The notes under the pieces are model-generated. The model did not search any database. It was not told where the DNA came from and saw nothing but the letters and a program-made list of their open reading frames with translations. Below, one piece after another: positions 1 to 64,000 of a DNA stretch of 64,000 nt. Numbering within the stretch: the first letter of the stretch is position 1; the number at the start of each line of letters is the position of its first letter. A program made the translations under genes and the position numbers. The stretch is from Meiothermus ruber DSM 1279 (GTDB lineage: Bacteria > Deinococcota > Deinococci > Deinococcales > Thermaceae): assembly GCF_000024425.1 (NCBI RefSeq), contig NC_013946.1, positions 2,046,001 to 2,110,000 of the forward strand, written 5' to 3'.

Positions 1-824
1 CCGATGGGCAGGCCCGCCCCAACTACCACACCTCCTTCGAGGCCCTGCAGGAGGCCGTGGGTTCCTTCGCTGGTCGGGCCAAGCACGTCATCTACAACGG
101 CGAGCCCCGCTGGCAGTTGCTGGACGCGCTCACCCAGGGCCGCCCCCGCAGCAGCTTCGGGCTTTTGACAGGCGACTGCCACGCTAAAGAAATTGCCCTC
201 GAGCCCTTCGGCAGCCGCTTCGAGCTGGTCTGGCAGGGCCGGTCGCTGGGCCCGGTGCACCTGCAAGTCCCCGGTGAGCACAACATCACCAACGCCCTGG
301 CCGCCTCCGCCGCAGCCCTGGTGGCCGGGATCCCCTTCGAGGCCATCCAGCAGGGCCTCTACCAGTACACCGGGGCCAGCCGTCGTTTTGAGAAGATTGG
401 CGAACTCAACGGGGCCCTGATCGTGGACGACTACGCCCACAACGCCACCAAACTGTTCGCCCTGCTCAAAGCCGCCCGCAACACCGGCCTGCGGGTGCGG
501 GCCGTCTTCCAACCCCACCGCTATGGCCGCAGTGAGCAGGAATGGCCCCTGTACGCCCAGGCCCTCGAGCAAGCCGACGAGACCCTGCTCCTCGATGTCT
601 ACGCCGCCGGGGAAGCCCCCCTCCAGCTCACCAGCGCCCAGATTGCCCAGCGCATACTCGAGCACCTCCGCGCCAAGGGCCGCTGGGCTTCCTATCAGAG
701 CTGGGAAAGCGCCCTCGACTACCTGCGCCAGAGCGCCGCACCGGGTGAGCTGATTCTGACCATCGGGGCCGGCAACGTCTTCAGGCTGGGGCGGCTGCTG
801 GTGACCGAAAAGGAGGCCGTGTGA
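1..824 (+). CDS. murC: UDP-N-acetylmuramate--L-alanine ligase (MurC), 5' end missing
   Basis: This is the C-terminal part of the cytoplasmic ATP-dependent ligase that adds L-alanine to UDP-MurNAc, the first step of the peptidoglycan stem peptide. The frame is open from base 3, so the gene runs off the left edge and about 180 residues of a usual 450 are missing. Visible landmarks are GEHNITNALAA in the central Mur-ligase domain and VDDYAHN, FQPHRYGR and DVYAAGE in the C-terminal domain. It is followed after 37 bases by murB, as is common in division and cell-wall clusters. Identification rests on motif memory and gene order. Confidence 0.93.
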   Translation, partial: DGQARPNYHTSFEALQEAVGSFAGRAKHVIYNGEPRWQLLDALTQGRPRSSFGLLTGDCHAKEIALEPFGSRFELVWQGRSLGPVHLQVPGEHNITNALAASAAALVAGIPFEAIQQGLYQYTGASRRFEKIGELNGALIVDDYAHNATKLFALLKAARNTGLRVRAVFQPHRYGRSEQEWPLYAQALEQADETLLLDVYAAGEAPLQLTSAQIAQRILEHLRAKGRWASYQSWESALDYLRQSAAPGELILTIGAGNVFRLGRLLVTEKEAV

Positions 825-861
825 GGGGTTTGGGAAAGGCCACCAATCTGAGGTAGGAATT

Positions 862-1698
862 ATGAAAATTGCGCGCCTGCCACTCGCCAAGCTCACCACC
901 ATCGGGGTGGGGGGGGAGGCCGAGGTCTGGACGGTGGAGACGCTGCGTGATCTCAAAACGGCCACCCAGGCCCCCTACCGGGTGCTGGGCAACGGTTCCA
1001 ACCTGCTGGTCTCGGACGCAGGTGTTCCAGAACGGGTCATCCGGCTCTCGGGGGAGTTCGCCGAATGGCGCCCCGACCTCTCGGGCTGGGTGGGGGCGGG
1101 CGTCCTGGTGCCCAGCCTCTTGCAGGCCGCGGCCCGGCTGGGTCTGAGCGGCCTCGAAGGCCTGCACGGGGTTCCGGCCCAGGTCGGCGGCGCGGTCAAG
1201 ATGAACGCCGGCACCCGCTTCGGCGAGATGGCCGACGCCCTCGAGCTCGTCGAGCTCTACCACGACGGCAGACTGCACGTCTACCACCCTTCGGAGCTGG
1301 GCTTCCGCTACCGGCATTCCGAGCTGCCCGAGGGCAGCATCGTCACCCGCGTCAAGCTGCGCCTGACCCCTTCCACCGAAGAGGCCGTACGGGCCAAAAT
1401 CGCCCTGGTGGACGCCGCCCGCAAGGGCCAGCCCAAAAAGAAGAGCGCGGGCTGCGCCTTCAAAAACCCCCCCGGCGACTCGGCGGGCCGCTTGATTGAT
1501 GCAAACGGCCTCAAAGGCACCACCATAGGCCGGGCCATGATCAGCCTCGAGCACGGCAACTTCCTGGTCAACCTGGGTGGGGCCACGGCCGCCGAGATGT
1601 ACGCCCTGATCCGCAAAGTACAGGCCGTCCTGCCCCTCGAGGTGGAGTGGGAAATCTGGGGTGAGATAGCGCCCGCCGAGGTGGAGGTGCACCAATGA
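862..1698 (+). CDS. murB: UDP-N-acetylenolpyruvoylglucosamine reductase (MurB)
   Basis: FAD-dependent NADPH reductase that converts UDP-GlcNAc-enolpyruvate to UDP-MurNAc in the cytoplasm. The 278-residue length and the SAGCAFKNP motif near residue 200 fit the short (type II/III) MurB forms. GNGSNLLV at residues 43-50 belongs to the FAD-binding domain and GVPAQVGGAVKMNAG is a typical MurB segment. The ATG at 862 is preceded by a GAGGTAGG-like ribosome site. The stop codon overlaps the start of a possible 42-residue ORF by an ATGA arrangement, so ribosomes may be handed on downstream. Confidence 0.95.
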   Translation: MKIARLPLAKLTTIGVGGEAEVWTVETLRDLKTATQAPYRVLGNGSNLLVSDAGVPERVIRLSGEFAEWRPDLSGWVGAGVLVPSLLQAAARLGLSGLEGLHGVPAQVGGAVKMNAGTRFGEMADALELVELYHDGRLHVYHPSELGFRYRHSELPEGSIVTRVKLRLTPSTEEAVRAKIALVDAARKGQPKKKSAGCAFKNPPGDSAGRLIDANGLKGTTIGRAMISLEHGNFLVNLGGATAAEMYALIRKVQAVLPLEVEWEIWGEIAPAEVEVHQ

Positions 1699-1823
1699 GG
1701 AAAAGCATGCGCTCAAGACAACAGTGCAAGCCGCTCGCCTTATACGGCTCAGCGCAAAGGTTGCTGCCTCTCCGCACCTGCGCGGCGCTTATGGGCGCAC
1801 TCGCTGAAGGAGGGCCGACGTGA
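1695..1823 (+). CDS. possible 42-residue ORF linking murB and ftsQ
   Basis: The 121 bases between murB and ftsQ are fully spanned by an open frame of 42 codons. Its ATG overlaps the murB stop (ATGA at 1695-1698) and its TGA overlaps the ftsQ GTG start (GTGA at 1820-1823). The peptide begins MRKSMRSRQQCKPLALYGS and is basic, with no membrane segment I can name. Third-position GC is lower than in the neighbours, which argues against a conserved protein. It may simply carry ribosomes across the gap, or be a chance ORF. I do not recognise it. Confidence 0.3.
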   Translation: MRKSMRSRQQCKPLALYGSAQRLLPLRTCAALMGALAEGGPT

Positions 1824-2449
1824 TCCGGGCGGTGCTGCTAACCTTGCTGCTGGCCTCCCTGGGGGTGGGTTCGCTGGTGGTGCTGCCCATCGAACGGGTC
1901 GAGGTGGTCGGCCACCGGCAGCTCTCCCCCACCCAGGTTCAGCAGATCACTGGCCTCGAGCCCGGTGCGCCGTGGCTGTGGGCCTGGCCTTACAGGCTAA
2001 AGCCCCTGCTGGACAACCCCTGGGTGCGTTCGGCCACCCTCGAGCGCCCCGCACCCGGGCAGATACGCATCGTCTTGCAGGAGCGCACCTCGATAGCCAA
2101 CCTTCTGATTAATAAAACCCGAATGGGCCTGAGCCCAGATGGCCTGCTACTGTCCAACCCGCCCGTCCAAACCCCGGTGATTGAGGGTCGGGGCGAGGTA
2201 CCCATTGGCGATCTGCTGCTCCTGATACAAACCTTCCCCAACGCAAAGCACATCCGCTACGATGTGGGCGGTTATCAGATCTTGGCCGATGGGCTTAATG
2301 TTTGGGGTAAGAACGTCAAAGAGTTGCAAGATTGGGCTAAACTCAGCAGAATAGGCAAAAGTGACGCAAGCGCGGTTCTTGCGCACCCCGCCGCGTGGTC
2401 AAACGGCCGTATATATGTGTATTCTTGGGGGGTGAGTGCTCGCCGATGA
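1820..2449 (+). CDS. ftsQ: cell division protein FtsQ (POTRA domain)
   Basis: Bitopic inner-membrane divisome protein that links early and late division proteins. Residues 1-22 form one hydrophobic segment (IRAVLLTLLLASLGVGSLVV) and a POTRA-type domain follows, starting at IERVEVVGHRQLSPTQVQQI. At 209 residues it is on the short side, as in other Thermus-Deinococcus proteins. The GTG start at 1820 has a good Shine-Dalgarno site AAGGAGGG at 1808-1815. The stop TGA overlaps the ftsA start (ATGA at 2446), indicating translational coupling. Sequence similarity among FtsQ proteins is low, so position between murB and ftsA carries much of the weight. Confidence 0.88.
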   Translation: MIRAVLLTLLLASLGVGSLVVLPIERVEVVGHRQLSPTQVQQITGLEPGAPWLWAWPYRLKPLLDNPWVRSATLERPAPGQIRIVLQERTSIANLLINKTRMGLSPDGLLLSNPPVQTPVIEGRGEVPIGDLLLLIQTFPNAKHIRYDVGGYQILADGLNVWGKNVKELQDWAKLSRIGKSDASAVLAHPAAWSNGRIYVYSWGVSARR

Positions 2450-3723
2450 TTCTCGTAGGCCTAGACGTTGGAACCACCAAAGTAACAGCAGTCATCGGTG
2501 AACTGTCCGCAGATGGCATCCTCGACATTATCGGGGAGGGCACCGTTCCTTCCCAGGGTCTCAGGCGCGGCGTGGTAACCAACCTCGAGCGCACCACCGA
2601 GTCCATCCGCCAGGCCATCTTCCAGGCCGAACGGGTGGCCGGGGTCAAGGCCGAACAGGTCTGGGTGGGGGTGGCCGGGGCCCACGTGCGCAGCGTAACC
2701 AGCCATGGCCTGGCCGCCATCCGGCGGGGCCAGCAGATCACCGCCACCGACGTAGAGCGGGCCATCGAACAGGCCAAGGCCTACCCCTTCGAGGGCGATT
2801 TCGAGCTTATCCACGCCCTCCCGCTGGAGTTCCGGGTGGACGGCCAGGAAGGCATCCGCGACCCCATCGGTATGGCTGGGGTGCGGCTGGAGGTTGACGT
2901 CCACCTGGTGGCAGGCAGCAAAGGCCCCCTCACCAACCTGCGCAAAGCCGTGGAGGATGCTGGCCTGGAGCTACAGGGTCTGGTGCTGCAGGCCTACGCC
3001 TCGGGGCTGGCGGTGCTCTCGCCCGAGGAACTCTCCATGACCGTCATGCTGGTAGACATCGGCGGGGGCACCACCGACGTGGCGGTCTTCCGCCAGGGCC
3101 GGCTGGCTCACTCGGCCGTCATCCCGCTGGGGGGTGACCATGTCTCGCAGGATATCGCCAAGCTGCTGCAAATCCCGGTGGAGGAGGCCGAGCGGGTCGC
3201 CAAAAAGTATGGCGCGGCCCTGCCCGAGCTGGCCGACCCCGAGCTGGTGCTCGAGGTCAGCCAGGAGGGCGCCGCCCAGATCTCTTACCAGGCCCCCGAC
3301 CTGGCCCGCATCATCCGGCCCCGCCTGCGGGAAATTCTGCACCTGGCCCGTCAAAGCGTGGATGAAGCCCTGGGTCCCCTGGAAATCACCGTGGGCAAGG
3401 TCATCCTGACCGGCGGCACCAGCATGGTACGCGGCCTGGAGGAGCTGGCCCGCAAGCAGTTCAACCTGCCGGTGCGGCTAGGCAAGCCCATCGGTGTGCA
3501 GGGCCTTACCGACGTGGTGGCCTCCCCTACCCACGCCACCGCCGTGGGCCTGGTGCGCCACGCCGCCAGCCTGGCCGCTCAATCCCACCCTGTCCGCAGC
3601 CACCGGCCCAGCCGCAGCAAGGCCGGCCAGGCCAGCAAACCCCTGCTGAACAGCGAGAACGCGAGCAACGCGGCCAGCGGCCTCTGGGAGCGCATTAAAG
3701 GGATGTTCAAGAACTTCTTTTAG
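2446..3723 (+). CDS. ftsA: cell division protein FtsA (actin-like membrane tether)
   Basis: Actin-fold ATPase that anchors FtsZ filaments to the membrane at the division site. The 425-residue protein starts MILVGLDVGTTKVTAVIGE (phosphate-1 loop), has MLVDIGGGTTDVAVF (phosphate-2 loop) and ILTGGTSMVRGLEEL (adenosine motif), and ends with the amphipathic helix LWERIKGMFKNFF expected for membrane binding. An upstream in-frame start at 2395 is possible, but the ATG at 2446 overlaps the ftsQ stop, sits behind a GGGGGGTGAG site and begins exactly at the conserved N-terminus. It is followed by ftsZ after 49 bases. Confidence 0.95.
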   Translation: MILVGLDVGTTKVTAVIGELSADGILDIIGEGTVPSQGLRRGVVTNLERTTESIRQAIFQAERVAGVKAEQVWVGVAGAHVRSVTSHGLAAIRRGQQITATDVERAIEQAKAYPFEGDFELIHALPLEFRVDGQEGIRDPIGMAGVRLEVDVHLVAGSKGPLTNLRKAVEDAGLELQGLVLQAYASGLAVLSPEELSMTVMLVDIGGGTTDVAVFRQGRLAHSAVIPLGGDHVSQDIAKLLQIPVEEAERVAKKYGAALPELADPELVLEVSQEGAAQISYQAPDLARIIRPRLREILHLARQSVDEALGPLEITVGKVILTGGTSMVRGLEELARKQFNLPVRLGKPIGVQGLTDVVASPTHATAVGLVRHAASLAAQSHPVRSHRPSRSKAGQASKPLLNSENASNAASGLWERIKGMFKNFF

Positions 3724-3772
3724 TTATTTTCGTGTTGGTGCGGTAATCTAGTGCAATAAACCAGGAGAGATT

Positions 3773-4837
3773 ATGGGTGACGTGCAGATTAAAGTGATCG
3801 GGCTTGGCGGCGCAGGCAACAATGCGGTCAACCGCATGATCGAATCGGGTCTTACCGGCGTTGAGTTCATCGCAGCCAACACCGATGCACAGGTTCTGGC
3901 CAACAGTCTGGCCGAGGTACGCATCCAGTTGGGTGACAAGCTCACAAGGGGGCTGGGGGCCGGGGCCAACCCAGAAATTGGTGAAAAAGCAGCCCAGGAA
4001 GCCGAAGAGCTGATTAGCGAGTACCTCGAGGGCGCCGATATGGTCTTCATTACCGCCGGGATGGGCGGTGGCACCGGTACCGGCAGCGCCCCTGTGGTCG
4101 CACAAATCGCTAAAAACCTGGGCGCCCTTACTGTGGGGGTGGTGACCCGCCCATTCTCCTGGGAGGGCCCCCGCCGCCTGCGGGCGGCCGAGGAGGGCAT
4201 CAAACGCCTGCGCGAACAGGTCGATGCCATGGTGGTCATCTCCAACGACCGCCTGCTGGGTGCACTGGACAAAAAGGTCTCGGCCAAGGATGCCTTCATG
4301 ATCGCCGACCGGGTGCTCTACCACGGGGTCAAGGGTATCACCGACGTCATCAACCTGCCCGGCCAGATCAACCTCGACTTTGCCGACGTGCGCACCCTGC
4401 TCACCGGGGCCGGCCAGGTCTTGATGGGCATCGGGGCCGGCCGGGGTGAAAACAAGGTACAGGAAGCCGCCCAGTCGGCCATCCAGAGCCCTTTGCTCGA
4501 CCGCTCGGTGGAGGGGGCTCGTAAACTGCTTGTCAACGTGGTGGGCGATGAAGATATCTCGCTGATGGAGGCCAGCAGCGTGGTCGAGCAGATTCGGGAA
4601 GCCACCGGCGTGGAGGACGTGGACGTGCTGTACGGTCTGACCTACGATAACCGGGCCCAGGACGAGATGCGCGTCATTCTGATCGCCGCGGGTTTTAACG
4701 AAAGCGCCGTGGTCGCCAAGCCCGGCGGGCGCCCCCTCATCGACTTTCCCACCAGCAATGTGGACATCAGCAACTTCGACATCCCTGCATTCATACGCTA
4801 TGGCGATGGCGACTACCCACCCAAGCGGGGCAACTAG
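3773..4837 (+). CDS. ftsZ: cell division protein FtsZ (tubulin-like GTPase)
   Basis: Bacterial tubulin that polymerises into the Z-ring. The 354-residue protein has [11 protein letters not shown] at 12-22 and the GTP signature GGGTGTG at 98-104. The T7-loop region [14 protein letters not shown] supplies the catalytic acidic residues to the neighbouring subunit. The C-terminus carries [11 protein letters not shown], a clear form of the conserved peptide that binds FtsA. The ATG at 3773 has an AGGAGAG site. The C-terminal linker is short, about 15 residues, compared with enterobacterial FtsZ. Confidence 0.97.
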
Positions 4838-4870
4838 TCTGTAAAACCGATTCCCAAGCCTCCACGCCCA

Positions 4871-5365
4871 ATGATCGTCTTAGGCATTGACCCTGGCATC
4901 ACCAACCTGGGGATCGGTGTGGTAGAGCAGGCCGGAAAACAAACCCGGATGCTGCACGCCGAGGTGGTCAAAACCACCCACGGCGAAACAGCGCCCGAGC
5001 GGGTGGGCAAGCTTTACCGGGCGGTCTACCAGGTGGCTGCCGCCTACCGCCCCCAGGCCATTGCGGTAGAAGAGCAGTTCTTTTACCGGCAAAATGAGCT
5101 GGCCTACAAGGTGGGCTGGGCCATGGGAGCGGTGTTTTTGGTGGCCGACCAGCTCGAAATTCCGGTCTATGGCTATGGCCCCCCCAAGGTCAAACAAGCC
5201 CTGGTGGGAACTGGCCAGGCCGACAAGCACCAGGTGGCCTACATGGTACGAGCCCTGCTGGGCCTAAAGAGCTTGCCCAAACCCACCCACCTGGCCGATG
5301 CCCTGGCTATTGCCCTTACACACTGCTTCTATCAGCCGCTGGCCCCAGGCCAGCCGGTTAGCTAG
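4871..5365 (+). CDS. ruvC: crossover junction endodeoxyribonuclease RuvC
   Basis: Holliday-junction resolvase that works with RuvAB in recombination and repair. The 164-residue length is normal. The acidic metal-binding set is visible: D7 in LGIDPG, E67/E68 in AVEEQFF, and H140 and D143 in THLADALA. It follows ftsZ by 33 bases on the same strand, but no clear Shine-Dalgarno sequence precedes its ATG. Association with a division cluster is probably positional rather than functional. Confidence 0.94.
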   Translation: MIVLGIDPGITNLGIGVVEQAGKQTRMLHAEVVKTTHGETAPERVGKLYRAVYQVAAAYRPQAIAVEEQFFYRQNELAYKVGWAMGAVFLVADQLEIPVYGYGPPKVKQALVGTGQADKHQVAYMVRALLGLKSLPKPTHLADALAIALTHCFYQPLAPGQPVS

Positions 5366-5418
5366 GGTGCAGATATGAACCAGACTGAAAGCCCACGCGC
5401 TCTACAATGACTTCTGCT

Positions 5419-6798
5419 ATGAATCGTCTAGTCGGCGTCATGGTCTTTATCTTGATGTGCAGTTTTTCCTGGTCGCAAGGCGTGCGCAGCCTGGGTATGG
5501 CCGGCCTGGTCTTGCCCGGCCCCGAGGCCGCGTACCTCAACCCTGCCTACGCCGCCTATCCCGCCGGGCGGTATGGCAGCGATCAGGGCTTCCGGTTACC
5601 AGTGGGACTGCTGGGCCTGTTGTTGCGGCCCGAAAGCAGCCCGCTGCCTGCCCTCTCGGGCCTTTCCAACCTTACCAACGAGAACAGCCCCTTTGACCTG
5701 CTGACTTTTTACGATCAGCTCACCCATCTGAACGAGTTTCTGATCAACCCCGCCTCCTCGAGGACCTTTATCAACCCCGATACCGGTTATCCCGAAATCC
5801 AGATCAATGTAGCGGCCAACGGCATCCAGGTCACCGATTACCAGGGCAACCGCATCCTGCACGACCTGGGGCTGGGAAGCCAAACCTCCATCAGCAGCAC
5901 CAAAGCCCTCACGCCGGCCCCGCTTTTTCGGGTACCGCTGGCCCTGGAGAACAACCTCTACCTGGATTTCGGCGCGTATGCCGGGGGCTTCGGCCTGAGT
6001 CTCTCGCCCAACGCCAGCCTGCGGCAGGCCTTGCAAGGCAGCCAGCTTCAGCCCAACACCGAGTATGCCGTGATTACCAATGCCAGCGCCCAGGCCGGCC
6101 TCAGCCTGGGGTTTGGCTATGCCTCCCAGCTACCCGATCTACCCATCCCCGAGGTGGGTCTCACCAAGGTGTATGTGGGGGCGCGGGGTGAGGCTTTTTA
6201 TGGGCTGACCTACCTCGAGGGCAACTTTAGCATTGGGGTGCAAACCGACGCCCAGGGACAGATTGACCCCAACCAGCCACCGGTGTACAGGGGCACCGCC
6301 TTTTACACCATCCCCGGCAACGGCAACGGCTTTGGAGCCCGGGCCGATCTGGGTGTGGTGATGGAAGCCCAGGGCACCACGGTGGGGCTGGGCATCCGCA
6401 ACGCACTGGGCTTTGCCCGCTGGAGCGGCACCGAATTGCAGTGGAACGGCTCATCCGCAAGCCCCACCTCAACCCCCAGTGAACGCAGCAGCTTCGGCTT
6501 CGTGCCGGCCTTCTACCTGAACGCGGCCACCCAGGTACCCCTCGAGACCGGTACGCTGCTGGTAGGAGGAGACCTGGGCTACGAGGGTAGTCTGTTCGGC
6601 CGTATCGGCGGCGAGTACAGCCTGGGCCCGGCCCGCTTCCGCGCTGGACTGGGCTTCGACAATGGCTTCCGCTTTGGACTGGGCGCTGGCTTTGTGGCCC
6701 CCGGGTTCAGCCTGGACACCGCCCTGACCACCCACCGCGCCCCCATCGTAGGCCACACCGTCTTCGGCATCGCCCTGAGCCTTGGCTTTAACTTTTGA
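5419..6798 (+). CDS. predicted outer-membrane beta-barrel protein (FadL/PorV/TraF-like)
   Basis: A 459-residue exported protein. The N-terminus MNRLVGVMVFILMCSFSWSQ reads as a Sec signal peptide, followed by GVRSLGMAGLVLPGPEAAYLNPA. That segment resembles the small-residue plug region at the start of FadL/PorV-type barrel proteins. The rest is rich in alternating Gly/aromatic strands (GLSLGFGYA, RFRAGLGFDNGFRFGLGAGF) and ends in a phenylalanine after SLGFNF, all typical of outer-membrane barrels. The start at 5419 is preferred over 5407 because the latter overlaps a likely -10 box TACAAT at 5403-5408. It sits 8 bases ahead of a lipoprotein gene. Function is unknown. Confidence 0.7.
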   Translation: MNRLVGVMVFILMCSFSWSQGVRSLGMAGLVLPGPEAAYLNPAYAAYPAGRYGSDQGFRLPVGLLGLLLRPESSPLPALSGLSNLTNENSPFDLLTFYDQLTHLNEFLINPASSRTFINPDTGYPEIQINVAANGIQVTDYQGNRILHDLGLGSQTSISSTKALTPAPLFRVPLALENNLYLDFGAYAGGFGLSLSPNASLRQALQGSQLQPNTEYAVITNASAQAGLSLGFGYASQLPDLPIPEVGLTKVYVGARGEAFYGLTYLEGNFSIGVQTDAQGQIDPNQPPVYRGTAFYTIPGNGNGFGARADLGVVMEAQGTTVGLGIRNALGFARWSGTELQWNGSSASPTSTPSERSSFGFVPAFYLNAATQVPLETGTLLVGGDLGYEGSLFGRIGGEYSLGPARFRAGLGFDNGFRFGLGAGFVAPGFSLDTALTTHRAPIVGHTVFGIALSLGFNF

Positions 6799-6806
6799 GG
6801 TAGACC

Positions 6807-7358
6807 ATGCCCAGAATCGCCTTCGCTCTACTGCTTCTGCTCCTGACCGGGTGCAGCGCCAGCACCCGCTACAACTTCAAGTTTGATATCCTCAGCTTTA
6901 TCCCACAGAACCAGCGCAGCCTGAACATTCCCAGCGGTTACTACCTGGCAGTGTACCCCAACCTCGAGGGTCAGCTAGTACCCCTACCGATTAGCCTGGA
7001 CATCCTCGAGCGCGGCCAGATCGCCATCCAGGGCAGCCTTGTCAACACCGGGAGCATCCCCATGACCGGAAGCTACGAGATCCGCCTGGCCCCAGAAAGC
7101 GACACCAACCTTAACGACAACTCGGGCGGGGATGTGGGCCTGGGCCGCACCAGCTTCAACGTCGCCGCCGGGCAAAGCCAGTCGATCGCCAGCTCGGTCA
7201 ATCTCGACGCCACCCAGAACAGCGCGGCGTTTAACATCATCAAATCGGGCTCGTTCCGGGTCGCCATCCGGGTGGAAGTTAACAGCAACGGTGGTCGCTT
7301 CGATCTCACCGCCGCCCAGGCCACCGTCATCGGGCGCCCATTTGCCCTCATCAAGTAG
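6807..7358 (+). CDS. hypothetical lipoprotein
   Basis: A 183-residue protein with a clear lipoprotein signal: charged start MPR, hydrophobic FALLLLLLTGC and the lipobox LLTGC with Cys at residue 16. The mature part lacks cysteines and looks beta-rich (GQIAIQGSLVNTGSIPMTGSYEIRL), suggesting an immunoglobulin-like or sandwich fold. It lies 8 bases after the predicted barrel gene and ahead of a terminator, so the two are probably co-transcribed and act together at the cell surface. I do not recognise a family. Confidence 0.72.
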   Translation: MPRIAFALLLLLLTGCSASTRYNFKFDILSFIPQNQRSLNIPSGYYLAVYPNLEGQLVPLPISLDILERGQIAIQGSLVNTGSIPMTGSYEIRLAPESDTNLNDNSGGDVGLGRTSFNVAAGQSQSIASSVNLDATQNSAAFNIIKSGSFRVAIRVEVNSNGGRFDLTAAQATVIGRPFALIK

Positions 7359-7378
7359 CCCGTTTCCCGCGCCTGGAT

Positions 7379-7405
7379 GTGCGGCCTCCGTTCTGGAGGT
7401 CGCAC
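7379..7405 (+). terminator. hairpin terminator after the lipoprotein gene
   Basis: An 11-bp stem (7379-7389 with 7395-7405, one G-T wobble) encloses a 5-base loop and is followed by a T-rich run AACTTCTTGCTTT. It lies between converging genes. The T-rich side is on the plus strand, so it most likely ends the ruvC/barrel/lipoprotein transcript. Confidence 0.7.
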
Positions 7406-7426
7406 AACTTCTTGCTTTAGACGTAC

Positions 7427-7843
7427 CTACTTAACCTCAAGCTGGCGGCGGGCCAGCACAATCTCCTTGGTCGGAATGCGGCTATGAATAAACCAGAAGC
7501 CCACCACCCCCACCAGCAAGACCAGCACCTTAACCCAGAAAACCGGGATAAAGAAGATGGCGCTGGTTAGGGCAAAAAAACTCAACATGCAAAGCGCAAA
7601 TATCTTGGCCCGGCGCGACATCCCCAGGCCGTTGCGGTAGTCTCGCACAATGGGCCCCACCTTGGGCAGGTTGAGTATCCAGTTGAGAAAGCGCTGGCTG
7701 CTTCTGGAGAAAAAATAAGCCGCCAGAATAAAAAAAACCGTCGAGGGCATCCCAGGCACCACCGTGCCAACAAAGCCCAGGCCAGCGAAGAAAAACCCAA
7801 GAAAAAGCCAGAGGGGCCGCAGAGGGTTGAGGGGCGATCGCAT
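7427..7843 (-). CDS. DUF454 (YbaN-like) inner-membrane protein
   Basis: A small membrane protein of the DUF454 family with unknown function. The conserved core is visible as GFVGTVVPGMPSTVFFILAAYFFSRSSQRF, followed by the family-typical WILNLPKVGPIVRDYRNGLGMSRRAK and two further hydrophobic segments. A TTG start at 7864 would add seven residues. I prefer ATG 7843, which begins MRSPLNPLRPLW and leaves room for a promoter upstream. No partner gene is evident and it is transcribed toward the lipoprotein gene. Confidence 0.82.
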   Translation of the reverse strand: MRSPLNPLRPLWLFLGFFFAGLGFVGTVVPGMPSTVFFILAAYFFSRSSQRFLNWILNLPKVGPIVRDYRNGLGMSRRAKIFALCMLSFFALTSAIFFIPVFWVKVLVLLVGVVGFWFIHSRIPTKEIVLARRQLEVK

Positions 7844-7908
7844 AACCTCTAAATAGTATGACAAAACCCCCGTCGGGATAAATGTACCCCGCGGGCTTTA
7901 AAAAGTAA

Positions 7909-7935
7909 TCAGCCGATACTTGGCGTATCGGCTGA
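7909..7935 (-). terminator. rho-independent terminator of the iron-type binding protein gene
   Basis: A perfect 11-bp inverted repeat TCAGCCGATAC / GTATCGGCTGA encloses a 5-base loop. Read on the minus strand it lies 27 bases after the stop of the substrate-binding protein gene and is followed by TTACTTTTTA, the classical layout of an intrinsic terminator. Confidence 0.85.
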
Positions 7936-7962
7936 CCCCTGAACGGTTGGAGGCTTGGAGGT

Positions 7963-8949
7963 TTAGAGCAACCCGGCCTCGCGCAGCAGCTTGAGCGCGG
8001 TGTCGAGGGGTAGCTTTTCAAAGTCCACTTTGGGGCTCTTGGCCACCGCCTGGTTGATGGGCAGCAGGCTCGAGCTGAGCACAACCCCCTGGGTCACCGG
8101 ATACTCGATGATCTCGCTAGCGAAGAACTGCTGGCCCTTGGCCGAAAGCAGCCACAGCAAGAAACGGTTGGCCGCCGCCGGGTTTTTGCTGGTTTTGAGA
8201 ATGCCAGCCCCGGTCACCAGGGCCAGGCCGCCCACATCACCATCAGCAAAGTAGTAAGTGGCAATGCGCTGCCCCGCCCGGGCCACGCGCTGAATGTAGT
8301 AGTGGTTGGTCGAGCCCAGGTCGATCTCGCCAGCCCGGATGGCCTCCATCATGGCCGGGTTGGAGGCGTAGGCTTTGGGCTCGAGGGCCTTCATATCGGC
8401 AATCCACTGCCGGGTGCGGGCCTCGCCATACTGCGCCACCATGGCCGCAATCATGTCCTGGAAGCTGCTGTAGGTCGGTGTCCAGCCAATCCGCCCTTTG
8501 TACTGGGTCAACTTGGGCAGATCCATAATGCTTTTGGGCAGGTCTTCGGGCTTGACCCGGCTGGGGTCATAGGCCAGCACCCGCAAGCGGACGGTCAAGG
8601 GCACCCACTGGCGGCTGGCCGGTACAAAATAGGCCGGCGTGCGGGTGATGGTATCACCCAGGCGCACCAGCAGCCCCCGTTCGGAAGCCACACCCAGGGC
8701 CCCCGCGGTGTTGGCCCAGAAGACATCGGCCGGGCTGCGGCTGCCCTCTTCCTGTAGCGCGGCCAGAATCTCGGCATCGCGCCCATAGCGCACGTTGACC
8801 TTAATACCGGTCTCGGCTTCAAACTGTCTGACCAGCGGCTCCACCAACCCTTGTCCGCGGCCCGTGTAAACAGTAAGGCTCTGTTGCTGGGCCTGCGCCA
8901 AACCTAGTACGGCCAGAAGGGTGGTTACGAGAACAGCTTTTTTACGCAC
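7963..8949 (-). CDS. iron(III)-type ABC transporter substrate-binding protein (FbpA-like)
   Basis: A 328-residue periplasmic binding protein. It starts at GTG 8949 behind a GGAGGAG site, has signal peptide MRKKAVLVTTLLAVLGLAQA, then SLTVYTGRGQGLVEPLVRQF, which matches the opening strand of the FbpA/AfuA family. SPADVFWANTAGALG, STNHYYIQRVARAG and the TKNPAAANRFLLWLLS-like region also fit. Two adjacent tyrosines (NHYYIQ), where FbpA proteins bind iron, are present. No permease or ATPase gene is next to it, so it must use components encoded elsewhere. A promoter and a Fur-like box lie upstream. Confidence 0.87.
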   Translation of the reverse strand: MRKKAVLVTTLLAVLGLAQAQQQSLTVYTGRGQGLVEPLVRQFEAETGIKVNVRYGRDAEILAALQEEGSRSPADVFWANTAGALGVASERGLLVRLGDTITRTPAYFVPASRQWVPLTVRLRVLAYDPSRVKPEDLPKSIMDLPKLTQYKGRIGWTPTYSSFQDMIAAMVAQYGEARTRQWIADMKALEPKAYASNPAMMEAIRAGEIDLGSTNHYYIQRVARAGQRIATYYFADGDVGGLALVTGAGILKTSKNPAAANRFLLWLLSAKGQQFFASEIIEYPVTQGVVLSSSLLPINQAVAKSPKVDFEKLPLDTALKLLREAGLL

Positions 8950-8996
8950 AGTACTCCTCCTGCAGTCGTTGTCAAGCCGTTTTCGGCTCGAGGGTG

Positions 8997-9025
8997 AGTC
9001 TATGGGCGACCGGACAAAATGTCAA
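8997..9025 (-). promoter_or_regulatory. sigma-70-type promoter of the iron-type binding protein gene
   Basis: On the minus strand a perfect TTGACA (-35, 9020-9025) is separated by 17 bases from TAGACT (-10, 8997-9002, 4 of 6 matches). The GTG start at 8949 follows about 40 bases after the predicted transcription start. Confidence 0.65.
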
Positions 9026-9050
9026 GTATTCCAGTCGGATTTATATACTT

Positions 9051-9069
9051 ATAAATGGTATTCATTTTC
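9051..9069. promoter_or_regulatory. possible Fur-like iron box
   Basis: ATAAATGGTATTCATTTTC matches the 19-base enterobacterial Fur consensus at 13 positions. It lies 25 bases upstream of the -35 box of the iron-type binding protein gene and 52 bases before the divergent membrane protein gene. Its distance from the promoter would be unusual for simple repression. Confidence 0.4.
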
Positions 9070-9108
9070 AACAAGCTCGCTCTTCAGCGCATGCCCTCGA
9101 GCCCAAGG

Positions 9109-9114
9109 TAAACT
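9109..9114 (+). promoter_or_regulatory. -10 element for a leaderless start (TAAACT)
   Basis: TAAACT lies 6 bases before the ATG at 9121, placing the predicted transcription start at or next to the start codon. The GGAG inside that 6-base gap is too close to the ATG to act as a normal ribosome site. Confidence 0.5.
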
Positions 9115-9120
9115 GGAGCA

Positions 9121-9564
9121 ATGCGCAGGTTCTTCACACCCCCTGTAATTCGGGCCATCGGTCAAATTCTGGCAGTTTCCTACCCTTTGCTGGCGCTTTC
9201 CGCCGGGGCTCGCTCAATCTACCAGCTATTCTTCAAGCCCGGTGTGACCGACTACCTACCCCCCATCCTCTCAGCCATCGCAGCGACGGTCTATCTGATA
9301 GCCACCGTCGCTTTTGTTATACGCAAGCCCTGGGCCTGGTGGGTTTCGGTCGCTGCCCTGAGCTTTGAGATGGCGGGGGTTTTGCTGGTAGGGACGCTGA
9401 GCCTGCTCATGCCAGAGGTAATAGGCCGCACCGTCTGGCACGACTTTGGCATCGACTACGGCTTCCTACCCCTTATCCAGCCGTTGCTCGGGCTCATCTG
9501 GTTGTTCTGGCCCGAGAACCGCAGGCTTTTTTTCGGTTCAGCCAGTCAGTCACCCGCACGGTAG
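9121..9564 (+). CDS. hypothetical membrane protein, four predicted segments
   Basis: A 147-residue integral membrane protein. Hydrophobic segments are visible at about 12-32, 46-66, 70-95 (including KPWAWWVSVAALSFEMAGVLLVG) and 115-135. No enzymatic motif is apparent. It begins at an ATG with a -10-like hexamer directly upstream and ends 3 bases from the converging wzz gene. I do not recognise its family. Confidence 0.6.
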   Translation: MRRFFTPPVIRAIGQILAVSYPLLALSAGARSIYQLFFKPGVTDYLPPILSAIAATVYLIATVAFVIRKPWAWWVSVAALSFEMAGVLLVGTLSLLMPEVIGRTVWHDFGIDYGFLPLIQPLLGLIWLFWPENRRLFFGSASQSPAR

Positions 9565-9567
9565 GGG

Positions 9568-10503
9568 TTAGTGCGAACCACTGCTCGCTTCAGAACCGGC
9601 TGGCCGGATGGCCTCGGCGATAAAGGCCCACAACACGCCCAGCAGAAGACCCAATGCCCCAGCCACTACGGTAAAGAGCGCCGGTCTGGGAAAACTGGGC
9701 CGCAACGGCTCGGCTGGGGGAACCAGAACCTGTACCAACAAAGTCTGGCTCACCAGTTGGCTGGTTGATTGGGGCTGCATCAATAAGTCGTTCAGGGTGC
9801 TGATGCGAGCCTCAAGCTGGGCAATCTGTGAGCGCAGGCGCGACTCATCCAGGCTCAGGCTGGTGTAGGCGGGGTTGGTCGCCCGGGCGGTCTGGGGGTC
9901 GCTACCCCGGGCCTCGAGAGCAGCGGCGATGGTAGGGTTCGAGATCGCCCGGCCTGGCGCCTGGGCAAGCTCGGCCTGGATGCTCTTGAGCGCGTCGCGG
10001 GCGGCCTGGAGGTCGAGCCGGGTCTGGGCCAGGGCCGCCCGCAGATTGGCCTGGGCGCCCTCGAGCAGGTTGCGCTCGAGGTACTTGCGGGCCACATCAA
10101 GAATCCGCTCGGCACGCTCGTTGGCTTCAACAGCAGTACGGCCCTCAGCGGTCAGAAACAGCAGACCCCGTTTCTCGTCGAAGCGGGCCTTATAAAATCG
10201 GGTGGGGTCATCCACGTCAAGCTGATTGGCCAGCAACCTGGTCTGCTGCAAGTCCACAAACCCCTGGGCCAGACCAGCCAGAGAAGGCAGGTTGTTCAGT
10301 AAGCCCTGGTTGGACTGGTTGGCCAGGCTTAGGCTCACTACCACCTGGCTGGTGTAGGTTTTGGGCCAGAGGAGGCTAAAAATAAGCGTAGAAATCATCA
10401 GTCCTACGCTTAAAAAGAAAATAAAGCGACTCCATCGCTTAAGGATTAGGTATATATCTCGCAGAGAAACCTCGTCGCCTGATTGTGACGCATCTAAGTT
10501 CAT
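9568..10503 (-). CDS. wzz: Wzz-type polysaccharide chain-length regulator
   Basis: Inner-membrane co-polymerase that sets the length of the Wzy-made polymer. It shows the standard Wzz plan: cytoplasmic start with EVSLRDIYLILKRWSRFIFFL leading into the first membrane helix (about 25-48), a periplasmic coiled-coil section (about 120-240), a Pro-rich PAEPLRPSFPRPA segment and the second helix (about 268-292). No kinase domain is attached. ATG 10503 overlaps the upstream stop (TGATG). It is the last gene of the polysaccharide operon. A truncated second wzz lies at 20245-20755. Confidence 0.85.
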   Translation of the reverse strand: MNLDASQSGDEVSLRDIYLILKRWSRFIFFLSVGLMISTLIFSLLWPKTYTSQVVVSLSLANQSNQGLLNNLPSLAGLAQGFVDLQQTRLLANQLDVDDPTRFYKARFDEKRGLLFLTAEGRTAVEANERAERILDVARKYLERNLLEGAQANLRAALAQTRLDLQAARDALKSIQAELAQAPGRAISNPTIAAALEARGSDPQTARATNPAYTSLSLDESRLRSQIAQLEARISTLNDLLMQPQSTSQLVSQTLLVQVLVPPAEPLRPSFPRPALFTVVAGALGLLLGVLWAFIAEAIRPAGSEASSGSH

Positions 10504-12110
10504 CAAGGTATTTTATGCCTATCCTGGAGGAAACTGTCAAATCGGGAAATATAAAAACCCAAAGCCAGCAAAAGTGTGTAGTAAACACCTGCAAAGAAAA
10601 AACTAAAATCAAACAGACCCAGCACCAACGCCACAGCAACCAAGGCCAAGACCCGCCCAGCCCGAAGCCTTATCAACCACCCCAACACTCCACCCAACCA
10701 GACCAAAAACCCTAGCAAGGCCAGCCCACCCCCCTCAGCCAACAGGTGAAGCCACAAATTATGGGCATGCCCCGTAATGGCCTCGAGGGCACCGTGAGGT
10801 CGGTGAATCTGATAATAAACGGGAAAATTGCCGAAACCCACCCCAGTCCAGGGGTACTCGAGAAAAGCCCGGATTGCTACCTGCCATATAACCAACCGAG
10901 ACTGTGCGCTCGAGTCGAGTGTCGTGGCCTGGCTCAACCGCCCCAACCACTCAGGCTGCCAGGCTAGCAAGAAGGCCCCCCCCACAAGCACCCCTAACAT
11001 GCTCCAGCGCCAGCGGCCCAGCCCCCACCACCAGATCCCCAGTAGCAGCAACCAGCCCCAAAAAGCCGCCCGGCTACCCGTCACCCAGATCAGCAAACCC
11101 GAGACCGCCAGAGCCGCTCCGCCCCAGCGGCTTCCCCCCAGCAACCAGACCAAACCAGCCAGCATAACAGCGGTATGACCTAGCAGGTTGGGTTGTGGGG
11201 TGAGACCTGGTGGCCGAAAACCTTCGTAAGGGGGTGAACCAAGCTGCCATAGGGCATATCCGAGGTGTATGCCCATGCCTAATAAAAGCGCACCAGCCAT
11301 CCAGGATGGTACGAGCTGCTTTAATACACCCCCCCCTTGCAGCACTAAAAACCCCAACAACATCATCCCCAGCCACCACTCCAACCGCCAGCTCAAACTC
11401 CGTTCACCCGTTTGTCCCCAGGAAAAAGCACTGGGGCTCGAGCCCACTTCAAGCTTGGCCCAACCCACCTCTAGGTAGCGCCAATCACCGCCAGCATTGA
11501 AAAAATCAATAGCACGTAACGAATGATCCCCCTCCTGGGCGGTGTAACTGGCCCACAACCGCCACACCCCTGGTGCCACCGGTTCCATCTGGGTAGGCAC
11601 TGGATGATGGCCGGTGTTGGTAAAAAAAGTTATTTGAAAGCGTGCTTCCTTACCATCGTGCCGCAGGTAGAAGCTTTGGGTATAGGTTTGGCCTGGTGTT
11701 ATTGGGTACCAGTTATCCGTCAAAAATTCGCTTTGCTCGAGCCCCGAGGCAGGGTTCCAGCGGGGCAAGCGCCAAAAACCCTCTCCCACCTGCTGGGCCC
11801 ACCCACCTGCGCCATCTTGGTGGTTCCAGCCAAACAGGTTTTCTAGTGCTTGTACCACTAGCAAGTTCGCTGCAACAGGGCCCGTAGCCGATTCGATATA
11901 AGCCGGTTGCTGCGGAAGTTTGTACAGGCTCTGCGGGGCCCAAACCTGCCCCACCCCACCCAGTAGCATGAGCGCCAGAAACAACCACCCGCCCCCCACG
12001 CCCTGCCGCTGTAGCACCAACCCGGCGCCCACCAGCCCAAACAAAACCGCTGCCACAGCAGGCCACAAGGGCATAAAAAGCAGCGGTAAATACAAAAACC
12101 ACCTCTTCAA
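10503..12110 (-). CDS. O-antigen ligase/polymerase family membrane protein with a beta-rich inserted domain
   Basis: A 535-residue multi-pass protein of the Wzy/WaaL superfamily, which joins polymer to an acceptor or polymerises repeat units on the periplasmic side. The family core is in the C-terminal half: TGSRAAFWGW, then PWTGVGFGNFPVYYQ and ITGHAHNLWLHLLAEGG. Unusually, residues about 75-235 form a soluble, aromatic-rich section (NWYPITPGQTYTQSFYLR, FQITFFTNTGHHPVP, YLEVGWAKLEVG) resembling a carbohydrate-binding beta-sandwich between membrane segments. A separate Wzy lies upstream, so a ligase role is plausible but unproven. It overlaps both neighbours by 1-4 bases. Confidence 0.8.
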   Translation of the reverse strand: MKRWFLYLPLLFMPLWPAVAAVLFGLVGAGLVLQRQGVGGGWLFLALMLLGGVGQVWAPQSLYKLPQQPAYIESATGPVAANLLVVQALENLFGWNHQDGAGGWAQQVGEGFWRLPRWNPASGLEQSEFLTDNWYPITPGQTYTQSFYLRHDGKEARFQITFFTNTGHHPVPTQMEPVAPGVWRLWASYTAQEGDHSLRAIDFFNAGGDWRYLEVGWAKLEVGSSPSAFSWGQTGERSLSWRLEWWLGMMLLGFLVLQGGGVLKQLVPSWMAGALLLGMGIHLGYALWQLGSPPYEGFRPPGLTPQPNLLGHTAVMLAGLVWLLGGSRWGGAALAVSGLLIWVTGSRAAFWGWLLLLGIWWWGLGRWRWSMLGVLVGGAFLLAWQPEWLGRLSQATTLDSSAQSRLVIWQVAIRAFLEYPWTGVGFGNFPVYYQIHRPHGALEAITGHAHNLWLHLLAEGGGLALLGFLVWLGGVLGWLIRLRAGRVLALVAVALVLGLFDFSFFFAGVYYTLLLALGFYISRFDSFLQDRHKIP

Positions 12111-13543
12111 TAGGCCCCCTTACCAAACAGCACTACCCAGACCGTGCGGGCCAGGATATAAAGATCAAGCCAGGGTGACCAGTTGCGCACGTAGTAGATA
12201 TCCATTGCTACCCGTTCAGCATACGTCGTATCATTGCGTCCAGAAACTTGCCATAAGCCAGTCAGGCCGGGGCGAACCCTGGTATACAAGCTAAAGTGGG
12301 AACCATACCGCTTAATCTCATCATCTACAATGGGTCTCGGCCCCACCAAGCTCATCTCACCTTTCAAAACATTCCATAATTGGGGCAACTCATCCAGGCT
12401 GGTTTTGCGTAAAAATCTTCCCACACGGGTAACCCTGGGGTCGTTCTTCAATTTTTGATCGTGCTCCCACTCCGCTTTCAGTTCGGGGTATCGTTGCAAG
12501 TATTCTGCCAGTAATCGATCCGCGTCCCGCACCATGGAGCGAAATTTCCAAGCCCTAAAGCGATTTGCAGACAACCCCACCCGCCACTGGCTATAAAGCA
12601 CTGAGCCAGGTGAGTCCAGACGAATCAGCAAGCCAATGACGGCAAGCACCAAAGCCACAGGCAAAGCAAAAGTTATCACCAAGGCAATATCTATAGCCCG
12701 TTTGACCAGGCGGGGCCCCGGCAAAAGAAGCCTCTGGCGAAGCTCGAGCCCCAACACACCACCCAAATCCCGCGCTGTCAACCACAGGCTGGAGAAACCG
12801 AAGAGATCCGGAATCAAAATCAAATGGGGGAAAGTACCCCCATGGGTTTCCAGGAGCTCCAGTAGGCGGTCTCGAGGAACCCCCGGCATGGCTATAATCG
12901 CGTGCCGAACACCCGTTAGGGCAAATTCCCGAGCCCGCTCGAGGCCCCCCAGCACCGGCACCCCACCTATTGCCCTCCCTTGCTTGGCTGGGTCGTCGTC
13001 AAGCAAGGCAATGGGCTTGAGCCCCAAACCCGGCTGTTTCTGCAACGCCCGCACCACCTCTTCCCCAGTTTTACCTGCCCCCAGCACCAGCACCGCCGCC
13101 CCCCACCAAGGCCTGCGGGCAAAAAGCTCACGCACCAGCGCCCGGCCCAGCGGCACCAGCACAAGCGCCAGCCCCCAAGCAAACACAAAGGCCCCCCGAG
13201 AGTAATCAGCCCCTGCTTTGTACATAAACGTGGCAGCTCCCAGGATTACAAAAACCAGGCTCGTGGAATAAGAAAGACGGCGTAACTCCTCAGGAGGGGC
13301 AATACCCACACCATACAAGCCTGCCAGGGCATACGCCAGCGGAAAGAGCAGCAAAGCGGGCCAGAGATCAACATACAAATCCCAAAGCAAGCTCCGATCC
13401 CAGAGGTAGCGCAGCCAAATGGCCAGCCCCATCGTGAGGACAGTAGTACAAACATCGCTAGTCAAAAGTAGCGCCGACGTAAGAGCGCTAGATGGCTGCT
13501 GGGATGTAATCGGTGAGGTGCTAATTTGCGTGCGCATAAGCAT
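12107..13543 (-). CDS. wbaP: undecaprenyl-phosphate sugar-1-phosphate transferase (WbaP-like)
   Basis: Initiating enzyme that moves a sugar-1-phosphate from a UDP-sugar to undecaprenyl phosphate at the inner face of the membrane. At 478 residues it has the full WbaP plan: about four N-terminal helices, a middle Rossmann-like section ([17 protein letters not shown]), a fifth hydrophobic segment ([16 protein letters not shown]) and the catalytic domain. That domain shows [39 protein letters not shown] and [18 protein letters not shown]. The last motif resembles galactose-specific members, but the sugar cannot be assigned from sequence alone. ATG overlaps the previous stop (TAATG). Confidence 0.9.
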
Positions 13544-14673
13544 TATGCGACAAGTTGTTTGTACAAAGCAATAGTGGAATCTACCATGTTATCTACGCTA
13601 AACGCTTGTACACGCTCGAGGCTCTTTTGTCCAAATCGCCGGCGCATCTCCGCATCCTCCAGTAGCTTGCAGATCGATTCTGACAGAGCTTGCACATTAC
13701 CCACGGGTACAATAAATCCATTTTCTCCATTGGCAATAGCTTCCTCGCTACCTCCCACACGGGTAGATACAACCGGAAGGCCCTCAGCCATAGCTTCCAG
13801 GAGCACATAGGGAAACCCTTCGTAGTTACTCGGCAGCACAAATACATCAAAAGCCCGCATGGCAAGCCGACCATCCATAAAGCCGGGCCAAATCACCCGG
13901 TCAATAAGACCGAGTTCATCCGCACGAGCTAGCAGGCTTTGCTTTAATACACCATCTCCAACCATCACCAGACGGGCTAGAGGAAAACAAGAAGCGACCT
14001 TTGCAAAAGCTTCCAGTAGTAAATGAGGCGATTTCTGCTGAGAAAAGCGGCCTACGAACCCCACTACCAACTCGTCTTGTTTAAGACTCAAACTCGCGCG
14101 AATACCCCCTTTTGTCCCTTCAACATCATGCTCCAACTTTATCCCATTAGGAATCAGATGGGTTTTGCGAGATCTATAGCCCAGCCGATGCGCTTCTGCC
14201 AACTCATCCTTGGATACTGCAATGAGTGCATCAGTCCGGTAAGCCAGTATTCTTTCCATTAACCCATAAACAAGCCGCTCTAAACCACCCAAGCTTGGAG
14301 CAAGCGTTACAAACGCATGTGGCGTATAGACTACGCTAACTTTATTCCATAGCCCCAATAAACGAGCTATACCACCCGCCTTCGAGCTGTGTCCATGAAC
14401 AATATCAAAACCTTTCTGCTGTGTGATATAAGAGTTCAGCAGACTGAGCGCCTTAATATCGCCGGGATGGGGTGCGCGCCGCATGGAAAGTTCATAGCAT
14501 TGTATGCCCGCCTTTTCTAGTACTGGTAGCGCCTTGCGAAAAATATCGTCCATCCTTAAGGAAGAATAAGCCAAATGCACCTCTAGCCCACGGCCAACCA
14601 ATCCAAGGCAGAGATCGGCCACATGGCGTGCTGTACCCCCACCTGTGGCCTCGAGGATATGGAGCACTCGCAT
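13543..14673 (-). CDS. glycosyltransferase family 4
   Basis: A 376-residue cytoplasmic GT-B fold transferase that adds one sugar of the repeat unit. Landmarks are GGTARHVADLCLGL at the N-terminus, HGHSSKAGGIARLLG, VGFVGRFSQQKSPHLLLEAF at the start of the C-terminal domain, and the nucleotide-sugar motif NYEGFPYVLLEAMAEGLPVV. The start at 14673 is preferred because it overlaps the upstream stop (TAATG). Donor and acceptor are unknown. Base composition is lower in GC than flanking housekeeping genes. Confidence 0.87.
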   Translation of the reverse strand: MRVLHILEATGGGTARHVADLCLGLVGRGLEVHLAYSSLRMDDIFRKALPVLEKAGIQCYELSMRRAPHPGDIKALSLLNSYITQQKGFDIVHGHSSKAGGIARLLGLWNKVSVVYTPHAFVTLAPSLGGLERLVYGLMERILAYRTDALIAVSKDELAEAHRLGYRSRKTHLIPNGIKLEHDVEGTKGGIRASLSLKQDELVVGFVGRFSQQKSPHLLLEAFAKVASCFPLARLVMVGDGVLKQSLLARADELGLIDRVIWPGFMDGRLAMRAFDVFVLPSNYEGFPYVLLEAMAEGLPVVSTRVGGSEEAIANGENGFIVPVGNVQALSESICKLLEDAEMRRRFGQKSLERVQAFSVDNMVDSTIALYKQLVA

Positions 14674-15473
14674 TAGAGCCATCCCCTCTTGTTCTCAAGC
14701 TTCGTTTTGAGATTCAGCACCCACGCAACAGGTATATAAAGCAGCAAGGTGTTCTTCAGAACGCCCAGCCAGCTCTCTTTTTTCCAGGGGTCAAAGTAGC
14801 GAAGCATAACCCTGAGTCTACTCAAAACCTGCCTACGTCGCTTGGATAGGGAGATTCCTGTGGGGTTTACCTCACACTGCACAACGTACTCATCAAGGTT
14901 CGCTACTTTGTATCTCCGAGCCATGCGGAAAAAGAGTTCGAAGTCCTCTGCTGCTTTGTACTGATCGCTGTAGAGACCGATTTCTCTGAGAACCGCAGTA
15001 CGCCACATCACTGCAGGATGGATAAAGCAGTTGCGTGCATGCATAATACGGCGTATATCCTTATATTCTGTAGGAAAACGCTCTCTAAAAACCTCCCGCC
15101 CCGATATATCCACAAACCGCACTTGTCCCCCAATCAAGACGTAGTCTGGGTGGGATTCTAAAAAGCGGAGCTGTTTGGTAAATCTCCCAGGCAAGACTAT
15201 GTCCCCCGCATCCAGCCGGGCCACATATTCATATTTGCCTTCCAAAATCCACTTCAAACCGTAGTTCAGGGCATGCTCAATACCCTGGTTTTGCTGCAAA
15301 CGTAGCAGGAAAATCCGATGGGGCTCTGGCACTTTCGGCTGACTTATAGGAGGTTCACTCCCATCATCCACCACCACCACATCCAAGGGCACCTCGGTAG
15401 GAAGGGTGGAAAGGGAACGCTCGAGGCCAGTTTGGTTGTTATAGACAGGTATTAGTAAGGCTACCTTACACAT
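14673..15473 (-). CDS. glycosyltransferase family 2
   Basis: A 266-residue GT-A transferase. It opens MCKVALLIPVYNNQTGLERSL, has VVVVDDGSEPP, NQGIEHALNYG, and the divalent-cation motif RLDAGD in VARLDAGDIVLPGRF. A later YSDQYKAAEDFELFFRMAR provides the usual ED acceptor-side motif. ATG 15473 overlaps the wzy stop region, consistent with one operon. Sugar specificity is not evident. Confidence 0.87.
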   Translation of the reverse strand: MCKVALLIPVYNNQTGLERSLSTLPTEVPLDVVVVDDGSEPPISQPKVPEPHRIFLLRLQQNQGIEHALNYGLKWILEGKYEYVARLDAGDIVLPGRFTKQLRFLESHPDYVLIGGQVRFVDISGREVFRERFPTEYKDIRRIMHARNCFIHPAVMWRTAVLREIGLYSDQYKAAEDFELFFRMARRYKVANLDEYVVQCEVNPTGISLSKRRRQVLSRLRVMLRYFDPWKKESWLGVLKNTLLLYIPVAWVLNLKTKLENKRGWL

Positions 15474-16554
15474 CACCCATTCTCCCAACCTTTTTATTTC
15501 TAGAAGAAATAAAAATCCCCATCACAAACCAAAACAAGGGTTCCGCACCTCTAAATTGCACAAGACTAGCCACAAAATATAGTACTATGTAGGTTCCTAT
15601 CTCGTCTTTTTTTGTAAGTATGTGGCTTCGCCTTAGTACAAAAGAAACAAAACAAAGCCAGATAAGCAATCCTAGAGGGCCAAAATCTAAAAGCACTTGA
15701 AGAAAATAATTATGTACATTATCCTCCAAAAAATCTTTGTTAGTTATCCATTCAATTGCTGTTATGGCATTTCCGGCTCCAAAGCCGGTTATCGGCATTT
15801 GTTGAATTGCCGTTATAGCCCCAGACCACATTTCTAATCGAGTGACAGAGCCAGTTTCCTGACCAATTTGCATAAACCTCTCAAAGCTATGCGGATTAAC
15901 TAAGTACACAAATATACCTGATAGCAAGATCATGCAGAAGAAGGCAACAAATGTACGCCAGCGTCGCTCAGAGATGAGTTCCAGCAACGCAAGGACAATT
16001 CCTAGCAATATTGCAGCACGACTAGCATAAAGAACGGATATAGCTAAGCTTAGGAACCAAAAAGACCAAAAAAACTTGCTTCTTCTAAAGAAAGCAGCAT
16101 TCATGACTAGCCAGGTAGCTTCTAGATTAGGTCCGCCACCATACAACCAAAAAAGTTCTGGATGAGCATAGGGGTCTTGCAGATACTCATAAATATCCTG
16201 CCACGAAAAAAGTATCTTGATCAAGGTCGCAAGCAATAGCAATCCAGAAGCCATACGTAAGGCTAATACAATTGATTCGTACTTAAAAATGCGCCCAATT
16301 TGCCCTCCCAAAATACAAACCAGAAAAGCAAAAAAGTAGTTTAAGATTAACAAGCTGTGCGTAAATGGCTTTGTAGTTACTAAAGATATAATGGAAGATG
16401 AAAACAAGTAAAAAAAGAAGGCAAAAAGCGGTAGCCATTTGGAAATATTTATTCGCATCACTACTGGAGATACAATCAATAAAATCATTGCAAAAATGTG
16501 AAATGGTTTTATAGAAATGGAATAAAAGTTGATAGAAAAAGCCTGCACACTCAA
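15466..16554 (-). CDS. wzy: O-antigen polymerase Wzy (N-terminus probably frameshifted)
   Basis: A multi-pass membrane protein of about ten helices that polymerises lipid-linked repeat units in the periplasm. The Wzy/ligase-type motif GFGAGNAITAIEW followed by DNVHNYFLQVLLDFGPLG lies near the C-terminus, and SRAAILLG sits in the middle. The open frame starts at a TTG with no ribosome site. In another frame an ATG at 16610 encodes MSLNKHTFHVIFIAFIFFF and runs into a stop just after a run of seven A/T (16558-16564). One extra base there would join it to this frame and give a natural first helix. The gene is strongly AT-rich. Confidence 0.8.
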   Translation of the reverse strand: MSVQAFSINFYSISIKPFHIFAMILLIVSPVVMRINISKWLPLFAFFFYLFSSSIISLVTTKPFTHSLLILNYFFAFLVCILGGQIGRIFKYESIVLALRMASGLLLLATLIKILFSWQDIYEYLQDPYAHPELFWLYGGGPNLEATWLVMNAAFFRRSKFFWSFWFLSLAISVLYASRAAILLGIVLALLELISERRWRTFVAFFCMILLSGIFVYLVNPHSFERFMQIGQETGSVTRLEMWSGAITAIQQMPITGFGAGNAITAIEWITNKDFLEDNVHNYFLQVLLDFGPLGLLIWLCFVSFVLRRSHILTKKDEIGTYIVLYFVASLVQFRGAEPLFWFVMGIFISSRNKKVGRMGDV

Positions 16555-16610
16555 AAGAAAAAAATAAAAGCAATAAAGATAACGTGGAATGTGTGTTTGT
16601 TAAGGCTCAT

Positions 16611-16788
16611 TCTTAAGAACATTTTTGTCCTATCTCCATCGATCACTTCGATTACTTTTACTTTCCAGACTCTAACCTAAGGATGCCTCATTTTTTGGTC
16701 AAAGAATCATTCCCAAGCGATCCTAACCCGAAGGGTACCTCCTTATAGATTCTGAGTACCGTTTTCTTTGGAAAATAACCTTTAGATT
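16611..16788. other. AT-rich gap between wzy and a glycosyltransferase gene
   Basis: This stretch contains no convincing ORF, RNA gene or strong hairpin. It is the only sizeable gap inside the polysaccharide operon. It may hold a secondary promoter for wzy and the downstream genes, but no clear -35/-10 pair could be chosen. Confidence 0.4.
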
Positions 16789-17667
16789 TCACATAGGCCT
16801 CCTAAAGATACCATCGACAATTCCCTTTGTTATGCACAACCAAGCAATCGGAATAAATTTATTGTGCTTCAAAAATTCCCATACACTCTTTAGTAAACGA
16901 AGACTATATATAGCTTTTTCTCTTGGGTAAAGGGAATTGCTTTTTAACAACCACACCTTGTTGCGAACCTCAAAATAAAATCTGTCTGGCCTACCACTCG
17001 TAGTTGGGTTATACTTTCTTAAAGTTTTATGTATCACCACACTTTTTGGAACTAAGAAGCCTAGGCCTTCCTTCAATATACGAGAAGTATATTCAACATC
17101 ATCGTTCCAAATAAAGTATCTTTTGAGTGGTAAGCCATATTTACCTACAGCTTGCTGCGAAACTAGGATCGAAACAAAAGAAGCGCTTCTTATAGGTAAA
17201 AAGCCTAGTTCAACAGCGCGTAATGTAATCTGCGTATTTTTACATTCGGGATTTAAAGTATTCATGGGGTGGGGGGTTTGATCAAGCCATAACACTGCAC
17301 TAGCCAATATGCTTATCTCCCCTATTGCCCAAGATAAAATTGATATGGGCTTCAATAATTCTTCCAGGGCTTTTGATTCTGCTATTGTATCGTCATCCAT
17401 CAGCCAAAGCCAATCAAATCCTTTTGCATATGCTTGTTTTATGCCCTCGTAAAAGCCGCCTGCACCCCCACTATTCTCAGCCAGGCTTAGCAACTCTACT
17501 TGGGGAAAGGCTTGCTTCACCATCTCTGCTGTTCCATCGGTAGAAGCATTATCCACCACCAGTACATGATCGGGAGGACGTGTTTGAGAAAGAACCGCCT
17601 GAAGGCACTCTTTCAGAAGCTCTTTACGGTTATATGTCACAATCACTGCGCAAACCCGTTCAGCCAT
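16789..17667 (-). CDS. glycosyltransferase family 2, galactofuranosyl/rhamnosyl type
   Basis: A 292-residue GT-A transferase with VCAVIVTYNRKELLKECL, VDNASTDGTAEM, ENSGGAGGFYEGI and the metal motif DWLWLMDDDT. The ENSGGAGGF and LMDDDT segments are characteristic of transferases that act with galactofuranose or rhamnose donors. It directly follows glf, overlapping its last 8 bases, so galactofuranose transfer is a reasonable inference. ATG 17667 has a GAGGAG site 8 bases upstream. The gene is AT-rich compared with the chromosome average. Confidence 0.85.
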   Translation of the reverse strand: MAERVCAVIVTYNRKELLKECLQAVLSQTRPPDHVLVVDNASTDGTAEMVKQAFPQVELLSLAENSGGAGGFYEGIKQAYAKGFDWLWLMDDDTIAESKALEELLKPISILSWAIGEISILASAVLWLDQTPHPMNTLNPECKNTQITLRAVELGFLPIRSASFVSILVSQQAVGKYGLPLKRYFIWNDDVEYTSRILKEGLGFLVPKSVVIHKTLRKYNPTTSGRPDRFYFEVRNKVWLLKSNSLYPREKAIYSLRLLKSVWEFLKHNKFIPIAWLCITKGIVDGIFRRPM

Positions 17668-18787
17668 GTGCGATCTCCTCAAATAGCTTGAGAGCCCTTG
17701 CCACTGCCTGATCCATGTTGTAATACTTGTAGTCCGCTAAGCGGCCCGCAAAAAGCACACTGCCCCCTAGCTTTGCCGCTTCCTTCTCATAAAGGGAGTA
17801 ACGCAAGCGGTTTTCTTCCCTAGGGATAGGATAGTAAGGCTCAAAATTGATATTTTCTGGTTGGTAAGCCTGAGGGTATTCAACAATTAATGTTGTCCAA
17901 GGTAATCGCTGACCAGTGAGGTGCTTCAGTTCAGTAGTACGTGTAAAGTCGTATTCGTTAGGATAATTCAGCGTACCCACCTCTTGTTGCCATTCTCTGT
18001 CAAAAGTTAAAAACTCAAACCTCAGGCTTCGATACGGCAAAGAACCATGCATGTAGTCAAAATAAACATCTATAGGACCAGTATAAATCATTCGATTGAA
18101 GCGAATTTCTCTCACAATTTCACGATAATCGGTATTAAGTAAAACCTTTATGTTTTTATGAGATAAGATGCGTCCAAACATGGCCGTATATCCCTGTTTG
18201 GGCATAGCCTGGTAAGTATCCTGGAAGTAGCGGTCATCCCGACTAATGTAGACTGGAACTCGCCCAGTAACCGAAGGATCTAGTTCCTCTGGTGTGAGTT
18301 CCCACTGTTTTATGGTATAGCCATAGAAGATATTCTTGTAAATGTAATCAGCCAGGAAGCGTAGCTCTTCATCTTTGGCCTCTTTCATCTTGAGAATCGG
18401 CACCTTAACCCCAAAACCATACGTGCAAATCAGCTTTTCCTCTAAGCGCTCTGCGTACTTGGGAGGGAAAAGCGCATAAAGAGAGTTGAGGTTGAAAGGT
18501 ACAGGAACCAACTTACCCTCTACTGAAGCCAACACCCGATGGTAATAGGGGCGCCACTCAGTAAATTGTGAAAGGTAGTCCCGAACTTTTTTGCTGTTAG
18601 TGTGAAAGATATGGGGGCCGTATTTATGTACCAACACCCCGTGCTCATTGTAATAGTCATAGGCATTGCCACCTATGTGATTTCTTTTTTCAACAACCAG
18701 CACCTTTTGATCTAGCTGCGAAGCTATACGTTCGGCCAACACAGCCCCAGTAAAACCTGCACCAACGATAAGCCAGTCTACTTTCAT
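17660..18787 (-). CDS. glf: UDP-galactopyranose mutase
   Basis: Flavoenzyme that interconverts UDP-galactopyranose and UDP-galactofuranose in the cytoplasm. The 375-residue protein starts MKVDWLIVGAGFTGAVLAER (FAD-binding GxGxxG), then VVEKRNHIGGNAYD, YGPHIFHTN and the substrate-channel section WELTPEELDPSVTGRVPVYISRDDRYF (split across residues about 155-185). YTGPIDVYFDYMHGSLPYRSLRFE is also family-typical. The ATG at 18787 overlaps the wzx stop. It implies that the surface polysaccharide contains galactofuranose. Confidence 0.95.
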   Translation of the reverse strand: MKVDWLIVGAGFTGAVLAERIASQLDQKVLVVEKRNHIGGNAYDYYNEHGVLVHKYGPHIFHTNSKKVRDYLSQFTEWRPYYHRVLASVEGKLVPVPFNLNSLYALFPPKYAERLEEKLICTYGFGVKVPILKMKEAKDEELRFLADYIYKNIFYGYTIKQWELTPEELDPSVTGRVPVYISRDDRYFQDTYQAMPKQGYTAMFGRILSHKNIKVLLNTDYREIVREIRFNRMIYTGPIDVYFDYMHGSLPYRSLRFEFLTFDREWQQEVGTLNYPNEYDFTRTTELKHLTGQRLPWTTLIVEYPQAYQPENINFEPYYPIPREENRLRYSLYEKEAAKLGGSVLFAGRLADYKYYNMDQAVARALKLFEEIAHG

Positions 18788-20058
18788 GTGTGTTTCTCCA
18801 TCTGCCAAGGTGCTTTACCATTACGCCATAAGTAAAGACCCATAGCTCCTGTTACAAACATCTCTACTGCAACTACCACATAAGCCATACCAATAAAGCC
18901 CATGCCAGGCACCAGTAACAAGGCTAATAGGAGGTTCAGCAAACCCGCAAACAAGATTATGGAATTAAATGCGCGATCGAGTCCCAAAGCCAGCATCCAT
19001 TGGATACCAAGAGCGTTTGATAGTGCAACCAACGGTAATAGAAATGCCAGTACGCGCATTATGGGAACCGCTCCCTCGTAACCTGAACCCAGCAGCAAGT
19101 GTACGATTAGAGGAGCCAATACAGCTACCAGTAAAGCGCCTCCAAGCCCAACAAAACCCATTAGAAAGATTAACCGACGAGCAAGCTGGGCCGCGTCGCG
19201 AGGAGCATGTACTACCAAATGGCTCAACCGAGGAAAGAAAAGGCGGTTTATTGGCTCCACCATACCCAACACAGCTTTGGTCAATCGTTCAGCACCTGCA
19301 TATAAGGCTACTTGCTGAGGCGGTAAGAACAACCCAAGGATAAAAACATTCCCAACCGTGTAAAGACTCACCGCACTACGAAAGAAAAACATGCTCCATC
19401 CGGATTTAAGGGCCTCTCCTACTTCCGATAATTTCGGCCAGCAGAGTCCCACCTCTCGCGAAACTAGCCAGAGGGCCGCTCCACTAGCGAATGTCGAAGC
19501 CACACCTTGCAAAAACAATACCTTCCAGGCATCGGTGGGGGTGCGTACAAACACGAACATAAAGGCCAAGGCAGCTAGTTTGGTAGCAACCTCGAGTCCC
19601 GCCACCAGGCGCAGGCGCTCCACACCTTGAAAAAACCACACCGGACTAAAACCCCACGCCACCGCCCAGAACACTCCACACCATAACAGGCGGAAATCGT
19701 GTCGCAAATTGTCTACCCATAAGCTCAGTAGGAACGCCAAGCCAGCTGCTACCAACGCCAGCAACAGCTTAGCCCCCATAACACCAGCCAATATTTCGGA
19801 AAGTCGGCCCTTATCATCACGGTAACGAGCTACAGCTCGTGTGGCCGAAAGATTGAAGCCGTACTCAATGAGGAGGCTCAGGTACTGGGCAAACGACTGC
19901 ACCACTGCCAAGGCCCCAAAACCCTCTGGCCCCAGCACTCGAGCTAGGTAAGGAAGTGTAATAAGCGGCAGCAAGTAATTCGCAAACTGCACTCCATAAA
20001 GCGCCAGGAGGTTTTGCGCTGTGCGCCCCCGGAAAACCTGGCTCAGCTTAGCAACCAT
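18784..20058 (-). CDS. wzx: polysaccharide flippase Wzx (PST family)
   Basis: A 424-residue multi-pass protein that flips undecaprenyl-linked repeat units across the inner membrane. It opens with NLLALYGVQFANYLLPLITLPYLARVLGPEGFG, a typical Wzx start, and has about twelve hydrophobic segments with few charged residues between. It is the first gene of the minus-strand polysaccharide operon. The 186 bases upstream contain a possible -10 TACAAT (20180-20185 on the minus strand) but no firm -35. Confidence 0.9.
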   Translation of the reverse strand: MVAKLSQVFRGRTAQNLLALYGVQFANYLLPLITLPYLARVLGPEGFGALAVVQSFAQYLSLLIEYGFNLSATRAVARYRDDKGRLSEILAGVMGAKLLLALVAAGLAFLLSLWVDNLRHDFRLLWCGVFWAVAWGFSPVWFFQGVERLRLVAGLEVATKLAALAFMFVFVRTPTDAWKVLFLQGVASTFASGAALWLVSREVGLCWPKLSEVGEALKSGWSMFFFRSAVSLYTVGNVFILGLFLPPQQVALYAGAERLTKAVLGMVEPINRLFFPRLSHLVVHAPRDAAQLARRLIFLMGFVGLGGALLVAVLAPLIVHLLLGSGYEGAVPIMRVLAFLLPLVALSNALGIQWMLALGLDRAFNSIILFAGLLNLLLALLLVPGMGFIGMAYVVVAVEMFVTGAMGLYLWRNGKAPWQMEKHT

Positions 20059-20244
20059 TTACAAAACACTCCTCAAGCCAAAGCACCTGACCCCTTAGTC
20101 CCAGCTTCGGTGAATTCTGCAAAAAGTCAATCGGTTCTGCCAGGCAAAGCGGGTTAGACGTCCTGAACCACATCAGCGCATTGTAGCAGCAACCCTAAAA
20201 GTTTCTATGTTTATTCTGTACTGAGGCAGCTTCGCCAATCGCAC

Positions 20245-20755
20245 TCACGCCTCACCCCCAGCAACCCCTGGCTTAAGCCGGGGTTCCCCTCGCAAGGCCT
20301 CGGCCAGGAAGACCCACAAGAGGGCCGCAAGGAAACCCAGTACCAATGCACCTAGCGCAATCAAGAGCCGTTTGGGTGATATCGGTTGGTAGATGGGATA
20401 AGCCGGGGCGATCACCTGGGTCAGGGAATTCTGCGTGCTAGACAGCTCAATTTGCAGGTCGGTTTTTTTCTGTACCAAGGCCAGGTAGGTGTTCTTAGCC
20501 AGCTCGAGGGCTTGGTTGGCTTCATCGGACTCCATCTGGGCTTTAGCTAGACGGGCTTTGAGCACCGCTATGCGCGCGTCCACCTGCGCAATGCGGGCCT
20601 CGAGGCTTGATCTACGCGCAGAGAGGCGAGCCTCTTCCGCCTGCGCATCAATGAGCGCCGAGCGCAAGCGCTGGTACTCAGGGTTAAGGCTATCAAAGCT
20701 GACCTCACGGGCCGATAGCTGTGCTATTTGGTCGAAGCGAGCACGTAGGGCCTCA
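20245..20755 (-). pseudogene. wzz remnant (C-terminal part) cut by an IS element
   Basis: The frame reads VSEALRARFDQIAQLSAREVSFDSLNPEYQRLRSAL in pieces, followed by a coiled coil, a PIYQPISPKRLL segment and a final membrane helix LIALGALVLGFLAALLWVFLAEAL. That is the C-terminal half of a Wzz chain-length protein. The N-terminal membrane helix and first half are absent. The frame is cut exactly at the left inverted repeat of the IS (20756), and nothing matching the missing part remains on the other side, so a deletion accompanied or followed the insertion. Translation could only begin inside the IS. The intact wzz at 9568 may replace it. Confidence 0.8.
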
Positions 20756-20771
20756 GAGACTGTCTTAATAC
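20756..20771 (+). repeat. left terminal inverted repeat of the IS5-family element
   Basis: Sixteen bases identical to the reverse complement of 21717-21732. It forms the boundary at which the wzz frame ends. Confidence 0.85.
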
Positions 20772-20794
20772 CCTCCCTCATGCTATAGTCGCGC

Positions 20795-21713
20795 ATGGAA
20801 CTCAGAGAAAGCCGCTACCCCAGTGATCTGACCGACCAGGAATGGGCCATCCTGGCACCCCTGATGCCCCAGCCCTCCGCCGCCCCCCATCGCCCCAGGG
20901 AGCATCCCTGGCGGGAAATCCTGAACGGCCTCTTCTACATCACCCGCGCCGGTTGCGCCTGGCGCAGGATGCCCTGCGACCTGCCCCACTGGAAAACCGT
21001 CTATCACTACTTCCGTTTGTGGCGCAAATCTGGTTTCCTGCAACAGATACACACCACCCTGCGCGAGAAAACCCGCCGTAAAGCAGGACGCCTGCCCGAA
21101 CCCAGTGCGGGGATTCTGGACAGCCAGAGCGTGAAAACCTCGGGAAAAGGGGGGTCAGGGGATATGACGCGGGCAAGAAGGTAAAGGGGCGCAAACGGCA
21201 TCTGCTGGTGGATACCCAGGGGCTGGTGCTGGGGGTCAAGGTGCTGCCCGCCCACCTCACGGATGCGGAGGGCGGGCGAGAGCTGCTGGAGGGGGCCAGG
21301 GGGCTGTCGAAGCGGTTATCGCATCTGTTTGTGGATGGGGGCTACAAGCGCAGGTTCGAGGAATGGGTTCGGCGCACCTTGGGCTGGAAGGTGGAGGTGG
21401 TGCGCAGGCCGGATGCCAACTTCCGGGGGATTTGGTGGCCTAAAGACCAGCCTCTTCCGGAGGACTTGGAGGAGGAGCTGCGGAAGAGGACGCGGGGGCA
21501 TCGGGGGTTTGTGGTGATTCCCCGCAGATGGGTGGTGGAGCGCACCTTACGCAGACAAGCGTGCCTCCGCACACGGAGGCACGTCTGCTTGGCCCTGCCT
21601 GGCTCAGTTTCAGCCGCCGGCTGAACCGGGACTATGAGCTTCTACCCGAGAGCTCAGAAACCTTCATCTACACGGCAATGATCCGGCTTATGGTCAGAAG
21701 ATTGGCCTCCTAG
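20795..21713 (+). pseudogene. IS5-family transposase, interrupted
   Basis: The first frame (20795-21184) has YPSDLTDQEWAILAPLMP, the DUF4096-like N-terminal domain, and ILDSQSVKTSGKGG with the first catalytic Asp. A -1 shift in the run AAAAGGGGGG (about 21143-21152) leads into VRGYDAGKKVKGRKRHLLVD and the second Asp in LFVDGGYK. This shift could be programmed, as known in some IS5 subgroups. A second break at 21549-21596 is a palindromic insertion. After it a third frame resumes with SRRLNRDYELLPESSETFI. The second break makes an active enzyme unlikely. Confidence 0.85.
21549..21596. repeat. short palindromic insertion inside the transposase gene
   Basis: About 47-48 extra bases relative to the expected transposase reading (VERTL then AWLSFSRRLN). 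The core pairs GTGCCTCCG with CGGAGGCAC around a CACA-type loop, and the outer GCAGAC pairs with GTCTGC after a 4-base bulge. The size and fold suggest a small mobile palindrome. Confidence 0.55.
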
Positions 21714-21716
21714 AAA

Positions 21717-21732
21717 GTATTAAGACAGTCTC
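21717..21732 (-). repeat. right terminal inverted repeat of the IS5-family element
   Basis: Sixteen bases identical in reverse complement to the left end at 20756-20771. Confidence 0.85.
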
Positions 21733-21788
21733 TTAGAGGGCTCGAGGTTCGCTTCCGGGCTTCATAGCTTCAAGAACGAGCGCCAGTC

Positions 21789-22532
21789 TCACGCAGAATC
21801 CCAGCTACTGAGCAGGCTTCGCCAGCGGCTGATATCCAGCGATACGTCCTCGGGCAGCGCCACCAAGGCCTCCTGGCGGCGGGCCGGCTCTACAGCGGGC
21901 CGGGTGCGCAGGGCCAGCTCGTAGGCCGACTTGCGCTCAGTGGCAATATGGAGGGTGGCGTAGGGGATGCGATGGAGGTTTTGCAGGGCCAGGGCAATCT
22001 GGGGGGCGATGACCTCAAGGTAGTCCTGGCTGGTATAAAGATCGGTGTAAGCCGTGGGGTACGGCCAGGGCGAAGGGCGGAAAGAGGTGCGGATAATCAG
22101 GTGACGTGAAAGCAGCCGCACCAGCTCCTCGGCTACCAGCTTGGAAAGCGCGTAGTAGTTGCGCACCGGCCCCACCGGGTCTTCCTCCCGGTAGCCCCCC
22201 ACATCCCCCCAGAACACATAATCGGTTGAGATGTGGACAAAGTGCAGGTCGTGCCCCAGGGCAGCCCGAACCAGGTTACGGGTACCCTCCACATTCACCC
22301 TCCAGCAAAGGGCTTTTTCGATCTCGGCCCCGGCCACGTTGGTATAAGCCGCCGCATGCACCACGACCTTGGGCTGATACTTCGCAAAAGCCCGCTCAAC
22401 GCTGGATGGGTCGGTGATATCCAGCTCTGCGCGACTGGGTGCGATAAGCTCAGGCAGCAACTCCCGCAGCGCCGTTCCCAGCCGGCCCGTTCCGCCAGTC
22501 AGGAGTATTCCCCCAGTTTCAGCGCTGCCCAT
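21789..22532 (-). CDS. rfbD: dTDP-4-dehydrorhamnose reductase-like protein (RfbD/RmlD)
   Basis: Last enzyme of dTDP-L-rhamnose synthesis, an NAD(P)H-dependent short-chain reductase. Visible are ILLTGGTGRLGTALRELLP (nucleotide binding), ELDITDPSSVERAF, VVHAAAYTNVAGAE, STDYVF, and YxxxK in NYYALSKLVAEEL. At 247 residues it is somewhat shorter than the usual 280-300. The shortfall is in the C-terminal substrate domain, so a related sugar reductase is possible. It overlaps the end of rfbB by 14 bases when started at ATG 22532. Its 3' end is 57 bases from the IS. Confidence 0.83.
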   Translation of the reverse strand: MGSAETGGILLTGGTGRLGTALRELLPELIAPSRAELDITDPSSVERAFAKYQPKVVVHAAAYTNVAGAEIEKALCWRVNVEGTRNLVRAALGHDLHFVHISTDYVFWGDVGGYREEDPVGPVRNYYALSKLVAEELVRLLSRHLIIRTSFRPSPWPYPTAYTDLYTSQDYLEVIAPQIALALQNLHRIPYATLHIATERKSAYELALRTRPAVEPARRQEALVALPEDVSLDISRWRSLLSSWDSA

Positions 22533-23547
22533 ACCAGGTCTGCATGAGGCTCTGGTGTTCTTTTTTCGCACGCACCCGCTGCCACCAGCTGGGGTTCTGC
22601 ACGTACCATTCGATGGTTTCTGCTAAACCCCGGCTAAAGCTGTAGCGGCGCACCCAGCCCAGGGCCTCGGCCTTGGAAGGATCTACCGAGTAGCGGTAGT
22701 CGTGGCCAGGCCGGTCAGCCACAAACTTCTTTAGGGTTGCGGGTTTGCCCAAAGCGGCCAGGATGGCCTCTGCCACCTGAACGCCGCTGACCTGCTCCCG
22801 CGCCCCTAGGTTGTAGGCTTCTCCAGCAGCCCCCCGGTGCAAAACCAGGTCTATACCGGCTGCGTGATCCAGTGCGTGCATATAGTCGCGCACCGCCGAG
22901 CCATCACCGTAGATGGGCAGGGGCTTATCTTCCAGGGCGTTGGTGATGAACAAAGGGATGATCTTCTCGGGGTACTGGTAGGGGCCGTAGGTATTGGAGC
23001 CGCGCGTAATTACCACGTCCAGCCCATGCGAGATGCCGTAGGCCAGCACCAGGTGCTCGGCCCCGGCCTTGGAGGCCGCGTAAGGCGAGCGGGGCCGAAA
23101 GGGATCGGTCTCAAGGGAGTGCCGGTCGGTACCGCTGAGATCGCCGTAGACCTCGTCGGTGGATACCTGCAAAAAGCGGCGCACTCCCGCCTGGCGGGCG
23201 GCCTCGAGCAGCACCAGGGTGCCCTCGATATTGGTTCGCACAAACGCTCGAGCGTCCAGCAAGCTGCGATCCACGTGGCTCTCGGCGGCAAAGTTAAGCA
23301 CCGCATCGGCCCCTTGCAGGGCTTTCCGGGCATCGGCAGGGTTGGCGATATCACCCTGGATGAACTCAATCCGGTGCAACACGGCTTCCAGGTTCTCCAG
23401 ATTGCCCGCATAGGTGAGCTTGTCCAGCACCACAATCTGCCAATCGGGGTGGGCCGAGAGCGCATAGTGCACGTAGTTGGCCCCAATAAACCCGGCTCCC
23501 CCGGTAACCACCACCCGTTTGAACTGTTTTTGAACGGTCTTATCCAT
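22519..23547 (-). CDS. rfbB: dTDP-glucose 4,6-dehydratase
   Basis: NAD-dependent enzyme making dTDP-4-keto-6-deoxyglucose, second step of dTDP-rhamnose synthesis. The 342-residue protein has VVVTGGAGFIGANYVHYAL, LDKLTYAGNLENL, AAESHVDRSL, the catalytic STDEVYGDL, YAASKAGAEHL with the Tyr/Lys pair, and RGSNTYGPYQYPEKIIPLF. All are diagnostic for RfbB. It lies in the order rfbC-rfbB-rfbD on the minus strand. Confidence 0.96.
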   Translation of the reverse strand: MDKTVQKQFKRVVVTGGAGFIGANYVHYALSAHPDWQIVVLDKLTYAGNLENLEAVLHRIEFIQGDIANPADARKALQGADAVLNFAAESHVDRSLLDARAFVRTNIEGTLVLLEAARQAGVRRFLQVSTDEVYGDLSGTDRHSLETDPFRPRSPYAASKAGAEHLVLAYGISHGLDVVITRGSNTYGPYQYPEKIIPLFITNALEDKPLPIYGDGSAVRDYMHALDHAAGIDLVLHRGAAGEAYNLGAREQVSGVQVAEAILAALGKPATLKKFVADRPGHDYRYSVDPSKAEALGWVRRYSFSRGLAETIEWYVQNPSWWQRVRAKKEHQSLMQTWYGQR

Positions 23548-23567
23548 GCTTCACACCAAAGTTTGCA

Positions 23568-24029
23568 CTAACCCCGATCCTCAGCCCACAGCTCGGCCCC
23601 AAAAAAGTCCCAGGGCAGGCGGCCTTCGTTGGGGTCGGAGGGGTTGAACTGGTCGTTCATGGCATACAGCAGCAGCGCACCCTGGTGGCCTGCGCGGTAG
23701 CCGTGGGCCACGCCCGAAGGGATGTATAAAAGCGAGGGCGCCTCGCCGGAAAGCAGGAAGGAGCGCTTGGTGCCTTTGGTTGGGGAGTCGGCGCGCACAT
23801 CCACCAACCACACCAGCAAGGCCCCCTGCACCACACACCATAGCTCGTCCTGGGTGCGCTTGGGGTGCAGGTGAAAGGCATTAATGCGGCCTGGAACCGC
23901 CCAGGAAAGCGAAATTTGGCGGGCTTCGAAGGGAAGCGGGAAACCCTCTACCCGCCCATCCTTCAGGCGCAGGTACTCCATGAAGGCCCCCTCGAGGGCC
24001 CGGTGTTTTTGTAGGGGCTGGTGAACCAC
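23568..24029 (-). CDS. rfbC: dTDP-4-dehydrorhamnose 3,5-epimerase family protein (RfbC), N-terminus uncertain
   Basis: Cupin-fold epimerase of the rhamnose pathway. The family core is visible: RQISLSWAVPGRINAFHLH, a beta-turn QDELWCVVQG, DVRADSPTKG, IPSGVAHGYRA and MNDQFNPSDPNEGRLPWD. The open frame begins only at GTG 24029, giving 153 residues, shorter than the usual 175-190. In the neighbouring frame ATG 24100 starts MKLDDKALAHLTYQNYPKAA, which runs up to the same place, so a single-base shift near 24035-24045 may have split the gene. First His of the catalytic pair appears as HLHP. Confidence 0.75.
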   Translation of the reverse strand: MVHQPLQKHRALEGAFMEYLRLKDGRVEGFPLPFEARQISLSWAVPGRINAFHLHPKRTQDELWCVVQGALLVWLVDVRADSPTKGTKRSFLLSGEAPSLLYIPSGVAHGYRAGHQGALLLYAMNDQFNPSDPNEGRLPWDFFGAELWAEDRG

Positions 24030-24134
24030 GCCGGCATGGGGGCCGCCTTGGGGTAATTCTGGTAGGTTAGATGCGCCAGGGCCTTATCATCAAGTTTCAT
24101 CAATGACTTATCTTATGCCATAGCAGCCTTCACC

Positions 24135-24959
24135 ATGAGCCAAGACTTCTCTATCCTGATCGTATCGCACAACACCCAGGGCATCCTTAGCGAGTGCCTG
24201 CAAAGGCTCAAGACCCACTACCCACACGCCGAGCTGATCGTGGCCGACTCAGGCTCCACCGACGGCAGCCCCGACTGGGTAGCGGCCTCCTACCCCGAGG
24301 TGCGGCTGCTGCGCCTGCCCAACCGCGGCTACGCCTACGCCGTCAACCGGGGCCTGGAGGTAGCCCAGAGGCCCTGGGTGGTGGAGATGAACAGCGACGT
24401 GTACCTGGAGCAGGGCGACCTCGAGGCCCTGCAGATGGCTTTAGAGGCCAACCCCAGGGCCGCCATGGCCGGGCCTACCCTCTACACCCCCCAGGGGCGG
24501 CTACAGTCGTTTGGCCCGCTGTATGCCCCCAACTACTGGAACCTGCGCCGCCCCAGGGCCGTCGGTTGGGTATCCGGTGCGCTCATTATGGCCCGTCAAT
24601 CAGCCCTACAGGAGATTGGCGGGATGGACGAGCGCTTTTTTTTCTACAACGAAGACCTCGAGTGGTGTACAAGGGCCCGCCGCAAGGGCTGGCAGGTTTT
24701 GCTCGTACCGCGCCGGGTGCTCCACCTGGGGGGCAGCTCCACCCCCAAAGACCCCCGCTTTATCGCCGAGGGCTACCGGGGCGGCCTGCTGTTCACGCGG
24801 GATTACTACCCATACCTGCATGGGCTACACCGAAAAGCGGTCTGGCTCGAGGCCCATCTGCGCCTGTGGTTCGAGGCACATCCTATGCGCAAAGAAAGCT
24901 ATCGGCTCCTCTTGGATCGGCTAAATGGTGAGCACCTGGATGTGCCCTTTCTGCCCTAG
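24135..24959 (+). CDS. glycosyltransferase family 2 (rhamnosyltransferase-like)
   Basis: A 274-residue GT-A transferase, the only plus-strand gene in this sugar region. It has SILIVSHNTQGILSECL, VADSGSTDGSPDW, PNRGYAYAVNRGL, EMNSDVYLEQGDL as the metal-binding section, and GGMDERFFFYNEDLEWCTRAR, typical of rhamnosyltransferase-like members. Its divergence from rfbC suggests a separate promoter in 24030-24134. No strong ribosome site precedes the ATG. Confidence 0.87.
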   Translation: MSQDFSILIVSHNTQGILSECLQRLKTHYPHAELIVADSGSTDGSPDWVAASYPEVRLLRLPNRGYAYAVNRGLEVAQRPWVVEMNSDVYLEQGDLEALQMALEANPRAAMAGPTLYTPQGRLQSFGPLYAPNYWNLRRPRAVGWVSGALIMARQSALQEIGGMDERFFFYNEDLEWCTRARRKGWQVLLVPRRVLHLGGSSTPKDPRFIAEGYRGGLLFTRDYYPYLHGLHRKAVWLEAHLRLWFEAHPMRKESYRLLLDRLNGEHLDVPFLP

Positions 24960-24966
24960 GGCAGGC

Positions 24967-25377
24967 TTAGGCTCCGGAATTCCAGAGGGTCTGAAGACCC
25001 GGCAAGCCCTGTAGTTTTTCGTCGCGGGTCACCAGCACTGCGCCCAGGCGAAGTGCGGCAGCGGCAATGAAGCGGTCGGCGGGGTCGGGGTGAGGCAGGG
25101 GCAGGTGATCGGCCTCCACGGCAGTGGGGGCATCCAGAGGCACTACCTCGATGCCGGGCACCTGCAAGGCTTGCTCGAGCCAGCGCCGCGAATCCAGCCG
25201 GAAGGCCAGCCGGTCTTTCCGGGCCAGCACGCTCACCTCCCAGGCGCTGATGGCCGAGACGAAGAGGGCCTGTTGCATGCGGGCCTCTTCCAGCAAAGGC
25301 TCGAGTCCGTTGGGAAGCTGGGCAGGGTCGGCCAGAAAGTACACCCAGGCGTGGGTATCGAGCAGGTAGCGTTTCAA
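24967..25377 (-). CDS. vapC: VapC-type PIN-domain toxin
   Basis: A 136-residue PIN-domain ribonuclease. The acidic active site is visible as D7 (YLLDTHAW), E47 (ISAWEVS), D98/D101 (DPADRFIAAAA) and D119 (VTRDEKL). These proteins cleave RNA and are held in check by the partner antitoxin. The start codon overlaps the antitoxin stop (ATGA at 25374-25377), the usual antitoxin-first layout. Confidence 0.9.
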   Translation of the reverse strand: MKRYLLDTHAWVYFLADPAQLPNGLEPLLEEARMQQALFVSAISAWEVSVLARKDRLAFRLDSRRWLEQALQVPGIEVVPLDAPTAVEADHLPLPHPDPADRFIAAAALRLGAVLVTRDEKLQGLPGLQTLWNSGA

Positions 25378-25592
25378 GCCAGGGCCTCCCAGGGCTCGCC
25401 CGTCGGCTCCGTGGGTTCCTGGTAGTGCAACAGCGTACCCCTAAGGCGCTCCCTCGCCTCCTCACCCCGGTATGGGCGTATTTCCAGCACCGGCCGGCCC
25501 CGGTCGCTCAGGATCAGGGGCTCGCCGGTGGCCTCTACCCGGCGCAGAAGCTCCAGGGCATGGGCTTTGAAGTAGCTCTTCGATACCTTCAT
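25374..25592 (-). CDS. vapB: Phd/YefM-type antitoxin partner of VapC
   Basis: A 72-residue protein starting MKVSKSYFKAHALELLRRVEATGEPLILSDRGRP, in two conserved blocks, which is the DNA-binding Phd/YefM fold. The C-terminal tail with TLLHYQEPTEPTGEPWEALA would wrap the toxin. The start at 25592 follows the first Met that fits the fold. A possible -10 TACAAT on the minus strand at 25603-25608 sits 10 bases upstream, so the pair likely has its own autoregulated promoter. Confidence 0.85.
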   Translation of the reverse strand: MKVSKSYFKAHALELLRRVEATGEPLILSDRGRPVLEIRPYRGEEARERLRGTLLHYQEPTEPTGEPWEALA

Positions 25593-25711
25593 GACTAGGG
25601 TCATTGTACATGGTCACTTTAGAGGAACCAAGCCACCACACCCCATTGACGGGGTGGCCTTGCAAACAAGATGCGACCAAAGCTGGTTACTGCTCCGATG
25701 CTAAAAATCAC

Positions 25712-25854
25712 TTATACGCATTTCGGTAGTATCGTTCACTTTGACAAGTCTAAACGATACTACCAAAATGCTTTTCTACTCCCTTCGGTCGGCTTGAATC
25801 CTTCACCTCTGACTGCGCAGGGCGGTGAAGGATTCAAGCGGAAGCGGTATTATA
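25712..25854. repeat. 143-bp two-hairpin intergenic repeat, copy 1
   Basis: This block matches 58886-59028 at about 133 of 143 positions. It contains two inverted repeats. The first pairs CGGTAGTATCGTT with AACGATACTACC (25724-25763). The second pairs TTGAATCCTTCACC with GGTGAAGGATTCAA (25794-25836). A short link CTTTTCTACTCCCTTCGGTC lies between. It lies directly behind the rfbA stop (minus strand) and contains no ORF of note. It could be a non-autonomous mobile element or a structured transcript end. Confidence 0.9.
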
Positions 25855-25867
25855 CCGGTTGACTGCT

Positions 25868-26941
25868 TCAAAGCCGCACCCGGCTGCGATCCCCCAGCAC
25901 CAGTTGCAAGGTATGGCGGCGGGCGTTGCCCTGGCCGTCCACCACCACCCCCTGCCCCAGCACGCTGCTATCCAGGCGGTAGGGCAGCCGGTAAACCTGG
26001 GCCTCGTCCATTAGAATCGAGTACTCGACCTCGCTGGCAATCACCTTGGCATCCTTACCGATGGCTGTGTAGGGGCCAACAAAGCTGTCCTCGATATGGG
26101 CCCCAGCCCCAACATAGGCCGGGCCGCGCACCGTGCTGCGCACAATCCGGGCCCCTGGTTCCACCACCACCTCGCCCACCACCTGGGAATCGGCCAGCTC
26201 GCCCTCCACCCGGCGGGTGAGGCTCGAGAGGGCCAGCCGGTTGGCATCCAGCAAATCTTCGGGCTTGCCGGTGTCCTTCCACCAGCCGCGTACCTGGTGG
26301 GCTACCACCCGCTTTCCTTCATCCACCAAACCCTGGATGGCCTCGGTGATCTCGTACTCGCCCCGACCAGAGGGTTTGAGCCGGTTGATGATGCTGTGAA
26401 TGGCCGGGCTAAACAGATACACCCCCACCAGGGCCAGGTTGGAAGGGGGGTCTTTGGGCTTTTCCAGGAGCCGCACCACCTTTCCAGCCCCGTCCAGCAC
26501 CACCACCCCGAAGGCCCGGGGGTCTTCGACCGGCGTGAGCAAGACGATGGCCTCCGGGCGGGTCTGGCGGTACTCCTCCACCAGGTGTTTGATGCCGCCC
26601 GAGAGCAGGTTGTCGCCCAGGTAAAGCACGAAAGGGCTATCGGATAGAAAGCCCTGGGCGGTCTTGACTGCGTGGGCAATGCCCAACGGGGCTTCCTGTA
26701 CGATGTAGGTCAGGCGAACCCCCCAGCGCGAGCCATCGCCCAGCGCCGCCCGCACCTCGTCGCCCGTTTCTGGGCTAAGGACGACCCCTATGTCGCGGAT
26801 GCCGGCCTCGAGCAGATCCTCGAGCGCATAAAACAGGTTGGGTTTTCCTGCGATGGGAATGAGCTGCTTGGCCCGTGTGTAGGTGAGGGGACGCAGGCGG
26901 GTGCCCTTGCCCCCGGAAAGAATCAAGCCTTTGAGTTCCAT
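25868..26941 (-). CDS. rfbA: glucose-1-phosphate thymidylyltransferase, long form (RfbA family)
   Basis: Nucleotidyltransferase that makes dTDP-glucose, the first step of dTDP-rhamnose synthesis. The N-terminal part has GLILSGGKGTRLRPLTYTRAKQLIPI, LGDNLLSGGIKHLV and GWWKDTGKPEDLLDAN. Beyond residue about 245 a left-handed beta-helix section follows (VVEPGARIVRSTVRGPAYVGAGAHIEDSFVGPYTAIG in pieces), so this is the longer 350-residue form seen in Thermus-Deinococcus and archaea. ATG 26941 has CTGAGG upstream. It is separated from rfbBCD by a toxin-antitoxin pair and a repeat. Confidence 0.9.
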   Translation of the reverse strand: MELKGLILSGGKGTRLRPLTYTRAKQLIPIAGKPNLFYALEDLLEAGIRDIGVVLSPETGDEVRAALGDGSRWGVRLTYIVQEAPLGIAHAVKTAQGFLSDSPFVLYLGDNLLSGGIKHLVEEYRQTRPEAIVLLTPVEDPRAFGVVVLDGAGKVVRLLEKPKDPPSNLALVGVYLFSPAIHSIINRLKPSGRGEYEITEAIQGLVDEGKRVVAHQVRGWWKDTGKPEDLLDANRLALSSLTRRVEGELADSQVVGEVVVEPGARIVRSTVRGPAYVGAGAHIEDSFVGPYTAIGKDAKVIASEVEYSILMDEAQVYRLPYRLDSSVLGQGVVVDGQGNARRHTLQLVLGDRSRVRL

Positions 26942-27089
26942 CCTCAGGCGCCAGTTTATCCTAAAAGCATCCGCAAGCCCTTCTTGGGCATGTTGTAGAA
27001 TCGAGGCCAGGCTACGACTGCCCGAGTACCCCTCAACGACCTGTGCTGCGCTTTTGGCTACCGACAGTCGAACTTCCGGAGGTTGCGAT

Positions 27090-28196
27090 ATGGTTCAGTC
27101 CAGTAGCAGCATGCCTTTCGGCCTCGAGTCCACCCCTCCCCGTTTTGCCCTCCACGGCGAGCCCACCCCAGGTCTAGCCAACCTAGCCCAAGCGCTGAGC
27201 GCGGTACTCGAGACCAGGGGTTACATCCTAGACCCGCAGGCCGAGGCGCCGCGGGCCGTGCTTAATTTTATCCAGGCTGAAAAACCCACCCCCTACCGAC
27301 GCAAAGCCCAGGGCACCATGGTGATCTCCTTCCTCGAGCTACCCCAGATGCCCCCCGACCCCATCGCCGGGCTGTACAGCTACCTGGTGCGGGCCCTTTC
27401 CAACATGCTGGTGGTGTATGTGCCGGGCCAGGGGGCCTATTTCCTAACCCTCGAGCTCGGACAGTACCACGAGCCCGAGGGGCCCGGTTTTGCCGAGCGC
27501 GTCTTCGAACGGATCCACCCCATCGCCTCCTCGGTGCTGGTGGTGCAGAACATCTTTGAAACTGACCTCGAGCCCGAGCTCTGGCAGGGCGATGACCTGA
27601 CCGGAAGCCTGAGCGCCGCCGGCCGCAAACTGGCCGAGTGGGACTTGCTTCCGGCGGCTTTTCCCATCGAGGAAATTCTGCCGCCCGAAGACTTCCGCCA
27701 CGTCAAGCGGCTGTATGGCATTGGCGGGCTATCCTACGGCAACCTTTCGGTGCGCAAGGACGAGCGACGCTTCTGGATGTCGGCCAGCGGGGTGGACAAA
27801 GCCAACCTGCGCGAGGTGGGGCGGGACATCCTGATGGTCACCGACTACGACCCCATCCAGAACGCCATGCGCCTCTCGGTGCCACCGGGCCTCGAGCCCC
27901 GCCGGGTGAGCGTGGATGCCATTGAGCACTGGATGATCTACCGCGAACACCCCCAAGTAGGGGCCATCATCCACGTGCACGCCTGGATGGAAAACATCCC
28001 CTCCACCCAGTTCAACTACCCCTGCGGCACCTATCAGCTCGCCGAGGCCGTGGCGCAAAAAGTACGCGAAGCCCCCGACCCCGGCCGGGCGGTGGTGGGC
28101 CTTAAAAACCACGGCCTGACCATTACCGGGCAGAGCCTCGAGGAGATTCTGGAACGCATCGAGGGCCGGCTTTTACGCCAGGTGCCCATGTCCTAA
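27090..28196 (+). CDS. class II aldolase/adducin-family protein with extra N-terminal domain
   Basis: A 368-residue protein. The C-terminal half is a class II aldolase fold: GIGGLSYGNLSVR, FWMSASGVDKANL, IIHVHAWMENIPST with the HxH zinc pair, and VVGLKNHGLTITG with the third His. Such enzymes cleave or epimerise sugar phosphates, but members also include non-catalytic proteins and the substrate cannot be told here. Residues 1-180 form a separate section of unknown function (LVRALSNMLVVYVPGQGAYFLTL). ATG 27090 is preceded by CCGGAGG. An in-frame start further upstream has no ribosome site. Confidence 0.8.
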   Translation: MVQSSSSMPFGLESTPPRFALHGEPTPGLANLAQALSAVLETRGYILDPQAEAPRAVLNFIQAEKPTPYRRKAQGTMVISFLELPQMPPDPIAGLYSYLVRALSNMLVVYVPGQGAYFLTLELGQYHEPEGPGFAERVFERIHPIASSVLVVQNIFETDLEPELWQGDDLTGSLSAAGRKLAEWDLLPAAFPIEEILPPEDFRHVKRLYGIGGLSYGNLSVRKDERRFWMSASGVDKANLREVGRDILMVTDYDPIQNAMRLSVPPGLEPRRVSVDAIEHWMIYREHPQVGAIIHVHAWMENIPSTQFNYPCGTYQLAEAVAQKVREAPDPGRAVVGLKNHGLTITGQSLEEILERIEGRLLRQVPMS

Positions 28197-28879
28197 AACG
28201 CATCGGCTTTGGTTGCTTGAAGGGCCTCGACCCGAGCGCGTAAGCGTCGGGCCCGCTCCACAAGCGGCTCGGCCCGGCCCGCAAGCTGGGCCTGAAACTC
28301 CAGCGCCACCACCTTGCCGGGGGTGAAGGCCCGTCCGTCGGGGTTGGGGAACAGGCTATTCAGCAGGTCGAAGTCTTCGTCGGAGCGCCAGTCGGCTTCT
28401 TTTTTGAGGCGATCCAGGTAGCCCCACTGGAAGCGCTCCTCGCTAAGCTGCCCCGTAATAAAGCGCTCGAGCAGATCCAGATAGGCCTGGAACCCCGCCA
28501 CCGCGGGGTTGCGCACGGGTTTGCCGATGTGAACCGGCAGGTGCTGCAACAGTAAAGGCTCTAGCTGCTCGGGGTTGATCTTCCAGTTGTCGAGGTCGAA
28601 GAGGGGCCGGGCCTGACGAAAAAGGATGAACTGCGGGCTCTGATGCTGGATGCCGGTGCGGGCTTCGACATGGCTCGAGGCCGGGCGGTCTTCGGGGATG
28701 CGAATGATGCCAACGGCTACGTCCGGGCGGGGCTCGAGGTACTTCTGCACGTAGCGCATGGCCTCGAGGGTTTTGTCGCTGGTGCTGGCCTTAAAGATGG
28801 CTGTCAGCTCGAAGCGCTCCAGAAAAGCGTCCACATCCTCGGGCGTTCGGAGGGGAAAGACCCGTTCTCGCAGGCTCAT
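28193..28879 (-). CDS. YtxJ-like (bacillithiol-system) protein fused to a helical C-terminal domain
   Basis: A 228-residue protein. Residues 1-115 match the thioredoxin-fold YtxJ/DUF2847 family of the bacillithiol system: DVDAFLERFELTAIFKAST, PEDRPASSHVEARTGIQHQSPQFILF and WKINPEQLEPLL. The usual active-site Cys segment (S/T-x-CP-x-S) is replaced by STSDKT, so redox activity is doubtful. Residues about 120-228 carry YLDLLERFITGQLSEERFQ, GYLDRLKKEADW and LLNSLFPNPDGRAF, which resembles colicin-D-immunity-like domains (weak inference). It ends 4 bases inside the converging aldolase gene. The start at 28879 lacks a clear ribosome site. Confidence 0.65.
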   Translation of the reverse strand: MSLRERVFPLRTPEDVDAFLERFELTAIFKASTSDKTLEAMRYVQKYLEPRPDVAVGIIRIPEDRPASSHVEARTGIQHQSPQFILFRQARPLFDLDNWKINPEQLEPLLLQHLPVHIGKPVRNPAVAGFQAYLDLLERFITGQLSEERFQWGYLDRLKKEADWRSDEDFDLLNSLFPNPDGRAFTPGKVVALEFQAQLAGRAEPLVERARRLRARVEALQATKADAF

Positions 28880-29029
28880 AAGTTCTATGTTAACCGCCAG
28901 CGGCCGGGGAATCCGTGGGGTGCGCCCTGGTTTTGGACAATGCCTGCTACCCACCATCCCCCTTCGCATGCCAGGTGTGACCAAGGGCAAAGGCAATTCT
29001 CATGCTTTGCGTTATCCTGGACTTCTGGA

Positions 29030-29737
29030 ATGGAGCGGCTGCCCCCACCCCGAACCCTACCCGCACTGCCGGTATTGCTGGCCTTGCTGCTGCTGGCCGG
29101 CCTGCTGTTTGGTGCCTATCTCGTATTCCCTGGCTTCAAAGGACGCGTCGATGAGATCTATAACCTGCTTGCCAGCGGGAATCAGCAGGCCATCCAGGCC
29201 TGGGTGGCCGGGCTGGGCTGGCTGGGCCCCTTGAGCATTATCGGTCTGATGATCGCCCAGACCCTGGTCTCGGTGGTGCCCATGTCCCTGGTGATGCTAA
29301 TCTCGGTACTGGCGTTTGGGCCGGTATTCGGCGGGATTCTGGGTTGGATTGGGGCGGTTATCGCGGCCATGGTGGGCTATAGCCTTGCCAGGCTGCTGGG
29401 CCCGGTGGTGGTGGATCGCTTCGTTAGCGAGGAGATCCGGCGCAAGGTGGAGGCCCAGGTCGAGCGCTACGGCCCCTGGGCCATCATCGCCCTGCGGCTC
29501 TCCTTCGTGGTACCCACCGACAGCGTGAACTTCGTGGCCGGGCTGGTGCGCATGCACCCCCTCAAGTTCTTGCTGGCTACTGCGCTCGGGGCCCTGCCGG
29601 TTGCGGTGGTGATCGCCTGGCTGGGTGCCGACTTCTCCCGGCTGGGGCCCTTCCTGCTGGCCGCCTCCATCGTGGGTTTGGTGGCCCTGGGGGGCTGGAT
29701 TCTCTACGACCGAGCCCGGCAGCGCAAGTCATCTTAA
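29030..29737 (+). CDS. TVP38/TMEM64 (DedA-like, VTT-domain) membrane protein
   Basis: A 235-residue inner-membrane protein with a first helix at about 14-34 and the VTT domain from about 60. Family motifs include LISVLAFGPVFGGILGWIGAVIAAMVGYSLARLLG in pieces and the F-x-x-R-L-x-P-type region IIALRLSFVVPTDSVNFVAGL followed by FLLATALGALP. Related proteins are implicated in lipid movement between membrane leaflets. It overlaps the converging deacylase gene by 9 bases. Confidence 0.87.
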   Translation: MERLPPPRTLPALPVLLALLLLAGLLFGAYLVFPGFKGRVDEIYNLLASGNQQAIQAWVAGLGWLGPLSIIGLMIAQTLVSVVPMSLVMLISVLAFGPVFGGILGWIGAVIAAMVGYSLARLLGPVVVDRFVSEEIRRKVEAQVERYGPWAIIALRLSFVVPTDSVNFVAGLVRMHPLKFLLATALGALPVAVVIAWLGADFSRLGPFLLAASIVGLVALGGWILYDRARQRKSS

Positions 29738-30460
29738 ACCATCCATCAGGGCTTCCATGCCCTCCACCGCGCCCATCCGGAGGGAGCAGTCGGCCTGGCT
29801 CGAGAGCGGGGTGGGGTTGGGGTTAATCTCGATCAGATAAGCGCCGCTCGAGCGCGCCAGCCACCCCAGGCTGGCCGCGGGTTCGACCTCGGCGCTGGTG
29901 CCTATTACCAAAGCCACCTCGGCAGCAGCAAAGGCCCGCTCGGCCTGCTCAAAAGCGCCCGGTGGCAGCATCTCGCCAAACCACACCACATCGGGGCGGC
30001 CCCGGGCCTTGCAGGTCGGGCAATAAGGCGGCGGCACAAAACGGGCCGGATCGGGCAGGGGAAACCGCTGGCCGCAGCGCTCGCAGCGGCCCCTGGCAAT
30101 GTTGCCGTGCAGTTCGACCAGGCGCTGGGAGCCAGCCCGGCTGTGCAGGCCATCCACATTTTGGGTCACCAGTAGAAAGCCCTCCCCTACCCGCTGCTCC
30201 AGCACGGTCAGCAGCGTGTGGGCCCGGTTGGGCTCCGCCTGCATGACTTTTTGATAACGCCAGGCGTACCACTCCCAGACCTTCTGGGGGTTGCGGGCGT
30301 AGGCTCCCGGGGTGGCGTATTCCTCGATGTCGAAATCCTTCCACAGGCCCGCAGCATCACGAAAAGTGGGAATGCCTGAAGGCTGGGAGATACCAGCTCC
30401 AGTCAGCACCGCAACCCGGCGGGCAGCCAGCAATCGCTTGCGCGCGGTTTCTAACTCCAT
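29729..30460 (-). CDS. cobB: NAD-dependent protein deacylase (Sir2 family, CobB)
   Basis: Sirtuin that removes acyl groups from lysines using NAD. The 243-residue protein has AVLTGAGISQPSGIPTFRD (NAD binding), TQNVDGLHSRAGS, LHGN with the catalytic His, zinc ligands CERCGQRF and CPTC, RPDVVWFGEMLP and VIGTSAEVEPA. I chose ATG 30460 because a -10-like TACACT lies 6 bases upstream. ATG 30466 would add two residues but overlaps the expected transcription start. It is divergent from the NADHX repair gene, so both act on NAD metabolism. Confidence 0.92.
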   Translation of the reverse strand: MELETARKRLLAARRVAVLTGAGISQPSGIPTFRDAAGLWKDFDIEEYATPGAYARNPQKVWEWYAWRYQKVMQAEPNRAHTLLTVLEQRVGEGFLLVTQNVDGLHSRAGSQRLVELHGNIARGRCERCGQRFPLPDPARFVPPPYCPTCKARGRPDVVWFGEMLPPGAFEQAERAFAAAEVALVIGTSAEVEPAASLGWLARSSGAYLIEINPNPTPLSSQADCSLRMGAVEGMEALMDGLR

Positions 30461-30466
30461 GCTCAT

Positions 30467-30472
30467 AGTGTA
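30467..30472 (-). promoter_or_regulatory. -10 element for the cobB leaderless start (TACACT)
   Basis: Read on the minus strand, TACACT is followed by ATGAGC and then ATG at 30460. The 6-base spacing places transcription start at the second ATG. Confidence 0.5.
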
Positions 30473-30507
30473 CGTAAGTTGGTGGGATGTTAGGCTGTAC
30501 TGCGAAC

Positions 30508-31980
30508 ATGTACCTCTACACTGCCCAAGCCATGCGCGAAGCCGACCAAAGGGCCGTTGCAATGGGCTATCCCAGCCTGCTCCTGATGGAAGCCGCCGGA
30601 AAACAGGCGGCCAGCCGGCTTTTGCAGCGTTTCGAGGGGCGCGCGGTTGACGTGCTATGCGGCAAGGGCAACAACGGGGGTGACGGTCTGGTGGCCGCCC
30701 GCTGGCTGGCCCACTGGGGGCATCCGGTAAGGGTGTATGCCGCCGAGGGCCAGACAGGGGATGCGGCCGTTGCACGACAGGCGCTGCTGGCCCATGGCCT
30801 GGAAATAGCCCCCCTCTCGGCCTGGGAGCCTGCGCCGCACAGCGTGGTGCTGGACGCGCTGTTTGGCACCGGCCTGCGGGGGCCCCTGGAGGGTTTTTAT
30901 GCCGCTCTGGTCGAAAAGGTTAATCAGTCCGGCCTGCCGGTGGTGGCTGTGGACCTTCCGTCGGGCCTGCCCCACCGGCCCCACATCCAGGCCGATCTGA
31001 CCGTGGCCCTGGCAGGACTGAAAAACGAGCACCTGTTCTATCCCCACCGGGCCGCCTGCGGTCGGATTGTGCTCGAGTCCATCGGGATGCCCCCCAGGGC
31101 CCTGCACAACCCCCACCTCCCCGAGGTGTTGTGCAAGACCTCGATGCGCCCGCTTCTGCCCGCCCGTCCAGGCAACGCCCACAAAGGCTTGGTGGGCCGG
31201 GTGCTGGTGGCCGGCGGGTATCGCAGCTATACGGGCGCGCCCAGCCTGGCAGCCCTGGGGGCGTATCGAACCGGGGCGGGGCTGGTTACGGTGGCCTACC
31301 CCGCCGATTGTGTGGTCAACCCTCCGCTGGAGGCCGTGCGGCTGCCCCTGCTCGAGTGGAATCACGCCGACTTACAGGCTGTCCGCGCCGAAGCGGTGGC
31401 AGTGGGTATGGGCGCTGCTGCGGGGGGGGTTAGAGCCGCACTGGCCGCCCTGGAGCTGGGCAAACCCACGGTGCTGGACGCCGACGCACTGCACAAACAG
31501 GTTCTATCGGCCTATGTAAAAGCGGGCCTCCCCACCGTGCTGACCCCCCACCCCGGCGAGGCCAGCCGCCTGCTGGAGATCCCCAGCGAACAGATCGCCC
31601 GCGCCCCCCTCGAGGCCGCCCAAGCCCTGGCCGAGCGCTATCCAGGGCTGGTGGTGGTGCTCAAAGGCGGCCCCACCGTGCTGGCCTGGCAGCCCCAAGA
31701 AGCCCCCCTTTCGCCGCCCCTGCTGGCCGTGAACAGCAGCGGCAACCCCAGCATGGCCACCGGCGGGATGGGCGATGTGCTTTCCGGGGTGGTCGCGGCC
31801 CTGCTGGCTGCGGGATTATCGGCCTGGGAGGCTGCCCGGCTGGGGGTCTATCTGCACGGGCTGGCCGGTGATCTGGCAAGCAAGCCGGGTTTGCTGGCCC
31901 ACGAGGTCGCCGAGGCCCTACCATCGGCCATGAGGCAGTTGCAGCTAGGTGGGGTTAGAGATTTTTGGGAGCCTTGTTAA
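30508..31980 (+). CDS. nnr: bifunctional NAD(P)H-hydrate epimerase / ADP-dependent dehydratase
   Basis: Repairs hydrated NAD(P)H. The N-terminal epimerase domain (about 1-205) has MREADQRAVAMGYPSLLLMEAAG, CGKGNNGGDGLVAARWL and DALFGTGLRGPL. The C-terminal dehydratase domain (about 210-490) has KGLVGRVLVAGG, DADALH, LTPHPGEASRLL, VLKGGPTVLA and NPSMATGGMGDVLSG. ATG 30508 begins the conserved epimerase start. A GTG/ATG at 30487 would add seven residues. It ends 26 bases inside a converging gene. Confidence 0.94.
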   Translation: MYLYTAQAMREADQRAVAMGYPSLLLMEAAGKQAASRLLQRFEGRAVDVLCGKGNNGGDGLVAARWLAHWGHPVRVYAAEGQTGDAAVARQALLAHGLEIAPLSAWEPAPHSVVLDALFGTGLRGPLEGFYAALVEKVNQSGLPVVAVDLPSGLPHRPHIQADLTVALAGLKNEHLFYPHRAACGRIVLESIGMPPRALHNPHLPEVLCKTSMRPLLPARPGNAHKGLVGRVLVAGGYRSYTGAPSLAALGAYRTGAGLVTVAYPADCVVNPPLEAVRLPLLEWNHADLQAVRAEAVAVGMGAAAGGVRAALAALELGKPTVLDADALHKQVLSAYVKAGLPTVLTPHPGEASRLLEIPSEQIARAPLEAAQALAERYPGLVVVLKGGPTVLAWQPQEAPLSPPLLAVNSSGNPSMATGGMGDVLSGVVAALLAAGLSAWEAARLGVYLHGLAGDLASKPGLLAHEVAEALPSAMRQLQLGGVRDFWEPC

Positions 31981-32647
31981 CCCCCAGCAGCAGGACGCTC
32001 ATAGACAGCATCCACAAAACATCGTAGGCCACGATAGACCATTGCGCCGGCGGCACATTCCCCAAGATATAGACCAATCGCGCCAGGCTGCCCAGCACCA
32101 GCGCCCAGACCACGCTTTGCAGGTAACGCCCAATGCGTCCACCAGCCCACACCGGGGTCTGCTGAATAAACAGCAAGGTCAGGTAGAAGGCCACCCCTGC
32201 ATAGATCAGCTCGAGCAGGCTCAGGGGGCGGATTAAGGTAGCGAGGGCCGAAAGCAACACCCCCCCCAGCCCAGCCAGCGAAGCCAGCCGCTGCGCAAAG
32301 CCAAGGGGGTACAAACCCTGACGCTCCATGCGGAAAGGAAGCAGGCTGCCCATCAACAACAGGAGAACCACGCCCACCAGGTAGATGCCCTCGCGCAGGG
32401 CCCGGGTATCCAGACCGGCGGCTACGTTATAGGTGAACAGCAGATCCCCCACGCCCAACACCAGCAGGCCTACCGCCAGGCCGGTTAAGGCCCCACGCAG
32501 GATAGCCGGCGAGCGGGCCGCCACCCACCACAGCGCATAGGCCCCCACAAAGTTGGACAGGCTCACGGCCAGGCTGCGGACATACGAGTCGCCCAACAAG
32601 CCCACCGCCCAGAGCAGCCACAAAAAACCCAGCCAAAGGTAGGCCAT
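31955..32647 (-). CDS. hypothetical integral membrane protein
   Basis: A 230-residue protein with seven or eight hydrophobic segments spread over its length (for example LWLGFLWLLWAVGLLG, VGVVLLLLMGSLLPF, LLELIYAGVAFYLTLLFI, VLWMLSMSVLLLGV). No catalytic motif is visible and the family is not recognised. A possible -10 TATGAT on the minus strand (32662-32667) lies 14 bases before the ATG. It converges on and overlaps nnr. Confidence 0.65.
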   Translation of the reverse strand: MAYLWLGFLWLLWAVGLLGDSYVRSLAVSLSNFVGAYALWWVAARSPAILRGALTGLAVGLLVLGVGDLLFTYNVAAGLDTRALREGIYLVGVVLLLLMGSLLPFRMERQGLYPLGFAQRLASLAGLGGVLLSALATLIRPLSLLELIYAGVAFYLTLLFIQQTPVWAGGRIGRYLQSVVWALVLGSLARLVYILGNVPPAQWSIVAYDVLWMLSMSVLLLGVNKAPKNL

Positions 32648-32711
32648 ATCCGAACCCCGCTATCATACGCCTTTTACCGCAGCCCTGCGTCATGGGCAGC
32701 CCGTGCTCACC

Positions 32712-32740
32712 TTGACCGGGCTGTGGCAGCCCAGTATCAT
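32712..32740 (+). promoter_or_regulatory. promoter of the thiamine operon
   Basis: TTGACC at 32712-32717 and TATCAT at 32735-32740 are spaced by exactly 17 bases. Transcription would start near 32747, immediately ahead of the TPP riboswitch. Confidence 0.75.
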
Positions 32741-32752
32741 CGGGGTGATCGG

Positions 32753-32840
32753 CTAGGGGTGCCCCTATAGGGGCTGAGAGCAGGGTAAACCCTGTAACCC
32801 TTGGAACCTGATCCGGTTAGTACCGGCGGAGGGAAGCCCA
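32753..32840 (+). promoter_or_regulatory. TPP riboswitch (THI box)
   Basis: The conserved THI-box parts are present in order: GGGGTGCCCC at the P1/P2 side, GGGGCTGAGAG, the paired CAGGGTAAACCCTG (variable P3 arm), ACCTGATCCGG, and the closing GGAGGGAAGCC. It binds thiamine pyrophosphate in the leader of thiE-thiS-thiG-thiO-thiC-thiD and should lower expression when thiamine is plentiful. Confidence 0.95.
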
Positions 32841-32873
32841 TGGAGAAATCCCTACAATCTGACGTGCGCCTTG

Positions 32874-32900
32874 CTCCTGACCCTCGGCCGGTTCAGGAGG
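32874..32900 (+). promoter_or_regulatory. hairpin masking the thiE ribosome binding site
   Basis: CTCCTGA (32874-32880) can pair with TCAGGAG (32893-32899), which contains most of the AGGAGG ribosome site of thiE. No T-run follows in a terminator position, so control by blocking translation is more likely than transcription termination. Confidence 0.6.
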
Positions 32901-32907
32901 TGGGTTT

Positions 32908-33534
32908 TTGCACGGGAAACTGTATCTGGTAGCGACCCCACGCCCCGGTCAAGCTGAGGCAGAGCTGATGCGCCGCCTCGAGGCGGCCCTGGAGGGCGGG
33001 GTGGATCTGTTGCAGCTACGGGCCAAGAACCTCGAGGCCCAGGCCATCCTGGCCCTGGGGGAAAATCTGCGAGCGCTGTGTGCGCGTTACCGGGTGCCGC
33101 TGATAATCAACGACCGCCCCGATCTGGCGGCTTTGTTGGAGGCCCACGGGGTGCACCTGGGGCAGGGGGATCTGAACGTGGCCCAGGCCCGGCGCTTTTT
33201 TTCGGGCTGGATCGGGCGCAGCACCCATGAGCCCGAACAGGCCCTGCGGGAGCAGGCCGCGCTCGAGGGCGGCCCGGGCTACCTTTCGGTAGGCCCGGTC
33301 TGGGAAACCCCCACCAAACCAGGGCGACCGGCCGCGGGCCTGGCCTACGTGCGATGGGCCGCGCAAAACCTCCGGGTACCCTGGTTCGCTATTGGGGGCA
33401 TCGACGAGCACACCCTGCCCCAGGTGCTGGAGGCAGGCGCCCGCCGGGTGGCGGTGGTGCGGAGCATCTTAGACGCACCCGATCCCGAGAAAGCTGCAAG
33501 GCATATGCGGAGGTGGCTGGATGGTTTGGATTAA
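32908..33534 (+). CDS. thiE: thiamine-phosphate synthase
   Basis: Joins the HMP pyrophosphate and thiazole phosphate halves to make thiamine phosphate. The 208-residue TIM-barrel protein has [46 protein letters not shown] and WFAIGGI, all ThiE hallmarks. The start is TTG at 32908, 7 bases after AGGAGG. A weak start with a maskable ribosome site suits riboswitch control. It overlaps thiS by 14 bases. Confidence 0.96.
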
Positions 33535-33727
33535 CGGCAGGGCGGTGGAGGCCGAAGGGAAGAGCCTTGGCGAGATGGTCGAGGCGGTGTGCCGCCAGCA
33601 GGGAGTTAACCCCGAGGCGGTCGTGGTCTTGCTCAACGAAGAGATCTGGAGCAAAGGCCGCTGGCCGGATCGCACCCTGGTGGCAGGGGATGTGGTGGAG
33701 ATCGTGACCTTGATGCAGGGAGGCTAG
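33521..33727 (+). CDS. thiS: sulfur carrier protein ThiS
   Basis: Ubiquitin-like protein of 68 residues that carries sulfur as a C-terminal thiocarboxylate for thiazole synthesis. It starts [16 protein letters not shown], has [13 protein letters not shown] at the end, and the terminal Gly-Gly needed for activation is intact. No thiF adenylyltransferase is in this operon, so activation must be done by a protein encoded elsewhere. Confidence 0.93.
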
Positions 33728-33729
33728 CC

Positions 33730-34527
33730 GTGAGCGCACTGGTGATTGCAGGGCAGCGTCTGAACAGCCGCTTGCTGGTGGGCACGGGCAAGTACCGCGA
33801 CTTCGCGCTGATGCGGGAGGCCCTCGAGGCCTCCGGGGCCGAGGTGGTCACCGTCTCCATCCGGCGCGTCGAGGCGGGGGCCGCCGGACACCAGGGCCTG
33901 CTGGAAGCGCTGGACTGGCAGCGCTACCGGGTGCTGCCCAACACCGCCGGAGCCCGCACGGCTGCCGAGGCCCTGCGCCTGGCACGGCTGGGGCGGGCGC
34001 TTACAGGCAGCGACTGGGTCAAGCTGGAGGTCATCCCCGACCCCACCTACCTGCTACCCGACCCGCTGGAAACCTGGCGCGCCGCGGAAATTCTGGTGCA
34101 GGAGGGCTTTGTGGTGTTGCCCTATATCGCCCCCGACCCGGTGCTGGCGCAGCGGCTGGCCCGGCTCGGCTGCGCCACCGTGATGCCCCTGGCCGCTCCC
34201 ATCGGCTCAGGGCAGGGCCTCAGGAACCGGGCCATGTTGGAGATTTTCGCGCAGCAACGCGCCCACTTACCACCCATCGTAGTGGACGCCGGGCTGCGCT
34301 GGCCCTCGGAAGCGGCCGGGGCCATGGAGCTAGGGGCCGACGCGGTGCTGGTCAACACCGCCATCGCCGAGGCCCAGAACCCCGTGGCGATGGCCGCTGC
34401 CTTCCGCCTGGCCGTCGAGGCAGGGCGCCAGGCCTACGAGGCCGGGCCCATGCCCGAACGCCCCACCGCCAGCCCCTCCAGCCCGGCCCAGGGTGTGCCC
34501 CTGCCCCAACCGGAGATGCCGCTATGA
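33730..34527 (+). CDS. thiG: thiazole synthase ThiG
   Basis: Forms the thiazole ring from deoxyxylulose phosphate, dehydroglycine and ThiS-thiocarboxylate. The 265-residue protein has [11 protein letters not shown] with the Schiff-base-region start, [25 protein letters not shown]-like text, [29 protein letters not shown] and [29 protein letters not shown] in pieces. It begins at GTG 33730, two bases after thiS, and overlaps thiO (ATGA). Two extra residues PL-rich at the C-terminus form a loose tail. Confidence 0.96.
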
Positions 34528-35426
34528 GCGAGGTGGTGGTGGTGGGCGGCGGCATCATCGGCAGCCTCATCGCCTACCGGCTGCGCCAGGCCGGGCTCGA
34601 GGTCACCGTGCTCGAGGCGGGCAGGGCCGGGCAGGCCACCCGGGCTTCGGCGGGCATGCTGGCCCCCTACACCGAGGGCCTTGGAGGGGAGTTGCTCGAG
34701 TGGGCCCGGGAAGGGCTCGAGTGCTACCCAGCGCTCGCACGCGAACTCGAGGCCCTCAGCGGGATGGCCGTTCCTGTGGCCCTGGGTGGGGTGTGGCGCC
34801 TCGAGGGCCCCCTGCATAGCTGGCAGGCCCTGCACAACCTCGAGCCCCTCCCCGGCGGCTACCTCGACCCGATCACGCTGCTGGCCGCTGTGCAAAAAGC
34901 CTTTGTCAGTATGGGCGGCAGCCTACAGCGGGAAGAAGCCCTGCACCTCGAGCCCGGCTGGGTGCACACCCCCACCCAACGCATCGCAGCCCGCCAGATC
35001 GTCATCGCCTGCGGCGCCTGGTCGGGCCGCTTTGGCCTGGCGGTGCGCCCCCTCAAGGGCGAGGCCCTGCTGTTGTCGGCCCCACCCCCGCCCGGCCCGG
35101 TCTTCGTGGGGGACAGCTACGCGCTGCCCCGCGGCGCCCAAGTCTACCTGGGGGCCACCCAGCGCGAGGGCTGGAGACCCGGTGTGGAGGCAGCCGGGCT
35201 GCGCTGGCTGGAGCAGCACCGCCGGACGCACTTCCCTCTGCTGCACCAGGCCCCCATCACCCAGCGGCACTGGGGCTACCGCCCAGCCGGTTCGCTCACG
35301 GTTGGGCGGCTCGCCCCGGGCATCCTGGCCGCTACCGGGCACGGGCGCAACGGCATCCTGCTGGCCCCGGCCACCGCCCGCCGGGTAACCGAGATGGTGC
35401 TGGACTCGTGGAAAACACACCAATAG
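34524..35426 (+). CDS. thiO: glycine oxidase ThiO
   Basis: FAD enzyme that oxidises glycine to the imine used by ThiG. The 300-residue protein opens [17 protein letters not shown] (dinucleotide binding), has [13 protein letters not shown], then [13 protein letters not shown] and ends with [32 protein letters not shown] in pieces, the usual ThiO C-terminal FAD segment. Presence of thiO instead of thiH points to oxygen-dependent thiazole synthesis. The start overlaps the thiG stop. Confidence 0.92.
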
Positions 35427-35444
35427 ATAGTCAAAGGAGCCAAC

Positions 35445-36755
35445 ATGACCCAACTGGAAGCCGCCCGCAAGGGCATCATCACCGAAGCCATGGCCTATGT
35501 GGCCCAATCCGAGGGGCTCGAGCCGGAGTTGGTGCGGGAGCGCGTGGCCGCCGGACGGGTGGTCATCCCCGCCAACCCCAACCACCGCACCCTGACCCAT
35601 TTCACCGCCATTGGCGAGGGGATGCGGGTAAAGGTCAACGCCAACCTGGGCACCTCCTACGACTTCGCCGACCCCGAGCAGGAGGTGCAGAAAGTCCGGG
35701 CCGCCATTGAGGCGGGCGCCGATGCCGTGATGGATCTCTCCACCGGGGGCGACCTGGCCCGCATCCGCAAGATGACCCTGGAGGCCAGCAGCGTCCCGCT
35801 GGGCACCGTACCGATCTACGAGGCCGAGTTCCGGGCGGCCCGGCGCAAGAGCGTCTTCGATATGACCCCCGACGAGCTGCTGGCGGTGATCGAAGAGCAC
35901 GGCCGTTCGGGGGTCGACTACATCACCATTCACGCGGGAGTGACCCAGGAAAGCCTGCGCCGTTACCGCAATAGCTCGAGGGTCACCGGCATCGTCTCGC
36001 GGGGGGGCGGGCTGCTGGCGGCCTGGATGCTGCGCAACGAGCGGGAAAACCCCCTGTGGGAGCGCTTCGACGACGTATTGGAGATCGCCCGCACCTACGA
36101 CATGACCCTTTCGCTGGGGGACGGGCTGCGCCCGGGCTCCCTGGCCGACGCCACCGACCGCCCCCAGATCCAGGAACTGCTGCTGGTGGGCGAGCTGGTC
36201 GAACGGGCGCGCCGGGCCGGGGTGCAGGTAATGGTGGAGGGGCCGGGGCATATTCCCCTGAACGAGATCCAGACCAACGTGCAGTTGCAGAAGAAGCTCA
36301 CCGATCAGGCCCCCTTCTACATCCTGGGCATGCTCCCCATCGATACTGCAGCAGGATACGACCATATAGCCGGGGCCATCGGTGGGGCGGTGGCAGGCTG
36401 GCACGGCGCCGACATGCTGTGCTACCTGACCCCGGCCGAGCACCTGGCCCTGCCCAGCGTCCAGCAGGTGCGCGAGGGGGTGATCGCCTTCAAGCTGGCG
36501 GCCCACGCCGCCGACGTGGCTCGAGGCCACCCCGCCGCCCTCCTGCGCAACCACCAGATGAGCCAGGCCCGCTATGCCCTCGACTGGGAGCGCCAGTTCG
36601 AGCTATGCCTGTTCCCCCAGGAGGCCCGCCGGCTCTACGAGACCCGCGCCACCCGCACCAAAGCCTGTAGCATGTGCGGCCCCTTCTGTCCGATGAACCT
36701 GGTCGAAGCCGTGCTGCGCGGCAAGGCCCGCGCGAGCGACCTCGAGCCGGCCTAA
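35445..36755 (+). CDS. thiC: phosphomethylpyrimidine synthase ThiC
   Basis: Radical-SAM enzyme that rearranges AIR to HMP phosphate. The 436-residue form lacks the long N-terminal extension seen in proteobacteria. Visible are [28 protein letters not shown] in pieces, [25 protein letters not shown] and GPGHIP. The C-terminal cluster motif [10 protein letters not shown] supplies CxxCxxxxC-type ligands for the [4Fe-4S] cluster. It has an AAAGGAG site and follows thiO by 18 bases. Confidence 0.96.
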
Positions 36756-36771
36756 ACCCCTGGAGGCCTCG

Positions 36772-37572
36772 GTGCCCTTCCCCATCGCCCTCACCATCGC
36801 CGGTAGCGACCCCAGCGGGGGGGCCGGTCTGCAGGCTGACCTCAAAACCTTCCATCGTTTTGGGGTCTACGGCATGAGCGTGGTCACTGTACTGACCGTG
36901 CAGAACACCCTTGGGGTGCGTGAGGTGGCGCCTTTGGAACCCGGTCTGGTCGCGCGACAGCTCGAGGCCGTGCTGCAAGATCCCGGCGCCCACGCCATCA
37001 AAACCGGGGCTTTGGGGGATGCAGCCATCGTGCACAGCATTGCGCCAATCCTGGCTCAAACAAACTTGCCGCTGGTGGTAGACCCTGTGCTGGTTGCCAA
37101 AAGCGGCGATTGGCTGCTGACCGAGCAGGCCCTCGAGGCTCTCAAGTCCGAACTGTTCCCCCTCGCCACCCTGCTCACCCCCAACCTGCCCGAGGCCCGG
37201 GCCCTGCTGGGCCAGCCCATCCGCGACCTGGCCGATGCCCGCGAAGCCGCCCGGCTGCTGGGGGGACTGGGGCCCCGGGCTGTGCTGCTCAAAGGCGGCC
37301 ACCTGGCAGGAGAAGAGTCCACCGACGTGCTGTGGGATGGCCGCAAGCTACACCTCTTTACCGCCCAGAAAATCCCCTCGAGCCATACCCACGGCACCGG
37401 CTGCACCCTTTCCGCCGCAATTACCGCGTTGCTGGCGAAAGGGGTCGCGCTGCTCGAGGCTGTGGCTCGAGCCAAGCGCTTCGTGACCCGGGCCATCGAG
37501 ACGGCCCCGGGCATCGGAGGGGGCATCGGGCCGCTCAACCACTGGGCGGAAGAAGGGGCTGAAAACCCGTAG
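36772..37572 (+). CDS. thiD: hydroxymethylpyrimidine/phosphomethylpyrimidine kinase
   Basis: Phosphorylates HMP and HMP phosphate before ThiE. The 266-residue ribokinase-fold protein has TIAGSDPSGGAGLQADLKTF, YGMSVVTVLTVQNTLGV, VDPVLVAKSG, LTPNLPEARALLG, LLKGGHL and the catalytic HTHGTGCTLSAAI. GTG 36772 follows CTGGAGGCC. It closes the thiamine operon and converges on coaBC. Confidence 0.95.
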   Translation: MPFPIALTIAGSDPSGGAGLQADLKTFHRFGVYGMSVVTVLTVQNTLGVREVAPLEPGLVARQLEAVLQDPGAHAIKTGALGDAAIVHSIAPILAQTNLPLVVDPVLVAKSGDWLLTEQALEALKSELFPLATLLTPNLPEARALLGQPIRDLADAREAARLLGGLGPRAVLLKGGHLAGEESTDVLWDGRKLHLFTAQKIPSSHTHGTGCTLSAAITALLAKGVALLEAVARAKRFVTRAIETAPGIGGGIGPLNHWAEEGAENP

Positions 37573-37589
37573 CCGCGGGCAGGCGCGAT

Positions 37590-38816
37590 CTATCCCTGGG
37601 CTCCCTCTGCGAGGAGACCAACCACCCGCGCCAGAACGGCTGCGGCCACCTCGCCCTTGGTCATGAGGGGCAGGGGCTCGACCACCCCGCCCGGCAGCAG
37701 CAGAAGAACGCGGTTGGTGTCCACGGCGAAACCGGCATCGGGGGCGCTGATATCGTTGGCCACGATCATGGAGAGACTTTTGCGCTCGAGCTTGTCCTGC
37801 GCGTTCTCCCGCAGTTTCTCACTCTCGGCGGCGAAGCCCACCACCACCGCTGGCCGGCCCAGGTGCCGGCGCTCTTCAGCCACGGCCAGCAGGATGTCCG
37901 GGGTGGGCTCGAGTTCGAGCTGGGGGGCTTCCCGCTCCTTCTTGATCTTGTGGGCCCGCACCTGGCGGGGCCGGAAGTCGGCCACCGCGGCCGCCATGAT
38001 CAGCACATCCGCCTCCCGGCACAGCCGCAAGACCGCCTCGGCCATCTGGGCGGCGGTTTCCACGTCGGTGCGCTCGGCCCCGGTGGGGGTGGGCAGGGCA
38101 GCGGCCGTAGCCCCCACCACCAGGCTGACCCGAGCCCCCAGATCCAGCGCGGCCTGGGCCAGGGCAAAACCCTGTTTGCCCGAGGAGCGGTTGGTGAGGT
38201 AGCGCACCGGGTCGAGGGGCTCCTGGGTGCCGCCCGCGCTCACCACCACGTGTTTTCCGGCCAGGGGGCCGCCGCGGCCCAGGGCCAGGCGAATCTGCCC
38301 CAGGATCTCGGCGGGCTCGAGCATCCGCCCCAGCCCCACCAGCCCCGAGGCCATGCGACCCTGGGCAGGGCCCAGGATCTGCACACCCCGGCGGCGCAGG
38401 GTCTCGAGGTTGGCCTGGGTGGCGGGGTGCTCGAACATCCCCCCGTCCATGGCGGGGGCCACCAGCACGGGACAGCGCGCGGCCAGGGCGGTCAGGGTAA
38501 GCAGGTTGTCGGCCTGGCCCTGGGCCAGCTTGGCCAGGGTGTGGGCGGTGCAGGGGGCGATCACCAGCAAGTCGGCGGCCTCCCCCAATCCGACGTGAAG
38601 CACGTGGGCCTCGCCCTCCCACAGGCTGGCGTAGGCCCTGCGCCCGGTAAGGGAGGCGAAGGTGAGCGGGGTGATGAAACGCTCGGCCCCCTCGCTCAGG
38701 ATCACATCCACCAGGGCCCCGGCCTGGGTGAGCTTGCTGGCGAGGTCGGCGGCCTTGTAGGCAGCGATGGAGCCGCTCACGCCCAGCACGATGCGCTTGC
38801 CCTGCAGGGGGTTCAT
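37590..38816 (-). CDS. coaBC: bifunctional phosphopantothenoylcysteine decarboxylase / ligase (CoaBC)
   Basis: Carries out two steps of coenzyme A synthesis. The N-terminal flavoprotein half has IVLGVSGSIAAYKAADLAS, LLVIAPCTAHTLAKLAQGQADNLL in pieces, APAMDGGMFEHPATQ and GRMASGL. The C-terminal ligase half has VVVSAGGTQEPLDPVRYLTN, SSGKQGFALA, AAAVADFRP and KIKKE. At 408 residues it is full-length. Its ATG overlaps the coaX stop, so two CoA genes form one transcription unit. Confidence 0.96.
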   Translation of the reverse strand: MNPLQGKRIVLGVSGSIAAYKAADLASKLTQAGALVDVILSEGAERFITPLTFASLTGRRAYASLWEGEAHVLHVGLGEAADLLVIAPCTAHTLAKLAQGQADNLLTLTALAARCPVLVAPAMDGGMFEHPATQANLETLRRRGVQILGPAQGRMASGLVGLGRMLEPAEILGQIRLALGRGGPLAGKHVVVSAGGTQEPLDPVRYLTNRSSGKQGFALAQAALDLGARVSLVVGATAAALPTPTGAERTDVETAAQMAEAVLRLCREADVLIMAAAVADFRPRQVRAHKIKKEREAPQLELEPTPDILLAVAEERRHLGRPAVVVGFAAESEKLRENAQDKLERKSLSMIVANDISAPDAGFAVDTNRVLLLLPGGVVEPLPLMTKGEVAAAVLARVVGLLAEGAQG

Positions 38817-39577
38817 TGGTTGAGCTCCCAGATGATGCGCAGGCCATCGAGGGTCAGCCAGGGAGCGATGATCTCGATGACCGGGGTTTCCTGGGCGATG
38901 AGCTCGGCCAGGCCACCGGTTCCAATAACCTTCATCTGGGGCCCGAGCTCGGCGCGGAAGCGAGCCACCATGCCCTCCACCAGGCCCACGTAACCGAACA
39001 GCAACCCCGACTGCATCGAGTGCACGGTGTTACGCCCGATAGCTGTGGGGGGCCGCCTGAGCTCGACCTTGGGCAGCTTGGCGGCCCGCTGGAACAGGGC
39101 CTCCGCGGCGATTCCGATGCCCGGCGCGATGGCCCCCCCCAGGTAATCCCCCTCGGCGGTGATGGCGTCGAAGGTGGTGGCCGTGCCGAAATCCACCACG
39201 CAGGCCGGGCCGCCGTAGAGCTTATGCACCGCCGCGGCATCCACGATGCGGTCAGCGCCCACCTGCGAAGGGTCGTCGTAGCGCACCCGCACCCCGGTCT
39301 GGAGGCTCGAGTCCACCACCAAAGGCTTCCGCCCAAGGTAGTCCTGCACGGCCTGAACCAGCGTCGCGGTCAGGGGTGGCACCACCGAAGCCAGCACCAC
39401 CGCCTCCACCTGGGCGGGCTTGTATCCGCTGAAGGAGAGCAGGTTGACCAGGGTGATGCCGTACTCGTCGGGCATGCGCTGGGGATCGGTGGAGATGCGC
39501 CAGCGCGGCCCCAGTTGCTCACCCTGGTAGAGGCCCAGGGTAATGTTGGTGTTGCCGATGTCGATGGCTAGCAGCAT
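38813..39577 (-). CDS. coaX: type III pantothenate kinase CoaX
   Basis: First enzyme of coenzyme A synthesis, in the ATP-dependent type III (ASKHA) form. The 254-residue protein has LLAIDIGNTNITLGLYQGE, VVLASVVPPLT, GVRVRYDDPSQVGADRIVDA in pieces, VVDFGTATTFDAI, GGAIAPGIG and the signature IGTGGLAELIA. The start has an AAGAGGAGG site. Type III kinases usually need a monovalent cation and are not feedback-inhibited by CoA. Confidence 0.95.
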   Translation of the reverse strand: MLLAIDIGNTNITLGLYQGEQLGPRWRISTDPQRMPDEYGITLVNLLSFSGYKPAQVEAVVLASVVPPLTATLVQAVQDYLGRKPLVVDSSLQTGVRVRYDDPSQVGADRIVDAAAVHKLYGGPACVVDFGTATTFDAITAEGDYLGGAIAPGIGIAAEALFQRAAKLPKVELRRPPTAIGRNTVHSMQSGLLFGYVGLVEGMVARFRAELGPQMKVIGTGGLAELIAQETPVIEIIAPWLTLDGLRIIWELNQ

Positions 39578-39745
39578 AAAACCTCCTCTTAGAAGGTTCC
39601 TTTGTCAATCAGACGATTTCTACTAGAGCGGGCTTGCCAGGGATGCAGCACCAACCGTTCTGGAAGGTAGCCCCGGACAACCTGGCTACAGGCGATGAGC
39701 ATCCTGATAGATATTACCCCCTACGGCCAGTTTTAACTGCACCCG

Positions 39746-40591
39746 CTACAGGGTCGGCCGCAGCAGGCGATCGAAGAGCACAGCCGCGTTGGGCTCGAGG
39801 CTCTCGGTCATCCAGCGGCGCAGGTTTTTCTCCAGGCTGGCCGGGTCGTCGGTGGCGTAGATGTGCTGCAGGCGCTCGAGGGCCAAGGAGGCTCCGCGCC
39901 CCATATACTCCTTGAGCACCTCGTGGGCCGCATTCCAGGCCGTGCTGATTCGCAGGCTTCGCTGAGCCCGATCCTCTTGCTGGGCCTGCTCATACAGATC
40001 GGGTGGGGTCTGGTTGGGGGCCTGCACCAGATGCAGAACCCCCGCAGCAAACCGCGCCGGTGGCAAGGCCTCAAAAAGATACTTCCCCCGGGCTAAAAAC
40101 CAGGCCTGCCCTACCAGGCCGTCCTCGAGCACCAGCGCACCGGTAAACTGCTCCTGCACAAGCGGCTGCATCAGGTTCTCAACCGCCACCTCGCGGGCCT
40201 CCACCCCGGTCAGGCGCAGCGACCCCTGGGTAAGGGCCACCAGAGGGGGCAGGTCGTCGGGCTGCAACCGATAAAGCGAGAGGGTGGCCAGGCCCAGCTC
40301 ACGCTGCACAGCCCGGTAGGCCACGGTACCGCTGAGGTGGCCGTAGGTGGTCTGCCGCCAGGCCCCCAAAAGCCGCCCCCGATAAAAAGCCAACCAACCC
40401 CGCTCCTCGCCGGAGAAGCGGGCCAGCAGGTAACCGGAAAAACCCTCCCCCCGCAGCCGTTCAATCAACTCCGGGATTAGCAAGCCACCCGGCGCGTGCT
40501 CCACCAGGGGGTCGCGGCGCGACAGCGCATCGAGCAGGTGGCCCATCAGAGAGGGCGAGATGCGCTCGAGCAGACCCTGGTACACGCTCAC
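39746..40591 (-). CDS. conserved hypothetical protein with repeated DUF4388-like modules
   Basis: A 281-residue soluble protein that I do not recognise. Two stretches have the same layout, GFSGYLLARFSGEERGWLAFYRGRLLGAW and FTGALVLEDGLVGQAWFLARGKYLFEA (each read in parts). They resemble the GxL...yF..G.l..A pattern of DUF4388/PatA-like modules. The C-terminal third is helical. GTG 40591 was chosen because GAGGAT precedes it. The longer frame back to 40729 has no ribosome site. A DUF4388-like protein is encoded about 1.2 kb away on the other side of thrB. Confidence 0.55.
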   Translation of the reverse strand: MSVYQGLLERISPSLMGHLLDALSRRDPLVEHAPGGLLIPELIERLRGEGFSGYLLARFSGEERGWLAFYRGRLLGAWRQTTYGHLSGTVAYRAVQRELGLATLSLYRLQPDDLPPLVALTQGSLRLTGVEAREVAVENLMQPLVQEQFTGALVLEDGLVGQAWFLARGKYLFEALPPARFAAGVLHLVQAPNQTPPDLYEQAQQEDRAQRSLRISTAWNAAHEVLKEYMGRGASLALERLQHIYATDDPASLEKNLRRWMTESLEPNAAVLFDRLLRPTL

Positions 40592-40909
40592 GGTATCCTC
40601 TACCCCGACTGGTTTGACAGGCCAGCAGTTCTCGCATGCCCCACCCACAACCGGCTTACATGCCAGGCACGGGTTCGTAGAAAATACAACCGCATATGCT
40701 AGCAGGCTGCCATGACCCCGCCTCCCCAAAACCGGTGCTCTAAGGTGGGAGCAAAACCGCTATAGAACACGCACAGGGCCCAAGGAATGGAGTAAGTCAC
40801 CCGCCTGTAGTATAGCTTGATTTGATGGTTTTTGCCCCGCGGCTGCACCCACCCCCAGCCCAGCATGCAGGTATGATGGCAAAGACCACCGCCTTCTAGC
40901 GGGAGCACT
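40592..40909. other. intergenic region between a hypothetical gene and thrB
   Basis: These 318 bases hold no convincing coding frame or RNA gene. A possible thrB -10 box TATGAT lies at 40872-40877, without a recognisable -35. A GGGAG ribosome site for thrB ends at 40905. The rest shows no strong repeat or hairpin. Confidence 0.5.
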
Positions 40910-41812
40910 ATGTCTGGCGATACCGTATACGTTCAAGTTCCAGCGACCCTGGCTAATCTGGGTTCGGGCTTTGATGCGCTCGGGGTGGCGCTCGATCTGT
41001 ACCTCGAGGTTCACGCCACCCCGTCCTGCAGCAACGAGCTGCACTACAGCGGCCAGGGGCAGGTGCCCAACACCCCGGACAATCTTATCCACCAAGGCTA
41101 CCGGGCCGCCTGGCAGTCCCTGGGTGAGCTCGACCCGCCGCCCCTGGCGGTCTGGGCTCACAATCCGATTCCCCTGGCCCGGGGCATGGGCAGCAGCTCG
41201 GCGGCCCTCGTTGCGGGGGCAGCCCTGGCCGATGCCTTTTCTGGGGGGCGGCTCGGGCCGGACGGCATCTTTCGGGTGACCGCCACCCTGGAAGGCCACC
41301 CCGACAATGTGGCCCCGGCGGTGTACGGCGGCTTTGTGGCCGCGCTGGCCGACCCCCCGCTGGCCCTGCCCATGCCTTCACCCAAAGGGCTGCGCTTTGT
41401 TCTGGGTGTGCCGCCTTACGAGGTGCCGACACCGCTGGCCCGGGCCGCTCTGCCCAAAACCATTCCCTACGCCGATGCCATCTTTAATCTGGCCCGCAGC
41501 GCGCTGTGGCCCGCGGCCCTGCACGCCGGGCGCCTGGATGCCCTGCGCGAAGCCGCCAAAGACCGCTTACACCAGCACTACCGCGCGCATCTGATGCCGG
41601 GCCTCGAGGCCGCTCTTGAGCGGGTCTATGCCGCGGGGGCCCTGGCCGCCTTTGTGGGAGGGGCCGGGCCTACCCTGGCCGCCCTGAGCGAGACACAGCA
41701 TATCGAGGCCATTCGACAGGCCATGCAAGATTATGTGGGGCAGGGCTTCACGCTGGTGCTCGGCCTGGGAGAAGGGTTGCGATGGAAGGTAGCTTCGATA
41801 CCATCCCGCTAA
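40910..41812 (+). CDS. thrB: homoserine kinase
   Basis: GHMP-family kinase that phosphorylates homoserine for threonine synthesis. The 300-residue protein has VQVPATLANLGSGFDALGVALD, the ATP-binding loop PLARGMGSSSAALVAGA, LEGHPDNVAPAVYGGFV and the C-terminal FVGGAGPTLAAL. thrA/thrC partners are not in this window. The next gene starts 31 bases inside thrB, which suggests coupled expression. Confidence 0.94.
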   Translation: MSGDTVYVQVPATLANLGSGFDALGVALDLYLEVHATPSCSNELHYSGQGQVPNTPDNLIHQGYRAAWQSLGELDPPPLAVWAHNPIPLARGMGSSSAALVAGAALADAFSGGRLGPDGIFRVTATLEGHPDNVAPAVYGGFVAALADPPLALPMPSPKGLRFVLGVPPYEVPTPLARAALPKTIPYADAIFNLARSALWPAALHAGRLDALREAAKDRLHQHYRAHLMPGLEAALERVYAAGALAAFVGGAGPTLAALSETQHIEAIRQAMQDYVGQGFTLVLGLGEGLRWKVASIPSR

Positions 41813-42531
41813 GCGACGTGCTTCAGATGATCCACGCCAGCCGTGGAACGGGGGTTCTGCACCTCAAAACCCATCTGCTTCCCCTGAAATTGCACTTCAT
41901 GCTCGGCGAGGTGGTCGGTGGCAGCATCCTGGACTGGGAAGGCTTTGAGGCCATCGCCACCTTTCCACTCCACCCCGAGCAGGGTCAGTTCCGGTTTGAG
42001 GGTGGTCGGGTGCAGGGATCCCCGCTTATGCCGTTCAAGGTTTTTGTGGGGGAGTGGGCCCGCATGAACGATCAGTGGGCCCGCTTCCGCAGCGTGCTGG
42101 ACTCCCCCAGTCGGGTGCTGGAGACGCCCCGGCCCGTGGAACCTTTTGCCGTTTTTGTGGGGGGCAAGAGCGTGCGGGCGGCGGCCAGAGCCTGGGGGGT
42201 TCCGCTGATCATCGCCGCCGAACGGGCCTGGCGGGGGCTGCGGGAGGGCGACCTCACCAAGCTGCGCAAGTATGCCTGGTTCGCCCTGCGCATCCGCCAC
42301 CCTTCGGCCCGGCGCACCCAGGCGGGCATACGCAACCCCAACGATATGACCGTGCTGCTCGACGGCAGCCGCAACCTGGGCGAGCTCATCCAGGCCGGTC
42401 TGCCCATTGCCCAGGTGCGGGCTTACCTGCTCGAGCGCATCACCAACGGGGAGCTCGAGGCCCCCGGTAGGGGCTGGATACTGCGCGACCTGCTCTGGGA
42501 GATCGAGGCCGAGCAGGCGGCCTCAAAGTAG
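41782..42531 (+). CDS. DUF4388 (PatA-like N-terminal) domain protein
   Basis: A 249-residue protein whose first ~100 residues fit the DUF4388 pattern: FDTIPLSDVLQMIHASRGTGVLHLKTHLLPLKLHFMLGEVVGGSI in pieces. Such modules are found in proteins linked to two-component and gliding/type IV pilus signalling, but the role here is unknown. The C-terminal part (SVRAAARAWGVPLIIAAERAW, RNLGELIQAGLPIAQVRAYL) looks like winged-helix or helical segments. The ATG lies within the end of thrB. Confidence 0.65.
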   Translation: MEGSFDTIPLSDVLQMIHASRGTGVLHLKTHLLPLKLHFMLGEVVGGSILDWEGFEAIATFPLHPEQGQFRFEGGRVQGSPLMPFKVFVGEWARMNDQWARFRSVLDSPSRVLETPRPVEPFAVFVGGKSVRAAARAWGVPLIIAAERAWRGLREGDLTKLRKYAWFALRIRHPSARRTQAGIRNPNDMTVLLDGSRNLGELIQAGLPIAQVRAYLLERITNGELEAPGRGWILRDLLWEIEAEQAASK

Positions 42532-42541
42532 CGCGCCCGCA

Positions 42542-44185
42542 TCAAACCCCGGCCCTGCGAAAAGCCTCGCCAACCAGGTGCCTGGCCTCCTGCACCACGC
42601 GCTCGAGGTGCGCCTCGCCCCGGAAGCTCTCGGCATAAATCTTGTACACGTCCTCGGTTCCGGAGGGCCGGGCCGCGAACCAGGCGTTCTCGGTCACCAC
42701 CTTGAGCCCGCCGATGGGCTCATTGTTGCCGGGGGCGCGGGTGAGCTTGGCCTGGATGGGCTCCCCGGCCAGCTCGGTAGCGGTCACCAGCTCGGGTGAA
42801 AGGTTGGCCAGCACCTTTTTCTGGGCGCTGTTGGCCTCGGCATCAATGCGGGTGTACACCGAAGCGCCAAAGCGGGCCTCGAGGTCGCGGTAGTGCTGGC
42901 TGGGCGACCGGCCGGTCTTGGCCAGAATCTCAGCGGCCAGCAAACCCAGGATGATGCCGTCTTTGTCGGTGCTCCAGGCCGAGCCGTCCATGCGCACAAA
43001 GGAGGCTCCCGCGCTCTCCTCGCCCCCAAACCCGATGGTTCCGCTCAAAAGCCCCTGCACAAAATACTTAAAGCCCACCGGCACCTCCACCAGCCGGCGG
43101 CCCAGGCTGTGCACCACCCGGTCAATCATGCTGCTGCTGACCAGGGTCTTCCCCACCCCCATGCCGGCGGGCCAGCCGGGGCGGTTTTGATACAGGTAAT
43201 GGATGCAAACTGCCAGGTAGTGGTTGGGGTTCATCAGGCCGTCCGGGGTCACGATGCCGTGCCGGTCGGCGTCGGGGTCGTTGCCGATGGCCACGTCGAA
43301 CCTGTCCTTGAGGCCAATCAAGGAGGCCATGGCGTAGGGCGACGAGCAGTCCATGCGAATTTTGCCGTCTTTATCCAGGGTCATGAAGGCAAAGCTGGGG
43401 TCAATGCGTTCGTTGACCACGGTCAGGCTGAGGCTGTAGTGCTCGGCGATGCGCTGCCAGACCCGTAGCGAGGAGCCGCCCAGCGGGTCTACCCCAATCC
43501 GGACACCCGCGGCCTTGATGGCGGCCATGTCCACAATGCTTTCCAGTTGGCGCACATAAGGGGTGACGAAATCGAAGGCCCGAACCGCCTCCAGGGCCCG
43601 GCTGAGGGGCCAGCGCCTTACCTCGGTGAGGCCGTCGCGCAGGATCTGGTTGGCCCGTTCCTGGATCACCCGGGTCACGCCGGTATCGGCGGGGCCGCCG
43701 TTGGGGGGGTTGTATTTGAAGCCGCCGTCCTGGGGGGGGTTGTGGCTGGGGGTGATCACGATGCCGTCGGCCAGACCGCTGCTGCGATTGCGGTTGTACT
43801 CGAGGATGGCGTGCGAGACCAGGGGGGTTGGGGTGTAGCCGCGCCCTTCCTCAACCCTCACCTCCACCCCATTGGCCGCCAGCACCTCCACCGCGGTAAT
43901 CCAGGCCGCCTCGGAAAGCGCGTGGGTATCCATGCCCATAAAGAGCGGCCCGGTAATGCCGTGCTCGGCCCGGTACTCCGCTACCGCCTGGGCGATGGCC
44001 AGGATGTGGGCCTCGTTGAAGGTGCCAGCCAGGGAGGTGCCCCGGTGGCCGCTGGTGCCAAAGGCCACCTGCTGGGCCGGGTTGAGGGGGTCGGGCTTTA
44101 GGGCATAGTAGCTGCTCACCAACCGAGGGAGGTTCACCAGAAGGCTATGGGGTGCGGGTTGGCCGGCCAGGGGGTGTAGGCTCAT
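42542..44185 (-). CDS. pgm: phosphoglucomutase (alpha-D-glucose phosphate-specific)
   Basis: Interconverts glucose-1-phosphate and glucose-6-phosphate, feeding nucleotide-sugar synthesis such as the dTDP-glucose pathway encoded in this window. The 547-residue protein has [17 protein letters not shown], the catalytic serine loop [16 protein letters not shown], metal loop [11 protein letters not shown], sugar loop [10 protein letters not shown] and phosphate loop [14 protein letters not shown]. All match the E. coli Pgm type. The ATG follows a GAAGGAGG site. Confidence 0.95.
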
Positions 44186-44204
44186 AACGCCTCCTTCTGC
44201 CAGG

Positions 44205-44235
44205 AGTCTACGCGTTGGTGGGGTTGGTTTGTCAA
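44205..44235 (-). promoter_or_regulatory. possible pgm promoter
   Basis: On the minus strand TTGACA (44230-44235) and TAGACT (44205-44210) are present, but the spacing is 19 bases, longer than ideal. Confidence 0.35.
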
Positions 44236-44245
44236 TGCGAAACGC

Positions 44246-45466
44246 TCAGGCCTGGGCTATCTCCTGGCCCTTGTGCAGGGCTTCTATCCTATCCACCACA
44301 TACTCGGCAAAGGGCATGGAAGCCGTCCAGGCCGGCGAGATGGCGTTGAGCACGTGCAGGCCCTCCCCATTGCCCTCGAGCAAGAAGTCCATCACCAGCT
44401 TTTTGTCCTGGTGGTCGTAGAGCTGGGCGCGGATGCCGGGGCGGCCCCAGGTGCGGTAGTTTTCCGGCTTCACCCCTTCCAGGAGGGCCGCGGCCTGCTG
44501 GACGAGGTAGGTTCTGGAGTACTTTTTGATCTCTTCCAGGGCCAGGCTGCGGAAGTTGAAGTCGTTGCGGAAGAACAGAATGGCCTCGTCGCGCAGAATC
44601 GAGAGGGCCTCGAGCGCGTCGAAGCCCTTCAGGCCTTCGTAGTTCTCGCGCCAGAAAGCCGGAATGGCGGTGGGGCCAATTTTGGCCTGGCCGTCCACCG
44701 TCACCGTAAAGTGGACGCCCAAAAAGGTGTTGCGCAGGTCGGGCACCGGGTAGATGTTGGTTTTGAGCGCGCCCACCGGCTCCGAGCCGTACACGTACAG
44801 CCCCTTGAAGGGCAGGATGCGGTAGCGCAGCCCCACACCAAAATCGTGGGCCACCCGGTCGGCGTGCAGGCCCGCGGCGTTGAGCACAAAGCCCGCGCTG
44901 TAGACCTCCTGGGGCGTGATGATGTCCCGGCCCCGCCGGCCCTGGTAGGGGGTATCCAGGTGAATCTCGATGCCCTGGGCTTTACACTCGGCGGCGATGG
45001 CGGCCATGCACTCCTTGGGATCCACGGTGGCGGTGTTGGGCGACCACAGGGCCAGCTCGGTCGACTTCACCCGCGGTTCGATTTTTCTGGCCTCCTCGAG
45101 GGGAATCAGGTAGGTCTCCACCCCGTTCAGGTCGCCCCGGCGCTTGAGTTCCTTTAGCCCCTCCACCTCCTGCTCGTTTTTAGCCACCACCAGCTTGCCG
45201 CAGCGGTTAATCCGGAGGCCCCGCGCCTCCACAAACTGCTTCCAGCGGGCGTTGCCCTCGCGGGTGAAGCGGGCTTTAAGCGAGTCGGCAGTGTAGTAAA
45301 AACCGGCGTGCAACACCCCCGAGTTGCGCCCGGAGCCGTGCTGGGCCAGTTCTTTCTCTTTCTCCAGCACCACCACACTGGCCGCGGCATCGCGCTTTTT
45401 TATCTCCAGGGCAATGGTCAGGCCCACAATGCCACCGCCGATAACCAGGTAGTCGCAGGTTTTCAT
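44246..45466 (-). CDS. lhgO: L-2-hydroxyglutarate oxidase-like FAD protein (LhgO)
   Basis: FAD-dependent oxidoreductase that in characterised relatives oxidises L-2-hydroxyglutarate to 2-oxoglutarate. The 406-residue protein begins MKTCDYLVIGGGIVGLTIALE, has the typical SGRNSGVLHAGFYYTADSLKA, CGKLVVA, SPNTATVDPKECM, VLNAAGLHADRVA and GRPGIRAQLYD. Those segments fit LhgO closely. The start at 45466 matches the conserved N-terminus and the long upstream extension is not supported. No partner gene is adjacent. Confidence 0.88.
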   Translation of the reverse strand: MKTCDYLVIGGGIVGLTIALEIKKRDAAASVVVLEKEKELAQHGSGRNSGVLHAGFYYTADSLKARFTREGNARWKQFVEARGLRINRCGKLVVAKNEQEVEGLKELKRRGDLNGVETYLIPLEEARKIEPRVKSTELALWSPNTATVDPKECMAAIAAECKAQGIEIHLDTPYQGRRGRDIITPQEVYSAGFVLNAAGLHADRVAHDFGVGLRYRILPFKGLYVYGSEPVGALKTNIYPVPDLRNTFLGVHFTVTVDGQAKIGPTAIPAFWRENYEGLKGFDALEALSILRDEAILFFRNDFNFRSLALEEIKKYSRTYLVQQAAALLEGVKPENYRTWGRPGIRAQLYDHQDKKLVMDFLLEGNGEGLHVLNAISPAWTASMPFAEYVVDRIEALHKGQEIAQA

Positions 45467-45543
45467 CCCTTTGCATTCTATGCCGCTGCAAGGGCAGGCC
45501 CGGTTCAAAGTCGAACCCTGGCCGCCTCGAGGGTCGGTAGGGC

Positions 45544-46596
<1,053 letters not shown>

Positions 46597-46607
46597 GCTT
46601 CCCCCTC

Positions 46608-47594
46608 CTATCCAGCCAAGCGGGCCATGCCGGCCCGCACCCGCTCCACCAGGCCGGCCTCCACCACACCCCTGGCTTTGCGAATCGCGCTCAGCACCGC
46701 CCGCCCATCGGCGGAGCCATGCCCGATAAACACCGGGCCCTCCACTCCCAGCAGGGGCATAGCCCCGTACTCGGCGGGGTCCATTTTGGCCCGCAGGCTT
46801 TGCAGGGCCGGGCGCACCAGCAAGGCCCCCAACCGGGTCAAGAGCGAACCCCCGCTCAAAGCCTCGCGAATCCACTTAAAGATGGTGCGGGCCTCACCTT
46901 CGGAGAGCTTGAGCACCACGTTGCCGGTGTAGCCATCGCTCACCACGATATCGGTGGTGCCTTTGAAGATGTCGCGCCCCTCCACGTTGCCGTAGAAGCG
47001 CAGGCCCGGCGCGGCCTTGAGCAGGGGAAAGGTTTGCAGGGTGAGTTCGTTGCCCTTGTGCTCCTCCTCCCCGATGGAGAGCAGCCCCACACTGGGCTCC
47101 GCTATCCCCTGGGCCTGGGCATAGGCCGTGGCCATCACCGCAAACTGCACCAGCCACTCGGGCTTGCAGTCCACGTTGGCCCCGCCGTCGGTCAGAAAGG
47201 TGCGCCCTTTTTCGCTGGGCAGCTCGATCAGCAGGGTGGGCCGATCCACTCCCCGGATGCGCCCCAGGTTGAACAGGGCCGAGGCCAGCGTGGCCCCGGT
47301 GTGCCCCATGGCCACCACCGCCGAGGCCTCGCCCTGCTTGACCAGCTCCATGCAGACGTTGATGGAAGCCCGGCGCTTTTTGCGCACGTCGGTGGCCTGG
47401 TCGTGCATGGTGATGTACTCGGGGGCCTCCACAATGGGCAGATCCCCCCCCTGCTTTCGGAGTTCCTGCTGCAAAACAGCCGTGGGGCCTACCAGCACCA
47501 CCGGGATTCCCTGTCTGTGGGCCAGCAGGGCGCCTTCTACCGTAACTTTGGGGGCATGGTCGCCCCCCATGGCGTCGAGGGCAATCGGTCTCAC
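46608..47594 (-). CDS. plsX: phosphate acyltransferase PlsX
   Basis: Makes acyl-phosphate from acyl-ACP for membrane phospholipid synthesis. The 328-residue protein starts IALDAMGGDHAP and has SALFNLGRIRGVDRPTLL, LTDGGANVDCKPEWLVQFA, SIGEEEHKGNE, FYGNVEGRDIFKG and VSDGYTGNVVLK. All are PlsX signatures. The GTG start overlaps the stop of the lacI-type regulator (GTGA), an unusual position away from fab genes. Confidence 0.96.
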   Translation of the reverse strand: MRPIALDAMGGDHAPKVTVEGALLAHRQGIPVVLVGPTAVLQQELRKQGGDLPIVEAPEYITMHDQATDVRKKRRASINVCMELVKQGEASAVVAMGHTGATLASALFNLGRIRGVDRPTLLIELPSEKGRTFLTDGGANVDCKPEWLVQFAVMATAYAQAQGIAEPSVGLLSIGEEEHKGNELTLQTFPLLKAAPGLRFYGNVEGRDIFKGTTDIVVSDGYTGNVVLKLSEGEARTIFKWIREALSGGSLLTRLGALLVRPALQSLRAKMDPAEYGAMPLLGVEGPVFIGHGSADGRAVLSAIRKARGVVEAGLVERVRAGMARLAG

Positions 47595-48625
47595 ACCCTG
47601 GATTTTACGCCCTGGGCCGGAGGCGGGGCGCAGCTACCCCGCCGGATCAGCCGTCCAGGAAAGCGCTTGCGCACCACCTTATCCAGGTCTTGATTCTCGA
47701 TGGCCTCGAGCACGATTTCCACCGCCACCTGCCCCATGGCCTCCACCGGCTGCTCGATCACATCCAGGGGCGGGGTGACCAGGGCCGTCCAGGAGTAGTT
47801 ATCGAAGGTGAGCAGGGAGACATCCTGGGGTATGCGCAGCCCCAGCTCCTTCAGGGCCCGAAAAGCCCCGGCGGCCTCGCTTCCGGTCAGCGAGAACAGC
47901 GCGGTGGGTGGTTCGGGCAGCCGCATGAGTTCCAGGGTGAGGTGGTAGGCCGCCTCCTCGCTGCGCTCAATCACCCGCTGGTACTCGGGTATTGGGGCCA
48001 GCCCCACCGCCTGCATGGCCTCCGGAAAGACCCTCGAGCGCTCGTCGGGGGTGATCACGGGGTGGTAGTCGCCCAGCGTGGCGATGCGGCGGTGGCCCAG
48101 GTCGTAGAGGTACTTCACCCCGGTAAACACGCACTGCCGCCCGTCCAGCATCACATAGCTAAAGGGGCTGTTGGGATAAAAGTGGTCGATTTCCAGGATG
48201 TAGGTTCCCCGTTTGTGCATCTGTACCAGGTAGTCGAGGTTGGGGGAACCGAAGGCCGAGCGAATGATCAGGCCGCTCACCCGTTGACCACGAAACATCT
48301 TGAGGTGCTGGAGTTCGATGGCCGAGTCGTACTCGCTGTCGGCCACCATCAGGGCGTAGCCCCTGGCCCGCACCTGACGGGCAATGCTGCGGATGAGCGC
48401 GGCAAAAAAAGGCTCGATGATGTTGCCCACCATCAGCCCCAGGGTCTGGGTGCGGCCCCGCCGCAGGCTACCCGCTAGCTGATCCGGTTCGTAGCCCAGC
48501 TCCTCGATGGCCTTGCGCACCCGGGCCAGGGTCTCGGGGGCCAGGCGGTGGGGTTCGTGGATTGCGCGCTTGGCCGTGGTAGGGGCCACGCCCGCCCGTT
48601 TAGCGACATCCAGGATATTGGCCAC
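47591..48625 (-). CDS. LacI-family transcriptional regulator of the polyol operon
   Basis: A 344-residue repressor. The N-terminal helix-turn-helix reads ANILDVAKRAGVAPTTAKRAI and the hinge ends at DQLAGSLRRGRTQTLGLMV. A periplasmic-binding-protein-like sensor domain follows (GNIIEPFFAALIRSIA, LDGRQCVFTGVKYLYDLGHRRIATLG, DVSLLTFDNYSW). The recognition helix is atypical (TTAKRA rather than TVSRVL). GTG 48625 is chosen because a TACAAT box lies 6 bases upstream. It is divergent from the kinase-transport operon and three palindromes surround the shared region. Confidence 0.9.
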   Translation of the reverse strand: MANILDVAKRAGVAPTTAKRAIHEPHRLAPETLARVRKAIEELGYEPDQLAGSLRRGRTQTLGLMVGNIIEPFFAALIRSIARQVRARGYALMVADSEYDSAIELQHLKMFRGQRVSGLIIRSAFGSPNLDYLVQMHKRGTYILEIDHFYPNSPFSYVMLDGRQCVFTGVKYLYDLGHRRIATLGDYHPVITPDERSRVFPEAMQAVGLAPIPEYQRVIERSEEAAYHLTLELMRLPEPPTALFSLTGSEAAGAFRALKELGLRIPQDVSLLTFDNYSWTALVTPPLDVIEQPVEAMGQVAVEIVLEAIENQDLDKVVRKRFPGRLIRRGSCAPPPAQGVKSRV

Positions 48626-48632
48626 GTGACCA
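48619..48632. promoter_or_regulatory. operator O3 at the lacI start codon
   Basis: TGGCCACGTGACCA differs from a perfect TGGTCACGTGACCA by one base and spans the lacI GTG and the transcription start predicted from the TACAAT box. It would serve autorepression. Confidence 0.65.
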
Positions 48633-48637
48633 TTGTA
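48632..48637 (-). promoter_or_regulatory. -10 element for the lacI leaderless start (TACAAT)
   Basis: On the minus strand TACAAT is separated by 6 bases from the GTG start at 48625. No ribosome site precedes that GTG. Confidence 0.55.
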
Positions 48638-48649
48638 ACAAACCAGGTA

Positions 48650-48678
48650 TTGACAAAAAAGCACCCGGCATTTAGTCT
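48650..48678 (+). promoter_or_regulatory. promoter of the polyol operon
   Basis: TTGACA (48650-48655) and TAGTCT (48673-48678) are spaced by 17 bases. The predicted start near 48685 falls inside operator O1. The -35 is perfect and the -10 weak. Confidence 0.55.
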
Positions 48679-48679
48679 A

Positions 48680-48695
48680 ATGGTCACGAGACCAT
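48680..48695. promoter_or_regulatory. operator O1
   Basis: ATGGTCACGAGACCAT has perfect 6-base arms and one asymmetric centre pair compared with O2. It lies directly after the operon's -10 box, where a bound LacI protein would block transcription. Confidence 0.75.
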
Positions 48696-48748
48696 AAGCA
48701 GGTAGAGAGAGAAAAGCGGCAGCTCACTTTTATAGCTTTGTGCGATGA

Positions 48749-48764
48749 ATGGTCACGTGACCAT
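48749..48764. promoter_or_regulatory. operator O2
   Basis: ATGGTCACGTGACCAT is a perfect 16-base palindrome, 25 bases before the kinase start. The 69-base centre distance from O1 would allow a looped repressor tetramer. Confidence 0.8.
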
Positions 48765-48788
48765 AAGCTCCAGAACGGTTATTCTGCT

Positions 48789-50342
48789 ATGAAACCCCTG
48801 GCGATTGGCTTAGATTTTGGCACCGAGTCGGCGCGGGCCTTGCTGCTCGACCTCGAGCGCGGCCAGGAACTGGCCGTCGCGGTGGAGCCCTACCCCCATG
48901 GTGTGCTGACCCACCGCCTCCCCTCCGGAGCGCCCCTGCCCCCGCTGTGGGCTTTGCACCACCCCGCGGACTACCTGCAGGTGAGCCGGGTTCTGCTGCA
49001 AAAGATGCGGCTCGAGGCCCACCAGTCGGGCGGAACGGTTGTGGGCATCGGCCTAGACGCCACCGCCTCGAGCCCGCTCCCTACCGATGCCTCGGGCGTT
49101 CCCCTGGCCCTCAAAGAAGCCTTCCGCTACCAGCCGCACGCCTACCTAAAACTCTGGAAACACCACGCCGCCGAGCCGTACGCCCAGGCCATCAACCAGG
49201 CCCACCCAGGGTTCTTGCAGATGTACGGCGGCAAAACCAGCGCCGAGTGGTCGCTGGCTAAAGCCTGGCAGGTGCTGGAGGAAGCACCCGAGATCTGGGA
49301 GGCCACAGCCCGCTGGATCGAGGTGGGGGACTGGCTGGTCTGGCAACTCAGCGGCGAGGAGGTGCGCTCGAGCTGCCAGGCGGGTTACAAAGCCCACTGG
49401 CAGCCGGAGGGCTACCCGGAGGCTGCGCAGCTCCGAGCTTTGCGGCCCGGTCTGGAGGGCTGGCTGGATAAGCTGGCCTGGCCTCAGCCGGTAGGCCAGA
49501 AGGCAGGCGGCCTGAGCCAGGCCTGGGCCCAGCGCACCGGGCTGCCAGCGGGAATTCCGGTGGCCACCGCCAGCATTGACGCCCACGCCGCCGTGCTGGG
49601 GGTGGGCGTTCAAGAAAGCGGGGTTCTGGTGGCGATTCTGGGAACCTCGAGCTGCCACCTGGCCCTGAGCCCGTCGGCCTGCCCGGTTCCTGGCATTGCC
49701 GGCATCGTAGCGGATGGCATTCTGCCCGGTCTGTACGGCTATGAGTGCGGCCAGCCCGCTTCGGGGGACATGCTGGCCTGGTGGGTGCGCACCCTGGCCT
49801 GGGCCGCTCAGGAGCCCGAGCAGGCGGTTTTTGAGCGGCTCAACCTCGAGCTCAGCCAGCGCACCCCCCGGCCATCGGGCCTGCTGGCCCTGGACTGGTG
49901 GAACGGCTGCCGCACCCCCTTGATGAACGCAAGCTTGAAGGGCGTCTTGAGCGGGCTGAGCCTGGCTACCGACCCTCCGCAGATCTACCAGGCCCTGATC
50001 GAGGCCACGGCCCTGGGCACCCGCTGGGTCAAGGAAACCCTGGAACAGGCGGTGGGCCCCCTACCCCGGGTGGTGGTTACCGGCGGGCTGTCCAAAACCC
50101 CCGCCATCGTACAGATCCTGGCCAACGTGCTGGGCTGCGAGGTGGAGGCCAGCGCCACGCCCCATGCCTCGGCCCGTGGGGCGGCCCTGTACGCCGCCAT
50201 GGCCGCCGGGCTTCCGCTGCCCCCAGCGCCTGCGGCCCAGGGCTTTACCCCCAACTCCGGGGCCTACCTCGAGCTCTACCCTTCCTACCGCTCGCTGGCT
50301 GAATACTTCGGCTTTGTTCAATCCAAGGAGGTGAAAAGCTAG
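48789..50342 (+). CDS. FGGY-family carbohydrate kinase, ribulokinase (AraB)-like
   Basis: Cytoplasmic sugar kinase of 517 residues. It starts MKPLAIGLDFGTESARALLLDL and has LPPLWALHHPADYL, LWKHHAAEPYAQAIN, MYGGKTSAEWSLAKAWQV and CQAGYKAHW, which match the ribulokinase branch. DAHAAVLGVG, LGTSSCHL and VVTGGLSKTPAIVQILANVL belong to the C-terminal FGGY domain. With transport and polyol dehydrogenase genes downstream it likely phosphorylates the ketose formed from a sugar alcohol, such as ribulose. The exact substrate is not fixed by sequence. No ribosome site is obvious before ATG 48789. Confidence 0.87.
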   Translation: MKPLAIGLDFGTESARALLLDLERGQELAVAVEPYPHGVLTHRLPSGAPLPPLWALHHPADYLQVSRVLLQKMRLEAHQSGGTVVGIGLDATASSPLPTDASGVPLALKEAFRYQPHAYLKLWKHHAAEPYAQAINQAHPGFLQMYGGKTSAEWSLAKAWQVLEEAPEIWEATARWIEVGDWLVWQLSGEEVRSSCQAGYKAHWQPEGYPEAAQLRALRPGLEGWLDKLAWPQPVGQKAGGLSQAWAQRTGLPAGIPVATASIDAHAAVLGVGVQESGVLVAILGTSSCHLALSPSACPVPGIAGIVADGILPGLYGYECGQPASGDMLAWWVRTLAWAAQEPEQAVFERLNLELSQRTPRPSGLLALDWWNGCRTPLMNASLKGVLSGLSLATDPPQIYQALIEATALGTRWVKETLEQAVGPLPRVVVTGGLSKTPAIVQILANVLGCEVEASATPHASARGAALYAAMAAGLPLPPAPAAQGFTPNSGAYLELYPSYRSLAEYFGFVQSKEVKS

Positions 50343-50397
50343 CTCGAGTCCAACATCGGTATCGGCCCAAAGCAACCTAGACCCAAGGGAGGTAAAT

Positions 50398-51705
<1,308 letters not shown>

Positions 51706-51713
51706 AGCCAGAC

Positions 51714-51738
51714 GGGGCGGGCCTTCCGAGCCCGCCCC
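51714..51738 (+). promoter_or_regulatory. GC-rich hairpin between binding protein and permease genes
   Basis: GGGGCGGGC (51714-51722) pairs with GCCCGCCCC (51730-51738) around a 7-base loop, without a T-run. Such structures often stabilise the binding-protein part of the message or reduce readthrough into permease genes. Confidence 0.6.
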
Positions 51739-51750
51739 TCAAAGGTAACC

Positions 51751-52659
51751 ATGACATACCATCGCGTCCTCACCAGACCACGCCCGCAGGCTCTGCGGCC
51801 CAATTCCCTCTGGCTGCTCGGCCCGGCTGTTCTTTTGCTCATCGTCTGGACGCAGATTCCGTTTGTCCTCACCCTATACCACTCCTTCCGTCGCTTCAAT
51901 CTGCTCAACCCCGAACGCCAGGGCTTTGTTGGTTTCGAGAACTTCGCCTCCTTGCTGACCGACCCCATCTTCTGGACGGCCATCCTCAACACCCTGGTGC
52001 TGGTGGGCTCGGTGCTGCTGATTACGGTGGCCGTCGGACTGCTGCTGGCGGTGCTTTTTTATCAGGACTTTCCCGGTCGGGCTTTAGCGCGCACCCTGGT
52101 CATCTCGCCCTTCTTTGTGATGCCGGTGGTCTCGGCCCTGATCTGGAAAAACATGCTGATGCACCCGGTGTACGGGCTTTTTGCCTGGATCGCCGAGAGC
52201 CTGGGGCAGCGGCCCATCGACTGGCTGGCCGCCCACCCCATGCCGTCCATCGTGATAATGGTCTCCTGGCAGTGGATTCCCTTTGCCATGCTCCTGATTC
52301 TCACCGGGCTACAGTCGCTGTCCAAAGAACAGCTCGAGGCCGCCAAAATTGACGGTGCCAACGCCTGGCAGGAGTTCCGCTACATCATCGTGCCGCACCT
52401 GGCCCAGACCCTGAGCGTGGTGGTGATGCTGGAAACCATCTTCCTGCTGACCATCTTCGCCGAAATCTACGCCTCGACCTCGGGCGGGCCGGGCCTGGCC
52501 ACCACCACCCTGCCGTACCTGATCTACCTCAAGGCCTTCGGCGAGTACCGCATCGGGGTGGCCGCCGCGGGGGCGGTGTTTGCGGTGATTCTAGCCAACA
52601 TCGTAGCCATCTTCGTTTTGCGCATGATTGGGCGCAACCTGCAAGGAGGGCGGACATGA
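51751..52659 (+). CDS. ABC transporter permease (SmoF/MalF type)
   Basis: A 302-residue inner-membrane permease with six hydrophobic segments. The cytoplasmic EAA loop that contacts the ATPase reads LEAAKIDGANAWQEFRYIIVPHL in parts. The first helix is PNSLWLLGPAVLLLIVWTQIPF and the pattern fits the sorbitol/mannitol permease group. Its stop overlaps the start of the second permease (ATGA). Confidence 0.92.
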   Translation: MTYHRVLTRPRPQALRPNSLWLLGPAVLLLIVWTQIPFVLTLYHSFRRFNLLNPERQGFVGFENFASLLTDPIFWTAILNTLVLVGSVLLITVAVGLLLAVLFYQDFPGRALARTLVISPFFVMPVVSALIWKNMLMHPVYGLFAWIAESLGQRPIDWLAAHPMPSIVIMVSWQWIPFAMLLILTGLQSLSKEQLEAAKIDGANAWQEFRYIIVPHLAQTLSVVVMLETIFLLTIFAEIYASTSGGPGLATTTLPYLIYLKAFGEYRIGVAAAGAVFAVILANIVAIFVLRMIGRNLQGGRT

Positions 52660-53477
52660 GCCAGGGCCGACGCATCCGCTGGGAGCTGACCGCGCTGGCC
52701 TACCTGGCCGCCGGTATTATGTTCTTCCCCATCTTCTGGCTCTTCCTCACCGGTTTCAAGAGCGAGGGCGAGGCCATCGCCATCCCCCCCAAGCTGATTT
52801 TTCAGCCCACCCTCGAGAGCATCCAGGAAGCCCTGACCCGCAGCGACTACGGCCTGCACTTTCTTAACTCGATCATCTCGGCCCTGGGCTCCACAGCCCT
52901 GGCCCTGCTCCTGGCCATTCCGGCGGCCTACTCCATGGCCTTCTACCCCACCCGGCGAACCCAGGGCCTGCTGCTGTGGATGATCAGCACCAAGATGATG
53001 CCGCCGGTGGGGGTGATCATCCCGGTCTACCTGATCTTCCGCGACCTGCGCTGGCTGGACAACGTCTGGGCCCTGGCCCTGATTTACACGGTGATGAACC
53101 TGCCGGTGGTCATCTGGACCCTGTACGCCTTCTTCCGCGAGGTGCCCCACGAGATCATGGAGGCCGCACGGGTTGACGGGGCCAGCATACCCCAGGAGCT
53201 CTTGCGGGTGCTCCTGCCGCTTTCGGTTCCGGCCATCGCTTCGGCGGCTTTGCTGAGCATCATCCTGGCCTGGAACGAGACCTTCTGGAGCCTCAACCTC
53301 ACCTCGGCCCAGGCCTCCCCGCTCTCGGTGTATGTGGCCTCCTTCAAAACCGCCGAGGGCCTGTTCTGGGCCAAGATGTCGGCGGCCTCGATGATTGCCA
53401 TCCTGCCGGTGATGGTGATGGGCTGGCTGGCCCAGCGGCAGCTGGTGCGGGGTCTGACCTTTGGCGCCATCAAGTAA
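52656..53477 (+). CDS. ABC transporter permease (SmoG/MalG type)
   Basis: The partner permease of 273 residues with six hydrophobic segments and the EAA loop MEAARVDGASIPQELLRVLLP. It forms the heteromeric channel with the preceding protein. No ATP-binding subunit follows, so the pair must borrow a MalK/MsmX-type ATPase encoded outside the window. Confidence 0.92.
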   Translation: MSQGRRIRWELTALAYLAAGIMFFPIFWLFLTGFKSEGEAIAIPPKLIFQPTLESIQEALTRSDYGLHFLNSIISALGSTALALLLAIPAAYSMAFYPTRRTQGLLLWMISTKMMPPVGVIIPVYLIFRDLRWLDNVWALALIYTVMNLPVVIWTLYAFFREVPHEIMEAARVDGASIPQELLRVLLPLSVPAIASAALLSIILAWNETFWSLNLTSAQASPLSVYVASFKTAEGLFWAKMSAASMIAILPVMVMGWLAQRQLVRGLTFGAIK

Positions 53478-53498
53478 CGCTATCTAGGAGAAATCGTC

Positions 53499-54518
53499 AT
53501 GAAAGCTGCTGTGATTACCCGTCCCCGGAACCTCGAGGTTCAAGACCTTGCCCCCCCCTCCCCCGGCCCCGGCCAGGTGCTGGTGCGGGTGGGCGCGACC
53601 GGGGTCTGCGGCACCGATCTTCACCTTTTTGAAGGCCACTTCCACGCCAACCTTCCACTGGTGCCCGGCCATGAAATTGCCGGGGTGATCGAGCAACTGG
53701 GCCCTGGGGTAACCCATCTGCAAGAAGGGCAACTGGTAGCCCTGGATCCGGTGATCGCCTGCAACCGCTGCTGGGCCTGCCGCCGGGGCCAGCGCCAACA
53801 CTGCCTGCACTTCCAGGCCCTGGGGGTGACCCGGGCCGGCGGGTTTGCCCAGTACGTGGTGGCGCCGGCCGAAAATGCCTATCCAGTCAAAAACCTGAGC
53901 GCAGAGGAAGCCGCTTTTGCTGAACCGCTGGGGTGCGTGGCCTGGGGCCTGCTGCGCCTGCAACCACAGCCCGGGAGCAGCGCCCTGCTGTTTGGTGCCG
54001 GGCCCATCGGCCTGCTGCTGATGCAGGCCTTGCTGATCTCAGGGGTCAGCACGGTTACGGTGGTGGATCCGGTGGCCGAGCGGCTGGCGCTGGCCCGGCA
54101 GCTCGGGGCTGCCCATACGGTGCAGAGCGGGCCGCAGCTCGAGCGCACCCTGCGCGAGCTGGCCCCCTACGGCTTCGATATTGTGGCCGAGGCCACCGGC
54201 CATCCGCAGGTGGTCGAGGCCATGCCCAGCTATGCGGCCGTGGGCGGCAAGCTGCTCATCTTCGGGGTGGCCCCCGAGGAGGCCCGGGTACAGATCAGCC
54301 CCTACGACCTTTTCCAGCGCGATCTGAGCCTGATCGGTAGTTTTTCCCTCAACGGCACGCTGCCCATCGCCCTGAACTGGCTGGAAACGGGTCGTGTGCA
54401 AGTAAAACCCCTTATCAGCCACCGCCTGCCGCTGGAGGCCCTGGGCCAGGCCCTGGCCTACAAGGAGCAGCCCGGGCTGGGCCGGGCCCTCAAGGTGTTG
54501 ATTGTTCCCGAAGCGTAG
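53499..54518 (+). CDS. zinc-dependent alcohol dehydrogenase family, polyol type (1)
   Basis: A 339-residue medium-chain dehydrogenase. The catalytic zinc region reads TGVCGTDLHLFEGHF and VPGHEIAGVIE. Structural zinc ligands are in CNRCWACRRGQRQHC, and the cofactor loop is LLFGAGPIGLLLMQAL followed by VVDPVAERL. It resembles arabitol/sorbitol-type dehydrogenases. In this operon it probably oxidises the imported sugar alcohol to a ketose. A ribosome site TAGGAGAAA precedes it. Confidence 0.87.
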   Translation: MKAAVITRPRNLEVQDLAPPSPGPGQVLVRVGATGVCGTDLHLFEGHFHANLPLVPGHEIAGVIEQLGPGVTHLQEGQLVALDPVIACNRCWACRRGQRQHCLHFQALGVTRAGGFAQYVVAPAENAYPVKNLSAEEAAFAEPLGCVAWGLLRLQPQPGSSALLFGAGPIGLLLMQALLISGVSTVTVVDPVAERLALARQLGAAHTVQSGPQLERTLRELAPYGFDIVAEATGHPQVVEAMPSYAAVGGKLLIFGVAPEEARVQISPYDLFQRDLSLIGSFSLNGTLPIALNWLETGRVQVKPLISHRLPLEALGQALAYKEQPGLGRALKVLIVPEA

Positions 54519-54526
54519 GTGCGGCC

Positions 54527-55297
54527 ATGATACTGGATAAGTTCAGACTCGAGGATCGCTTGGCTGTGGTCACCGGCGGGGGCCGGGGCATTGGCCTGGC
54601 CATCAGCACCGCCCTGGCCGAGGCCGGGGCCCAGGTGGTTATCGCCGAGCTGGATGCCGAGGCGGGCCAGCGGGCAGCGCAAAGCCTACAAAGCCAGGGG
54701 CTGCGGGCGGAGTTCCGCCCCCTGGACGTAACCCAGTCGGCCCAGGCCGATGCGCTGGCCCAAAACCTCCACCAGGCCTATGGGCGGGTGGACATCCTGG
54801 TCAACAACGCCGGCATCTGCCGCAACACCCCGGCGCTGGAAACCCCCGACGCCGAGTGGCTCCAGGTTTTCGACATCAACGTGCACGGGGTCTTCTGGTG
54901 CAGCCGGGCCTTTGGCCGGGTGATGGTGGCCCAGGGCCGCGGCAGCATCATCAATATCGCTTCGATGTCGGGGTTGATTGTGAATAAACCCCAGCCCCAG
55001 GCTGCCTATAACGCCTCCAAGGCCGCGGTGGCCCACCTCACCCGCTCGCTGGCCGCCGAGCTGGCCCCCTTTGGGGTGCGGGTTAACGCCATCTCGCCGG
55101 GCTACATCGGCACCGAGATGACCCGGCGGGGCCTCGAGACCCCCGAGTGGCGCCGGGACTGGCTGGGCCTGACCCCCATGGGCCGCCTGGGGGAGCCCTG
55201 GGAGGTGGCGACCTGCGCGGTGTTTTTGGCCTCGGAGGCCAGCAGCTACCTGACCGGCAGCGAGCTGGTGGTGGACGGCGGGTACACAGTCTGGTGA
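54527..55297 (+). CDS. short-chain dehydrogenase/reductase, polyol type
   Basis: A 256-residue SDR with the cofactor motif TGGGRGIGLAISTAL, NNAGICRN, the catalytic Ser in NIASMSGLIV, YNASKAAVAHLTRSLA with Tyr-x3-Lys, and a C-terminal YLTGSELVVDGGYTVW. Relatives include D-arabinitol, mannitol and threitol dehydrogenases. It lies 8 bases after the first zinc enzyme and 3 bases before the second, so all three are expressed together. Confidence 0.88.
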   Translation: MILDKFRLEDRLAVVTGGGRGIGLAISTALAEAGAQVVIAELDAEAGQRAAQSLQSQGLRAEFRPLDVTQSAQADALAQNLHQAYGRVDILVNNAGICRNTPALETPDAEWLQVFDINVHGVFWCSRAFGRVMVAQGRGSIINIASMSGLIVNKPQPQAAYNASKAAVAHLTRSLAAELAPFGVRVNAISPGYIGTEMTRRGLETPEWRRDWLGLTPMGRLGEPWEVATCAVFLASEASSYLTGSELVVDGGYTVW

Positions 55298-55300
55298 AGC

Positions 55301-56269
55301 ATGCGTGCGGTAATCCCAGCCCCTCATGTAATCCAGTGGTCGGAGGCCGACCCACCGCAGCCGCAGCACGGTGAGGTGCTGCTCGAGCCCCTGGCGATAG
55401 GGGTGTGCGGCTCCGATTTACACGTGTACGAAGGCCAGCACCCCTTTGTGCGCTACCCGGTCTTCCCCGGCCACGAGGTGGCCGCCCGGGTGGTGGAGGT
55501 GGGTTCGGGGGTAGACCCCGCCTGGCGGGGGGCGCTGGTGGCCCTCGAGCCCGCCCTCACCTGCGGCCAGTGCGTGCCTTGCCGCAGCGGCCGCTACAAC
55601 ATCTGCGAGCGGCTCCGGGTCATGGGCTTCCAGGCCCCTGGGGCCCTGGCCGAGCGCTTTGTGAGCCCCGTCCAGAACCTGCACCGCCTGCCCCAGGGGT
55701 TTGATATCGAGTTAGGGGCCATGGTCGAACCGCTGGCGGTGGCGGTGCACGCGGTGGCCCTGACCCCCGTACAGGGCAAGCGGGTGGCGGTGCTGGGAGC
55801 AGGCACCATCGGACTGCTGGTGGCGCAGGTTGCCAAGGCTTACGGTGCAGCCCAGGTGGTGGTGGTGGATCTGCTCGAGGCCCGGCGCCGGGCGGCCGAA
55901 GGGCTGGGGCTAGCGGCCAAAGCGCCAGATGCTGCCAAGTACGAGGTAATTTTTGAGTGCGTGGGTAACGAAAGGGCCCTCGAGGCGGCCATCCAAGGAG
56001 CCCACAAAGGCGGTACGGTGGTGGTGGTGGGGGTATACGGCCGGCCCACCACCCTGTCCGCCGGCCTCGTCCAGGACTGGGAACTCACCCTGAAAGGAAG
56101 CCTGATGTACACCTTCTCCGACTTTCAGGAGGCCATCCGGCTACTGGCCCAGCAGAGAGTGCTGGCCCAGCCCCTTGTCACCCACCGCTTTGCCCTGAAC
56201 GAGGTTCAACCTGCTTTCGCCGCGGCTTTGGGACGGGATAAAGCGCTCAAGGTGCTGTTGCTGGCCTAA
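55301..56269 (+). CDS. zinc-dependent alcohol dehydrogenase family, polyol type (2)
   Basis: A second medium-chain dehydrogenase of 322 residues, only distantly similar to the first. It has GVCGSDLHVYEGQH, FPGHEVAARVVE, the structural zinc set CGQCVPCRSGRYNIC and the cofactor loop VLGAGTIGLLVAQVA. Two zinc enzymes in one operon suggest two polyols, or two oxidation positions, are used. It ends 4 bases inside the converging P450 gene. Confidence 0.86.
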   Translation: MRAVIPAPHVIQWSEADPPQPQHGEVLLEPLAIGVCGSDLHVYEGQHPFVRYPVFPGHEVAARVVEVGSGVDPAWRGALVALEPALTCGQCVPCRSGRYNICERLRVMGFQAPGALAERFVSPVQNLHRLPQGFDIELGAMVEPLAVAVHAVALTPVQGKRVAVLGAGTIGLLVAQVAKAYGAAQVVVVDLLEARRRAAEGLGLAAKAPDAAKYEVIFECVGNERALEAAIQGAHKGGTVVVVGVYGRPTTLSAGLVQDWELTLKGSLMYTFSDFQEAIRLLAQQRVLAQPLVTHRFALNEVQPAFAAALGRDKALKVLLLA

Positions 56270-57495
56270 AAAGCCACCGGCATGGCCTTGTGGCCCCGGA
56301 TCACGAACCCACCGGCGTACTCGATCCGGTCGGTGGCCAGGTGGATGTTGGGCAGCCGCTTGAGCAGGGTCTGGAAGGAGGTCTGGAGCTCGAGCCGCGC
56401 CAGGGGTGCGCCAATGCAGTAGTGGATGCCCAGGCCAAAGGTCAGGTGGTAGTTTTCCGTGCGGGTCAGACAGAGCCGGTCGGGATCGGGGAACTTGCGT
56501 GGGTCGCGGTTACCCGAGGCGTACATCAGGGCCACCTCCTGGCCGCGCCGCAGGGGGATGCCTTTGTACTCGAAGTCCTCGAGCACCCAGCGCTCAAACA
56601 TCGGCAAAGGGGTGTCGTAGCGCAGCAGCTCCTCCACGGCCAGCTTGAAAAACTCCGGGTGGTTCTTGGCCGCTGCCTCCTTGGCCTGCTCCATCTGCTC
56701 GGGGTTGCGCGAAAGGGCCAGGAAGCCAGCGGTGGTACCATTGACCGTAGCCTCGTGGCCAGCGTTCAGGAGCAGGATGCAGTTGGCCACCAGCTCGTCG
56801 GGGGTGAGTTTGTCGCCCTGCTCTTCCACCTCCACCAGGGCCGAGATCAGGTCGTCGCCGGGCTTGCGCCGGCGTTCGTCGGCCAGTTGCCGGATGTAGG
56901 CCGAAAACTCCACCACCGCCTGGTTGGCCTCCCTGGCCTGCTCATCGGTGAAGCCCAGCTCGTACAGCTTGACAATTTTGGCCGACCAGGGGCGCAAAAG
57001 GTGCCGATCCTCCTTGGGCACGCCCAAAAGCTCGGCGATCACCGTGACGGGCAGGGGTTCGGCGTAGTCCCGCAGAAGATCCATCTGGCCCAGGTCTTCG
57101 GCCCGGTCGAGCAGTTCGTTTACGATGGCCTGAATCTTCCCGCGCAGCCCCTCCACCCGGGCCGGGGTGAAGGCCTTCATCATCAGGCCCTTGAGCCGGG
57201 TGTGCTTGGGCGGCTCGTTATCGAGCATGTGGTTTTCCTGGAAGTGGTCAAAGTCGCGGGTCAGCGGGTTGGGCGGCGGCCAGCCCAGCTCGTCGCGGGA
57301 GAGGATGTGGGTAATCGAGCGGCCCAGGCGCTTATCGCGCAACAGGTTGGCGATGTCCTCGTAGCGCAGGAAGAAAATTTTGTTCCAGACCTCGTCGTAG
57401 AAGACTGGCAGGTTCTCCCGCAGGTGGGCCAGGGTGGGGTAAGGGTCGTAGATAAAGGCAGGGTCGTTGATGTTGAGGTGATAGCTGTGCATCAA
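56266..57495 (-). CDS. cytochrome P450
   Basis: A 409-residue soluble bacterial P450 mono-oxygenase. The heme Cys is C360 in FGLGIHYCIGAPLARLE, the ExxR motif is EELLR, and the I-helix oxygen-activation motif is LLNAGHEAT. HMLDNEPPKHTRLKGLM is a typical C-helix region. No ferredoxin or ferredoxin reductase gene is next to it and the substrate is unknown. It resembles the CYP family common in Thermus/Meiothermus rather than a pathway-specific enzyme, as far as I can tell. Confidence 0.93.
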   Translation of the reverse strand: MMHSYHLNINDPAFIYDPYPTLAHLRENLPVFYDEVWNKIFFLRYEDIANLLRDKRLGRSITHILSRDELGWPPPNPLTRDFDHFQENHMLDNEPPKHTRLKGLMMKAFTPARVEGLRGKIQAIVNELLDRAEDLGQMDLLRDYAEPLPVTVIAELLGVPKEDRHLLRPWSAKIVKLYELGFTDEQAREANQAVVEFSAYIRQLADERRRKPGDDLISALVEVEEQGDKLTPDELVANCILLLNAGHEATVNGTTAGFLALSRNPEQMEQAKEAAAKNHPEFFKLAVEELLRYDTPLPMFERWVLEDFEYKGIPLRRGQEVALMYASGNRDPRKFPDPDRLCLTRTENYHLTFGLGIHYCIGAPLARLELQTSFQTLLKRLPNIHLATDRIEYAGGFVIRGHKAMPVAF

Positions 57496-57506
57496 GCCAA
57501 AGCATA

Positions 57507-57536
57507 AGCCCCCTTGGCCGTCCAGGTAAGGGGGCT
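57507..57536 (-). terminator. hairpin after trxA
   Basis: AGCCCCCTT (57507-57515) pairs with AAGGGGGCT (57528-57536), a 9-bp GC-rich stem with a 12-base loop. It is 18 bases past the trxA stop on the minus strand and ahead of the P450 start. The T-run behind it is short. Confidence 0.55.
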
Positions 57537-57553
57537 GCGCTTATGGGATGGGC

Positions 57554-57886
57554 CTAAGCGCTAACCTGCACGTGCTTATTGAGCCGGGCCACAAAGTTGC
57601 TCTTGGGGGCCGCCCCCACCATGACCTCCACCGGCTGCCCGTCTTTGAAAAGGATGATGGTGGGGATGCTCATCACCCGGAATTTCATGGCGGTCTGGGG
57701 GTTGGCATCCACATCCAGCTTGGCGACCGTTACCTTACCCTCGTATTCCTTGGCCAGCTCCTCCATCACCGGCGCTACCATGCGGCAGGGGCCGCACCAT
57801 TCGGCCCAGAAGTCCACCAGCACGTACTTATTTTCCTTGAGGGTGGCGTCAAAGTTGGCATCGTTGACTTCGATCGGTTTGGCCAT
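57554..57886 (-). CDS. trxA: thioredoxin
   Basis: A 110-residue thioredoxin with active site WCGPC at residues 30-34, VLVDFWAEW before it, and the cis-proline segment MSIPTIILF. It reduces disulfides in the cytoplasm with thioredoxin reductase. The length and motifs are standard. It is monocistronic, with a hairpin at its 3' side. Confidence 0.97.
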
Positions 57887-57972
57887 AGTTATTTACCTCA
57901 CAGGCTAGGCCCAGGCACAGGCCCTCTAGGCTCCACACTCTAGCACGGCTGGCCGGCTGCAGGGGAAGCCGA

Positions 57973-57978
57973 TACACT
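57973..57978 (+). promoter_or_regulatory. -10 element for a leaderless start (TACACT)
   Basis: TACACT lies 7 bases before the GTG at 57986. No ribosome site is present. Confidence 0.55.
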
Positions 57979-57985
57979 TTTTATA

Positions 57986-58327
57986 GTGCAAGGAATCGAT
58001 TTGTTGAATAGGCCCGAATACACCGAGGCGCTCGAGCTTTGGCATCAGGGACGGTTCTGGGAGGTGCACGAGGCCCTGGAGCCTCTCTGGCAGCAGCTTT
58101 CGGGCCCGGATCGGGAGCTGACTCATGGGGTTATCCTGCTGGCCGCTGCGTTGCATAAAGCCAGGGACAACCCCCGGGGTGGCTGGCGCAACTTTCACAA
58201 AGCTTTGAAGCATCTGGAGGGCCTGCCTGCAACCTACCGGGGGGTTCGGGTGGTTGATTTGATTGAGGCCACCCGCCAGGCCCTGCAAAAAGGCCCTGGC
58301 CAGATACCCGCCTTTCCTCGCCTGTGA
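57986..58327 (+). CDS. DUF309 family protein
   Basis: A 113-residue cytoplasmic protein with the DUF309 pattern ALELWHQGRFWEVHEALEPLW, then ELTHGVILLAAALHKARDNPRGGWRNFHKALKHL in pieces. The His and Glu residues in HE.LE..W suggest a metal site but no function is established for the family. The GTG start 57986 fits the -10 box TACACT 7 bases upstream. Confidence 0.85.
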   Translation: MQGIDLLNRPEYTEALELWHQGRFWEVHEALEPLWQQLSGPDRELTHGVILLAAALHKARDNPRGGWRNFHKALKHLEGLPATYRGVRVVDLIEATRQALQKGPGQIPAFPRL

Positions 58328-58386
58328 CAGGCGTCTGGGGCCATGCAGGTGAAGATGGCTGTTGGTTTACAGAACAGGCGCGAACG

Positions 58387-58824
58387 CTAAGCGTCCAGCC
58401 ACCCCACCGCCCAGACCGCCCCCTCGCGCAGCTCGAGGCGGATCGCCAGCAGGTCGGTGGGGGCAGGCCCCGCGACCCTGAGGCCATCGGCCTGGAAGCG
58501 GCTGCCATGACAGCCGCACTCGATGAAGCGCTGCTGATCCGGCAGGGGCACCGTACAGCCCGCGTGGGGGCAGACCCGGGAGAAGGCAGTCAGAAAAACC
58601 CCCTGCGCCTCCAGCACCCGCGGGCTGGGCTGCGATGGGGGCGGCACCCGCACCAGCAAGCAGGGCTGGCCGGCAAAGCGGAACTCGAGGTCAGCCCAGA
58701 CCTCGGGCAGTTGGCCGGGCTCGGCAATTCGCACCGGGGCCGGCGCCGGTGTCTGGCCCCGCCCCGCCGCACCCAGCGCCAGAAGGCCGGCCAGCAGGGT
58801 TTTACCGACCTCGCGTCTATTCAC
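58387..58824 (-). CDS. Rieske [2Fe-2S] protein with probable Tat signal
   Basis: A 145-residue protein. The cluster ligands are visible: C85 and H87 in CPHAGC and C103 and H106 in CGCHGS, with C90 and C105 able to form the stabilising disulfide. The N-terminus NRREVGKTLLAGLLALGAAG looks like a twin-arginine signal or anchor. It is short compared with bc-complex Rieske proteins and no cytochrome b gene is adjacent, so it may serve another electron route. GTG 58824 follows GGAGGG. The TTG at 58842 lacks a ribosome site. Confidence 0.85.
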   Translation of the reverse strand: MNRREVGKTLLAGLLALGAAGRGQTPAPAPVRIAEPGQLPEVWADLEFRFAGQPCLLVRVPPPSQPSPRVLEAQGVFLTAFSRVCPHAGCTVPLPDQQRFIECGCHGSRFQADGLRVAGPAPTDLLAIRLELREGAVWAVGWLDA

Positions 58825-58885
58825 CTTGCCCTCCTGTGACAAAGGCAGGAGGCCAGGAACCTCCTGCCGTGTAGTGCGGAAGTTT

Positions 58886-59028
58886 TTATGCGCATTTCGG
58901 TAGTATCGCTCACTTTGACAAGCCTAAACGATACTACCGAAAGGCTTTTCTACTCCCTTCGGTCGGCTTGAATCCTTCACCTCTGACTACGCAGGGCGGT
59001 GAAGGATTCAAGCGGAAACGGCATTAGA
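58886..59028. repeat. 143-bp two-hairpin intergenic repeat, copy 2
   Basis: Matches 25712-25854 at about 133 of 143 positions. Both hairpins are kept, CGGTAGTATCG with CGATACTACCG and TTGAATCCTTCACC with GGTGAAGGATTCAA. Differences are mostly single-base, several of them retaining pairing. It lies behind the alkaline phosphatase gene, and its edge supplies that gene's TAA stop. Confidence 0.9.
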
Positions 59029-60535
59029 CCAGCACCAGGGCGTCCTCGGGATGGTTCCAGGGGCGCTCGGAGCGGCTCCTGAGCACCTCGAGGGCCTCCT
59101 GCTCGCTCATCACCGGGTTCTGGAAGCGGATGCCCAGGGCCCGGGTCATCAGGGTGAAGTTGTAGGTGTTGTCAATCAGGCCGATCCGGGCCGCCCCAAT
59201 CCCCCGGCCATACACCCCAAACAGGGTGGGGCTGGCGGTGTGCTGCCCCGAGTTCCAGCCGATGTTGGGCAGGTCGGGCTTGCGGGCATCGGTCTGGCGC
59301 ATCACCCAGGAGAGGGTGTTGGCGGGCTGCACGCCGTAGCGCACCGTGTCGGGCTGGTAGACCCGCTGGGCGATGGCGTCCACCACCGCCTGGGCCTGCT
59401 CGGGTTTGAGGGTCACGCCCTTCACGGTGCGGAAGATTTCCACCACCTGTTCGGGGCTGGGGTTGTTGCCGAGGCGGCCCAGCATGAACTCGAAGGTGCC
59501 TTTCTGGTTCTCGAGCATCAGCACCCCGGCGCTGCTCTCGCGGTAGGAAGAGCCGGTGCCATACAGCGCAGGCGCCCCGCAGACATGGTCGGAACCAATG
59601 ATCAGCAGGGTGTCGGGGTTCTGATCCACAAAGTTCATCACCACTTCCAGGGCCTCGTCGGCGGCCAGGATATCCCACAGCGAGCCCGCGGGGTCGTTGA
59701 GGTGGTTGGCGTGGTCGATGCGGGCGGCCTCGACCTGGAGCACAAAGCCCTTGGAAGAAGCGGCCAGACGGGGCAGGGCCGCGCGGGTCATCTGGGCCAG
59801 GCTGGGGGTGTCCACGCCCTGGAAGCGCCGGTCGGCCTCGTAGGGGATGTGGCTGCTGCTGAACACGCCCAGCAGCTTGGAGGCGTTGGAGGCCTCGAGC
59901 TCCCGCAGGTTCTTCACCACCCCATACCCCTTGGCCGCGTAGGCGGCGTAGAGGTCTTTCTTATCGCGGCGCACCGCTGGGTCGAAGAAGCGCTGGCCTC
60001 CACCCAGGTACACTTCCGCGCCGAACTCCAGGTACTGCTCGGCGATCTGATCTTCGGCGTTGCGGTCGGGGTTGGAGATCACGAAGCCCGCCGGGGTGGC
60101 ATGGGTGATGGTGGCGGTGGAGACCAGGCCCACGGCCTTGCCCTGCTGCTTGGCCAGGGCGAAGATGGGGGTGAGCTGGCGCCCATCTACGTGAATAGCC
60201 AGCCCGCCGTTCACGGTCTTGACCCCGGTGCTCCAGGCGTTGGAGGCTGCGCTGGACTCGGTGACAAAGCTGGTCAGGCTGTTGGTGTTCTGCAGCCCGC
60301 TCACACCAGTAGCCAAAAAGCGCTCCAATGCCAGCGGCTTGCCCAGCACCCGCCGGGCGTAGAACTGGGCGATGGCGTAGTCTTCCCAGCCCATGCCGTC
60401 GTAGGCGAAGAAAATCAGGTTGCGCGCACGGGTCAGGATGCCCGGCTGGTTGGCTTGGGCGCTCTGGGCCTGGGCCGAGAGGGCCGCAGCAGCTCCGGCG
60501 ACCACTCCTGCTTTGATTAGGTCTCTGCGTTTCAT
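59024..60535 (-). CDS. phoA: alkaline phosphatase (PhoA family), Tat-exported
   Basis: A 503-residue secreted phosphomonoesterase. It starts MKRRDLIKAGVVAGAAAALS, a twin-arginine-like signal. Metal-site and nucleophile regions are visible: FFAYDGMGW with D46, the Ser loop VTESSAASNAW (residues 91-101), QVEAARIDHANH, GSDHVCG and SGQHTASPT for the last zinc ligand. In the Ser loop the usual Asp before Ser is replaced by Ser. The start at 60535 is chosen for the signal peptide, with TGGAGGT upstream. The stop codon lies within the 143-bp repeat. Confidence 0.92.
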   Translation of the reverse strand: MKRRDLIKAGVVAGAAAALSAQAQSAQANQPGILTRARNLIFFAYDGMGWEDYAIAQFYARRVLGKPLALERFLATGVSGLQNTNSLTSFVTESSAASNAWSTGVKTVNGGLAIHVDGRQLTPIFALAKQQGKAVGLVSTATITHATPAGFVISNPDRNAEDQIAEQYLEFGAEVYLGGGQRFFDPAVRRDKKDLYAAYAAKGYGVVKNLRELEASNASKLLGVFSSSHIPYEADRRFQGVDTPSLAQMTRAALPRLAASSKGFVLQVEAARIDHANHLNDPAGSLWDILAADEALEVVMNFVDQNPDTLLIIGSDHVCGAPALYGTGSSYRESSAGVLMLENQKGTFEFMLGRLGNNPSPEQVVEIFRTVKGVTLKPEQAQAVVDAIAQRVYQPDTVRYGVQPANTLSWVMRQTDARKPDLPNIGWNSGQHTASPTLFGVYGRGIGAARIGLIDNTYNFTLMTRALGIRFQNPVMSEQEALEVLRSRSERPWNHPEDALVLV

Positions 60536-60650
60536 ACCTGTACCTCCATCCAATATGCTTAGCAAGGCCTGTCAAGCCTTGGTCAACACACAAGCAGAGC
60601 TGGGCCACACTTCCCCTCCCTCGAGGCTTACCAGCCAGGGCCTCATGCAA

Positions 60651-60656
60651 TAGGCT
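60651..60656 (+). promoter_or_regulatory. -10 element for the asparaginase leaderless start (TAGGCT)
   Basis: TAGGCT lies 7 bases before ATG 60664 and no Shine-Dalgarno sequence separates them. Confidence 0.5.
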
Positions 60657-60663
60657 ATGGGCG

Positions 60664-61659
60664 ATGAACGCGTACACCTACCTCTACCGCGGCGGCCTGC
60701 TGGAAAACCGCCACAAGGTTTCGCTGGCTATTGTGGAGCCCTCTGGCCGGGTGCTGGCCTACGGCGGCAACCCCTACCTCCAGGCCCCCCTGCGCTCCTC
60801 GGCCAAGCCCTTCCAGGCCCTGGCCCTCTACCTGAGCGGCGCCATCCAGCGCTTTGGCATCACCCCGGCCGAGGTGGCCCTGACCTGTGCTTCCCACGAT
60901 GGAACCGAGCAGCACGTCGCCGTGGCCGCCAATTACCTGCGCAAAATTGGCCTGGACGAAAGCTATCTGGCCTGCGGCACCCATCCCCCCTTCGACAGCG
61001 AGGCGCGCAAGGCCCTGCAGCAGGCCGGCCAGGCCCCCACCCCCCTGCACAACAACTGCTCGGGCAAACACACCGGCATGCTGGCGGCCGCCCTGGCGCT
61101 GGGGGTAAGCCCCCGCGGTTACGAACAGCCCGAGCACCCGGTGCAGCAGCTCAACCTGCAGACCCTGCGGGAGCTATCGGGCCAGCCCCACATCCCCTAT
61201 GGCGTGGACGGGTGCAGCGTGCCCACCTTCGCCTTGCCCCTGGCCCCCGCCGCCCGGATGTTTGCCCTGCTGGCCTGGCCCGAGGCCGCCCCTGCCAGGT
61301 ACCAGGCCGGCCTGGAGGCGGTTTTTCAGGCCATGCGGCAGCACCCCGACCTGGTGGCCGGCCCCAAAAGCATTGACACCGTGCTGATGCAAAAGCTACC
61401 GGGACTGGTGGCCAAGCGCGGGGCCGACGGCTACTACGGCCTGGCCCTGCGGGAGACCCGCTGGGGCCCCCTGGGCATCGCCCTCAAGGTGGAGAGCGGC
61501 TCCAACGAGGCCCGGGAACCCATGGTAATCAGGCTGCTGGAGGAACTGGGCCTGCTCTCGCCAGAAGTGGAGCTGGAGTGGCGCCGGCCGCCGGTTCGGA
61601 ATGTGCGGCGGCTCGAGGTGGGGCATCTGGAGGCGAGGCTCGAGCTTTCCTGGGTCTAG
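60664..61659 (+). CDS. asparaginase, Rhizobium type II-like
   Basis: A 331-residue cytoplasmic protein of the asparaginase II (DUF/ReAII) family, unrelated in fold to E. coli AnsB. Motifs visible are LRSSAKPFQALAL, TCASHDGTEQHV, NNCSGKHTGML and VDGCSVPTFALPL. The Ser and Lys in SSAKP and the SGKH segment match the catalytic region described for this class. It hydrolyses asparagine to aspartate and ammonia. It is divergent from phoA. Confidence 0.87.
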   Translation: MNAYTYLYRGGLLENRHKVSLAIVEPSGRVLAYGGNPYLQAPLRSSAKPFQALALYLSGAIQRFGITPAEVALTCASHDGTEQHVAVAANYLRKIGLDESYLACGTHPPFDSEARKALQQAGQAPTPLHNNCSGKHTGMLAAALALGVSPRGYEQPEHPVQQLNLQTLRELSGQPHIPYGVDGCSVPTFALPLAPAARMFALLAWPEAAPARYQAGLEAVFQAMRQHPDLVAGPKSIDTVLMQKLPGLVAKRGADGYYGLALRETRWGPLGIALKVESGSNEAREPMVIRLLEELGLLSPEVELEWRRPPVRNVRRLEVGHLEARLELSWV

Positions 61660-61748
61660 AGCACTCAAGGCAACCCCGATATTCCGGGTGGGGGCAGCGT
61701 ACAGAGCACCACCCGGCATCGGGGCTGCAGGCTGCCTGGTGCTACGTC

Positions 61749-63002
61749 CTAACCTCGAGGCTGGCCCACCCCAGGTGCCGGACGCAGGGGCGCAGGAAGG
61801 CGGAGCCAGATAAACTCGTTGGCGTCCTTGACCTCGGCCCCGCGCCCGCCTGTGGCCGGGTAGTTGTTGTCGTTGGCAACCAGCAGCGTGCTGGCGTCCA
61901 GCACCAGCACCGCCTCGATGGTGAAGTAAGGAAAGCGAAAAACCCCACCCTGGGTGCTGGGGGCCAGTCCCCTTGGATCGGCGATGTTCAGCAGGTCAAC
62001 CACCAGCTCTTTAGCGAAAATCCCGTTGGCATCGCGCCGGTTGAGATCAATCTTGTAAATGCGCTTGAAGCGGGCCTCCGCACCTTGCCGGGCGTCGCGC
62101 TCGATAACCAGGTACTCGTTGTCGTTGATGACGGCCATCTCGCCAATGGCATGGGCAGGGTCGTCGAACTGGTAGCGGCCCACCAGACCCACCCAGCGCT
62201 TGCTGACCGGATCGAACTCCATCAGACGCACCGTGCCAGCAGGGTCGCCGCTAACAGTGCCCTCGAGCATGGCGTAGATGCGGTTGCGAGAGGGGTTGGT
62301 GGTCATGCCCTCATAACCCCTGGTAGTGGGCAGGTTGGCCGCGCTGGGCTGCCCCGGGCCTACCGGGTTCAGCAGGAGAGCCGGGTTCTGCGGAGCCCGC
62401 ACCTGGTCTTTGCTAGGGTCTTTGCCCGCGCCGTAGTCGGGCGTGGCGAAGGGCGGATCCAGCAAAACACCGTTGGCATCGAAGTGCAGTAGATAAGGCC
62501 CGAACTCATCCCCAACCCAGAGGGTTCCATCGGCGGCAATCACAAACGATTCGGGGTCAAAGTCGTAGCCGGTGAGCAGGCGGTCGGGGGTGTTCTCGTT
62601 CAGGATGGGAAAAGGCACCAGGCGGTTGGGGTCGCGCAGTTGGATAAAGCGGTTTACCTCAACCGTTCCGGCGCCCCCCTGCGCGGTGCGGGGCCGCGGG
62701 GTCACAAGATACAGGCGCAATAGATAGTCCGGGCTGTTGGCCTTGGAGCCAAAACCGTTGTCGGAAAGCACCCAGTAACTACCGGGCTGCGGCCCGAACT
62801 GGACGGCGCTAAAACCCTGCACCGGCTGGCTGCTAAAGGGGGCCGGTGCGTTGCGAAAACCCGGGTTCTGGCGGTAGGCCCCACTGGCCGGCCCCTCGGC
62901 AAAAGTATCGGCAGGCAGAACCGCAAACCCCACCAGCTCCACCTGCGGTGCCTGGGCCAGCCCTATCGCAAACGACAAACCCAATGCCACCCATCGCTTC
63001 AT
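61749..63002 (-). CDS. secreted phytase-like/esterase-like beta-propeller protein
   Basis: A 417-residue exported protein with signal peptide [18 protein letters not shown]. The phytase-like (PF13449-type) pattern is clear: [25 protein letters not shown] in pieces, [30 protein letters not shown] in pieces, GYEGMTTNP and [10 protein letters not shown]. These proteins are predicted calcium-dependent propellers with unproven substrates. With alkaline phosphatase nearby a role in phosphate scavenging is possible but unproven. A GGAGGT site precedes the ATG. Confidence 0.85.
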
Positions 63003-63094
63003 ATTTCACCTCCGACGATATGATGCACAGGCCAAAGTCAACACCCATTCAGCCGGCGCTTGAAAATTGGGTGACAAAAGGTAGGCTGCTAGCG

Positions 63095-63871
63095 ATGGAG
63101 TTTGTTGAAGCAGTCGCATCGCGCCCACCCCTGGTGCTGGGGGTAGACCCCCGGCCCGAGCTACACGGCCCCAACCCACTGGCCCACATCCGCCGCTACA
63201 CCCTCGAGCTTCTGGAAGCCCTGGCTGGCAGAATCTGCGCCGTCAAGTTCCAGGCCGCCTTCTTCGAGGCCCTGGGCCCGCAGGGTTTTACGCTGATGCA
63301 CGAGCTGATCGTGGGGGCCCGGGTGCTCTCGCTGCCGGTGATTGTGGATGCCAAGCGGGGCGATATCGGCTCCACCGCCGAGGCTTATGCCAAAGCCTAT
63401 CTGCAGGCCTATCCAGGCTCGGCCCTGACGGTGAATCCATACCTAGGCCGCGATGCCCTGGAGCCTTTTTTCAACGCGGCCCAGGCCTCGGGGGGCGCGG
63501 TGTTCGTGCTGGTCAAAACCTCCAACCCCGGCTCAGGGCTTTTTCAGGACTTGCCCCTGGAGCAGGGGGGTCGGCTGTACCAGGCTGTGGCGGACTACCT
63601 GGCCCAGCAAGCCGAGCAGCAGCGGGTGGGCGAGTGGTCGCGGGTGGCGGCGGTGGTGGGGGTGACCTACCCCGAGCAGGTTACCGAGATACGCCAGCGC
63701 CTCCCCCACTCCTTGCTACTCCTGCCCGGCCTGGGGGCCCAGGGGGGCCAGGCCATCAAAGGGCCGGGGCTGCTTAACTCGGCCAGCCGGGCGCTGTATT
63801 ACCCCGGCGGCGAACCCGACCTGGAAGCAGCCGTGCGCCAGGCCGAGGAATACCTGGCCGCGCTGCGGTAA
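63095..63871 (+). CDS. pyrF: orotidine-5'-phosphate decarboxylase, type 2
   Basis: Last enzyme of UMP synthesis. The 258-residue protein has [29 protein letters not shown], the catalytic [31 protein letters not shown] and [11 protein letters not shown]. This is the PyrF type 2 pattern. ATG 63095 follows AAAGGTAGG by 9 bases. GTG 63071 is an alternative. Other pyr genes are not in the window. Confidence 0.93.
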
Positions 63872-63874
63872 CCC

Positions 63875-64000
63875 CTAGCCCCCTTTGAGCGCCCGCCTGA
63901 AAATCTGCGGGGCGAACTCGGCCACCGCCCGCAAAAAGCCGGTCACGCCGCGGGCCCGGCCCGGGGTAATGTAGACCGGCACCCCCAGGTTTTCGGCCTC
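63875..64000 (-). CDS. C-terminal end of an unidentified gene
   Basis: The minus-strand frame is open from the right edge and ends at TAG (63875-63877), giving 41 residues: ENLGVPVYITPGRARGV, then TGFLRAVAEFAPQIFRRAL. Codon use matches the local coding style, so it is probably real. It converges on pyrF with a 3-base gap. Too little is visible to name it. Confidence 0.55.
   Translation of the reverse strand, partial: EAENLGVPVYITPGRARGVTGFLRAVAEFAPQIFRRALKGG

Follow-up and report, generated by a model that had tools for sequence, protein, structure and literature searches.

The window, a 64,000-bp stretch of the Meiothermus ruber DSM 1279 genome, contains two copies of a short hairpin-forming repeat, each situated behind a minus-strand gene, as a sequence-only reading had described. 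Copy 1 (TACGCATTTCGG...GCGGTA; 25715-25849, plus strand) lies beside a nucleotidyltransferase gene (PF00483; 25868-26941, minus strand), and copy 2 (58889-59023, plus strand) adjoins an alkaline phosphatase gene (PF00245; 59024-60565, minus strand). A PIN-domain protein, possibly a VapC-type toxin, is encoded near copy 1 (24967-25377, minus strand). The same reading had put the match between the copies at about 93% over 143 bases with abrupt edges. We measured 134 identities in the 143 positions (94%), and the similarity indeed dropped off abruptly.

The boundaries of the unit were set by aligning the flanks of 97 copies. The unit is 135 bp long, comprises two palindromes and a linker, and has a direct repeat of 3 bp, TNA, on either side. 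Over this length, copies 1 and 2 are identical at 127 of 135 positions, and both are bordered by TTA. For copy 1, these direct repeats are at 25712-25714 and 25850-25852, the latter separated by 15 bp from the nucleotidyltransferase stop codon. For copy 2, they are at 58886-58888 and 59024-59026, the latter being the minus-strand TAA stop of the alkaline phosphatase gene. The element starts with TACGCATTTCGG and finishes with GAAACGGTA. Its terminal sequences, TACGCATTTCGG and TACCGTTTCCGC, match imperfectly when inverted, agreeing by inspection at about 7 of 12 positions.

Both copies folded as proposed earlier, into two separate hairpins joined by a fixed linker. Hairpin 1 occupies 54 nt, the linker 20 nt and hairpin 2 48 nt. 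In copy 1, hairpin 1 (25718-25771) has a 19-bp stem and a 3-bp inner stem, and is followed by the conserved linker TTTTCTACTCCCTTCGGTCG (25772-25791) and by hairpin 2 (25792-25839), which has a 16-bp stem. The corresponding parts of copy 2 are at 58892-58945, 58946-58965 and 58966-59013, all on the plus strand as in copy 1. The folding energies of the two copies had z-scores of -6.5 to -11.3 relative to shuffled sequences, with two hairpins in each, and the hairpins were very stable on either strand. The earlier statement that the repeat holds no open reading frame was only partly right: the element has one open frame, yet nothing points to a gene.

Occurrence and mobility of the element

The source genome is complete, a single contig of 3,097,457 bp. 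A BLAST search with the repeat, which had been suggested together with a search of relatives, returned about 33 strong matches in this genome, far above chance expectation. Among 40 relatives, four carried the repeat, all of them Meiothermus: G008 with about 60-90 copies, and G013, G011 (M. taiwanensis) and G009 with fewer each. It was not found in the 13 remaining genus genomes or in 23 genomes outside the genus. An exact 30-mer scan of 84,980 species genomes, a collection that may omit the records of the source genome and very near ones, matched only Meiothermus sp. KatS3mg071 and M. taiwanensis. No credible copies were seen in the plasmids, phages and viral contigs searched.

The copies are highly uniform at their edges. 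Exactly 135 bp separated the flanking repeats in 77 of the 97 distinct copies, and the left and right TNA were identical in 81 of 97 (TCA in 26, TTA in 23, TGA in 21 and TAA in 11). The middle base of the left and right TNA agreed in 88 of 97 copies, compared with about 25% expected. The element thus inserts at TNA and duplicates those 3 bp, and it favors GGTnTnAnACC, the weak palindrome obtained when the target was reconstructed. Such a palindromic target would fit a symmetric transposase-target complex.

We searched the joined flanks of 27 copies of the source genome in the four relatives. Uninterrupted sites with a single TNA were found in at least one relative for L002, L006, L010, L012, L014, L015, L019 and L021 (at least seven loci). 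L002 is copy 2 of the window, and M. taiwanensis is uninterrupted there, with a single TTA. Target duplications and empty sites, both named earlier as checks, were therefore found. The sequence-only reading would have been undermined if only two copies existed and relatives carried them at identical loci; copies were instead numerous and differed in location between relatives. One stop codon was occupied in opposite orientations by copies with different loop subtypes in the source genome (L015 in G000) and in G013 (L044), so that two independent insertions probably took place there.

Taken together, the repeat is very probably a non-autonomous DNA transposon, a MITE, of 135 bp with two side-by-side palindromes. 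It shows several of the features by which a MITE is recognized: it is short and without a transposase gene, it duplicates its target, its copy number is high, and it is polymorphic between relatives. Of the two interpretations offered earlier, the MITE-like mobile palindrome is the one borne out, by the TNA duplications, the empty sites and the species-specific copies. No earlier description of the family was found in the literature searched, whose scope excluded subscription journals and ISfinder. The Meiothermus ruber group has in this repeat a new MITE family, although one of a kind already known. The family is mobile, has been active recently in evolutionary terms, and was amplified separately in several Meiothermus species.

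The paired hairpins also recall the PATEs of Haloquadratum, which likewise lack a transposase and have near-terminal palindromes at both ends (PMC3119063). The element could accordingly be derived from IS200/IS605, in which case a Y1 HUH transposase would read its two subterminal hairpins in single-stranded form. The hairpins near both ends resemble those of IS200/IS605 ends and PATEs, and two Y1_Tnp matches exist in the source genome. However, no copy of the element was seen beside these two Y1 genes, the element makes a clean 3-bp TNA duplication at a palindromic target, and PATEs are defined as making no target duplication (PMC3119063). This origin is extremely improbable, and the TSD led us to rule it out.

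Several copies departed from the common arrangement. Flanks were 99-100% identical between the source genome and M. taiwanensis at L022/L186 and L023/L188, compared with 80-88% at most other loci, which suggests recent transfer between species. The loop of hairpin 1 at L026/L182 and that of hairpin 2 at L154 had the opposite orientation to that in almost every other copy, suggesting DNA-level inversion between the arms. An apparent solo hairpin-1 element was noted at L127 (G008:C2:276300-278500, about 1450-1513). A decayed right end of the MITE lies at the TAA stop of a Lon-type protease gene (L076, position 3394; about 1953390 in the source genome).

The transposase and resident insertion sequences

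The MITE is probably moved in trans by a DDE transposase, which would recognize its ends and join it to the target with a 3-bp stagger. A search by end patterns revealed no autonomous parent in the five carriers (the source genome, G008, G009, G011 and G013) or in 13 other genus genomes, and searches via IS5-family transposases and via shared sequence beyond truncated copies found none either. This speaks against the MITE reading, as do the terminal inverted repeats, whose first 12 bases agree at about 7 positions and which are poor for a classical MITE. A MITE usually, though not necessarily, has its ends in common with a known autonomous element. The parent may have been lost or may lie outside the 18 genus genomes. 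A pair of ends 1397 bp apart (L112, G008:C2:122942-124344) was considered as a parent and rejected; it proved to be an IS256-family insertion in the hairpin 2 region of the MITE, with repeats of about 9 bp.

A duplication of 3 bp at TNA suggests an IS5/IS1031-like enzyme, a view that we consider about evenly balanced between right and wrong. IS5 elements of the IS1031 group (ISLrh) reportedly insert at TNA and produce exclusively a 3-bp repeat (PMC12016507), and in its 3-bp TNA duplication the Meiothermus MITE resembles this group. However, its ends, TACGCATTTCGG/TACCGTTTCCGC, are unlike those of the local IS5-family elements (GAGACTGTC...) or of ISLrh. Because of these differing ends, the MITE was not filed under the IS5/IS1031 group.

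The resident IS5-family elements themselves duplicate TNA, but their ends (GAGACTGTC...) are unrelated to those of the MITE, which is a further point against the MITE reading. Among them, a two-ORF IS with ends GAGACTGTCTTAATA matches IS5 in NCBIfam. The window holds an IS5-family transposase copy with these ends (L080, 21145-21555, plus strand). In G008, this two-ORF IS was located exactly at the right end of the MITE in 6 of 9 examined copies, and in the source genome an IS5-family IS lies beside the left end of the MITE at L009. The two-ORF IS could therefore be thought to move the MITE specifically, given the equal 3-bp TNA duplication, the NCBIfam match and the abutting copies. This is decidedly unlikely, since the ends of the two elements are unrelated, the pattern fits insertion of the IS into existing MITE TSDs, and its targets away from the MITE (L094, L200 and L201) lack the GGTnTnAnACC motif. 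The IS copies are almost identical to one another although the MITEs next to them are diverse, which indicates that the MITE is a target of the IS. The MITE thus gives IS5-family insertion sequences a place to land. IS5-family elements were seen exactly at MITE TSDs at L067, L093, L103, L156, L158, L164 and L009. At L093, L164 and L009, the TNA copies on the flanks disagreed in part, a mismatch for which simple nested insertion does not account.

Like bacterial MITEs mobilized in trans (PMC10969869), the element is short, non-coding, multicopy, intergenic and hairpin-forming, and it duplicates its target. It differs from them in having two separate palindromes rather than one long inverted repeat, very poor terminal inverted repeats, and no parental IS found among the 18 genus genomes. 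The palindromic elements of Rickettsia (RPEs), as far as they are described in PMC10969869, are also palindromic repeats of about 150 bp, and as with them the insert has a length divisible by three (135+3=138) and contains one open frame. In that description, RPEs lie in frame within genes, whereas no convincing in-gene copy of the Meiothermus element was found. REP-type repeats and the insertion of IS1111 into QMITE2, to the extent covered by PMC10969869, share with it the use of a repeat as a preferred IS landing site. In contrast to REP repeats, the Meiothermus element is a precise TSD-flanked unit, and no RAYT linkage was found. For a thermophile, it provides a non-autonomous transposon with clear boundaries and recent mobility, and the empty sites in relatives allow its transposase to be sought directly.

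Landing sites and the RNA alternative

Genes were called by a simple codon-usage caller on sequences from which the element had been taken out. Thirty of 82 independent insertions were at the exact position of a TAA or TGA stop codon (31 of 82 when the intact TSD of L017 is used), and copy 2 of the window was among them. TNA includes both TAA and TGA, so the duplication restores the stop codon and the gene is left intact. At L021, an ATGA overlap with an empty site in G013, the terminal A of the element also rebuilds the downstream ATG. Insertion into such sites would regenerate the stop, and at an ATGA overlap the ATG as well, so surviving copies would be expected largely at stop codons or in intergenic DNA 3' of genes. 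The pattern could be explained without any host function. The 3-bp TNA rule lets the element persist in a gene-dense genome, because it lands on stops that its duplication repairs. We found no convincing copy within a gene. One candidate, L072, was rejected because its ORF really extends upstream through the open frame of the element.

Insertions were also concentrated in intervals between convergent genes (38 of 79, compared with 28 of 173 background intervals; P ~2e-7). A refinement of the MITE reading is that the transposase is actively drawn to gene ends, for example via termination of translation or transcription. Insertions per TNA site were 0.178 at stop codons and 0.084 in the next 100 bp (Fisher P ~0.002), and one stop codon was independently struck twice. 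However, the case for strong stop-codon targeting weakened once the null was confined to TNA sites in each insertion's own intergenic interval: stops accounted for 27 of 67 insertions, compared with 22.9-24.7 expected (P 0.07-0.2). Active targeting is therefore unlikely. TNA specificity and selection against damage to genes and promoters explain most of the excess at stop codons, leaving a residual of about twofold. A combined scheme might be imagined, in which TNA specificity and terminal bases matched to the genetic code make stop codons and ATGA overlaps safe harbors that each insertion rebuilds, gene ends exert some active attraction, and an IS5-like transposase recognizes the paired terminal hairpins. 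We regard this scheme as a whole as doubtful, to the same degree as active targeting.

The placement at 3' ends could alternatively reflect a structured RNA or terminator cassette, whose hairpins terminate transcription or shield the 3' ends of mRNAs, perhaps bidirectionally between convergent genes. The hairpins are very stable on both strands, the element is strongly enriched at 3' ends and in convergent-gene intervals, and TTTTCT follows hairpin 1 on the plus strand. The loss of promoter insertions, however, accounts for the 3' bias equally well. The minus strand has no T run after the hairpins, the stop-codon insertions showed no orientation bias relative to the gene (18 versus 14), and close relatives differ in which copies they carry. 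The sequence-only reading had also proposed that pairing is largely kept where copies differ. Over many copies this was weakly true, with 95.7% of cells paired compared with 95.1% in shuffles, and the difference came mostly from a single U-A/C-G change between subfamilies. Six pairs had double changes, in 31 cells compared with 11.7 in shuffled alignments, and one column pair dominated this signal. The weak covariation and the lack of orientation bias do not support a conserved RNA, and we consider the cassette quite improbable. The earlier suggestion of a structured RNA tail spread through the genome is likewise not supported: the element occurs in both orientations, a T run stands only behind hairpin 1 on one strand, and covariation is small. 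The repeat had no match in Rfam, and the only match of that search was a TPP riboswitch elsewhere in the window (32745-32851, plus strand), at the gathering threshold.
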